A DNA stretch of 37,589 nt from Planctomycetota bacterium (GTDB taxonomy: Bacteria; Planctomycetota; Planctomycetia; Planctomycetales; Planctomycetaceae): positions 1 to 37,589 of the forward strand of contig JAFMMM010000011.1 of NCBI GenBank assembly GCA_017859815.1, given 5' to 3'. Positions 1-37,589 of this stretch are shown here, one piece after another. Below the pieces are notes generated by a model. The model did no database searches, was not told the origin of the DNA, and was given only the letters and a program-made list of their open reading frames with translations. A program made the translations under genes and the position numbers. How positions within the stretch are numbered: position 1 is the first letter of the stretch; the number at the start of each line of letters is the position of its first letter.

Positions 1-2793
1 ATCCTTCTCCGGTGCGTAAGGCTTCGGGTACTCAACTTCGTACTCATCCTTCTCCTTGGCCGGATACTTTTCTTCCTCCGGGCAGTATTCTCCGTGCTCT
101 CCCTTACCTGGCTTATCTTCGTAAGGATCTGCCGGCGGGTACTCTTCCACTGGCTTGTCCACGTAAGGATCTGCCGGCGGGTATTCTTCCACTGGCTTGT
201 CCTCGTAAGGATCTGCCGGCGGGTATTCTTCTACTGGCTTATCCACGTAATGATCTGCCGGCGGGTATTCTTCTACTGGCTTATCCTCGTAAGGATCTGC
301 CGGCGGATAGGCCCCGCCAGGGTTCTTCCAGCTCACTTGTCCGTAGAGCGTTTCTTCGAAGCTATGCAACCGTCCACCACCGTCACGCCCTGTCGCAGGC
401 AGAACAACGATGTGATCCAGCAGTTTGCCATACTCAACACCAGCATGCCCAAGAGGCAGGTAAAGCTCCGGGTGATCAAATGGAGCAGCCTGATATCGCA
501 CGCGTTCGTCGGTGAGATGCATCAGGAACTCAACAAGATAAGAGACTGCCTGAGGATTCTCCTGAAGTTCGGAGATTTCTCCGATGTCCGGATGCAGGTC
601 AGCCGCATTCGTCTTCGGAAAATTTCCGCCTCGAACATAGAACTCAACGACTTCGGTCAGTGACTTCATGCCGCCGTTGTGCATATACGGTCCGGTTAGC
701 TCGACGTTCCGCAGGGTCGGCGTTTTGAACGCTCCCATGACAGCGACCCGATCGTCTTTCCCGACTGTGACAGCGGGATCCGGATCTTTACCAAGTTGCT
801 CCTGACGTGTGTATGACAAGGGTCCGAGGTAAGGATGCAGTGCTCCAATTCCGATATCTTCAACAGTTGGACGGACACCGATGTTGTAGAAACCGCTGTC
901 ATAGCTGGCAAATTCACCGTTTTTCATGTCCATCTGATCGACTGGATTTTCAGGGTCCGGTTCGTCTGCAGCGTGATTTCTCAAAGCACTTACGGTTGCA
1001 CCGGCAAATTCCGGGCCGTGATGGCAGCTAATGCACTTTCCTTCCTCCACGAAGATTCGCAGACCTTCGACAGCGGCTGCAGACATCGCCTTGTAATCAC
1101 CACGAGCATACTGGTCGTAAGGTGATTCGTCTGAAACCAAAGTCGCTTCGTAAAGCATGACTGACAGGCCCCAGAACAGCGAGAAGTTGGCTTCCATATG
1201 GGTGTAGCCGTCTTCTGTATAGTCCGGGCTGGCCCACCATTCCGGCAGGAAAGCACGACGGATCAATGTTGCATACCCGGCTTTGTGCTGGTGCAGACCG
1301 TAGCCTCCAGCGTCAGCATATTCACCCAACACACTGTCGTTTGAGGAGACTCTTTGCATCGCCAGCGGTCGGGTGGCGAATAATTTGCGGGCGACATCAG
1401 AGAACAGTCTTCCCTGAGCTGACATTTCAATTGAGCTGAGAACGGGCCCCACAGCCTGCGATGCCAGAGTGGCGTTGTCCAGCAGGACTGAGACTTTCTC
1501 CAACCTTCCATCAGCTGCTTCGCGGTAGACTTTAGCGTCCGGATCAAGATCGCCGAACGGATTCACTCCATTGAAGTAATGATTGGCTCGACCGTCCCAG
1601 AAGGTTCGATCAAAGAACACAGCGTTGATTGTTGACGGCGTATTCCGCGTAGTCACCTGTCGCGAATTTTTGCCTCCAATTTTGAACAGACTATTCTGAT
1701 TCGAATAAGTCAATTCGACTGCACAGCAGCCGCTGAGACCGACAAAGTTCTGCTCCCCAATTCCTGTTGAGCCTGTGATCTCACGAGTCGAGAAAACAAC
1801 CGGGTTTTCACTGGATTCGAATCCGGCCTCGTCGCCAGGAAACAACGGTGTTTCCAGCTGATGGAGCGGAAAGTCCTGCCGTCGCAGTTTCTTGTTAACA
1901 CCGCGGAAATCCGCCTGCGCCTGCAACTCAATCGCTTTTCCAGCAGCAAGCTGTTGCCCGAAGATACCTCCGGTGGCACCCGGATGCAAAGTATTGACAT
2001 CTCGCGTGTCGGCACCCGCGTTCCAGTGGCAGGTGGCACAGGCTGTACGGTTGTCGCTGCCAACCTGCATGTCCCAAAACAGAGCCTTGCCCAGGACGAC
2101 CGCAAGGTCGCGGTCTCGCACAAATTCATCAAGGTTGCTCGGAAGAGGAACCTCAATTGTATCCAGAGCGTCCGGTCCCAGGCGAACCGGGGGCAGCAAC
2201 TGCACATTCGTAATCAATGCACCGTCGGGAATTCTGCTGCTGCCCGAGGAAAAACGGACCGCTGTTTTTGAGTGCTGAGCCACAAATGTGGCGGTGTATT
2301 CCTGCCAGCCAGGATTCTCGGCACTCCAGCCTTCCGGCTTGGTCACGGTGTAAGAGACCGCTTCATTGCCGAAGCGGAGTGACAGCTTACGAGGCATCCA
2401 CGGCATCGTTCGCCAGTTGCCAGTCGCATGAAATTTCACCGTGTAAGTCTGGCCAGGAACAGTCGTCACCGACTGATAAAGCGAGCCGGACCGATACCCA
2501 TTCAGATCAATCACCGCCGCGTCTTCCACGGGGGTTGCGTATTGACCGATATGGAGTCCCACATTACCCAGTTCAACCTTCCACGAACCCATCGCTGAGT
2601 TTGCGGAAATCAAATACTCGCCAGCCGGCTTACCGGACCCTTGAAAAGTTCCATCAAGGATCGCATTTTCCGGATTGCCGGCCGCAGTTTCCTGCGCTAT
2701 TCCCGTTCCACCGACAGCCAATCCACCTGCTGCGACCAGCGCGAGTGCAGCGCGCCGGATTTTCAGCAAGGGAATAATGCCTAGAGAAATCAT
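1..2793 (-). CDS. DUF642-like domain / di-haem cytochrome c peroxidase fusion, 3' end outside window
   Basis: The frame is open from the ATG at 2793 to the window edge (931 codons seen, no stop). Residues 1-33 form a signal peptide. Residues about 43-200 resemble the DUF642 / choice-of-anchor-C beta-sandwich (NAILDGTF near the start, a central IDLNGYRSGSLYQSV, then YTVKFHATGNW). Residues about 205-790 are a MauG/CcpA-type di-haem peroxidase: first haem site CATCH at 252-256, second CISCH at 587-591, and the family motif FKTPTLRN followed by PYMHNG. Such enzymes reduce peroxide or oxidise substrates in the periplasm with two c-type haems. Residues 830-895 are 14-residue repeats, followed by a Lys/Glu/Tyr/Pro-rich tail that leaves the window. 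AGAAAGG sits about 9 bases before the ATG, and no earlier start codon exists in this frame after an upstream stop. The substrate is unknown. The peroxidase assignment is firm; the N-terminal domain name is by pattern. Confidence 0.9.
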   Translation of the reverse strand, partial: MISLGIIPLLKIRRAALALVAAGGLAVGGTGIAQETAAGNPENAILDGTFQGSGKPAGEYLISANSAMGSWKVELGNVGLHIGQYATPVEDAAVIDLNGYRSGSLYQSVTTVPGQTYTVKFHATGNWRTMPWMPRKLSLRFGNEAVSYTVTKPEGWSAENPGWQEYTATFVAQHSKTAVRFSSGSSRIPDGALITNVQLLPPVRLGPDALDTIEVPLPSNLDEFVRDRDLAVVLGKALFWDMQVGSDNRTACATCHWNAGADTRDVNTLHPGATGGIFGQQLAAGKAIELQAQADFRGVNKKLRRQDFPLHQLETPLFPGDEAGFESSENPVVFSTREITGSTGIGEQNFVGLSGCCAVELTYSNQNSLFKIGGKNSRQVTTRNTPSTINAVFFDRTFWDGRANHYFNGVNPFGDLDPDAKVYREAADGRLEKVSVLLDNATLASQAVGPVLSSIEMSAQGRLFSDVARKLFATRPLAMQRVSSNDSVLGEYADAGGYGLHQHKAGYATLIRRAFLPEWWASPDYTEDGYTHMEANFSLFWGLSVMLYEATLVSDESPYDQYARGDYKAMSAAAVEGLRIFVEEGKCISCHHGPEFAGATVSALRNHAADEPDPENPVDQMDMKNGEFASYDSGFYNIGVRPTVEDIGIGALHPYLGPLSYTRQEQLGKDPDPAVTVGKDDRVAVMGAFKTPTLRNVELTGPYMHNGGMKSLTEVVEFYVRGGNFPKTNAADLHPDIGEISELQENPQAVSYLVEFLMHLTDERVRYQAAPFDHPELYLPLGHAGVEYGKLLDHIVVLPATGRDGGGRLHSFEETLYGQVSWKNPGGAYPPADPYEDKPVEEYPPADHYVDKPVEEYPPADPYEDKPVEEYPPADPYVDKPVEEYPPADPYEDKPGKGEHGEYCPEEEKYPAKEKDEYEVEYPKPYAPEKD
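109..306 (-). repeat. 42-bp tandem repeat inside the peroxidase gene
   Basis: Five head-to-tail copies of a 42-bp unit, the last incomplete, encode PPADPYEDKPVEEY. Position 8 alternates Glu/Val from copy to copy (PYED, HYVD, PYED, PYVD, PYED), and the second copy has His for Pro. The nucleotide copies are nearly identical, so the array is either young or kept homogeneous by recombination. The encoded segment is acidic and proline-rich and is probably an extended extracellular stalk or linker. Confidence 0.95.
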
Positions 2794-2823
2794 GTTGTTG
2801 AGCCTTTCTCGTGCTTCCCGGAA

Positions 2824-2844
2824 TCCAATCTCACGCGGATTGGA
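2824..2844. promoter_or_regulatory. Inverted repeat in the peroxidase leader
   Basis: Perfect 7-base arms TCCAATC and GATTGGA flank a 7-base loop. The repeat ends about 30 bases before the peroxidase ATG. It could be an operator or an mRNA leader hairpin. No T-tract follows, so it is not a terminator. Confidence 0.4.
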
Positions 2845-3137
2845 ATACCGTCGGGAAGAATCATTTCGCTCTTGCCAGATTTCGCAGTCGGCAAAGGGGC
2901 AACGCCACTCGCGGGACCTGGAAGATCACATGAAGGCCCTCAAAGCAGAAGTCATTCCGTAGCAGGTGATGATGAGAAAAATTACCGCAGGCATTTCCAA
3001 ATCGAACAGCTGGGTTGGCAATACAGCAGGTCCGGGAGAGCAAATAATTGCTACAAGCCGCCAAATCGGGTCCCAATGCGAATCTCAGCAGCCCGCATCA
3101 CCCTCTCAAGTCACTTAATCGTTAGTTGGTACGAACT

Positions 3138-3152
3138 ACTGGGAATCCCAGT
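3138..3152. promoter_or_regulatory. Perfect 15-base palindrome, candidate operator
   Basis: ACTGGGA and TCCCAGT are separated by one base. The site lies mid-intergenic, about 345 bases upstream of the peroxidase start. The form fits a dimeric regulator site, but I recognise no known consensus. Confidence 0.3.
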
Positions 3153-3310
3153 CTCTGCCGAGCAAGGAACTGCCGGCTTCCGATCAAGGGATACTCCAGC
3201 GCTGTCATCTCGCCACATTCGTTTCCCCGTGTTGTGTTCCTGCAACGAGTGCGTTGTGGCAAGGCAACAATTGGCGAATCGTGAGTTCTGCCGAGAGATG
3301 TCCGCGCATG

Positions 3311-3338
3311 AAAAAACCCGGTGCCTGCATCGGGTTTT
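3311..3338 (-). terminator. Rho-independent terminator of the PQQ-propeller gene
   Basis: Read on the minus strand, AAAACCCG and CGGGTTTT form a hairpin with a 10-base loop, followed by further T residues (six T in a row in the right arm and tail). It starts about 33 bases after the stop of the PQQ gene and separates it from the peroxidase gene downstream. Confidence 0.8.
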
Positions 3339-3370
3339 CACTTTCGCTCATTGACATCAGCGGGCTGGTA

Positions 3371-4639
3371 TCAGGGACCCGCCTGATAACACATCAATCG
3401 GTTCTGCTCGCGGAGGTAAAGTTTGCCGTTAACAACCACCGGGTGTGCCCAGGACTTTCCCTCCTGATAGTCCGGCTCAAAACTTCCTTTCAGCTGGTAC
3501 CCGCTGCTGGTCGCCTGAATCAATGCAACAAGGCCATCTTCGTACCGAAAGATCAAATGGCCGTCGATCAACAGAACCGCGGCAGATCCCTTTCCGGGGC
3601 CACGAAGTTTTCCGCCCCAGACGATTTCCCCGTCTGACATTCTGACACATGTGGGAAACCCCTGATTCTGTTGATGACCTGCGAAGATATGTCCGTCAAG
3701 AAGAATCATGCCACCGTGATGGTTGTTGAAGACCTCTCCTTCAAGGAAATACTTTTCTTCTACCACAATCCCGGCGGCCGTCCGCTGCAGTTCAACAAGT
3801 GCAGCACCCGTCTTGTAACTGGTGGAAGCGAAGACAAAGTTCCCCTCCACGATTGGTGTCGAAATATTCGCAACGCGATTTGCTACTCGGTTGTACGACC
3901 ACAACTGCTTTCCGGTTGCAGCATCAATACCCAGCAGTCCCCGCCCGACAAGTTGTACGTACTGCGGAATCCCCAGTGCATTACTGGTTACAATGGACGA
4001 GTAGCCAGCACCGTCCTTGCCGGCATCCCCGGGAATGGAAGCCTTGCAACTCCAGACTTCTTCCCCAGTCATTCGATTCAGACAGACCACCATCGCATCC
4101 GATCCGCCGGGCGTGCAGAGAACTCGGTCTCCATCCACCAGTGGAGACTCAGAATAACCCCAGCCGGACATCATCTGCCCGCCCCAGTCACGAAAATCTC
4201 TTTTCCAGACGATCTCTCCATCCGCCGAGCGGAGACAGGCGATGGCCCCATTGGAAGTGACTACATAGAGCATTTCCCCGGCCACAGTCGGCGTACAGCG
4301 AGAACCCTCATAGCTGTGCTTTGGGGCGGCATCCGTCAACGCGGATTTCCAGACAATACTGCCGTCCCCTGCGTTTGCTGCAACAACAGCCTGGCCGTCT
4401 TCGAAGTTACCGACCGTAAACAGCCGTCCGTCCTGAACAGCGACGCTGGAAAAACCGTTGCCGAATCCATCGACGGTCCACAGATGTTTTGGTGCAGCTT
4501 CCTCCCAGTTGTGCGACGCCAGCTTCTCCTCACTTTGAGCATTCCGCCGGGGCCCGCGCCATTGCGGCCAATCACCAGCACTTGCCTGATCGACCACCAG
4601 AAAACACGCTGCTACCGCCAGAAATAACCTTGTTCGCAT
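3371..4639 (-). CDS. Secreted PQQ-like beta-propeller protein
   Basis: 422 residues with an N-terminal signal peptide (MRTRLFLAVAACFLVVDQASA, cleaved before GDWPQWRGP). The body is a run of PQQ-like beta-propeller blades: GAIACLRSADGEIVWKRDF, MTGEEVWSC, GIDAATGKQLWSYN and MSDGEIVWGGKLRG. The WPQWRGP opening is common in planctomycete outer-membrane-assembly (BamB-like) or PQQ-repeat proteins. I see no dehydrogenase active-site features, so a binding or structural role outside the cytoplasm is more likely than catalysis. The gene is followed by its own terminator and divergent from the M20 peptidase gene; the 258 bases between them hold both promoters. The start is the only signal-peptide-compatible ATG. 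The family is certain, the role unknown. Confidence 0.92.
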   Translation of the reverse strand: MRTRLFLAVAACFLVVDQASAGDWPQWRGPRRNAQSEEKLASHNWEEAAPKHLWTVDGFGNGFSSVAVQDGRLFTVGNFEDGQAVVAANAGDGSIVWKSALTDAAPKHSYEGSRCTPTVAGEMLYVVTSNGAIACLRSADGEIVWKRDFRDWGGQMMSGWGYSESPLVDGDRVLCTPGGSDAMVVCLNRMTGEEVWSCKASIPGDAGKDGAGYSSIVTSNALGIPQYVQLVGRGLLGIDAATGKQLWSYNRVANRVANISTPIVEGNFVFASTSYKTGAALVELQRTAAGIVVEEKYFLEGEVFNNHHGGMILLDGHIFAGHQQNQGFPTCVRMSDGEIVWGGKLRGPGKGSAAVLLIDGHLIFRYEDGLVALIQATSSGYQLKGSFEPDYQEGKSWAHPVVVNGKLYLREQNRLMCYQAGP

Positions 4640-4897
4640 CTTCTACAGTCTCCAATGCTCAACGGGTTGAACGCCGGGACCTGCAGCGGATAAACCACAG
4701 TCCCTCAGAAGCTGCAAACGATAGTAGGAAGCGGCTACTTTGCAAATCCGGATGTGGAACAACTGTGAGCCGCTCGCACTTCACCCGCATTGCCACCCAG
4801 CCTATGATCAGCAGCCGCAGCAGAGTTCTGTGGTCACTCCCCGGCTGGATCACGATTCCGAAACGTTCCTTTTTTTCTTTGGACGAAAGTTTTGACA

Positions 4898-6274
4898 ATG
4901 CAATCGGTTCTCGAATTCCTGCAGAATCGTCAGCAGAAAGCGCTCGATGAACTCTGCGAATTCCTCCGTATCCCCTCGATCAGCGCAGACTCCGCCTACC
5001 GTGACGACATGCATCGCTGTGCGGAATGGGTTCAACAGTCGATGCAAAATGCCGGATTGACGGCCCAAATCCATCCCACTGCCGGCCATCCGATCGTCTA
5101 CGGTGAGTTAATTCGAGACCCCGCTCTGCCCACGGTACTGGTGTACGGACACTATGACGTTCAACCACCCGACCCGCTTGATCTCTGGACCACGCCTGCA
5201 TTTGAACCCACGATTCGGGATGGCCGACTGTATGCCCGAGGTGCCACAGACGACAAAGGTCAACTGTTCACTCACCTAAAATCCATCGAAGCATGGACTC
5301 GCACTCAAGGTGAACTGCCCGTGAACATCAAGTTTCTGATCGAGGGTGAAGAAGAGTGCGGTGGCATCCATCTCGACGCATTCCTCGAAGAGCATCAGCA
5401 AATGCTCCAGGCAGATGTTGCCGTGGTGAGCGATACCAGCCAGTACGGAGACGGAATTCCGGCAATTACCTGCGGGCTGCGGGGAATCGTGGCGGCTGAA
5501 GTTCGGCTGCAGGGCCCGGACCATGACCTGCACAGCGGAATCTACGGCGGCAGCATCGCCAATCCTCTCAATGCCCTCGCTGCCATGTGCGGAGCACTGA
5601 TTGATTCCGATGGTCGAATTCAGATCCCGGGATTCTACGACGACGTTGTCGACCTGACAGAGGAGGAACGCCGGGGGTATGCCGAACTGCCATTTTCGGT
5701 GGAGGGCTTCCTGGCGGACACCGGCAGCACAGACATTTTCGGGGAGCCGGGCTGGTCTACACTGGAGCGCCGTACCGCTCGTCCAACCTGCGACATCAAT
5801 GGATTCTCGGGAGGCTATTCAGGTGAAGGCCCGAAGACCATTATCCCATCAAAGGCCATGGCGAAAATCACCTGCCGACTCGTCCCGGACATGAAGCCGG
5901 AGAAAATTCTGGATGCGCTGGAAGAATTCCTGCGGTCTCGCTGCCCGGCGGGAATTCAATTCGAGTTCCAGCGGTATCATGGCTGCGAAGCTTTTGTGTT
6001 CGATCCCACCAGTGACTGGCTGACAGCCTCACGCAAAGCCGTGGCAACCGCCTTCGGCCAGGAACCGGTTCTGTTTCGCGAGGGTGGTTCCATTCCGGTG
6101 GTGCTCAGCTTCAAGCAGATCCTGGGACTCGATACCCTGCTGCTTGGCTGGGGCCGGAATTCCGACAATCTTCACAGCCCCGACGAACATCTGCATTTGG
6201 AAGATTTTCATCGCGGCACCCTCGCCAGCGCCTGTCTCTGGGAGGAATTGTCGAAAGTTCCACCACAGAGATAA
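4898..6274 (+). CDS. M20 family metallo-dipeptidase
   Basis: 458 residues, typical of the cytosolic M20 dipeptidase (CNDP/ArgE/DapE-related) family, which hydrolyses dipeptides or N-acyl amino acids using two zinc ions. Visible metal ligands are H85 and D87 in VYGHYDVQP, the bridging D118 in GATDDKGQ, the catalytic Glu pair in EGEEECGG (about 151-152) and Asp in VVSDTSQYG. The lid-domain HSG motif (DLHSGIYGGS) is also present. The C-terminal His of the second site lies in the SPDEHLHLEDF region. The ATG at 4898 is preferred; a TTG two codons upstream (4892) is also possible. The Shine-Dalgarno sequence is weak (GGACGAAAG). It is a monocistronic plus-strand gene upstream of serS. The exact substrate cannot be read from the sequence. 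Confidence 0.92.
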   Translation: MQSVLEFLQNRQQKALDELCEFLRIPSISADSAYRDDMHRCAEWVQQSMQNAGLTAQIHPTAGHPIVYGELIRDPALPTVLVYGHYDVQPPDPLDLWTTPAFEPTIRDGRLYARGATDDKGQLFTHLKSIEAWTRTQGELPVNIKFLIEGEEECGGIHLDAFLEEHQQMLQADVAVVSDTSQYGDGIPAITCGLRGIVAAEVRLQGPDHDLHSGIYGGSIANPLNALAAMCGALIDSDGRIQIPGFYDDVVDLTEEERRGYAELPFSVEGFLADTGSTDIFGEPGWSTLERRTARPTCDINGFSGGYSGEGPKTIIPSKAMAKITCRLVPDMKPEKILDALEEFLRSRCPAGIQFEFQRYHGCEAFVFDPTSDWLTASRKAVATAFGQEPVLFREGGSIPVVLSFKQILGLDTLLLGWGRNSDNLHSPDEHLHLEDFHRGTLASACLWEELSKVPPQR

Positions 6275-6329
6275 ACCGGTCCGGGCTTTCCGCACAATCC
6301 GGCTGAAGCCAGAGATTTTTGCGGTCGAT

Positions 6330-6347
6330 TTCCCCTGCTCAGGGGAA
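6330..6347 (+). terminator. Possible weak terminator after the M20 gene
   Basis: TTCCCCTG and CAGGGGAA form a tight hairpin 56 bases after the dipeptidase stop, followed by a short T-containing stretch (GTGTTTGT). The lack of a clean U-tract makes this uncertain. The rest of the gap up to serS shows nothing else. Confidence 0.35.
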
Positions 6348-6496
6348 GTGTTTGTCCACGACCTGCTGCCACAGGATGATCGGGCCGCGCAGCCTTCCGT
6401 CAATGATCAACGGGCTCGCGGGTCCGGCGATTTTCACTTGTCTGCTTATCGACGTCCGCCAGTTGAACCCAACAACACACACTGCTGAATTTCATT

Positions 6497-6502
6497 GAGG
6501 AG
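6497..6502 (+). promoter_or_regulatory. Shine-Dalgarno site fixing the serS start
   Basis: GAGGAG lies 7 bases before the ATG at 6510. An in-frame TTG at 6495 overlaps this site, so it cannot be the true start. Confidence 0.8.
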
Positions 6503-6509
6503 CACTCTC

Positions 6510-7790
6510 ATGCTGGACTTGCAGTTCATCTGCGACCATCGCGACGAAGTCGCCGAGAATTGTCGTCTGCGCGGAGTCACTGCCGATATCGATGCCGTTG
6601 TTCAGCTGCGTGAAGATCGCAATGGTCTGATCGCCCGTGCAGACGAGCTGCGACACCGCCAGAAGGAGGTTTCTGCCGCGATCCCGAAGGCCTCTGCGGA
6701 CGAACGCCCGGGGCTTATCGAGCAGGGCCGGGAACTCCGCGCGGAAGTGACAGCGGCCGACGAAAAGCTGCGCGGTATTGAAGAACGTCTGCGTGAAGAA
6801 CAGTCACGAATTCCGAATATGACTCACCCCGACGTTCCGGTTGGAGGAGAAGATGACGCCTCGGAAATTCGTACCTGGGGAGAACGCCCGCAATTCTCAT
6901 TTCAGCCTCGCGACCACGTTGATATTGCTGCCCATCTTGATCTGATTGACTTTGAGGCGGGAGCACGCGTGACGGGTTCCGGATTCTATTTCCTGAAGAA
7001 TGATGCCGTTCTGCTGGAAATGGCCCTGGTACAGTTCGCACTGACAAAGCTGAGGTCTGAAGGATTCACTCTGTTTACAACGCCGGACCTCGCCCGAGAT
7101 TCCGTACTCGAAGGAATTGGTTTCAGTCCCCGAGGAAACGAAACCCAAATCTATTCTGTGGCGGAAACAGACCTGAGTCTCGTGGCCACCGCCGAAATCA
7201 CTCTCGGAGGAATTCAGAAAGACCAGGTACTCAATGAATCGGAGCTACCGCTCCGCTATGCCGGCCTGTCGCACTGTTTCCGAACAGAAGCCGGGGCTGC
7301 GGGTCGTGCTACGCGAGGGATCTATCGCGTACACCAGTTCACCAAAGTAGAAATGTTTGCGTACACGACGCCAGACCCCGCTCTGTCAAATGCAGTGCAT
7401 GCTGACATCCTCAGAATCGAAGAAGAGATCTTCCAGGCCCTGAAGATTCCATACCGGGTGATTGATACAGCCACCGGGGATCTGGGAGGCCCGGCCTATC
7501 GCAAGTTCGACATCGAAGCCTGGATGCCCGGTCGCGGCGAAGCCGGTGAGTACGGCGAAGTCACCAGCGCCTCCAACTGCACCGACTATCAAGCGCGGCG
7601 ACTGAATATTCGCTGTCGCAATCCTGATCGCAAGGGGACTCAGTTTGCCCACACCCTGAACGGCACCGCGATTTCCTGTGCTCGAGCGCTCGTTGCACTG
7701 CTGGAAAACAATCAGCAGGAAGATGGCAGCGTCGTTGTTCCGGAAGTTCTGCGACCGTGGGTTGGTCGTGACGTTTTGACGGCAGGCTGA
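6510..7790 (+). CDS. serS: Seryl-tRNA synthetase
   Basis: 426 residues, the normal length of bacterial SerRS. It charges tRNA-Ser (and tRNA-Sec) with serine using ATP in the cytoplasm. The N-terminal 105 residues are the two-helix coiled-coil arm that grips the long variable arm of tRNA-Ser (heptad-like stretches rich in Arg/Glu/Ala/Leu). The class II catalytic core follows: VATAEITL in the serine pocket, motif 2 as CFRTEAGAAG plus GIYRVHQFTKVEMF, ASNCTDYQARR before motif 3, and motif 3 as NGTAISCARALVALLENNQ. The start is set by GAGGAG 7 bases upstream. It is flanked by noncoding gaps on both sides and is probably its own transcript. Nothing is missing or odd. Confidence 0.98.
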   Translation: MLDLQFICDHRDEVAENCRLRGVTADIDAVVQLREDRNGLIARADELRHRQKEVSAAIPKASADERPGLIEQGRELRAEVTAADEKLRGIEERLREEQSRIPNMTHPDVPVGGEDDASEIRTWGERPQFSFQPRDHVDIAAHLDLIDFEAGARVTGSGFYFLKNDAVLLEMALVQFALTKLRSEGFTLFTTPDLARDSVLEGIGFSPRGNETQIYSVAETDLSLVATAEITLGGIQKDQVLNESELPLRYAGLSHCFRTEAGAAGRATRGIYRVHQFTKVEMFAYTTPDPALSNAVHADILRIEEEIFQALKIPYRVIDTATGDLGGPAYRKFDIEAWMPGRGEAGEYGEVTSASNCTDYQARRLNIRCRNPDRKGTQFAHTLNGTAISCARALVALLENNQQEDGSVVVPEVLRPWVGRDVLTAG

Positions 7791-8146
7791 TATCGGGCCC
7801 CGTCCACCACCCAAAGTTGCTGTTTGTCACCAGTCTCCGCCCAGCAGCCAGGCGGCAGATTCTGCCGAAACGGAAAAGCTTGCGCAGTTTTCGCAGAATC
7901 GCCGGAGACCCTGACCGAAATCGGTGGCCCGCAGAATTTGCTCTTTCATCAGGAACTGACCTTTTCGATTGGCATCCTGGGTGTCACCTGCGAACCATAG
8001 GGGCGTGACGGCTGCACGGTTCAGGGAAGAGCTGATGTCAGCTGGTTTGAACCAATAAGCTCTTCCGCAACGGTGCCATTCCCTCCCCGGGATTTCGCAG
8101 TGCTGCTGAAAGCGAAGACACGACTTCAAATCAGTAGCTCCCTGCC
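7791..8146. other. Intergenic region between serS and the TPR-like gene
   Basis: About 356 bases without a credible gene. The only structure I see is a perfect inverted repeat at 7853-7867 (CGGCAGA, one base, TCTGCCG), with no T-tract on either strand. It could be an operator for the downstream gene. An open frame on the minus strand across this region lacks a start context and a recognisable protein. Confidence 0.5.
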
Positions 8147-9871
8147 ATGAAACTATTCGGTCTCCCAATCGTTGCCATATTTGCGCTGTTGCCTGGTCTG
8201 ACAACGGCTCAAATCGCAGTCTCCGAACCACCCGAGTCTGCTGTCAGTGAACAGGATCTGCGGGCACAGAAGCTGGCGGTGACGCTGAACTATTGCCACG
8301 CAGCTCTGCACAGAATTCGTGGAGCCGGATCGGTGGATACCGTGCGCGAAGAGCAGCGGCGGATTCTGAACAACATTGATCTGAATCAGATCAATGACCC
8401 GGAGGTCATCGCACTGTACCGATCCATTCTCGAGGAAATCGGAACCCTGCAGATCTCCACCCGAGAACAACAGGTGATTTCCGACGGCTTTCAGCGCGAC
8501 GTGCAGCGAAAGATGGGAACCGACCTATTCGTGATGGGGGCTCAGGCAGCCACCGGACAACTGGGATCGCTGATTCAGACGGGGGCGGCGAGCTGGTGGG
8601 ACTATCGCAATACGCAGGCACGAGCTGATGCAGAACACTGGAAGGTCGAACGAGGACAGCTGCAGTCGGTCCTGAACCGCTCCTCCACATTTCTCGACAG
8701 TTTTTGGAAGCTCAGTCGGGACAACAACATTCCCGACCGCTGGCTGCTTAGAGCCAAAGATCTCGACAAACTGTCGGAAAACCTCTCAATCACAGATCCT
8801 GAAACGCGACTGCGAGCGCTCGAGCGACAGGAACGCTTCATGCAGTGCTATCCGCCTTACTGGTACTACGTCGCCAGAACCCAGCAGAAGATGGGGAACA
8901 CCGCCGCCGCAGAGGTGACCTTTCGCAAACTGGTGGAAATCGGCAAAGGGCATTTTCGGCAGGATGACATGCTGGCCGGCAGTCTCGCCAACCTCGCACT
9001 GATGCAGGAATCCCGACAGGATCGTACAGCACTGCTGACCGCACAGGAGGCGTGGGAGCAGTCCTCCGTCAACTGGGAAGCAAATCTGATTTGCGCGGCG
9101 ATCATGTCTCGCCACCGGCGATACGACCTGGCCGAAGAACTCCTGCTTTGCAACGTCGAGGAAAGTCTTGAGGAGGAGCAGAGTGCTGTCAGCCTCGTCT
9201 GGCTCTACCACGCTACTGAGAATCGGCAGCAACTGGCAAGGATGCTGCAGAACCCCCGTTATGTCAGCCTGATTCCCATCCCAGGTCTGCTGCTCTGCGC
9301 GCAACAATTGGGCTCGGACAATCTGCCGGACGCCGCACGGACCCAATTGGCATCCACGCTGACGGCCAGCCCAGGCAGAAACGGCGGGGTCAACACCATC
9401 TCGGTTGCTGCAGTCCACAGCTGGAAACTCAATGAAGCCGAAGCAACAATCACTGCTGGACCACAGACATTCTCGTACGCCAGTTACCGACAGACCGAGA
9501 CGCGTACGGAGGTGGCTTATACCCCTTCACTCCGCTCAAACGTCTCCCGCGACCCAATCTCCGGAGATCTCGTGATGTCGCTGCGTTACCCATCCACACC
9601 GCCCGTTGAGGTAACACTTTGTCCATGGCGAACTGTTCGTGCACAACGACAGAATCCGCCCCGGATTTCCGGCGTGTTTGGCCCGTTGCTGGGGGCCCCC
9701 GCGGCTCGTCAGCCGAATGCCGCCGCCGTTTACAAGGTTTCCGAAATTCGCATTGCTGACCTGCGGCTCACCTTCGAGTTGACCGGAACGCCGCTCGCTC
9801 AAAGCGAACCGTCACAACTGGCTGCAGACGATGATTTCAGGCGGCCCACCCACACGACGGCCTTCCGCTAG
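8147..9871 (+). CDS. Secreted TPR-like protein of unknown function
   Basis: 574 residues. Residues 1-21 (MKLFGLPIVAIFALLPGLTTA) are a signal peptide. Residues about 30-220 are predicted to be mostly helical. Residues about 225-390 contain helix-turn-helix units that read like degenerate tetratricopeptide repeats (for example YWYYVARTQQKMGNTAAAEV and NLICAAIMSRHRRYDLAEEL). The C-terminal 180 residues look beta-rich. The middle stretch AATGQLGSLIQTGAASWWDY may be amphipathic. No catalytic motif is seen. It is probably periplasmic or outer-membrane associated and works as a protein-interaction scaffold; that is inference from the repeats alone. It stands alone on the plus strand and converges on the small lipoprotein gene, with a strong hairpin between them. 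Confidence 0.85.
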   Translation: MKLFGLPIVAIFALLPGLTTAQIAVSEPPESAVSEQDLRAQKLAVTLNYCHAALHRIRGAGSVDTVREEQRRILNNIDLNQINDPEVIALYRSILEEIGTLQISTREQQVISDGFQRDVQRKMGTDLFVMGAQAATGQLGSLIQTGAASWWDYRNTQARADAEHWKVERGQLQSVLNRSSTFLDSFWKLSRDNNIPDRWLLRAKDLDKLSENLSITDPETRLRALERQERFMQCYPPYWYYVARTQQKMGNTAAAEVTFRKLVEIGKGHFRQDDMLAGSLANLALMQESRQDRTALLTAQEAWEQSSVNWEANLICAAIMSRHRRYDLAEELLLCNVEESLEEEQSAVSLVWLYHATENRQQLARMLQNPRYVSLIPIPGLLLCAQQLGSDNLPDAARTQLASTLTASPGRNGGVNTISVAAVHSWKLNEAEATITAGPQTFSYASYRQTETRTEVAYTPSLRSNVSRDPISGDLVMSLRYPSTPPVEVTLCPWRTVRAQRQNPPRISGVFGPLLGAPAARQPNAAAVYKVSEIRIADLRLTFELTGTPLAQSEPSQLAADDDFRRPTHTTAFR

Positions 9872-9899
9872 AGACAACGGCCCCGATAGCGCGCACGAA

Positions 9900-9927
9900 G
9901 AGGTCGACGGCATTGCCTGTCGACCTC
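9900..9927. terminator. Bidirectional hairpin between convergent genes
   Basis: Nine-base perfect arms GAGGTCGAC and GTCGACCTC enclose a short loop that contains a further GGC/GCC pairing. The hairpin lies 28 bases after the TPR-like gene stop and 40 bases beyond the stop of the opposing lipoprotein gene. There is no T-tract, so it may act as a transcript-end stabiliser or weak terminator for both. Confidence 0.5.
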
Positions 9928-9967
9928 AACTGATTGCCTGACGGCTGTACAGAAACCTGCAGAGCCG

Positions 9968-10192
9968 TTAGATGACGCCCCCGTGCACGCGATAAGGCGT
10001 GGCGAGGTCCGGCTGATCCAGACCCCAGATCCGCTCCCAGATCTCGGGGATGTGACGGAGGCTCTCCGACTGGTAGATGAGCTGACGTGCGCGGATATCC
10101 GGATTTGGGCTCCAGATCGGCATGGCACAGCCTGCAGTCATCATGCAGCAGACAAGCATCAGTCCTACGAACAGTCGCAAACGAATCTTCAT
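9968..10192 (-). CDS. Small planctomycete-type lipoprotein
   Basis: 74 residues. A short basic n-region and hydrophobic core end in a lipobox-like MTAGC with the candidate lipidated Cys at 22; the -3 residue is Thr, not the usual Leu. The mature part is only about 52 residues and looks strongly constrained: RARQLIYQSESLRHIPEIWE, then RIWGLDQPDLATPYRVHGGV. I recognise this general pattern (RQLIY, EIWERIW, PYRxHGGVI at the extreme C-terminus) from small conserved planctomycete proteins; its function is unknown. The start at 10192 is preferred over a longer frame (10216) because AAGGA lies 7 bases before it. It sits downstream of the HU gene on the same strand with a 138-base gap, so cotranscription is possible. 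Confidence 0.8.
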   Translation of the reverse strand: MKIRLRLFVGLMLVCCMMTAGCAMPIWSPNPDIRARQLIYQSESLRHIPEIWERIWGLDQPDLATPYRVHGGVI

Positions 10193-10330
10193 CGCTAGGT
10201 CCTTCCCTGGATACACCCAACTCTTTCTGCTGCGACACCCGGTCGCAAACCAGTCAGACAGTTGTCAGATGATCCCGGAGTTCGAAACGGCTTCCTACAT
10301 TCGCGATGAAATCAGGGTCCAATGCGACCT

Positions 10331-10732
10331 TCAGTATCCGGATGAAGTTCCGGACGGCGGATATCCCGGGGGTTGCCACGCGGGAGGAAGTCCTGTGCCG
10401 GGGGGCTGTTGAGCCAATTCGGCTGCGGCAGAAAGGCGTTCTTCTTCCTGTCGTTCCATTTCCCGTACTTTTGCTTCCATCTCTTTGCCCGGTTTAAATG
10501 TCACGACGAATTTTGCCGGCACTTCAACCTGACCACCCGTTCGAGGATTGCGAGCTTTCCGAGCTGCCCTTTTCTTCACTTCGAAAACTCCGAAGTTCCG
10601 CAGCTCGATTCGTCCATCCTCCACAAGAGTATCGATGATGGCATCGAACGTTTTCTGAACGATTTCCTTGGTCTTCAGCTGCGTAAGGCCCAACTCATCG
10701 GAAATCGCCTTCACGATCTCTTTCTTGGTCAC
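10331..10732 (-). CDS. HU/IHF-family DNA-binding protein with proline-rich C-terminal tail
   Basis: 133 residues. Residues 1-92 are a complete HU/IHF fold: [16 protein letters not shown] at the dimer-forming N-terminus, the [20 protein letters not shown] beta-arm entry, the [15 protein letters not shown] arm with its DNA-intercalating Pro, and [10 protein letters not shown] at the end. Such proteins bend and compact DNA in the nucleoid. Residues about 93-133 are an added tail, first charged ([10 protein letters not shown]), then Pro/Gly/Gln/Ser-rich ending in Tyr. Standard HU stops at about 90 residues. The start codon is GTG with GGGAG 7 bases upstream; there is no alternative ATG. A near-consensus promoter lies just upstream, fitting a highly expressed gene. 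Confidence 0.95.
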
Positions 10733-10784
10733 GGTTTCGCTCCCACTTTGGAACCTCTTGCTGACTATCCTCCGAACCGATGCA

Positions 10785-10814
10785 AGCTTATGCAGGAGTT
10801 GAACTTACTGTCAA
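10785..10814 (-). promoter_or_regulatory. Sigma70-like promoter of the HU gene
   Basis: On the minus strand, TTGACA (10809-10814) and TAAGCT (10785-10790) are separated by 18 bases, giving a leader of roughly 45 bases before the GTG start. The -35 box is a perfect consensus. Confidence 0.65.
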
Positions 10815-11284
10815 GACTCGACGCATAATCCCGAACAGAAGCACAGATTCCCCAAGATATTTGGAGCAACCGAGCGGTCGCACTCGACCCTGATTTCAAT
10901 GCGAATTTTCAAAGAACTTACTGACGCAGCTTGGGCAGCCACGCCTGTCTTCTGCTATCGGCCATGAAACCACCTTCAAAACAGAAAAAGTCCTCAAAAT
11001 CGTCAGAATCTTCCAGACCCGAAGAGCTGACCTGGTGGACGCAATCGCCCTGACACCCCAGAAACGACACAAACTCATTGAATGCATGTCTTTACGCGTA
11101 TCTCCATGAGTTCCGTTAAGCCCCTGCAAGGTCAGGTCGTGACACTTCGGAAACAAGGATTCACACAGCCCACCCCAATTCAGCCCCCCCCAAAACTCCT
11201 CCCCGCCCAAAGGTGCCCATGCAGCCAACCCTCTCGATCCGCCGGCTCGCCTCAAGGTTTTGTATCGCCGATTTCGGCTCCGTC
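10815..11284. other. Intergenic region with a G-rich minus strand
   Basis: About 470 bases between the kinase stop and the HU promoter, without a credible gene. At 11169-11208 the minus strand carries five G-runs (3, 4, 8, 4 and 3 bases), a potential G-quadruplex about 80-115 bases after the kinase stop. A small GCCGA/TCGGC hairpin (11267-11278) directly follows the kinase stop but has no U-tract. A 29-codon plus-strand frame at 10965 has no ribosome-binding site. Confidence 0.5.
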
Positions 11285-12589
11285 TTACTGATCAAAGGCT
11301 CGCAGAATTCGCCGCACTCCCGATCGATTCCGGCTGGAAACGCGCTCTCCGGTGGCTGCACGGATCAGGTCTTCTTCCAGCTGTGACGAATTCCGATAAC
11401 GATCAACCGGATCTGGTGCGAGACAATTCGCGATGATCATTGCCACGCTGCGTGGAAATTCCGGAACGGTCTGCTCCGGGTGGGGATATTGGCCTGTGCG
11501 GATTTTTTGCCTCAGCCGCTCCGGATCCGGATCATCAAATGGAGCACTCTGCAGGCACAGCTCATACAGAGTCACGCCAAACGAGAAGATGTCGGTCTCG
11601 GCAGAAACCACCCCGTGAAATCTCTCTGGAGCCATGTACCGAAGCGTTCCACCTGCTTCAGAGGGATCCCTCTCAACAGCCCCCCGCTGCTGGGACGCGT
11701 CCTGCGTAACTCCCATGGGTTTTTGTGGCTGGAGCAGCGACTGTGACAGCCCAAAGTCCGTAATTCTGACCGAACAATCCGCAGTGATCAGCAGGTTTCC
11801 GGGCTTGATGTCGTTGTGACAAATCCCGGCCTGATGGGCCGCCAACAGAGCCCGGACCGCGGAAATCGCTATCGCCAGAAACAACGACCAGTCCGTCGCA
11901 GTGACTGAGAACCCCTGCTCCGGCTCATGCTCGCTGGCCGGAGGGGCTCCAATCCTGTCGCGAATCAGTTGACGCAGAGAAACGGGCGAGTTCGAGCGAC
12001 CTAATTCGCGGATCAGCAAGTCCAGCCCAACACCGTAAACCAGCGGCATGACCAAAAAGCAATAGCCCTGCTCTTCCCCGGAACGCAGGACCGGCACGAT
12101 GCCGGGGCAGCAGAGAGATCGAGTTGTCTCCGCTTCCACCTGAAAACGTTCCCCCCAACTTGGGATGAAGCTTGCTTTCCACGGCAAAACTTTGACGGCC
12201 AGCGGTTGCGCGTGACCCGGTTCCACCGCTCGGAAAACCACACCCATGCCGCCACGACCAATTTCCTCCTGCAAGTGGCAGCCACCGATCACCTGCAGTG
12301 GAAATCGCCCCGGCATTTGCTTCCGGAGACTTTGCGATTCGCGAGCCAACCGTGTTTCTTCCAGCATGGCCAGCATCGGAAATACTTCCTCGATGCGATC
12401 AGCATGAGGTGGAAAGCGTCGCGCATAAAGGCGGATGGAGGGCCTGCTGCCCGAACGCAATTCGTCCACAAATTGCGTCACCAGGACTTCAAACGGGATC
12501 CGCATCCGGGCAGCGGTCTCTTCGGCGGGAACCGGGATCCCAAGAAGCTCGAAGTCCTCTTTATCCGAACGGGAATCATCTGCTTCCAT
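11285..12589 (-). CDS. Hanks-type serine/threonine protein kinase (soluble, HND variant)
   Basis: 434 residues from the ATG at 12589. Residues about 30-85 are the N-terminal block common in planctomycete kinases (FVDELRSGSRPSIRLYARRF). The kinase domain spans about 100-420: glycine loop GRGGMGVV (111-118), ATP-anchoring Lys in LAVKVLP (133), catalytic loop CHNDIKPGNLL (Asp 260), DFG at 278-280, then GTLRYMAPERF. The usual HRD Arg is Asn here, so this is a non-RD kinase, for which activation-loop phosphorylation control is often absent. No transmembrane segment or sensor domain follows the kinase domain; the chain ends about 15 residues after it. GGAAGG lies 5 bases before the chosen ATG. A longer GTG start (12649) overlaps an inverted repeat and lacks a good site. 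The substrate is unknown. Confidence 0.92.
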   Translation of the reverse strand: MEADDSRSDKEDFELLGIPVPAEETAARMRIPFEVLVTQFVDELRSGSRPSIRLYARRFPPHADRIEEVFPMLAMLEETRLARESQSLRKQMPGRFPLQVIGGCHLQEEIGRGGMGVVFRAVEPGHAQPLAVKVLPWKASFIPSWGERFQVEAETTRSLCCPGIVPVLRSGEEQGYCFLVMPLVYGVGLDLLIRELGRSNSPVSLRQLIRDRIGAPPASEHEPEQGFSVTATDWSLFLAIAISAVRALLAAHQAGICHNDIKPGNLLITADCSVRITDFGLSQSLLQPQKPMGVTQDASQQRGAVERDPSEAGGTLRYMAPERFHGVVSAETDIFSFGVTLYELCLQSAPFDDPDPERLRQKIRTGQYPHPEQTVPEFPRSVAMIIANCLAPDPVDRYRNSSQLEEDLIRAATGERVSSRNRSGVRRILRAFDQ

Positions 12590-12642
12590 CAGAACCTTCC
12601 GCAGCAACTGGCAGGATGACTGAACATTTTCACCACGGGACA

Positions 12643-12658
12643 GTCTCACCGCTGAGAC
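12643..12658. promoter_or_regulatory. Inverted repeat upstream of the kinase gene
   Basis: Perfect arms GTCTCA and TGAGAC flank 4 bases, about 55 bases before the preferred kinase start. It may be an operator or leader hairpin. Its position over the alternative GTG argues that the coding region starts later. Confidence 0.35.
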
Positions 12659-12774
12659 AGGCCGCAGACGGCGCTCCAGGCCGTGGGAATCAAACGTGGA
12701 AATCCCGGTTTTTCGCGAGCCTATCTGCTTTCATTCTCTGTTTTTATCGAAGATTTCAACAGGTTATCGGCCCG

Positions 12775-12803
12775 CTTGAAGTTTGCAATTTGCGTTGCTA
12801 CCG
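12775..12803 (+). promoter_or_regulatory. Candidate promoter of ppdK
   Basis: TTGAAG (12775-12780), a 17-base spacer and TACCGT (12798-12803) on the plus strand. If used, it gives a leader of about 240 bases. Confidence 0.4.
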
Positions 12804-13048
12804 TGGCGGACCGGCCGCTGAGCTCGCGGAAACGCTGATTCTGCGCGCCTGCAAAGGCGAACAGAGTGAACAGCCGGCCGGGCAGCAAAGGCCCTGAAAA
12901 GCCATTTTCGGGTCCCCGGCGGTCGGCAAACCGCCGCAGAACGGCAAAGGCCTTGCCGGGTCATTAACCAGCTTGTCCTGTCTGTTGCATGCATTCAGAC
13001 GCTCACCGAATGCGATTCGGTCCTGTCTTTTCACTGGGGTTTATTTTA
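12804..13048 (+). other. Long structured leader before ppdK
   Basis: About 245 noncoding bases. Two adjacent hairpins can form: GGCGGT with ACCGCC (12918-12935) and CGGCAA with TTGCCG (12942-12958). Neither has a U-tract. I recognise no known riboswitch core. Confidence 0.4.
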
Positions 13049-15772
13049 ATGAAGTACGTTTACACGTTCGGAGATGGTAAGGCTGAAGGAGATGCCTCAC
13101 AGAAGCCACTGCTTGGTGGCAAGGGTGCAAACCTGGCAGAGATGAGCCGTATTGGTCTTCCAGTGCCGGCCGGGTTCACGATTTCCACAGAGGTCTGCAC
13201 GTACTTCTACGCGAACGACCGCCAGTATCCGCCGGAACTGAGGGATCAGGTCACCGCAGCGATCGCCAATGCGGAAGCAGCGATGCAGGCGAAATTTGGC
13301 GACGCGTCCAATCCACTGCTGCTCAGCTGTCGCTCCGGTTCCCGCGAATCCATGCCGGGAATGATGGATACGGTTCTGAATATCGGAATTAACGAACAGG
13401 TGGTTCAGGCACTGATCAAGCAGTCCGGCAACGAACATTTTGCCTGGGACAGCTATCGTCGTCTGATTCAGATGTATGGCGACGTGGTACTGGGTCTGAA
13501 GCCTGAATCAAAGAACGATCCGGACCACTTCGAAGATATTCTGGAGCATGCTCGGGATGCTGCTGGCGTCGACCACGAGAAAGACCTCTCCATTGATGCT
13601 CTGAAAGACATTGTCACGAAGTTCAAGGCTGTCATTCGTGAACACGCAGGAATTGAATTCCCGGAAGACCCCATGGAACAGCTCTGGGGCTGCATCGGTG
13701 CCGTCTTCGGCAGCTGGATGAACGACCGGGCTCTGGTTTATCGCCGCCAGTACGGCATCCCCCATGACTGGGGAACAGCTGTCAATGTGCAGGCCATGGT
13801 CTTCGGCAACCTGGGTGATGACTGTGCCACAGGTGTGGGCCTGACTCGCGACTGTTCCGTCGGAAAACCAGGCTTCTGTGGTGACTATCTGATCAACGCA
13901 CAGGGTGAGGACGTCGTCGCCGGTACTCGAACTCCGAAACGTATCGAAGAAACTCTCGCCTCTGACATGCCGAATGCGTTTTCACAGCTGGACGACATCG
14001 GCAAGACGCTGGAAAAGCATTACAAGGAGGTTCAGGACATTGAATTCACCGTTCAGCGCGGCAAGGTCTGGATGCTTCAGACTCGAAATGCCAAGCGAAC
14101 CGGATTTGCGGCTGTCCGCATCGCAGTCGATCTCGTCAATGAAGGCCTGATTGACGCCAAAACAGCTCTGGAAAAGAGACGTATTCCGGCGGATGACCTG
14201 AATCAGCTGCTGCAGCCAATTTTCGACCCGGCCGCGAAAGCTGCTGCCGAGGGCAACAATCTTCTGCTGGCCAAGGGCATTAACGCAGGGCCGGGGGCGG
14301 CCACCGGACAGATTGTATTCCATGCCTCTGACGCTGAGGCACAGTGGAATGCCGACAATGACCTGCAGCTGATCCTTGTCCGCAAGGAAACCAGCCCCGA
14401 AGACCTTCGCGGCATGAAGGTTGCCAAGGGAATTCTGACCGCGTTCGGCGGTGCGTCATCTCACGCTGCTCTGGTCTCTCGACAGATGGGCAAGACCTGC
14501 GTCTGCGGGTGCTCGGCCCTCGCGATCGACTACGATGCCGGAACTGTCACCGTTGGCGACACTGTCCTGAAAGAGGGTGACTGGATTTCGATCGATGGCT
14601 TTAGCGGTGAAGTCTTCGCCGGCAAGATCGACACCAGCCCGTCTGAAGTCATGGAAGTTCTGACTGGCAACAAGGCAGAAGAAGAATCGGAAACTTATCA
14701 GCGTTACGCACAGCTGATGAGCTGGGCGGACGAACACCGTCGCCTGAAGGTTCGTGCCAATACAGAATCACACGATGCGGAAGTGTCTGTGCAATTGGGT
14801 GCGGAAGGCGTCGGACTGTGCCGAACCGAGCACATGTTCTTCGATCACCTCGACGAAATTCGCGAAATGATCTTCGCCAGAACTCAGGCTGACCGAGAAC
14901 GCGCTCTGGCCAAACTGCTGGATATTCAGCGAGCTGACTTCCTGCACCTGTTCCGCGTGATGGGTGACCGCGCTGTCACCGTCCGACTGCTCGACCCGCC
15001 TCTTCACGAGTTCCTGTCAGAGCACCATCTGCATGATGATCCAAAGCTTGCAGGAAAACTTGCTGCGACATTTGGCGTCAGCGAAGACGATGTCCATCGT
15101 CGCGTGGAAGAGCTGAAGGAATCCAACCCGATGCTCGGGCACCGTGGTTGCCGACTGGGCATCGTGTACCCGGAAATCACTGCGATGCAGGCTCGCGCAA
15201 TCCTCGAAGCTGCCTGCCAGCTGAAGAAGGAAGGTGTCGCCAGCCATCCGGAAATCATGATTCCGCTGGCTGGCTTCAAGACCGAGTATGACAACCAGGC
15301 AGAAGTTGTCCGCAGCACAGCGGCAGCAGTCTTTGCCGAGCAGGGTGTCGAAGTCGATTTCATGGTCGGAACCATGATCGAAATTCCACGAGCTGCTCTG
15401 ACTGCCGGCGAGATTGCTGAGAATGCCGAGTTCTTCAGCTTCGGTACCAATGACCTGACACAGACCGCTCTCGGCATGAGCCGTGACGACTACAAAGGCT
15501 TCATTGGCTACTACATGGAAAACGACATTGTCCCCGCCGATCCCTTCCAGACCGTTGACCAGACCGGTGTTGGTCGTCTGATGAAAATTGGTGTGAACGA
15601 CGGACGAAGTACTCGTGAAAACCTGAAGATCGGGATCTGTGGCGAACACGGTGGCGATCCAAAGTCAGTCTACTTCTGTCACGAAATTGGGCTGGATTAC
15701 GTCAGCTGTTCTCCACGGCGGATTCCAATTGCCCGTCTTGCTGCCGCTCAGGCTGCTGTTGCAGAGGGCTGA
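13049..15772 (+). CDS. ppdK: Pyruvate, phosphate dikinase
   Basis: 907 residues, slightly longer than the typical 870-880. It interconverts pyruvate + ATP + Pi with phosphoenolpyruvate + AMP + PPi in the cytoplasm and links glycolysis and gluconeogenesis. The N-terminal ATP-grasp domain opens with GGKGANLAEMSRIGLPVPAGF. The swivelling phosphohistidine domain carries GGASSHAALVSRQMGKTCV with catalytic His about 472. The C-terminal PEP/pyruvate TIM barrel shows GLCRTEHMFF, GTNDLTQTALGMSRDD, GICGEHGGDPKS and the catalytic Cys (about 887) in YVSCSPRRIP. The ATG at 13049 begins the conserved KYVYTFGDG; an upstream in-frame extension to 12989 has no ribosome-binding site. A promoter candidate, a long leader and a strong terminator make it a monocistronic unit. 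Confidence 0.98.
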   Translation: MKYVYTFGDGKAEGDASQKPLLGGKGANLAEMSRIGLPVPAGFTISTEVCTYFYANDRQYPPELRDQVTAAIANAEAAMQAKFGDASNPLLLSCRSGSRESMPGMMDTVLNIGINEQVVQALIKQSGNEHFAWDSYRRLIQMYGDVVLGLKPESKNDPDHFEDILEHARDAAGVDHEKDLSIDALKDIVTKFKAVIREHAGIEFPEDPMEQLWGCIGAVFGSWMNDRALVYRRQYGIPHDWGTAVNVQAMVFGNLGDDCATGVGLTRDCSVGKPGFCGDYLINAQGEDVVAGTRTPKRIEETLASDMPNAFSQLDDIGKTLEKHYKEVQDIEFTVQRGKVWMLQTRNAKRTGFAAVRIAVDLVNEGLIDAKTALEKRRIPADDLNQLLQPIFDPAAKAAAEGNNLLLAKGINAGPGAATGQIVFHASDAEAQWNADNDLQLILVRKETSPEDLRGMKVAKGILTAFGGASSHAALVSRQMGKTCVCGCSALAIDYDAGTVTVGDTVLKEGDWISIDGFSGEVFAGKIDTSPSEVMEVLTGNKAEEESETYQRYAQLMSWADEHRRLKVRANTESHDAEVSVQLGAEGVGLCRTEHMFFDHLDEIREMIFARTQADRERALAKLLDIQRADFLHLFRVMGDRAVTVRLLDPPLHEFLSEHHLHDDPKLAGKLAATFGVSEDDVHRRVEELKESNPMLGHRGCRLGIVYPEITAMQARAILEAACQLKKEGVASHPEIMIPLAGFKTEYDNQAEVVRSTAAAVFAEQGVEVDFMVGTMIEIPRAALTAGEIAENAEFFSFGTNDLTQTALGMSRDDYKGFIGYYMENDIVPADPFQTVDQTGVGRLMKIGVNDGRSTRENLKIGICGEHGGDPKSVYFCHEIGLDYVSCSPRRIPIARLAAAQAAVAEG

Positions 15773-15823
15773 CCATTCTTCAGCTGACGACTGCCTGATG
15801 CAGTTGCACTGCTGGTTTCCACG

Positions 15824-15853
15824 AAAGACCCGGTGAATCTTCGCCGGGTCTTT
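15824..15853 (+). terminator. Rho-independent terminator of ppdK
   Basis: Ten-base perfect arms AAAGACCCGG and CCGGGTCTTT with a 10-base loop, followed by CTGTTT, 52 bases after the ppdK stop. Confidence 0.85.
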
Positions 15854-15997
15854 CTGTTTGCGCACGGCAAATCGACGTGCTCGCTACCAATCGCGGTCAC
15901 GTGTAGAATTGGGAACGAAATGAAAGTTGGCAACCCCGAAACCCGGCACAACTGAGAAACCTGCGTGCAGGAATACTCGAACCCAAAGGAAGAACTG

Positions 15998-17029
15998 ATG
16001 CGGCAACAAAACGCCGGCCACGGAACTGCCCAACATGATCGATCTGGTTTCACACTGATCGAATTGCTGGTTGTCGTGGTGGTAATCTCCATCCTGGTGG
16101 CAATTATTCTTCCTGCCGTTCAGCAGGCGCGCGAGGCCGCTCGACGAACGCAGTCGAGGAACAATCTCAAGCAGATCGTTCTGGCGACAGTAAGCTTTGT
16201 TGATGCCCGCAAGCATTTGCCCACCAGCGGAGGCTATGATTACACGCCCGGAATCCCGCCAAACTCTGCACCCTGGGAAATCGAGTCCGACGGCAGGATG
16301 GTCCCCAGCCCAAACGTGTACACCTTCATTCCGGGCTATGGTGAGTTTCGCCCTCGCTGGGGAGATCCGTCCGATCAGTCCCGATATCAGCTGGGATCCA
16401 CATTTTACTCAATCCTTCCCCATCTGGAGCAGGCAACTCTGTATCAGAATCCGTTGCTGTGCTTCAGCACCGCCGTGCCGGTCTTCAATATTCCTTCGCG
16501 ACGCGATGGGCTTGCCGAAGCCCCCGCCGAAGACCCGGTCTATCCCGGATGGAACTACAGCAACGATGGCCTCGGGGCGTCATCAAGAACCGACTATGCA
16601 GCCAATGAGCTGGTGTTTCGAACAACCTATTCCGGCTGGGGCTCGGTGCTCAAATACCAGGACATTCGAGATGGCCTGTCGAACACCATTTTCTTCGGTG
16701 AAAAAGCCCTTGCACAAAATGCCGCCAACGCCGGTGTCTTCTACTGGGACGAACCGTGGATTATGGGTGGTAACGGCGGAGTCGGCCGCTGCGGGATTGA
16801 GTTATACAACGATTCTGTGCTGAATGGGTTTCCGGAGCGAGTCAGTGGTACCGGCTGGTCCGACGGGAAGTACTCCTGCGGCGGTGGCAACTGGGGTACG
16901 CCGTCGTCAGGCGGTCCGCAGTTCGCTCTCGGTGACGGCAGTGTTCGCTCACTGAGCTTCGAAACTGACCGAACCGTCATCCATAACCTGATCCGACCTG
17001 CCGACGGCAACGCCGTCAGCCTGAACTGA
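15998..17029 (+). CDS. DUF1559 protein with prepilin-type N-terminus
   Basis: 343 residues of the DUF1559 family, which is strongly expanded in planctomycetes and carries a type II secretion/type IV pilus-like leader. The class III signal is [12 protein letters not shown], with the predicted prepilin peptidase cut after Gly17, N-methylated Phe18 and Glu at +5, followed by a hydrophobic helix and [20 protein letters not shown]. The C-terminal family motif is [13 protein letters not shown]. These are pseudopilin-like envelope proteins of unknown exact role. AAAGGAAG just before the ATG sets the start; a GTG 11 codons upstream is unsupported. The gene is followed after 32 bases by a lipoprotein gene, a pairing common in these genomes, so the two are probably cotranscribed. 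Confidence 0.95.
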
Positions 17030-17061
17030 TTGTCTCTGGAACCGTTACTGGAGCTGGTGCA

Positions 17062-17457
17062 TTGAACCTCTCGCTGTCCAAAATATGCATCATGGCTACT
17101 GCTGCCGTTCTTTCATTCAGCGGCTGTGGACCGCAGGCACCGCCGCTGGTGGAGTGCAGTGGTCGCGTGCAGTTCGGCGGCAAGCCCATTACTGCCGGCT
17201 CGATTTACCTTCATCCGGCCAAGGGAAACTCATTTGTCGACGATACCCCCGGATGCTTACTGCAGCTGGATGGAAGTTTTGTGATTCGCACATTCCCGTG
17301 GGGTCCCGGTGTTCCCCCGGGCAAATATGTCGCCACACTTGACCCGCGTTCTGCTGAACGAGTTGGAAAACCGGAATACGCAACTGTGACCGGGTCTCCC
17401 TGGAAACTGGACGTCCCTGAGACTGGTTTGAAGGAAAAACTGCTGACCGTGGAGTAG
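17062..17457 (+). CDS. Small lipoprotein with carboxypeptidase-regulatory/transthyretin-like fold
   Basis: 131 residues. The signal peptide ends at a lipobox-like FSGC (Cys 22). The mature part opens with SGRVQFGGKPITAGSIYLHP, the pattern of planctomycete lipoproteins with a carboxypeptidase-regulatory (transthyretin-like) beta-sandwich, and continues with GSFVIRTF and VPPGKYVATL. No enzyme motif is present; it is a small anchored beta domain, probably in the periplasm. The start is TTG, supported by GGAG 8 bases upstream and a basic n-region; an ATG at 17092 would cut into the signal peptide. It lies directly downstream of the DUF1559 gene and converges on the ABC operon with only 22 bases between stops and no clear terminator. 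Confidence 0.85.
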   Translation: MNLSLSKICIMATAAVLSFSGCGPQAPPLVECSGRVQFGGKPITAGSIYLHPAKGNSFVDDTPGCLLQLDGSFVIRTFPWGPGVPPGKYVATLDPRSAERVGKPEYATVTGSPWKLDVPETGLKEKLLTVE

Positions 17458-17479
17458 ACCCCAAAAACGCGACCGTCAG

Positions 17480-19441
17480 CTACTGACCCTCTGCGGCCCC
17501 CGCTGCACTTTCCACAACAAACTCTAAAAATGACTCCGGCAGCTCTTCGCGCTGCAGTCGAACAAAAAACCGATGCGTTGACGCCCTGTACTCGACAAAG
17601 TCACTGTCTTCCAGAATTAATGCCGGCGACTCGACCAGAGTGCCGTCCAGCCACGCGGTCACTTCACCAGCCACCATTCTGGACTGCCATTCGAAAACCC
17701 AGCTGGTTGCGAACCACGAGACATTGTTAAAGACCTGCGAGATTTCTTCGCCGGTTGAGTTTAAATCAAAGTCTGCATAGTAGAACGAACTCTGCTGTCC
17801 GACGGAATCTACGGGGTTTTGTCTGCACCAGACCAGATGCAGAGCCATCTCATCAAGCAGCAACTTGGTGTCGTTGGTCACTGCAACAACCCAGTCACCA
17901 CTGGTTCCTGCCCGAGAAACAAACTGCAGATCGACACTGACATTCCCCGGAAGAGGCAGAAACGCCTGAGCGGTCAGTTCACGGGAATTCCATGGAGTCA
18001 CCGGAACCCGGACCCGCATGGAATCAGTCTGATCGACCGACAACAGACTCGGCGAAATTGCAAATGGTGGCTGCGATGACTGGCGACGCTGCACCACTGG
18101 TCTCGCTCCAAGAAACGCCGTTCGTCTCCGGACATCTTCGGCCACCTGCAGATCCACCAGCGGCCCCCCCATCTGCAGCTGAAACTGGCTGCCACCTGCA
18201 GACGTAACCTGGACGCCCGCCACCTGAACCAGACCGCCCGCGCCAATCTCTGAGATCGATTCCCAGTACAAATCACCTTCGCTGGCCGTAATGGAAAGGC
18301 CGACACCAGCCGCAAGAACAGACGTCAACAAGATGACAGAGGCAAGATACTTTGACAGAAAACCGGCAGAACGCCGTCCCAGGAAGAGAATCAACCCGGT
18401 CGCAAACAGATACGACGTGAACAGAAACAGAATTTTTTGTAAGGACGCTGCAGAACGAGGCGTCACTCCCAGCTGGACACGATTGCTGACCTGCTGCTGA
18501 TAGAGCTGTCCGCGGGCACTCGCGCTAAGCTGGCGGGCAATATCCGCCGCTGCATGATTCCCGACCGGATCGAACAGTGAACCGTCATAAAATCGAATTT
18601 CGCCCGCGCCAACAAGCAACTGACCAGCCGGTCCCGACAAAGCAGCGAATGGCAACTGATCAACAACTGCCTGTCGTAATTCATCAACCTCGGCTGGCAG
18701 AAAAACGATGCCACCGGTGGCCAGCCAGCGCCCCACGACACCCCACTGCTGCTGGTCCAGCAGATCGGCGGAGGCTTCATTGTCAAAGACCATGCCCTGA
18801 CCAGCAGTCAATGGGCCATGATGGCGGGGAAACTCCCAGGTGCGAATTGCCACCGGAACCACCGGCCGCTGTCCTGGCTGCCCGGAATCGAAACTGCCCC
18901 GAGGAAGTTCCGGAGTTGCAGCAGCAGGGCTTTCCTGTGGATCGGTTCTCGGTTCAGGGATTGAGCCAGCGAGATTGAGTGCCCGACCACCATCGTCGAC
19001 AAAAAACAAATAAGACTGGCGCTCACTGAATCCATCCACGCCATAGACCGGGAGCGTTCGCTCCCAGAACACCGTTTCACCATCGGTGAAGCGAGCCACG
19101 ATAGTAAACCAGGTTCGAAGCGCTTGAATGGTGGAGAACTTCCTGACAGCCCGAGGCCCTGCCGCAATCTGCCCCGCCCGAATCACCTCCCCCGTGTCGG
19201 GATTCTCCAGCAACAACTCTCCCTCCAGCAACTCAGCAGACTGATTTGTGACCAGCAGAGATATCGGGAGCGGACAATCCGGATCAACTCGGCCATCCCA
19301 GCCGATTGTCATTTGAATATCCAATCCAGGGTAGTCGGGCTGGTCTTCATTTCGCTGCATCTGAGCGCCCAACCTGGGCAACATGAAGAGCGCTGCACAG
19401 CTACAGACGACAAGGACATGCAGACAAAGTGAGCGAGTCAT
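17480..19441 (-). CDS. Membrane-anchored partner protein of the ABC exporter
   Basis: 653 residues, last gene of the operon. A signal peptide (about 1-26) is followed by an extracytoplasmic beta-rich region (about 40-150). Residues about 195-260 (AGQGMVFDNEASADLLDQQQ, then GRWLATGGIVFLPAE) read like a glutamine-amidotransferase-like alpha/beta fold without a catalytic Cys. Two adjacent transmembrane helices lie at about 335-385 (KILFLFTSYLFATGLILFLG and KYLASVILLTSVLAAGVGLS). A second extracytoplasmic beta-rich region follows to the end. The layout loosely recalls the GldG-type partner of ABC-2 exporters, but I cannot confirm homology. Its start overlaps the permease stop by ATGA, so translation is coupled. 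Confidence 0.85.
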   Translation of the reverse strand: MTRSLCLHVLVVCSCAALFMLPRLGAQMQRNEDQPDYPGLDIQMTIGWDGRVDPDCPLPISLLVTNQSAELLEGELLLENPDTGEVIRAGQIAAGPRAVRKFSTIQALRTWFTIVARFTDGETVFWERTLPVYGVDGFSERQSYLFFVDDGGRALNLAGSIPEPRTDPQESPAAATPELPRGSFDSGQPGQRPVVPVAIRTWEFPRHHGPLTAGQGMVFDNEASADLLDQQQWGVVGRWLATGGIVFLPAEVDELRQAVVDQLPFAALSGPAGQLLVGAGEIRFYDGSLFDPVGNHAAADIARQLSASARGQLYQQQVSNRVQLGVTPRSAASLQKILFLFTSYLFATGLILFLGRRSAGFLSKYLASVILLTSVLAAGVGLSITASEGDLYWESISEIGAGGLVQVAGVQVTSAGGSQFQLQMGGPLVDLQVAEDVRRRTAFLGARPVVQRRQSSQPPFAISPSLLSVDQTDSMRVRVPVTPWNSRELTAQAFLPLPGNVSVDLQFVSRAGTSGDWVVAVTNDTKLLLDEMALHLVWCRQNPVDSVGQQSSFYYADFDLNSTGEEISQVFNNVSWFATSWVFEWQSRMVAGEVTAWLDGTLVESPALILEDSDFVEYRASTHRFFVRLQREELPESFLEFVVESAAGAAEGQ

Positions 19442-21354
19442 TTAACCTGCTCCTGTGCCATGGTCGCGGCGGCTTCCAGCGGCGGCAGACCCGTCGCCTC
19501 AGAGACCGGTTTCAGAATGGAGTTCACCTGTAACCAGCGGAGTCGATGCCTGAGCAGAAACAGGGCCAGCAGACAGATCCCGGTATGAAAGAACCAAAAC
19601 GGCAGCATCGCGTTGCCTGTTCCATACTCTGATACCAACTCCCTGTGCAGAATCAGAAACCCCGTCAATGGTGAGATCAGCCCCGCGAACCACGAGAACC
19701 GCTCAAGCAGGGGAAAATAAGCGTCTCGAAAAACCATCACCAGAAACAGTGGCAACAACCAGACAAGAAATGCGTATGCCGGCACGACCATCATCGCCGT
19801 CAGGCTGCGACTCCAGAAAAAGTAGCCCGCGCCCTGGAGACATGCCCAGAGAGCAAAGGCGGACATCAAGTGCAGTGCCAACGCCCGAACGGCCATGTCC
19901 CGAAACTCAAGTCCCTGGTATCGAGTGAAATAACCAACTCGCTGCAGCGAACTTACAGGCTCAGGGTTCAGCCCCTGCATTGGCCCTGCTTCTGCCGGCA
20001 TGACGGTAGCTCGCCCGCTGATCTGAAGCCAGCCGGCGGAAATGCGATCAACCAAACCGAAGCTGCCTGCCCCAATCGAACAAAGAATCAGCAGAAAACA
20101 AAAACTGTCGAGGACCAGCGGTGGCAGGGCCCTTCGCCTTCCGATCGGCACTCTGACACCAGCGGCAGCACGTGAGCGACTGAAGGCGACCGCCGCCACA
20201 AGCGTCGATAAGCCCACAGTAATCTGGATCCCAATGAGGTAGTCCAGCAGAAATCCTCCCGCGTCACGGTACCCGAGATTCGCCGCAAAATGCCTGCCGC
20301 CATCTGCGTACATTCTTTGAAGCCGGGTTTCGGTCACCAAATAGTCCGCAAGAATCCCGCTGAGGCCAATTACCGAACCACAAAGAATAACCGCCAGCGG
20401 CACCCCCCAACGGAACAGCAATTCCCACGGGGCTCGAACGGCACACCGGTTTTGATAAAAGAAAGTCAACTCGCCAAGACGACGAGCATGCAGTCGGATT
20501 CGCAGCCACCGTTTTTTTGTCGAATCACCGGGGTAAACAACCTCCCCAAAGGTACTGGTCTCACGATGAACGACCGTAAGGGGACCCAGCCAAATCCCCG
20601 CGATTGCCCCGACCGTAACCAGACCCATCCCGCCGAGGCAGGACCAATAGACCGAGGCAAAACTGCGCAGGCTTTCGGCCTCCATCGCCAATGACTCAGT
20701 TGCCGTTTGATAAACAATTGCCGGGACAGGTGTCACCACAAACACCTGATAAGGAATCGGAGCAATAGCGAGCAGACTCAGCACCCCAACGCCGGAAATC
20801 ACCACCAACAGTGTGAGTAACTCATTGAAATATAACGACAGCCACAATGTCACCGCAGCCAGCATCAGGCTGTAGACATAGAGCAGCAGGAGGTTGACAA
20901 GGAAAATCGGCCATGCCGTTCCGCCAAGGAAGACCGTCATCACAATCCACGGTATCAGAAGCGAAATCACCACCAGATAGACCAGATTCTGAGACCATAG
21001 TCGTCCGGCCACAAAGCGCAATGGGGAAATCCCGCTCAATACAACCTGATCAAAATAACCCGCCAGCCGCGGTCCGAGAAAAATGTCCGTGAGTCTCAGG
21101 GGAGTGACAACTGAAATCACAAGAAATATCCCGGTGAGAATCAACAGCGAAAAGATCTCTCCCAGTTGTCGTGCACCGCCAAGGAAATACTCCACCTCCG
21201 ATGGCATCCCTAACAGCCCCAGTAACATCGCCAACAACGCACCATTCAGAATAATCGCCGCAAGGCCAAGAGCGCCGGCAGACAGCAGGAATCGGCGGTC
21301 CCGCAGATACCCGGGTGACGACTTCAGCATCTGAAACTGTTGCAGCAGCTTCAT
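19438..21354 (-). CDS. ABC-2-type exporter permease
   Basis: 638 residues with roughly a dozen hydrophobic segments in two groups. The first group (about 20-270) looks like an ABC-2 membrane module: LILTGIFLVISVVTPLRLTD, a PRLAGYFDQVVLSGISPLRF coupling loop typical of such permeases, and SLMLAAVTLWLSLYFNELLT. After a loop of about 50 residues, a second group (about 325-615) contains six or more further helices. This is about twice the length of a simple ABC-2 permease, so one chain may supply both halves of the pore. Stop and start overlap the genes on both sides (ATGA each), giving a fixed order of ATPase, permease and partner. The transported substrate is unknown. Confidence 0.9.
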   Translation of the reverse strand: MKLLQQFQMLKSSPGYLRDRRFLLSAGALGLAAIILNGALLAMLLGLLGMPSEVEYFLGGARQLGEIFSLLILTGIFLVISVVTPLRLTDIFLGPRLAGYFDQVVLSGISPLRFVAGRLWSQNLVYLVVISLLIPWIVMTVFLGGTAWPIFLVNLLLLYVYSLMLAAVTLWLSLYFNELLTLLVVISGVGVLSLLAIAPIPYQVFVVTPVPAIVYQTATESLAMEAESLRSFASVYWSCLGGMGLVTVGAIAGIWLGPLTVVHRETSTFGEVVYPGDSTKKRWLRIRLHARRLGELTFFYQNRCAVRAPWELLFRWGVPLAVILCGSVIGLSGILADYLVTETRLQRMYADGGRHFAANLGYRDAGGFLLDYLIGIQITVGLSTLVAAVAFSRSRAAAGVRVPIGRRRALPPLVLDSFCFLLILCSIGAGSFGLVDRISAGWLQISGRATVMPAEAGPMQGLNPEPVSSLQRVGYFTRYQGLEFRDMAVRALALHLMSAFALWACLQGAGYFFWSRSLTAMMVVPAYAFLVWLLPLFLVMVFRDAYFPLLERFSWFAGLISPLTGFLILHRELVSEYGTGNAMLPFWFFHTGICLLALFLLRHRLRWLQVNSILKPVSEATGLPPLEAAATMAQEQVK

Positions 21355-22289
21355 GTCACTCTCCCGGCCGTGCTGCGCATGAAAATCTGCTCCAGATTCA
21401 GAGCTTCCCGCGAGAATTCCTGAACCTGGATACGTTCCCGAATTAATGCTTCCAGCAATGAATTGCCTCCGTCATCTTCTGAACGCACCAGCAACCCCTG
21501 ATCATGAATCCGGCATTCGTGAACGCCCGGAATCGCTCGTAAAAGATCCGCCGCCTGCTGCAACACGGCACTGTCCACTCGGATGCGAACGGAAATTCCG
21601 GCTTCGACACCGGACTGCCGCAACTGTTGCAGGTCACCGTGAACAACCAGCTTCCCTGCTTCCATGATGGCAATACTGTCGCTGACGTCTTCCAGATCGG
21701 GAAGAATATGGGAACTCACGATGATGGTCTTGCCGAGAGTTGCAAGCGTGCGAATGATCGCCCGCAGTTCGTTTCTGGCCCGCGGATCCAGCCCACTCGC
21801 CGGCTCATCCAGCAGCAGCACATCCGGGTCGTGCAACAGTGTTCTCGCCAGCAACAGCCGCTGGCGATTTCCCGTCGATAACCCGCGCACAGCGACGTCA
21901 GGTCTGGCCGCCAGATCTGTCAGCTCTTTCACATCGCGAATTCGCTGCGGCAAGTCTGCCGTTGGAACCTGATACAGCGAACCGAAGTACTCGAGATATT
22001 CGTGAATTGTCAGGCCCCGCGGATAACCGAATTCCGCGGGCATGAACCCCAGCATGCGCCGCACCTGTCGAGGATCCCGCAGGACTGATCGTCCGCCGAT
22101 CAGTACATCACCCGCATCAGGCATCGACAGTGTGGCCAGCATGCGCAGGAGAGACGTCTTGCCAGCGCCGTTGGGACCAATTAACCCGAGTGTCGTTCCG
22201 GCAGCGACCTGCAAACTGACATCGTCAACAGCAACAAGCTGATCAAATCGTCGAGTCAGATTGCTTATTTTGATTGTTGTCACAGCCAT
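21351..22289 (-). CDS. ABC transporter ATP-binding protein
   Basis: 312 residues. It powers the adjacent permease by ATP hydrolysis at the inner membrane. Walker A is GPNGAGKT (38-45); the Q-loop is FMPAEFGYP. The signature loop reads GLSTGNRQRLLLARTLL instead of LSGGQ, a variation usual in ABC-2 exporters. Walker B is VLLLDEPASGLDP and the switch His is in IIVSSHILPDLEDV. The last 90 residues form the C-terminal domain typical of DrrA/GldA-like ATPases. Start: ATG 22289, or possibly GTG 22283, which has AGGA 6 bases upstream; a TTG at 22313 is less likely. It follows the lipoprotein gene after 34 bases. Confidence 0.96.
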   Translation of the reverse strand: MAVTTIKISNLTRRFDQLVAVDDVSLQVAAGTTLGLIGPNGAGKTSLLRMLATLSMPDAGDVLIGGRSVLRDPRQVRRMLGFMPAEFGYPRGLTIHEYLEYFGSLYQVPTADLPQRIRDVKELTDLAARPDVAVRGLSTGNRQRLLLARTLLHDPDVLLLDEPASGLDPRARNELRAIIRTLATLGKTIIVSSHILPDLEDVSDSIAIMEAGKLVVHGDLQQLRQSGVEAGISVRIRVDSAVLQQAADLLRAIPGVHECRIHDQGLLVRSEDDGGNSLLEALIRERIQVQEFSREALNLEQIFMRSTAGRVT

Positions 22290-22323
22290 TCCTGAATCCG
22301 ACCGTCTCCCCAACCGGCGGGGC

Positions 22324-22986
22324 TCACTTCACAGGGTCGGGCTGAACCGTTGACGTCTCATTCGACGCATCTGCAGGATCAACCGGCGACTGAGAGGCCG
22401 CAGCATTACCCGCAGACAGGCCACCAGAAAAAACGAGGGACTCCGGATGCTCCTGCACCCACTCCCCGTATGTTGTACGAACGAAATTCAGGTCTTCGTA
22501 CGGCAGCTCTGCAGAATCCTGCGGAAACATCTGCCCGGAATGCAGCAGCAGCATTCGGCCGTCACTGAAACCGCCGGTCCGCAGTTCCAGGGCCTCTCCA
22601 CCACGACCGGCAAACACGCGCACGGTATCTGTTCGATCACACCACGTAACACAGTAAGGTCGGGCCGTTCGGTTCTCATTCAGCACATGAGCTTCCAAAT
22701 CGCTCATCGCTCGCTGAAGGTAACAGCGTGCACTTCCATCGATGACAACGCCGATGACAGCTTCGGCAGGATTAAGTGAGACCTCCGCCGCCGGTGCCAG
22801 CCTGGGGTCCACGTTCGCCGGCATGATAAACGGCGTACTTTCTGGTCCCGCACCAGCCATGGGCATCATCATTGGTGCGTCAATGGGAGGTAAGGGCTGC
22901 TCCGTTTGCTCGCAACCTGAAGCGACCAAAAAAAATACGAGCCCGACGTGTCGGACCCGTATCAATACGCGTTGGGATACCTGCAT
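22324..22986 (-). CDS. Lipoprotein with DUF3179-like domain
   Basis: 220 residues. A basic start and hydrophobic stretch end in LVASGC, with the candidate lipidated Cys at 25; a Pro/Met-rich linker (PPIDAPMMMPMAG) follows. Residues about 75-160 resemble DUF3179: VIGVVIDGSARCYLQRAMSD, then RPYCVTWCDRTDTVRVFAGR. The family's usual YCPLCGT Cys cluster is reduced to CVTWC, so any metal or redox role is uncertain. The C-terminal 35 residues are low-complexity (Ala/Ser/Asp). The ATG at 22986 is preferred to a TTG at 23010 because it gives a proper signal peptide. It is the second gene of the operon, 24 bases after the secreted 642-residue protein, and is probably anchored in a membrane facing the periplasm. 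Confidence 0.82.
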   Translation of the reverse strand: MQVSQRVLIRVRHVGLVFFLVASGCEQTEQPLPPIDAPMMMPMAGAGPESTPFIMPANVDPRLAPAAEVSLNPAEAVIGVVIDGSARCYLQRAMSDLEAHVLNENRTARPYCVTWCDRTDTVRVFAGRGGEALELRTGGFSDGRMLLLHSGQMFPQDSAELPYEDLNFVRTTYGEWVQEHPESLVFSGGLSAGNAAASQSPVDPADASNETSTVQPDPVK

Positions 22987-23010
22987 GGGCGTTCTTTGCC
23001 AAATAAACAA

Positions 23011-24939
23011 TCAGTCTCCGCCGAAGCGGGTTGCGAGCAAACGAGCAAACATTTTCATGAATGCCTGCTCAAGACTCACTCGCATCTTAGCACCGGTTTC
23101 CGTCAAACGCGACTCAATCTGGATTCGCGAGTCGCCCTCAGCCAGCGTCTCACGAGCGATTGCGTTTCGCTGCTGTGCTCGCTCGCGGAACCGGGCCATC
23201 TGCTCATCGCTGGGTCTGCCACGACGCCCACGACCGGCGTTCTCGCCTGGAGCATCAGGCGTTGTCTGGACCGACTCCAACTGTGCAGACGTGCCTGCAG
23301 CTTCCCGCTCCTCCCGAACTACTGCCCGTTCTTCGCGACCTGGAGCACTGCCGCGTTCCATCATGCTGACAAGATCATTCACATTCACAATCACCCGCAG
23401 GTTGGAGATGTTTCGCAGGTCCTCACCGGATTGCGTGGATTCTTCCAGTTGATCCATGACGGATTTCAGCATCGACAGCGATTCCGAGCCACCCACAGCA
23501 CCCCAAATGGCCGTTCCTCCAATACCGACGGTGATCCCAACATCCTCGCCGAAGACTTCCATGGCACCGCGACTCTGATTGTCAAAGATGAGCCGGTGCA
23601 TGGTAACACCAAGGTGCTCGTCCATCGCCAGTTGCAGCTCACCTGCCCTGTCAAACACATCGGTCTGCCGAAGCCGGCCCAGCAGGTCCATCATTCCCGT
23701 ATTAATGGCGTCGCCGTCCTGAACGCGTACAGCCCAGATGATGGCAAGCTTGTCAGACGCGTCACGGTAAAACTGAGCGAAGACATCCATATGTCCTTCG
23801 TTAATCGTGGACTGCAGTGCCGTTAAAGCCTGACCAATCGGAGAGAATTCATCGGGAGCCAGTCCCAGCCCATTCTCTTCCAGCAGCCGGCCAGACTCCA
23901 TCCGCACGCCTTCCACCATCTCGGTGTAGGCCTCGCGCTCACGCTCTGCAATCATGCTGGAAAGGGACAGGGAAACCATCGCCTCTTCATCCAGCAGAGG
24001 AATGAAGTAGCTGGGACGATCAGCCGAACCCAGCATTTCCTTCAACATTTGCGAACCCTTCAGGGCATCGACGACGAGATCAAGGTTGACCATCTCGTCC
24101 TCTTCTGAGACCTGAATGCCAAATGTGAGTTTCTGGCAGTCCATCATCAGCATCTTCAGAGCAGCCAGAGCACGGTCACCCTCCGACCGACGGATTCGAT
24201 AAGCTCCGTCTGATTCTTCATTTCTCTGCTGCAGTTGGGTGGAAATGCCCGTGTTGATCAATCCATAGAGCAGCGTCCGCGTGGCGACAGGAATTGCTTC
24301 CACGTCAAGCCGCACCGCCATGTCATACTCGCTGGAAACTCCGTTCAGCAGTTCGTCAGGCCGAGGAAACTCTCGATCAAGCATCGTTGCATCGACATCA
24401 TTGCCCAGCGGGACAAATGCATAGCCGCCGGACAGCAGCATCGGGATCGTGCGGTTTGGACCGATGATCTCGTACATTCCGAGGTCTTCATCTTCAGCAC
24501 GAATCACGACCGGTGCTTTCTCGATCAGTACTGTCGCTGATTCGATGGAGTCAACCGGGGCAAATGCGGTGAATTCAGGAATCGGTGGAAATGCCAGAGG
24601 CAGATAAGCCATCACCCCAAATGGTTGCTGACGATTGAATCCATCGAGATTGTTCAGGGTGTCAGCAAGGAGTTGCTCAAGTCGCTCATAAACCTCAGGT
24701 CGCTCCGCGATATCGAACAGAAACTTCGCCTTTTCGAGCGCCTGGTCAGCGTTCGCGAAAGAGATCGTCAACAGCGGTCGGCTTCCGGTATTAATCAGCT
24801 CCAGCGGTGGGGAAAATGAGTCTGCCCCCTCATCCTGCGCTGAAACTGGCATCGACAAAGTCAGGCAGAGCAGACAGCTCCATGCTGCACCCCACTTGAT
24901 TGCCCTAATTCGACGTGTCTGACTCAATTGGAACTGCAT
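23011..24939 (-). CDS. Secreted protein of unknown function, first gene of the ABC operon
   Basis: 642 residues with a signal peptide ending in LTLSMPVSAQD (about residue 35). The rest is a long alternating helix/strand protein with no transmembrane segment. Passages such as LLTISFANADQALEKAKFLF and FGVMAYLPLAFPPIPEFTAF read like planctomycete periplasmic proteins related to DUF3352-type domains, but the match is only by impression. A charged low-complexity stretch (about 545-600, Arg/Glu/Gly-rich, with GRGRRGRPSDEQMARFRER) precedes a final helical segment. GGAAGA lies 6 bases before the ATG at 24939; a GTG 8 codons upstream is unsupported. As first gene it may supply the substrate-facing or regulatory component of the exporter; this is inferred from operon context only. 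Confidence 0.85.
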   Translation of the reverse strand: MQFQLSQTRRIRAIKWGAAWSCLLCLTLSMPVSAQDEGADSFSPPLELINTGSRPLLTISFANADQALEKAKFLFDIAERPEVYERLEQLLADTLNNLDGFNRQQPFGVMAYLPLAFPPIPEFTAFAPVDSIESATVLIEKAPVVIRAEDEDLGMYEIIGPNRTIPMLLSGGYAFVPLGNDVDATMLDREFPRPDELLNGVSSEYDMAVRLDVEAIPVATRTLLYGLINTGISTQLQQRNEESDGAYRIRRSEGDRALAALKMLMMDCQKLTFGIQVSEEDEMVNLDLVVDALKGSQMLKEMLGSADRPSYFIPLLDEEAMVSLSLSSMIAEREREAYTEMVEGVRMESGRLLEENGLGLAPDEFSPIGQALTALQSTINEGHMDVFAQFYRDASDKLAIIWAVRVQDGDAINTGMMDLLGRLRQTDVFDRAGELQLAMDEHLGVTMHRLIFDNQSRGAMEVFGEDVGITVGIGGTAIWGAVGGSESLSMLKSVMDQLEESTQSGEDLRNISNLRVIVNVNDLVSMMERGSAPGREERAVVREEREAAGTSAQLESVQTTPDAPGENAGRGRRGRPSDEQMARFRERAQQRNAIARETLAEGDSRIQIESRLTETGAKMRVSLEQAFMKMFARLLATRFGGD

Positions 24940-25505
24940 GGCTGTCTTCCGAAACGAATTCACTGCTCTTCACCACTCACACGAATCATCCGCCTCAAAA
25001 CATATGAGACAAAATGCGTTCACTGACCGATTGATCTTGTGTTCAGAAATACTGGTCTCTCACCACGGGGGCTTGCAGCCGGCACTCCCTAATTCAATCT
25101 GAGTCACCGCAGCAGCCTGCTGTATTTTTCGCGTCCTGCTGCTGTTTCCTGGCATAAAAACTGCGTGCCGCTGTTTTCTGCACAAAACGCCGTTCTCTCG
25201 AGGCGAATTTCGCGGCGCATACCGTCCGGCTGCTGCAGAATAGACGGTTCCCCCCCTGCTTAAACCGTTCTGCAGCGGAAAAGGGCCGCTCCGGATGCAT
25301 CGCTCCGCCAATTTCCGGGAAAAATCGGTCGTGAGAGTGCCGTACAGCACATCAGGCTCCTCGATCTGCCCATATTTTTCGCCCCGGCCACCGCTTGACT
25401 CTGACCTTCATCTCGGTGCGAAACAACCGGGGCCACGTGGAATTTGATGCAAGAACAGGCGAATCCTGCCGAGATTCGGCTCGACGGCTGCCGTTTCCGC
25501 AGGAA

Positions 25506-25537
25506 GCCGCGAGCGGCCGGTGATCGGAGTTTTTTTT
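25506..25537 (+). terminator. Candidate orphan terminator
   Basis: GCCGC-GA-GCGGC is followed by a second short CCG/CGG pairing and eight T residues (25530-25537). No protein gene ends on the plus strand upstream of it, so it would end an unrecognised transcript or attenuate the leader of the gene at 25744. Confidence 0.35.
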
Positions 25538-25562
25538 GTCGCCCCAGGGCCCACAGTCCGTG

Positions 25563-25591
25563 TTGCTGGCATCCATAGGCACCGCTAAAAC
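25563..25591 (+). promoter_or_regulatory. Candidate promoter of the beta-helix gene
   Basis: TTGCTG (25563-25568), a 17-base spacer and TAAAAC (25586-25591), about 150 bases before the ATG at 25744. Confidence 0.3.
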
Positions 25592-25661
25592 CGCCGACTC
25601 TGTCCGGTTCTGCGCGGAGTCTCTCCTTATAGAAGAGGTTCACGCTGTCGGGCAGTTAAGC

Positions 25662-25691
25662 GGGAGTGACTGGTTTGGATCCATCACTCCC
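25662..25691 (+). promoter_or_regulatory. Leader hairpin before the beta-helix gene
   Basis: Perfect 8-base arms GGGAGTGA and TCACTCCC enclose a 14-base loop that can pair further through TGG/CCA. It lies 52 bases before the start codon and could stabilise the mRNA or bind a regulator. Confidence 0.45.
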
Positions 25692-25743
25692 ACACCAGCA
25701 GACAGGATGTTTGCTGAGTCACGATCCACGTCTGAGGAACGTC

Positions 25744-28700
25744 ATGAAGACCGTTCAAATCTCAAATCGCTGGCTGCAAAAGCTTGCTAAAGCTGCTGCA
25801 CTGATGTCTCTCGCACTCGGTCCGGTGTCCGCTCTCGCCCAGGACGCAGCGTGGCCGACAGGCCAGCAGCCCACCGGAGGCGTCACGGGGACCAACCGCA
25901 GTGGTCTGGGTGCGGCAATCCGCGCCGGACACTCTGCCGGCGATACCGTCGGGCGGTATGACTCCCTTTCCCACATCAGTATCGCACCGTATATCAGCAG
26001 TGGAAACCAGCTGCTCTTTGGCGATACGCGACTTGGTCGCGCGAACGAAGGAAACCTCGTCTGGTCGTTTGGCAGCGGCTACCGATTGTTCCTCGAAGAC
26101 TGGGATGTCGTTCTCGGAGGCAACGGCTATTTCGACCGTGATCATCTCTCCGGCGCCTACCTGAACCAATGGGGTGCCGGTGCCGAACTGTTGTCGCGGG
26201 ACTGGGAATGGCGCGGCAACTACTACCGAACTTTTGGAGATACCTTCAGCCGGACTGGGCAATCTGTACTTCCCGGAAGCAGCGCTTTTCAGGGCAGCAA
26301 TCTGACCTTCACGCGAGTAGATTCGTTCGTCGAAGGACTCTACGGTTTCGATTCGGAGTTCGGCGTCGCCCTCCCCGGTGAATTCGCGCAAAGGTTTGAT
26401 GTGCGGGTTTTCGGAGGCGGCTACTACTACGAAGGAGACCAGGCTGACGGCTTCGGGGGCTGGTCAGCACGGCTGCAGTCCGATGTTGGTGGATGGCTGG
26501 AGCTTGGACTGAAGCTGACCGACGATGAAACCTTTGGAACAAATCTCTGCTTCTCTGCCGTTGTTCATGCCGGTGGATTTGAAAGCCAGGAGCATCTGCA
26601 GAGGTCTGCAATCCAGCGTTTTCGTGAGCCGGTTCGCCGCAGCTTGAACGTCGTCTCTGTCGCATCGAATACCAGTAATCCGGGGCAACTGGCTCTCAAC
26701 CCGGATAACGGGCTGCCATTTTCCGTCGCGCACGTGAACAGCAATTATACCACCGGGCCTTTCCTGGGGACCGTTGACGCACCCTTCCAGTCCATGCAGC
26801 AGGGTCTGGCTTCCGGATCGGACATCGTCTTCACCCACGCTGGCAGTTCGTTCACTTCCGGACCTGAGAACTCTGTCACTCTGCTGACCGGTCAACAACT
26901 GATTGGTGAGGGACTGGTGGTCTCTGGTCGAACAACCCAAAACTCCGTCAGTGTTCTCGCTCTCGGACAGACCATTCAGGTTCCCCTTCCAGCCTCGCCG
27001 ACGTTCGCCGCATCGCCAACGCTGGCTCGACCGGACTTCGCGAATTCCGTCGGCCCGGCTGTCACTCTGGCTGACAATACCCAGTTCTCGGGCTTTACGA
27101 TCACAAATCCGGTTTTCGCAGGCATCTTCAGTGACGGAGCTGCAAATACCCTCATCAACGATGTCAGCATCAGTGGTTCAGCAGGTACCGGCATTCTGCT
27201 GCAGAACACTCTTGGCTTGACCGCGATTTCCAACACCAGTCTTGTTTCTGCTGGCTCCACCTCCGGATCGCTGTTTCATATCAACGGCGGAAGCGGAGAT
27301 GTTATTTTCTCGTCAACCGATTCTCTGTTGCTGGGAACCATCGCCAACACATCCCCCGAGCAGGCCATTCTGGTTGAGAACATGACGGGCGGTCGCTTTG
27401 TGATGAATCAAAGCTCCGTTTCAGACGACGGAGGGTCAGGGGTTGTCATCCGGAACAACCTTGCCGGAGCAGCGACCATCGACAATCTCGTTTCGAACAA
27501 CGCAGCAACAAACGCAGTCCTGATCGAAAATAGCGGTGGTTCCTACACCTTTTCCAACTCAAACCCGCAGGTCAATGGCCTGACAATCACCAGCAGTGCT
27601 GGCCCCGGAATTCTGGTTGACGGCCTCACTGGGGCGGCGAACTTCAATGTCGACGTCAACATTGTTGATCGTGTTGGCACCGGTATTGCAATTGCCAACT
27701 CGGCCGGTGCGACATCATTTGCTCAACCCGTCGCACTCACTGACCAGTTGGGTGCGGGGAACGAAGCCGGTCTTCTGGTATCCAGCAATCTGGACGGCAA
27801 CATCGTCGAGTTCCGCGACAATATTACGATCAGCTCCACGGCGATCATTGCCGGCTCGCCCGAACGAACCAACGGCAGCGGTCTTTCGCTGACCGGCAAC
27901 CAGTCCGGAAGCCTCTTCCGAACCTTTGGCACAACGGCCATTAACGGAGCAGATGAAGCGGCAGTGTTGGTCGCCGCTGATGATGGCAAGACCGAGTTTC
28001 TTGGCGAAGTTCGAGTGAATAACCGTGGTGCAGAAGGCGTTCTTGTCACCGGCTCCGGAGGCTCCATCGAGTTCGGTACAACCAACCCACGACGCGTGAC
28101 TCAAATTGACAATGAACTGTTGTCCGGATCACCGGCAATCAGCCTGCAGGGCAACAGTGGAGTGATCTCTTTTGGCGAAGCAACGGTACTGTCCGCAACC
28201 GGAAATCCCGGCGGAGGAGCTGGTATCGATGTTCAGGACAACACAGGGCTGGTGAATTTTGTGGACATGGACGTCACCTCCACTGCCGGAACCGGCTTTT
28301 TTGGAGCTCGGAACCGCCTGATCCGCGCTACGGATGGTGTGATCTTCACCAGCGACGAAACAGCCGTCGATATCGAAGAAAGTGGTATCGATATCCAGCT
28401 GGAATCGGTCTCCAGCATCGACTCACCGGACTTCGGCATTCGACTTGTCGAAACCAACTCCGATGACGGACGAAATTTCAATATTCGCCCGACCGGCAAC
28501 GCACTGATCTCACCGGGTAATGGCGGAACAATCTCGGGTGCCAAAGGCGCGGCAGCGGTGGGAGACGCTGCAGGGATCTTCCTCAGCAACGCCGGACAGG
28601 TTGAAGTTCGCGAAATGATTCTGTCCGATAATGAAGTGGGCGTTCGCGTCCAGAATACCGAATCCTGGCTGGATCCCGCCGGAAATGTGATTGAGGTCTC

Positions 28701-29751
28701 TCCACGGGACGAACAGTACTTCCTGATGGAGTACTCAACGGTCTTCGATTCCGACCATCGCGGTATCGAAACAGTCGACCTGATGGGGCTGCAGATCGAA
28801 AACTCCGCATTCGACAACAACGGAGACGATGCTGCCATCGGATACCACACAATCGATTCAGTGTTCACCGTCAGCCTGGATGACACCGATACGATCAACA
28901 GCTACGAACGGTCTTCCCGACCTTTCGAAATCCTGATTCAGGACTCCACATTCACATCCAATCAGCATGATGTGATTCGTATCCGGCAAACGAATGGGGC
29001 TGCCGGGGCGGCCATCCGCACCCGAGTGTTTGACAACCTGATTGAGTCTCTGGATACCACAGACCCAACGGCACCGGATCCGCTTGACCCCAGACCGCAG
29101 TTTGATGATGGTCTGGTCATCACCTGGAATGGCCCGGCCCGCATCATGGTGGAAGGAAACAGCTTTGACATGTCGGCGGCTGCAGATCAAATCGCCTTCT
29201 GGCTCGATAATGCGTCCACGACAGACCTTACCGAGCTGTCCCTGAAGACGAACCAGATTTTCGTCAATAATCTTGGAACCAGCCCCGGGGCTGTTTTGAT
29301 CGACCTGCTGGGTGACTATGACCTGGGAGACCCGGACGGGATCTTTGAGATCTCCGGAAACCTCTTCAGTGTCAGCGGCGCCAATCCAACCGCAATGCAA
29401 CTGGTGCTGCCACCGTCAGCGGGCTCTCGGTTCGAACGAGCGGTCTTCGCCAGCAACCAGATCAGTCTGGAAGATGATGGCGGCACCGGCATCGAAGTGC
29501 GGCGGGCCGGAAACGGTGCCAGCTTTACTTTCGCATCCAACCTGGTTGGCTTCCGTGACCTTGGGAATGCACAGGAGCGTGGATTCGTCTTCAGTCAGGT
29601 GAGTGGACCTGTTCGCCTGGGTGGCCTCGGGAATCGCATGCAGGTGCTGTCCAATGGCATCAATGGAAACGGTCAGATCGAGGCAGAGCTGCTGATTCCA
29701 TCAAGCGCGGCCATCGGTCAGACAGAAATCAACGGCGTATTGTTGCCCTGA
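25744..29751 (+). CDS. Inverse-autotransporter-like beta-barrel protein with beta-helix passenger
   Basis: 1335 residues. Signal peptide 1-33 (ends SALAQD). Residues about 60-285 resemble the inverse autotransporter beta-domain of intimin/invasin proteins: ISIAPYISSGNQLLFGDTRL, a GSGYRLFLEDWDVVLGGNGY-type strand pair, and YFDRDHLSGAYLNQWGAGAE. A linker RFREPVRRSLNVV follows, of the kind seen after such barrels. From about 340 on are parallel beta-helix repeats rich in Gly/Asn/Ser/Thr with short hydrophobic rungs (GPFLGTVDAPFQSMQQGLAS, then many GTGIL, GIFLSNAG and GVRVQN turns). It is expected to sit in the outer membrane with the helix exposed, for adhesion or polysaccharide contact. GAGGA 5 bases before the ATG sets the start. 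The gene has its own strong terminator. The family is inferred by pattern. Confidence 0.85.
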   Translation: MKTVQISNRWLQKLAKAAALMSLALGPVSALAQDAAWPTGQQPTGGVTGTNRSGLGAAIRAGHSAGDTVGRYDSLSHISIAPYISSGNQLLFGDTRLGRANEGNLVWSFGSGYRLFLEDWDVVLGGNGYFDRDHLSGAYLNQWGAGAELLSRDWEWRGNYYRTFGDTFSRTGQSVLPGSSAFQGSNLTFTRVDSFVEGLYGFDSEFGVALPGEFAQRFDVRVFGGGYYYEGDQADGFGGWSARLQSDVGGWLELGLKLTDDETFGTNLCFSAVVHAGGFESQEHLQRSAIQRFREPVRRSLNVVSVASNTSNPGQLALNPDNGLPFSVAHVNSNYTTGPFLGTVDAPFQSMQQGLASGSDIVFTHAGSSFTSGPENSVTLLTGQQLIGEGLVVSGRTTQNSVSVLALGQTIQVPLPASPTFAASPTLARPDFANSVGPAVTLADNTQFSGFTITNPVFAGIFSDGAANTLINDVSISGSAGTGILLQNTLGLTAISNTSLVSAGSTSGSLFHINGGSGDVIFSSTDSLLLGTIANTSPEQAILVENMTGGRFVMNQSSVSDDGGSGVVIRNNLAGAATIDNLVSNNAATNAVLIENSGGSYTFSNSNPQVNGLTITSSAGPGILVDGLTGAANFNVDVNIVDRVGTGIAIANSAGATSFAQPVALTDQLGAGNEAGLLVSSNLDGNIVEFRDNITISSTAIIAGSPERTNGSGLSLTGNQSGSLFRTFGTTAINGADEAAVLVAADDGKTEFLGEVRVNNRGAEGVLVTGSGGSIEFGTTNPRRVTQIDNELLSGSPAISLQGNSGVISFGEATVLSATGNPGGGAGIDVQDNTGLVNFVDMDVTSTAGTGFFGARNRLIRATDGVIFTSDETAVDIEESGIDIQLESVSSIDSPDFGIRLVETNSDDGRNFNIRPTGNALISPGNGGTISGAKGAAAVGDAAGIFLSNAGQVEVREMILSDNEVGVRVQNTESWLDPAGNVIEVSPRDEQYFLMEYSTVFDSDHRGIETVDLMGLQIENSAFDNNGDDAAIGYHTIDSVFTVSLDDTDTINSYERSSRPFEILIQDSTFTSNQHDVIRIRQTNGAAGAAIRTRVFDNLIESLDTTDPTAPDPLDPRPQFDDGLVITWNGPARIMVEGNSFDMSAAADQIAFWLDNASTTDLTELSLKTNQIFVNNLGTSPGAVLIDLLGDYDLGDPDGIFEISGNLFSVSGANPTAMQLVLPPSAGSRFERAVFASNQISLEDDGGTGIEVRRAGNGASFTFASNLVGFRDLGNAQERGFVFSQVSGPVRLGGLGNRMQVLSNGINGNGQIEAELLIPSSAAIGQTEINGVLLP

Positions 29752-29797
29752 CCCGAACACTTGATCGGAACTCAGGAAGACTAGACCCCAGTCGCTG

Positions 29798-29826
29798 CAC
29801 CCCGGTTTTTGCCGGGGTGTTTTTTT
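29798..29826 (+). terminator. Strong Rho-independent terminator
   Basis: CACCCCGG and CCGGGGTG form a perfect 8-base GC-rich stem with a 6-base loop, followed by seven T residues, 46 bases after the beta-helix gene stop. Confidence 0.92.
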
Positions 29827-29874
29827 GTGCGGCTCACCCTCATCATCGCCAGTGGTAAGCCTGCAGAAACTGTC

Positions 29875-29880
29875 TAAGAT
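29875..29880 (+). promoter_or_regulatory. -10-like element just before mfd
   Basis: TAAGAT ends 9 bases before the mfd ATG, which has no Shine-Dalgarno sequence in front. If used as a -10 box, the transcript would begin at or very near the start codon. The -35 region is poor. Confidence 0.3.
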
Positions 29881-29889
29881 TCTCCCTGC

Positions 29890-32800
29890 ATGTCCACAAT
29901 TGACGAAACGGTACCAGCCGATCTTCCGCAGCTGATTGACATCATTGCGACTCAACCTGGTTTTCCAGACATCGTTGATGCTCTGCAGGCCGGCAACAGT
30001 GCCGCGATCGATGGAATCTGGGGCTCTTCCTGCGCGCTGACAGTGACGGCTCTTGTTCAGCGGCTGCAGAGACCTCTTTGCCTCTGCGTGCGACATTCCA
30101 TCCGGGATGCTGAAGAGTTCGCCGAAGAACTGGCCTCTGTTTCCAGCCTTGCCGTGCAGCTGTTTCCGGCGTGGACGGGCATTCCGGAAGAGGACTCGGC
30201 CGCCGATCCGGTCGCTGCTGGTCGTTTGAAAGTACTGCGAGCGATCGACTCCGGGGAAACCGCTCCCGACGTCATCGTCGCCTGCCTGCCCGCGCTCATG
30301 CAGCCCGTTCCTGACCGGCAGACCCTCGAAGGCTCAATCCGCTCAATTCGCTCTGGCCAGGAAATCGATCTGAACGAAGTTTCAGAATGGCTGATGGCTC
30401 AGGGATTTGAGCGTGTTACAGCCGTTGAATTGCCGGGCGAATTTGCCATCCACGGTGGTATTCTGGATTTGTTCCCGGCCACCGAACGTGATCCGATTCG
30501 CGTTGAGCTTTTCGGGGACGAGATCGAATCCATTCGCTCCTTCGATGCAGAAACACAGCGGCGACTGGCCGAGCTCAACCAGGTCGACCTGCTGACTCCT
30601 CGTACCGAAAGTTCCTCGAGGAATTCCGGGTTCGCCAGTTTTTCAGCGTCACTGCTGGACTACCTGCCGGAGCGAAGTTTTACAACGATCTCAGATCTTC
30701 AGCATGTCGTCTCAGAAGGCCGACTGTATTCGCAACGAATGTCCGATCCCCGCGGGTTATTCTCGGCGGATTCCGCGATGGCACGGCTGACGGCAATTCC
30801 CTCTGTGACAATCGATGCCCTGGGGGTGGACAGCTATGAAACATCCTGCCATATCAGTATGGAGCCGCTGGAACGCTTTTCCGGCAATCGCCGTGATGCA
30901 CTGCTGGAACTTTCGCTGCTGCTGGGAAGTACTGATCGAGCGTTGCTGTGCTGCCATAGCGATGGAGAACTGAAACGACTGAGAGAGCTCATCAGTGAAA
31001 CAGATTCTGCCCACCAGACCACGCTAAAGAACAGCGTTTCACTGACAGTCGGCGGGCTCCGTAAGGGCTTCCGGCTGCCGGATCGAAAACTGGTCGTCCT
31101 CAGCGACAGCGAGCTGTTGTCACGAACCCCGGTCCGCAGAACGGCTCGGCAAAGAACAGCGGATTCACGGGCGATCGACAGCTTCCTCGATCTGCGCGAA
31201 GGTAGCCTGGTTGTTCATGTTTCACACGGAATTGCTCGCTATCGCGGGATGAAGATGGTTCACAGCGAAGGTGTTCAGGAAGAACATCTGCTGCTGGAAT
31301 TTCGCGACGAAGTAATTGTCTATGTGCCAGTGTCGCTGATTCACCTGGTTCAGAAGTATGTTGGACCGGCAAAAACGACACCGGAACTGACGAAGTACGG
31401 CGGCAACTCCTGGCAGAAAAAGAAAGATCAGGTGTCCTCTGCTGTTTCTGACATGGCATCCGACATGTTGAAACTTCAGGCAGAAAGAAACTCGCGACCG
31501 GGACTGATTTCTCAGGCAGATGGCCAGCTGCAGGAGGAGTTTGAAACGGCCTTTCCATGGCAGGAAACACCGGATCAGGACACAGCCATTCGGGAACTGA
31601 AGAACGATATGGAATCGCCGCTCCCCATGGATCGACTGATCTGTGGCGATGTCGGGTTCGGGAAAACCGAAGTCGCCATGCGCGCGGCTTTCAAAGCTGT
31701 CGACAATGGCCGACAGGTTGCAGTGCTTGTCCCAACAACCGTGCTTGCGGAACAGCACTTCCGGACCTTCTCCCAGCGGATGAGCGAGTTTCCGGTGACC
31801 GTGGAAATGCTCTCTCGCTTTCGCACGGACGCCGAACAGCGCGCCATCCTCGAAAAAGCCGCAGCGGGGGAGGTGGATGTCCTGATCGGCACGCACCGAC
31901 TCGTTTCAAAAGATGTGCACTTCCGCGATCTTGGCCTGCTGGTCATCGATGAGGAACAAAAATTTGGCGTCCGCGTAAAAGAGCGGTTGAAGACGATGCG
32001 TGCCGAAGTTGACGTTCTCACCCTGACTGCGACACCCATCCCTCGAACGCTGCACCTGTCTCTGCTGGGGATTCGTGATATCAGCAGCCTGACAACTCCG
32101 CCTCGCGAGCGTGTTCCCATTGAAACCCGCGTATGTCGCTTCGACGAGAAACTGATCCGCAGTGCCATGCTGCGAGAATTGAATCGTGGCGGGCAGATTT
32201 ACTTTGTTCACAATCGCGTCCACGATATCGAGAAGATCGCCATTCGACTGCGGCAGATTGTTCCCGAGGCCACCGTCACCATCGCTCACGGCCAAATGCA
32301 GGAACATGAACTGGAGCGGGCGATGGTCGACTTCGTGAATGGGCGAGCGGACATCCTGCTGGCAACGACCATCATCGAAAGCGGACTGGATATCCCCAAT
32401 GCGAACACCATGTTCATTCACCAGGCCGATATCTACGGTCTGTCTGATCTCCACCAGCTACGCGGAAGAGTTGGTCGTGATCGCCACCGAGCTTACTGCT
32501 ATCTGCTGCTGGAAGAAGGTCGGGTTGTCACAACCAAAGCAACTCGACGCCTGAAAGCGATTGAGGAATACAGCGAACTGGGAGCCGGATTTCGCATCGC
32601 CATGAGAGACCTCGAAATCCGAGGCGCGGGAAATATCCTCGGCACTGAACAGAGCGGAAACATTGCTGCTGTTGGTTACGAACTCTATTGTCAGCTGCTC
32701 GAAAATGCCGTTCGATCGCTGAAGAAACAACCGCTGCGATATCAGCCGCACTGCCGCATCGACCTTCCCGTTCCCTGTTTCATCCCGGACAGATACGTTC

Positions 32801-33207
32801 CCGATCAAAAACTGAAGATTGAGGTTTACAGACGACTGTCACAGTGCAATACGGTTGCTCGAGTTGAAGAGCTGATGACGGAACTGCGCGATCGTTTTGG
32901 ACCGGTACCGGCTGCTGCACGACTGCTGCTGAATCTGCGAGAACTCAGTATTCGAGCGATCAGCTGGAAAATCGACGTCATCCGACTTGAGGATGGATTT
33001 GCTGCGCTGCGATACCGCGACGCCAAACTCATCGGCATTCTCTCTCATCTGCATCGCGGGCACCTGCGGGTCGTTGATCAGCATGAGGCATACTGGCCGC
33101 TGGAGTCGGCTGAAGACGACGGCGGAAGCGTATTGCAGGAGTTGCTGGAAGCACTGCGAATCGCAGATCCCGGACAAGATCAGGACTCCGCTGCCGAAAC
33201 CTCCTGA
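29890..33207 (+). CDS. mfd: Transcription-repair coupling factor Mfd
   Basis: 1105 residues, within the normal range. It displaces RNA polymerase stalled at DNA lesions and recruits UvrA for nucleotide-excision repair. Domains in order: the UvrB-homology region (GEFAIHGGILDLFPATERDP, about 180-240), the RNA-polymerase-interacting domain (SLVVHVSHGIARYRGMKMV, about 438-500), and a RecG-like SF2 motor with Walker A GDVGFGKTEVAMRAAF, motif II as DEEQKFGVRVKE, motif III LTATPIPRTLH, and motifs V-VI around ATTIIESGLDIPNANTMF and QLRGRVGRD. The C-terminal TRCF domain follows (QKLKIEVYRRLSQC region onward). The start ATG has no Shine-Dalgarno sequence. Its last 28 bases overlap the 3' end of the convergent condensation-domain gene. 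Confidence 0.98.
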   Translation: MSTIDETVPADLPQLIDIIATQPGFPDIVDALQAGNSAAIDGIWGSSCALTVTALVQRLQRPLCLCVRHSIRDAEEFAEELASVSSLAVQLFPAWTGIPEEDSAADPVAAGRLKVLRAIDSGETAPDVIVACLPALMQPVPDRQTLEGSIRSIRSGQEIDLNEVSEWLMAQGFERVTAVELPGEFAIHGGILDLFPATERDPIRVELFGDEIESIRSFDAETQRRLAELNQVDLLTPRTESSSRNSGFASFSASLLDYLPERSFTTISDLQHVVSEGRLYSQRMSDPRGLFSADSAMARLTAIPSVTIDALGVDSYETSCHISMEPLERFSGNRRDALLELSLLLGSTDRALLCCHSDGELKRLRELISETDSAHQTTLKNSVSLTVGGLRKGFRLPDRKLVVLSDSELLSRTPVRRTARQRTADSRAIDSFLDLREGSLVVHVSHGIARYRGMKMVHSEGVQEEHLLLEFRDEVIVYVPVSLIHLVQKYVGPAKTTPELTKYGGNSWQKKKDQVSSAVSDMASDMLKLQAERNSRPGLISQADGQLQEEFETAFPWQETPDQDTAIRELKNDMESPLPMDRLICGDVGFGKTEVAMRAAFKAVDNGRQVAVLVPTTVLAEQHFRTFSQRMSEFPVTVEMLSRFRTDAEQRAILEKAAAGEVDVLIGTHRLVSKDVHFRDLGLLVIDEEQKFGVRVKERLKTMRAEVDVLTLTATPIPRTLHLSLLGIRDISSLTTPPRERVPIETRVCRFDEKLIRSAMLRELNRGGQIYFVHNRVHDIEKIAIRLRQIVPEATVTIAHGQMQEHELERAMVDFVNGRADILLATTIIESGLDIPNANTMFIHQADIYGLSDLHQLRGRVGRDRHRAYCYLLLEEGRVVTTKATRRLKAIEEYSELGAGFRIAMRDLEIRGAGNILGTEQSGNIAAVGYELYCQLLENAVRSLKKQPLRYQPHCRIDLPVPCFIPDRYVPDQKLKIEVYRRLSQCNTVARVEELMTELRDRFGPVPAAARLLLNLRELSIRAISWKIDVIRLEDGFAALRYRDAKLIGILSHLHRGHLRVVDQHEAYWPLESAEDDGGSVLQELLEALRIADPGQDQDSAAETS

Positions 33208-34589
33208 CGGCCTGTTGCCACAGCCTCAACACGCACAACAAACTGCTGCAGAAACTCCTGCGAGTCAGCCTCGCTGAGGACATTTCCATCTGAACGAAGC
33301 CCGATCGTCATCTGGCCTGCGTATTCGGCGACAGTTATTGAGACCGGTGTTCCCGGCCGTACAGGTGGTGCGCCCCCCAGCCTTTGCACTGTGACATTGC
33401 CGGCGACCCAACGCTGGTCCTGCAGCGGAAATGTACATCGCAAACGCCTGGAAACATCGCCGACAGTGGTCATCACAATCGTTCCCGCGCCGGAAGATCG
33501 GGAAAGAAACATCCGCAGACCAAATGGGATGCGACGCAGTACGTCAAACATCTTCAGGGCGATGCGACCCTCACCGCTGCGCAGAAAACTGCTGGTCTTT
33601 TCTTTGATCTTTGCCAGCAGGTCAGCAGGCTGTCGGGTTTCTTCCACCGCGTGTGTCACAAGACCATAACTCACCATGTTGCAGGCCGGTATTCCCGTGT
33701 GCTGCGACTCCCGCATGCTGAGCGGCACTGCAATTCGAATCCAGCCCTGAGGGTCAACCGGCCCCGCCGCACTGTTCCAGTCGCGCACCTGAAAAAACGC
33801 CTGTTGCAACAGCAAATCGTTGATTGACACACGCAGGCCGGCAGCGACACCGCGAAGTGAATCGACGGTTTCCCGCGAAAGAGTTTGCAGCCAGAAAGCC
33901 CTGCCGTGCGGCAGCAACTCTTCCGCCGCAGCCGCATCGGCACCGCCCCGTTCCCGCGTGCCCAGCAGCCTCAGGGGCTGACGTGATGTCAGTCTCCACA
34001 GCTTCGCCACAAGCGTCTTCAGCGATCGCTTCCGTTTCGCCGCCACAGGACGAAAACGGTTCCGTTCTGTCAGCAATGCGATCTCAACGGGGTCGTATTT
34101 CGGACACTCCTCATCGGGTAAGATGGTTGCTGCACCGTAGCGTGCCAGCAATTCGGCCACCAGCTGCAGAGCAGCCAGTCCGTCACAGCAGGCATGGTGA
34201 ACTTCCACCAAAATCCTTGCTCGTTGTGCGGAAACCACGGCTCGTACGCGACAGCCTGTTTCCTTCGTCAGATCGCGACGACGCAGGTCTGGCGAATACG
34301 TCAATGCGTCCTGTTCCTGAGCCGGGATCCACTCAACGAGATCTGCAGGTACAGCCGCCGGCTGCCAGCAGAGACGACCATCCACTCGGGACACCGTACA
34401 ACACAGCAGTGGGTGATTCCGCAATAAGCCCTCCGCAGCTTCCCGAAACTCGGACTCTCGAAGCACTCCCGTGACATCGGCCAGAAGGACCATCATCATC
34501 GGGTGCGAGGGATGGTCATCCGCCATCATGTATTCTTCGAATGCGGTCAGCTGTAGTGGCCAAAGTCTGGCAGTTGATTCCGTTTCCAT
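33180..34589 (-). CDS. Stand-alone condensation/acyltransferase-domain protein
   Basis: 469 residues of the chloramphenicol-acetyltransferase-like superfamily that includes NRPS condensation domains and wax ester synthase/DGAT enzymes. The catalytic motif HHxxxDG is intact in LVEVHHACCDGLAALQLVAE. The N-terminus WPLQLTAFEEYMMADDHPSH matches the opening helix of such enzymes, and a central SINDLLLQQAFFQVRDW resembles the WS/DGAT NDVVLA region. It would transfer an acyl or aminoacyl group to an amine or alcohol acceptor. There are no adenylation or carrier domains and no biosynthetic partners beside it, so the substrate is open. The ATG at 34589 is preferred; the longer frame to 34706 adds 39 residues of unlikely composition. 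It overlaps the mfd 3' end by 28 bases. Confidence 0.85.
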   Translation of the reverse strand: METESTARLWPLQLTAFEEYMMADDHPSHPMMMVLLADVTGVLRESEFREAAEGLLRNHPLLCCTVSRVDGRLCWQPAAVPADLVEWIPAQEQDALTYSPDLRRRDLTKETGCRVRAVVSAQRARILVEVHHACCDGLAALQLVAELLARYGAATILPDEECPKYDPVEIALLTERNRFRPVAAKRKRSLKTLVAKLWRLTSRQPLRLLGTRERGGADAAAAEELLPHGRAFWLQTLSRETVDSLRGVAAGLRVSINDLLLQQAFFQVRDWNSAAGPVDPQGWIRIAVPLSMRESQHTGIPACNMVSYGLVTHAVEETRQPADLLAKIKEKTSSFLRSGEGRIALKMFDVLRRIPFGLRMFLSRSSGAGTIVMTTVGDVSRRLRCTFPLQDQRWVAGNVTVQRLGGAPPVRPGTPVSITVAEYAGQMTIGLRSDGNVLSEADSQEFLQQFVVRVEAVATGRQEVSAAES

Positions 34590-34823
34590 CAGATGCTGCT
34601 TTACAAAGACTGTATCGACTGTCGGGATAAAGTCACTTGCCTGGCCAGCCGGGCATCTCACAAGTCCATTTGGCAGACTGGAATGCCTGAGGCCTGCTTG
34701 TCCCAAATACTACTGCCCCCCGGCAGCGAAAAAGTATGCCCCGCAGCTTTGATTTGAGACAATCTTCTGATCCGCCACAGAACGTTTCTTTCCTGATACC
34801 CATTTCCTGCCGGCCAGATCAGC

Positions 34824-36383
34824 ATGAGCACGCGGTTTCCCTACGAATCTGAAACGGTTTCGCCCGATTTTGACCGGTGGACCGCACAAGTACATTCGCT
34901 GAAGTCTGCTGACCTTGCCGAACTGCGAGTCTCGGCACGCACCCGTTTTCGCGCTGCCGCAGCTCAGCACCACGAACAACTCATGGCGAGGGCAGCGGCA
35001 GCCGGAATTCTGCTGGAGCAGACTCCGGAGTCGTTCAGGCTGGCCGACCCACTGGTTCTCACAGGTCATCAACCGGTCATCTTTCACCCGGGACTGGTCT
35101 ACAAGTACCACCTCACCAGACAGTTTGCCGAACAAAACAGGGCTGCAGCCGCAGCCATTATTATTGACTCCGATTACGGCGACGCCGGGCTCTTCCCGGT
35201 CCCGGTACGGGAATCTTCCGAAACGACATCCGCTCACCGATGGTCCCCACGTTCCGTCAGCTGGTGCACCGGCGAGGGGCTGTTCCTGAACAGTCAGCTC
35301 ATTCCCGTCAGTGCGCGGCGTCAGCTCGCTGACGAGATCGAAGCAGATCTCATCCGCAGCGAATGCTCAGAATCAATCACCGTTTTCAGAGAAACAGCAC
35401 GCCGGCTGGAACAACTCGGGCAGATTCCCGCTGTTGCGGCAATCACGATCCTGCGACATGCTGCCGGAATCGGCAGCGGAATTCCCGATGTCCCACTGAC
35501 GACCCTGTGTCGCCTGCCGGAGGCTGTCCGCTTTTTTGCCGGAATCCTGAAGCGGGCCCGGGGATTTCACGAAACCTATAATGAAACACTGAACACGTTT
35601 CGCATTCAGCAAAAGATCCGCAATCCGGCAAACCCATTTCCAAACCTGCAGTCCGCAGGCGCAGACTTTGAAATGCCGTTCTGGATGGTCTGTGCGGGAA
35701 CGAACAGGCGACAGGTCCTGTGGATTCGACAACGTGGCGGCGACCAGTGGCTGTATGCCGGTTCAGATGAAATCTGCCTGTTGTCTCCGGGGCACGAGGC
35801 CGAAGCGATGATGGCTGCGATGTTCTCTGACCAGTTGGCCGTTCCCCGTGGCGCGCTGATTACAGCCTTCCTGAGACTTCTGTTCAGCGATCTGTTTATT
35901 CATGGTCTCGGCGGCGGAAAATACGACCCCGCTACGAACCTGCTCATACAAAACTGGTGGAATGAAATCCCACCTCCGTTTGCTTCCGCCACCGCTTCAA
36001 GACGGCTGTTTCCTGTCCGAAGACACCAACTGCTTGAGGAAGATCAACTCCGCTTACGATTGCGGGATTTACAACAGCACCCGGAAAAACATCTGGAAGA
36101 TGACATCTTCTCACAGGAAACAAGACAGCAAATTCAGCTTCTGATCAACGCTCGCGACACGGCGCTGGATGAACTGAAACGAAATCGAGCGGAGGGAGTC
36201 TCCGGCAAAGCCGCCGGAATGCAGCTCCAACGCATCAAGCACGAAATCGAGGAAGCTGTCGGGGCAGCCGTTTTACCACGACTGCGATTCTCGTCGGAAA
36301 TCTCTGACTTCAGCCGACAAACTCTGGAGTCCAGAAACTGGCCCTGGTTCTATTTTCCGGACGACCCACTGGGTGGGAATTGA
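34824..36383 (+). CDS. BshC-like protein
   Basis: 519 residues. The pattern LVLTGHQPVIFHPGLVYKYH corresponds to the TGQQPGLFGGPLY loop of BshC, the enzyme proposed to add cysteine to glucosaminyl-malate in bacillithiol synthesis. SDLFIHGLGGGKYDPATNLL and a C-terminal helical stretch (about 420-490, rich in Glu/Arg/Leu/Gln, likely coiled coil as in BshC) fit the same fold and the typical length of about 540. The usual Gln of the GQQP loop is His here, and the rest is divergent, so it may be a paralogue with a different amine or thiol substrate. No bshA or bshB lies in this window. The start has no visible Shine-Dalgarno sequence. Stops of this gene and the next, convergent gene are only two bases apart. 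Confidence 0.7.
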   Translation: MSTRFPYESETVSPDFDRWTAQVHSLKSADLAELRVSARTRFRAAAAQHHEQLMARAAAAGILLEQTPESFRLADPLVLTGHQPVIFHPGLVYKYHLTRQFAEQNRAAAAAIIIDSDYGDAGLFPVPVRESSETTSAHRWSPRSVSWCTGEGLFLNSQLIPVSARRQLADEIEADLIRSECSESITVFRETARRLEQLGQIPAVAAITILRHAAGIGSGIPDVPLTTLCRLPEAVRFFAGILKRARGFHETYNETLNTFRIQQKIRNPANPFPNLQSAGADFEMPFWMVCAGTNRRQVLWIRQRGGDQWLYAGSDEICLLSPGHEAEAMMAAMFSDQLAVPRGALITAFLRLLFSDLFIHGLGGGKYDPATNLLIQNWWNEIPPPFASATASRRLFPVRRHQLLEEDQLRLRLRDLQQHPEKHLEDDIFSQETRQQIQLLINARDTALDELKRNRAEGVSGKAAGMQLQRIKHEIEEAVGAAVLPRLRFSSEISDFSRQTLESRNWPWFYFPDDPLGGN

Positions 36384-36385
36384 TC

Positions 36386-36868
36386 TCAAATGTGATGAGA
36401 GATCTCTGCCTGCTTGAGCGATCTTGGATCCGGCAGAAAATCGATGACCAGCCAGTACCGCCAGACCACACCGGAAAGGGCGTAAGTCATGCCCAACAGC
36501 GGAAATACCAGACTCATCGACAGCAGAATCACTGACAGAGGCCACATTAGCCCGGGCTGAAAAAACACCACGATACCACAGGCCGCCAGCAGACTCAGTT
36601 CCGTCAGGATCCAGTTGCCTATCGATCGGGCGTGGTAATCAACCACAACGCTGTATCTGCGGGAGTAAAGCCACATTGCCAGCGAGATAAAAACTCCCAG
36701 ACCGCCAACAAACCACAACGTTTGCAGACCGTGCATTGCTCCGCACCAGACGGGCAGAGGTACTCCGCGAATTTCTTCAACATCCGATGTCAGTATCAGA
36801 TCAGGCTGATCGAACAACACTTCATCGTGGTCCATGCAATCGAAGTCGTCCAGCTCAAAATCATGCAT
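36386..36868 (-). CDS. Small integral membrane protein, unknown
   Basis: 160 residues. A strongly acidic N-terminus (MHDFELDDFDCMDHDEVLFD) is followed by three to four transmembrane helices: about 47-68 (LQTLWFVGGLGVFISLAMWL), about 84-104 (ILTELSLLAACGIVVFF) and about 108-145 (WPLSVILLSMSLVFPLLGMT, possibly two helices). I do not recognise the family. It starts 116 bases after the stop of the upstream repeat-protein gene on the same strand, so the two may be cotranscribed. It ends two bases from the end of the BshC-like gene with no room for a terminator. Confidence 0.75.
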   Translation of the reverse strand: MHDFELDDFDCMDHDEVLFDQPDLILTSDVEEIRGVPLPVWCGAMHGLQTLWFVGGLGVFISLAMWLYSRRYSVVVDYHARSIGNWILTELSLLAACGIVVFFQPGLMWPLSVILLSMSLVFPLLGMTYALSGVVWRYWLVIDFLPDPRSLKQAEISHHI

Positions 36869-36984
36869 CTGCGATCATCCACCCGTGCAGCAAATCCGGA
36901 TTTTCAACTGCCCGGCAAACTCATCCGGCCGTACGGTGAGATTGCTCAAAAACTTCAGGACAGCTTCTTTCAGACTCTCCGGCG

Positions 36985-37589
36985 TCACGGGGCAGATTCA
37001 GGCGCCTGATCCTGTAGTCGCTTCTGGCCCAGCAATTCGTAATAACGCTGTACCAATGAATCGAACTGTTCCGGAACAGGCTCTCGATCAATCGGAACCA
37101 TTGCCCGATCAGATTCCAGCCGACGCAGCTCCTGATCGATCCGCTGCTGTAATTGCTGCATTTCGTTCAACAACTGTGACTGCACGAGATCCCACTGTGG
37201 CTCTGTCCCATGACGTCGAAATTCGGCTCGTATCGCACGGGCTCGATCCCGAACTCGAGCGATACGATTCCGCAAGTCCGGATCATCCAGCATTTCTTCG
37301 ATATCGCGAAGCTGGTCCGACCAGTTGGAGAAATCATTTCCGGTTAAAGGTCGACCCGCAGCATTATTACTGGGAGAACCCGCACTTGACTCGCGGCCAC
37401 CACTCATCAACAGGGACTGGCTAGAACCATCACCACGATCCTGCCGATCTGTGGCGTTTTGTGAACGCGTCTGTTCATCACCCTGACCACGGCCCGAACC
37501 GCCTCCCTCACCTTGCTGACCCTCACCTTGCTGGCCTTCACCCTGCTGACCTTCACCTTGCTGACCTTCACCTTGCTGACCTTCACCCT
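36985..37589 (-). CDS. C-terminal part of a DUF4175-like repeat protein, 5' end outside window
   Basis: The frame is open from the window edge to the stop at 36985 (201 residues seen), with no start codon between the edge and residue about 60, so the gene clearly begins beyond the window. It opens with Gly/Glu/Gln repeats (GEGQQ), passes a Gln/Asp/Arg-rich low-complexity stretch, and ends in a helical, charged domain: DFSNWSDQLRDIEEMLDDPD, then RVRDRARAIRAEFRRHG and VPIDREPVPEQFDSLVQRYY. This ending resembles planctomycete DUF4175-type proteins, which are large membrane-anchored proteins with an N-terminal transmembrane region not visible here. The role is unknown. It lies upstream of the small membrane protein gene. 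Confidence 0.75.
   Translation of the reverse strand, partial: GEGQQGEGQQGEGQQGEGQQGEGQQGEGGGSGRGQGDEQTRSQNATDRQDRGDGSSQSLLMSGGRESSAGSPSNNAAGRPLTGNDFSNWSDQLRDIEEMLDDPDLRNRIARVRDRARAIRAEFRRHGTEPQWDLVQSQLLNEMQQLQQRIDQELRRLESDRAMVPIDREPVPEQFDSLVQRYYELLGQKRLQDQAPESAP
37507..37589 (-). repeat. 15-bp tandem repeat encoding GEGQQ
   Basis: At least five copies of a 15-bp unit (minus strand GGTGAAGGTCAGCAA with small third-base changes) encode GEGQQ and continue past the window edge. It is in frame and coding, not a CRISPR array. Confidence 0.92.

Follow-up and report, generated by a model that had tools for sequence, protein, structure and literature searches.

The lipoprotein gene described here, found in the window (the whole 37.6 kb stretch of planctomycete DNA that was analysed), belongs to an apparently undescribed family, which occurs in several lineages of Planctomycetota and is nearly invariant in one class, namely that of the window (hereafter, the own class). 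By whole-genome profile search, a homologue was detected in 390 of the 397 genomes of the own class (379 of 385 when the better genomes were counted), nearly always in one copy. The original prediction, made from the sequence alone, had mentioned similar small proteins in other planctomycetes, which proved to be an understatement. The protein probably performs a basic job in the cell envelope, as suggested by its presence in several lineages of the phylum and its almost unchanged sequence throughout one class.

The gene and its predicted product

The open reading frame is coded on the minus strand by positions 9971-10192 with the stop codon at 9968-9970, and its 74 residues start with MKIRLRLF and end with TPYRVHGGVI (Table 1). 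The N-terminus has a basic start and a hydrophobic core followed by Gly21-Cys22; that is, the basic N-region, the hydrophobic core and the Gly/Ala-Cys lipobox of bacterial lipoproteins were all recognised, by eye and by pattern. Judging from these features, the protein would be exported and lipidated at Cys22. A lipoprotein of this length at this position had been proposed in the original prediction, together with a mature part of about 52 residues ending in PYRVHGGVI; both claims were borne out, the mature part being 53 residues by our count.

The GGAAGGA box ends 7 nt before the ATG; in many near relatives, the frame upstream reads this stretch as PGKD or a similar sequence. An alternative start, GTG, is possible eight codons before the ATG. 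The ATG was favoured because it has the better ribosome-binding site and because the near relatives align from it.

The gene was said to lie beside an HU gene, and indeed that gene is located 138 bp upstream on the same strand. In the HU protein of the window, the HU domain is followed by a Pro/Gly-rich tail of about 40 residues, and a second, weaker HU homologue is present elsewhere in the source genome (G000:C409). On the other side, a 574-residue, probably exported protein with weak TPR-like matches is encoded at 8147-9871 (plus strand), convergent with the lipoprotein gene; it is beside the gene also in some near relatives (L004-L007, L013-L015).

Table 1. Features of the lipoprotein locus in the window
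Feature	Positions	Strand	Basis
Lipoprotein gene, 74 codons and stop	9968..10192	-	ORF and translation; homologue in 390/397 class genomes
Predicted type II signal peptide, residues 1-21, lipobox ...TAG/C	10130..10192	-	Sequence; cleavage inferred
Mature lipoprotein, 53 residues from Cys22	9971..10129	-	Length exactly 53 in 86/89; dN far below dS
Predicted helical amphipathic stretch, about residues 31-56, break near P49	10025..10102	-	Alignment and AlphaFold
Conserved C-terminus TPYRVHGGVI, predicted without fixed structure	9971..10000	-	Alignments; pLDDT <50
Likely Shine-Dalgarno sequence GGAAGGA	10200..10206	-	Read by eye
HU-family DNA-binding protein, 133 aa, conserved upstream neighbour	10331..10732	-	Pfam Bac_DNA_binding, E 3e-30

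Conservation and selection within the class

The mature sequences of the own class were taken from 118 loci, which overlap in origin (some genomes are in two collections, and the window's own locus is included twice) and thus are not independent; 89 of the sequences are distinct. Among these 89, the mature part is exactly 53 residues long in 86, the Gly-Cys lipobox is present in all, and the C-terminal end is HGG plus two residues in 86, the three exceptions being SGLIL, GGLGF and GGTGP. The last two residues are VI, II, IL, LI, IY, IF, IM, GF or GP, and the residue at +2 after the Cys is always A, I, V, F, L or M, never Asp. The C-terminus, which had been called invariant-looking, stood as such in the great majority of the class; however, it differs in the three exceptions, and the HGG is lost outside the class.

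The close-relative scan gave 58 loci, of which 57 were planctomycete records encoding the lipoprotein, more than chance would explain; the other (L061, labelled Bacteroidales) was rejected, as it matched residues 1-22, the leader, only. Weak matches in the source genome outside the lipoprotein locus (E 0.4 and 1.15) were also rejected. In the alignment of the window sequence with 40 of the 57 planctomycete relatives, 20 columns were invariant over the 41 sequences, including R34, L38, S42, E43, R46, W52, R54 and W56 in the helical stretch.

Substitutions in the mature part were counted against eight relatives (about 36 synonymous and 116 non-synonymous sites). The six closest relatives showed 0-7 non-synonymous versus 19.5-28.2 synonymous changes, and the two more distant ones showed 12 versus 31 and 24.8 versus 25.2. 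For the five nearest relatives, dS to the window was about 1 or more and dN was 0-0.053. This computation shows that the lipoprotein gene is under strong purifying selection.

Distribution in the phylum

The seven genomes of the own class in which no match was found (G668, G444, G465, G533, G557, G581 and G582) may reflect gaps in draft genomes or divergence. Note that the whole-genome searches scored part of the first-look candidates in many genomes (e.g., 15 of 62); therefore, the numbers of genomes without a match are upper bounds. When 391 genomes drawn evenly from the phylum were searched, the class-level profile had 63 matches, 61 in the own class and two outside, and no own-class genome was apparent among the non-matches listed. 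One of the two outside matches (G202:C60) lies inside an unrelated 518-residue ORF and was taken as chance. The other, in G260, is a lipoprotein with ...DDWNRIWLRDKPSMLTPYPV.

When the G260 protein was used as the query, 34 of the 198 genomes of its class were matched, and a profile of 15 sequences from that class matched 109 of the 198 at E <= 0.01. Sixty loci of the G260 class were read; the match was either within a small ORF or at the C-terminus of a longer one. A script identified a lipobox-like Cys in 59 of the 60, for some of which the Cys is outside a true leader; in the remaining locus (L185), AGC is present and was missed by the script pattern. The own class and the G260 class were joined by profile-profile comparison (probability 91%, E 9.7e-7, 33 columns). 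Further lineages gave a third set of 19 loci (L211-L230, L229 excepted), most of which are short ORFs with C..TDxxHNxxHxxxxxxDmxxxHxDIDxxLGLDEPSxL or looser variants; in L216, the lipoprotein is at the end of a 303-residue frame. Our guess is that the G260 class corresponds to Phycisphaerae and that anammox-type planctomycetes are among the third set. Outside the own class, other short ends replace the HGG, and the helix and DxPSxL remain. The consensus of the C-terminal module in the alignment defining the family is DWDxxWxxDxPSxLT. The window protein, row 1 of this alignment, has both the lipobox and the module, and fits the consensus loosely (IWERIWGLDQPDLAT).

Two profiles of the family were used, one including the leader (A4) and one of the mature part (A5). 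With A4, 225 of the 391 phylum genomes matched at E <= 0.01; at E <= 1e-5, 82 of 330 genomes outside the class did so among the matches listed, some of them being contributors to A4. In the control, which was Bacteroidota only, A4 matched 29 of 99 genomes at E <= 0.01 (best 1.4e-4), all matches starting at model positions 1-6 and none extending past position 53 of 68. Because A4 thus matches Bacteroidota through the leader, only its stronger matches were trusted and A5 was built. At E <= 0.001, A5 matched 73 of 195 genomes, namely 27 own-class genomes listed and 46 others, whereas no control genome among the 99 was matched (best 0.032; seven of 99 at E <= 0.1). The 46 others are from 168 other-lineage genomes, a denominator that assumes that the A5 non-matches, which were listed in part, include no own-class genome. 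Eight of the 46 had contributed to A5 and 38 had not, some of the latter being close kin of contributors. In the 122 other-lineage genomes without an A5 match at E <= 0.001, divergence and true absence are indistinguishable.

A profile search had been proposed as a check of the original prediction, and within Planctomycetota, which the family search covered, it recovered the family in both the own class and other lineages. The protein had further been called lineage-restricted. This holds in that the confirmed loci of the close-relative scan are all planctomycete and the control phylum gave no A5 match at E <= 0.001; however, the family extends beyond close planctomycetes into several lineages. 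Among 72,556 plasmid records, none matched the lipoprotein.

The module in large exported proteins

In f6, one family of the own class, the C-terminal module is also carried by large exported proteins of about 700-1340 residues, usually at the very end. One of these, a 1314-residue frame with repeated GTWY-type stretches (L112:454-4395, plus strand), was compared with 16 f6 genomes, and 14 matched. The last 30-45 residues of the query aligned inside a long ORF in nine genomes (G324, G403, G417, G429, G446, G467, G518, G539 and G563; the G518 row has one stop in frame), and a separate shorter ORF with the same module is also present in eight of the nine (not in G563). The ends of the large proteins were read in seven of the nine (G429 and G518 are not among them). 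In five, HGGIY or SGSIY directly precedes the stop: G324 (L112), G403 (L232), G446 (L238), G467 (L235) and G417 (L234). In G563 (L239) the large protein ends with HGMTW after part of a second module copy, and in G539 (L240) the module is followed by at least 20 further residues, the frame being still open where the locus ends. In the L238 large protein, nearly the whole mature part is present, from YSADPDVRTQQL on.

In the G260-class relatives L204 and L206-L209, a longer N-terminal part precedes the same C-terminal module. Taken together with the ends of the large proteins, these arrangements suggest that the mature part is used as one unit, mostly placed at a free C-terminus, whether or not it carries a lipid of its own. 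Separately, a 296-residue frame with membrane helices (L113:3934-4821, plus strand) has a copy of the helical part (GRTRQLIYTSENFSEISDQWDQAWSLDNPES) near, not at, its C-terminus.

Gene order

The original prediction had suggested that synteny with HU be checked. Among the 64 class loci flanked by 2.5 kb or more on each side (the window locus is not one of them), HU is directly upstream on the same strand in 61; 20 of these 61 have YkgJ upstream and pyrD downstream, nine have pyrD only, seven have YkgJ only, and 25 have neither. Two of the three exceptions (L105 and L108, family f6) have none of these neighbours, and the lipoprotein persists there; in the third (L121), HU is located 1.4 kb farther upstream, with pyrD, trpS and acpS following. 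Over all 118 class loci, HU is upstream in 114, L121 included; the four others are two contig ends (L004 and L119) and the two separations in f6. The median HU-lipoprotein gap was 191 nt, which is approximate, since alignment starts were used in place of start codons. In the whole window, HU was the only one of these neighbours found, with no match for YkgJ, pyrD, trpS or acpS. Gene names other than HU were assigned by reading the sequences.

Some of these orders recur outside the own class. In the G260 class, the order YkgJ-HU-lipoprotein was found in three of 60 loci (L175, L178 and L181), HU is 3 kb upstream of the lipoprotein gene in L161, and YkgJ is within 2 kb upstream in 14 of the 60; in the third set, pyrD is directly downstream in L213. 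Orthology of the three groups is supported by these shared orders (YkgJ-HU-lipoprotein and lipoprotein-pyrD), which point to a common ancestor; outside the class, most single loci have neither the YkgJ-HU nor the pyrD order. The gene for diadenylate cyclase, cdaA, is directly downstream in eight G260-class loci (L163, L164, L166, L167, L189, L193, L194 and L197) and upstream in L190. A YbbR-like gene was observed after cdaA in L163, L164, L166 and L167. In the third set, dnaX-ybaB-rpoN are upstream in 12 loci (L211, L213, L214, L217, L219-L224, L228 and L230), ten of which also have recR. An amidohydrolase-like gene follows the lipoprotein gene in eight of these 12 housekeeping clusters.

Structure prediction and library searches

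The AlphaFold models of the window protein (helices at 31-43 and 49-56) and of the mature part alone were of modest confidence (mean pLDDT 72.0 and 70.8, respectively), and in both models the last ten residues were below 50. The fold search of the PDB with the model gave two unusable matches (E 7.7 and 8.2). The sequence search of the PDB gave three designed TIM barrels (E 0.0078-0.015) and one other chain (E 1.1), all of which were rejected. No family of Pfam or NCBIfam reached its cut-off with the window protein; the best Pfam E value of 51 mature sequences was 0.02, and 41 sequences with the leader touched 31 NCBIfam models, mostly of other small lipoproteins (best E 0.001), the positions matched in the first member being mainly in the leader. 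In the copies searched, no Pfam, NCBIfam or PDB family was thus convincingly matched.

Proposed role and alternatives

We tentatively favour, at somewhat less than even confidence, an outer-membrane lipoprotein whose C-terminal module docks on one conserved envelope partner. The lipidated Cys22 would anchor the protein in the membrane, most likely at the periplasmic face of the outer membrane; the location follows the +2 sorting rule known from enterobacteria, as the +2 residue is never Asp. The docking module for a single cell-envelope partner would consist of the short, Trp/Arg-rich helix and the DxPSxL(T)-tail after it, and the lipoprotein would be a small permanent subunit or an assembly aid of an envelope complex. 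The fixed length and fixed C-terminus in the class are what would be expected of a tail that has to extend into a pocket and match it; both the outer-membrane location and the single partner are inferred. Two of the seven large proteins whose ends were read (G539 and G563) carry the module without the expected ending, which counts against the docking model, as do the modest AlphaFold confidence with the last ten residues left unstructured, the fruitless fold search and the other-lineage genomes without an A5 match; given the sequence drift and the loss of HGG outside the class, it is not certain that one conserved partner surface exists across the phylum. A wider proposal, which we regard as rather doubtful, is that the lipid-anchored Trp/Arg helix and DxPSxL(T)-tail are an ancestral docking module of Planctomycetota, marking a phylum-specific outer-membrane complex, and that its grafting onto large exported proteins recruits them to the same site.

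The window lipoprotein might instead be an assembly aid of the lipopolysaccharide or beta-barrel machine, holding a barrel partner in a productive state as LptM would; we consider this unlikely. Its size, lipid anchor and single copy would fit such a role, and in one lineage the gene adjoins rpoN, which in E. coli neighbours lpt genes. However, no lpt or bam gene was recognised among the conserved neighbours listed, the NCBIfam search gave no LptM match of the window protein at E <= 1, and four of the 41 relatives touched the LptM model (best E 0.0024), as they did many other lipoprotein models. LptM (YifL), the enterobacterial lipoprotein of the lipopolysaccharide translocon, is likewise small and conserved, and forms an assembly with LptD and LptE at BAM (PMC10567701). 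It resembles the present family in being tiny and kept in one lineage, with a mature part of about 50 residues (residues 20-67 were modelled), whereas the stretch right after the Cys is described as the more widely conserved part of LptM (PMC10567701) and the C-terminal half is that of the planctomycete family.

A structural role like that of Braun's lipoprotein (Lpp), as a tether or spacer of the outer membrane and the cell wall, is also improbable, slightly more so; this role and the LptM-like one are the main alternatives. Lpp/OprI are likewise small helical lipoproteins of similar mature length (58 residues in Lpp); moreover, the planctomycete protein occurs in several lineages of the phylum, and its module also ends large exported proteins. 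Against a tether, none of the 89 distinct class sequences has a C-terminal Lys for peptidoglycan linkage, and the predicted helix is not long and uninterrupted, having a conserved Pro inside. The Lpp/OprI alanine-zipper model was not matched by the window protein at E <= 1, scored 13.5 bits against a cut-off of 43 in the first relative scanned, and was touched by four of 41 relatives (best E 0.016).

A joint function of the lipoprotein and HU as the reason for the conserved order, e.g., tying the nucleoid state to the envelope, is very improbable, as the two proteins sit in different compartments, the pair is split in the two f6 loci where the lipoprotein persists, and most other-lineage loci have no HU nearby, some having cdaA, rpoN or MFS genes instead; such a function would be consistent with the retention of the pair in the 25 of 64 loci without YkgJ and pyrD within 2.5 kb and with its recurrence in another class. 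The link to HU is most likely due to co-transcription or to an ancient gene order rather than to a common task. Lastly, that the protein is a small lipoprotein with a toxic or lytic action (entericidin or Rz1/spanin-like), or that the gene is a mobile passenger, is hardly credible: there were weak matches to entericidin and spanin models, the latter far below cut-off (O_Spanin_T7, 15 of 25 bits; P2 Rz1, 15.4 of 27 bits) and covering mostly the leader (residues 9-31 and 9-34), and the gene is nearly always single, in conserved order and without a match in the plasmid records.

The literature search gave no description of the lipoprotein family or its setting, which is no proof of absence. The nearest published object found is GMBLW1_25620 of Tuwongella immobilis, a predicted planctomycete-restricted lipoprotein of the cell-wall preparation (PMC8567305), the comparison being by description. 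It is far larger than the 8-kDa window lipoprotein. Most of its homologues are given as 93-158 kDa (PMC8567305), a size that, as described, recalls the large exported proteins carrying the module, one of which is the 1314-residue frame.

Significance

The construction of the planctomycete envelope is described as an open question, many phylum-specific proteins having no assigned function (PMC10632474). The lipoprotein is very small, is present in nearly all genomes of one class and is strongly selected, and its role can be tested directly. It also gives annotators a family that is absent from the copies of Pfam and NCBIfam searched, and the module copies on the large proteins predict where those proteins go.

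Follow-up and report, generated by a model that had tools for sequence, protein, structure and literature searches.

The window, which is the whole stretch of 37,589 nucleotides that was analyzed, contains five consecutive open reading frames (ORFs), here designated A to E, which are all located on the minus strand according to the ORF list (Table 1). Counted from the likely ATG starts, A and B are separated by 24 nt and B and C by 34 nt. C and D, as well as D and E, overlap by an ATGA, which reads GTGACATGAAG at the first and TTAAATGACTC at the second of these junctions. This layout of same-strand genes with two short gaps and two overlaps had been reported in the first-pass annotation and was found in full in the ORFs.

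Table 1. Features of the five-gene run and its surroundings, with positions in the window.
Feature	Position	Strand	Start codon	Description	Basis
A	23011..24963	-	ATG 24939	Secreted protein, 650 aa; assigned to the divergent autotransporter locus	
B	22324..23010	-	ATG 22986	DUF3179 lipoprotein; lineage-specific neighbour, non-core	PF11376 1.1e-12
C	21351..22313	-	ATG probably 22289	ABC-2-type ATPase	PF00005 1.1e-26, PF13732 DrrA1-3_C
D	19438..21354	-		ABC-2-like permease, 638 aa, predicted 12 helices, linker NSTFGEVV..GDSKRKR	Model and alignments
E	17480..19441	-		Partner protein: signal peptide, Ig-like, alpha/beta, two-helix hairpin, and beta domains	Model
Terminator-like hairpin with U8	22934..22963	-		Inside the 5' end of B (signal-peptide coding part)	
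Inverse-autotransporter-like protein with beta-helix	25666..29751	+			PF11924 9.5e-9, PF13229 2.9e-9; synteny with A

Gene A is found in all 18 genomes of the genus, and relatives of it occur in 92 of the 101 genomes of the family sample. The protein matched no family in Pfam or NCBIfam, and neither PADLOC nor PDB sequence searches gave a usable match. In most genus genomes and also in other genera, A is divergent to the inverse-autotransporter gene, whereby close A orthologues from other genera face this same gene without B, C, D, or E. Where C-D-E is not located behind A, other genes usually come next, often past a terminator that belongs to A itself. Judging from this gene order, the conserved partner of A is the divergent autotransporter gene, and A may serve the autotransporter. 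A and the autotransporter gene constitute a conserved pair, and the gene that follows the latter (29890-33207, plus strand) keeps its position in many genus genomes, so the conserved block extends past these two genes.

The product of B passes the curated PF11376 cut-off in Pfam (48.5 bits vs. 27, E 1.1e-12), whereby the alignment covers only the first half of the DUF3179 profile. Within the domain of this short lipoprotein, a single cysteine (C116 in the alignment) is invariant. DUF3179 has been named among the selenoprotein families with a UxxC/T motif in two reviews (PMC9312934; PMC13188914), which is no more than a hint at a redox role for B. DUF3179-type relatives of B were found in 30 of the 101 family genomes, where they are scattered and have varied neighbours. 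Within the genus, B follows A in five genomes, and in two of these (G435 and G437) C-D-E does not adjoin.

Genes C, D, and E show a distribution of their own. D is present in 9 of the 18 genus genomes, in 8 of the 101 genomes of the family sample (one match being very weak), and in 20 of the 343 genomes of the phylum sample, and E was detected in 7 and 10 genomes of the latter two samples, respectively. In all eight E-bearing genomes outside the family (phylum sample), D is located just upstream of E on the same contig and strand, and E follows D in the loci examined. The order and strand of C-D-E are kept in about 20 loci, which come from Planctomycetota and also from Verrucomicrobiota; across these loci, C and D usually share an ATGA overlap, D and E overlap or abut in most cases, and the neighbours outside the trio vary. 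Thus, C-D-E is a conserved unit with a patchy occurrence in Planctomycetota and Verrucomicrobiota. A search of viral contigs found none that encodes D. When all genus copies of D were constrained to one group in the D tree, this topology was not rejected (p-AU 0.198); we therefore do not claim that C-D-E was acquired repeatedly in the genus, the tree being compatible with one acquisition as well as with several.

The first-pass annotation had taken the five genes as one unit, which was not borne out by the gene order of relatives, as the leading genes A and B are absent from the C-D-E locus in most of them. C-D-E is located directly behind A-B in only three of the nine genus carriers, namely in the window and its two close relatives G432 and G433, which are also the only genus genomes that have the autotransporter gene and A to E together, and beyond the genus no inspected locus has the five-gene order. 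A and C-D-E are found at separate places in G434, G428, G438, and G439; for G436 and G440, whose contigs break off near A or C, the separation is deduced from the near relatives G434, G428, and G439. A five-gene unit is thus not general. On comparative grounds, A and B stand outside the C-D-E system, since A pairs with the autotransporter gene, B is scattered, and C-D-E has unrelated neighbours elsewhere. Tight same-strand spacing can therefore mislead, given that the comparison makes two of the five genes bystanders.

It could still be that A to E form a single envelope system in which A and B are dedicated secreted partners of an exporter. This would fit the close packing of the genes in the window, G432, and G433 (about 4-24 nt between A and B and about 34-83 nt between B and C), as well as the fact that the order was kept among these three genomes while their D proteins diverged to about 50% identity. 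Such persistence makes some joint selection possible, and a clade-specific joint A-B-C-D-E unit may exist in the window and the two related genomes, which form one clade in the A tree (support 100/100) with the A-B genomes nearby. As an account of the system as a whole, however, we consider this improbable: A mostly occurs without C-D-E nearby and C-D-E mostly without A, B follows A in G435 and G437 with C-D-E elsewhere, and A is followed by a terminator of its own in several relatives and by a strong hairpin in the window. The simplest history would lead from A alone via A-B to A-B-C-D-E, which requires either a loss of B in the G434 group or two arrivals of B.

The hairpin in the window lies about 47-48 nt past the stop codon of A, inside the start of B, and consists of 13 pairs followed by U8. 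Its folding energy is -18.5 kcal/mol, which was equalled by none of 200 shuffled sequences. In relatives, eight A loci carry a hairpin of at most -15 kcal/mol with a T-rich tail some 25-80 nt behind A; as background, of 200 random 200-nt stretches from the window only 5 reached even -8 kcal/mol. In the relatives, the terminator of A lies in non-coding DNA, whereas the window hairpin is located at the same distance but within B. In G432 the hairpin after A is weaker, and in G433 no such hairpin was found after A. The presence of an A-type terminator hairpin inside B means that transcription of B to E from the A promoter may be partial or nil in the window, and the predicted structure argues against one simple A-to-E transcript. 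Overall, the region is probably a junction of two independent modules, i.e., A together with the autotransporter gene, and a self-contained ABC-2-type set C-D-E that is located behind A-B in one small branch.

The first-pass annotation had called the ATPase standard and the permease double-length, the latter in agreement with the 12 long helices of the model. Pfam identifies C as an ABC ATPase whose C-terminal domain is DrrA-like; its best NCBIfam models are DrrA-, GldA-, and NodI-like, all of them scoring under the curated cut-offs. A defence role for C is not claimed, as its PADLOC matches reflect a generic ATPase. D matched no family in Pfam or NCBIfam and gave no usable match in PADLOC or PDB sequence searches, and the Pfam ABC-2 membrane models did not match the window D or 18 relatives up to an E-value of 1. 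The structural model of D (pLDDT 74.8) shows a helix at residues 14-23, six long helices, a low-confidence linker at 260-303, and six further long helices. Between the second and third long helices there is a short helix (97-106), which spans most of a YFDQ.VLSGISP motif that is near-invariant in the alignments and is likely to be the coupling helix. According to the model, the first half of D appears to have the helix order that is expected of an ABC-2 permease, as in ABCG-type transporters. The fold matches of D, NosY and ABCG transporters among them, are weak and non-significant (best E 0.11), with a TM-score of 0.41-0.48 for NosY when normalized by target length. A comparison of the two halves of D by hhalign did not reveal a sequence repeat (probability 0.3%), and the alignments place the conserved motif NSTFGEVV..GDSKRKR in the cytosolic linker. 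D is tentatively assigned as ABC-2-type from the helix order and these weak fold matches. For the set as a whole, the match of C to PF00005 and the fixed C-D order fit an ABC ATPase that is encoded with its permease.

The model of E (pLDDT 81.7, pTM 0.81) consists of an N-terminal helix, an Ig-like domain (40-131), an alpha/beta domain (about 143-307), two helices (328-354 and 359-386) joined by a four-residue turn, and beta domains (389-629). This bears out the earlier description of two helices between large domains, the flanking parts being beta-rich. Because E has a signal peptide and the turn of its hairpin is short and positively charged, its large domains are predicted to be on the periplasmic side. 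Neither E alone nor its alignment gave a usable match in Pfam, NCBIfam, PADLOC, or PDB sequence searches. It had also been proposed that E has an inactive amidotransferase-like fold. An alpha/beta domain is indeed present in the model, and among the alignment columns that are invariant across 18 E proteins there is no Cys, His, or Glu, so that the class I glutamine amidotransferase triad is not conserved; the lack of any invariant catalytic residue makes an enzymatic role of this domain unlikely. Against the proposal, no amidotransferase is among the 50 listed PDB fold matches of E, and an inactive amidotransferase-like domain is thus a plausible but unproven reading of the model. The top fold matches of E were mu-homology domains of clathrin adaptors (probability 1.0); given target-normalized TM-scores of at most 0.40 and an rmsd of mostly more than 10 Å, we rejected homology to clathrin adaptors and read these matches as a common beta-sandwich shape.

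With regard to known systems, C-D-E resembles GldA-GldF-GldG in that an ATPase, an ABC-2-like permease, and an extracytoplasmic alpha/beta partner are encoded in one gene set. It might therefore be a divergent member of this group, with E as a rearranged GldG (ABC_transp_aux), for which also the resemblance of C to GldA could be cited, as well as the only local match between E and GldG-like proteins, a short one at 'L..Q......W...GG'. However, E lacks PF09822, D has 12 helices, and the domains of E flank a helix hairpin. PF09822 was detected in 20 of the 21 genomes searched; in the own genome the search missed E and found, on contig C546 (L216), a fusion of a GldF-like permease with a GldG-like protein that carries PF09822. 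Moreover, hhalign gave only 1-3% probability for E against GldG, and the domain order differs, so that the assignment fails by sequence and is in our view highly improbable. Given the lack of PF09822 in E and the presence of a GldF-GldG-type fusion elsewhere in the genome, C-D-E was not filed under GldA-F-G.

NosF-NosY-NosD likewise combines an ATPase, an ABC-2 permease, and an extracytoplasmic partner, and NosY is one of the weak fold matches of D mentioned above. Following this example, C-D-E could be a complex that transmits force without a transported substrate, which would suit the large extracytoplasmic domains of E and the hairpin as its only anchor in the model. Yet NosD is a beta-helix and E is not, for which reason C-D-E was not filed under NosF-Y-D; furthermore, there is no nitrous-oxide reductase context and no cuproenzyme neighbour at C-D-E, and the fold matches of D are non-significant. 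We regard pure force transmission as possible, if on balance doubtful. To the DrrAB/NodIJ-type ABC-2 exporters there is a likeness in C, which scores best against DrrA, GldA, and NodI and has the DrrA C-terminal domain, but C stays under the curated cut-offs, D has no Pfam ABC-2 match, and E is a dedicated partner.

By analogy with GldA-F-G and NosF-Y-D, C-D-E most likely acts as an ATP-driven ABC-2 exporter or as a force-transmitting complex, two alternatives that are inseparable with the present data. What was seen directly are the gene content, the linkage, the overlaps, and the domain layout of the models. From these it can be envisaged that a pair of C ATPases drives a single D chain bearing two six-helix halves, and that D would be co-translated with E, which would be anchored by its helix hairpin with large, presumably periplasmic domains on either side. 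The ATP-driven movement of D might then either export a substrate, perhaps an amphiphilic envelope compound, that is handed to E, or move E itself.

The suggestion of a distinct export or envelope system in the first-pass annotation thus holds for C-D-E, which is distinct and uncharacterized, its permease being double-length and its partner protein unusual, but not for A and B, which are not members. C-D-E appears to be a true variant among the ABC-2 systems, and no description of it was found in family libraries nor in the literature retrieved by a limited search. We see about an even chance that it represents a family of ABC-2 systems in Planctomycetota and Verrucomicrobiota that has three parts and has not been described before. 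Its permease would have 12 helices and a cytosolic signature that is near-invariant, and its obligate partner would be anchored by a hairpin and act on the envelope with its periplasmic domains, through export or ATP-driven movement. It is a compact transporter set of which general family libraries recognize only the ATPase, in bacteria about whose envelope little is known, and experiments could be aimed at the linker that is conserved in D and at the constant D-E pairing.

Two further C-D-E loci showed peculiarities. In G006 (L012, 7427-11316), C, D, and E are apparently frameshifted, which points either to a decayed copy or to assembly errors. In G034, two ORFs near C-D-E (L014, 6282-7292 and 13362-14282) both start with MPIGICPTVDFVFKLLFGNPKHSRIA and possibly belong to a mobile-element nuclease family.
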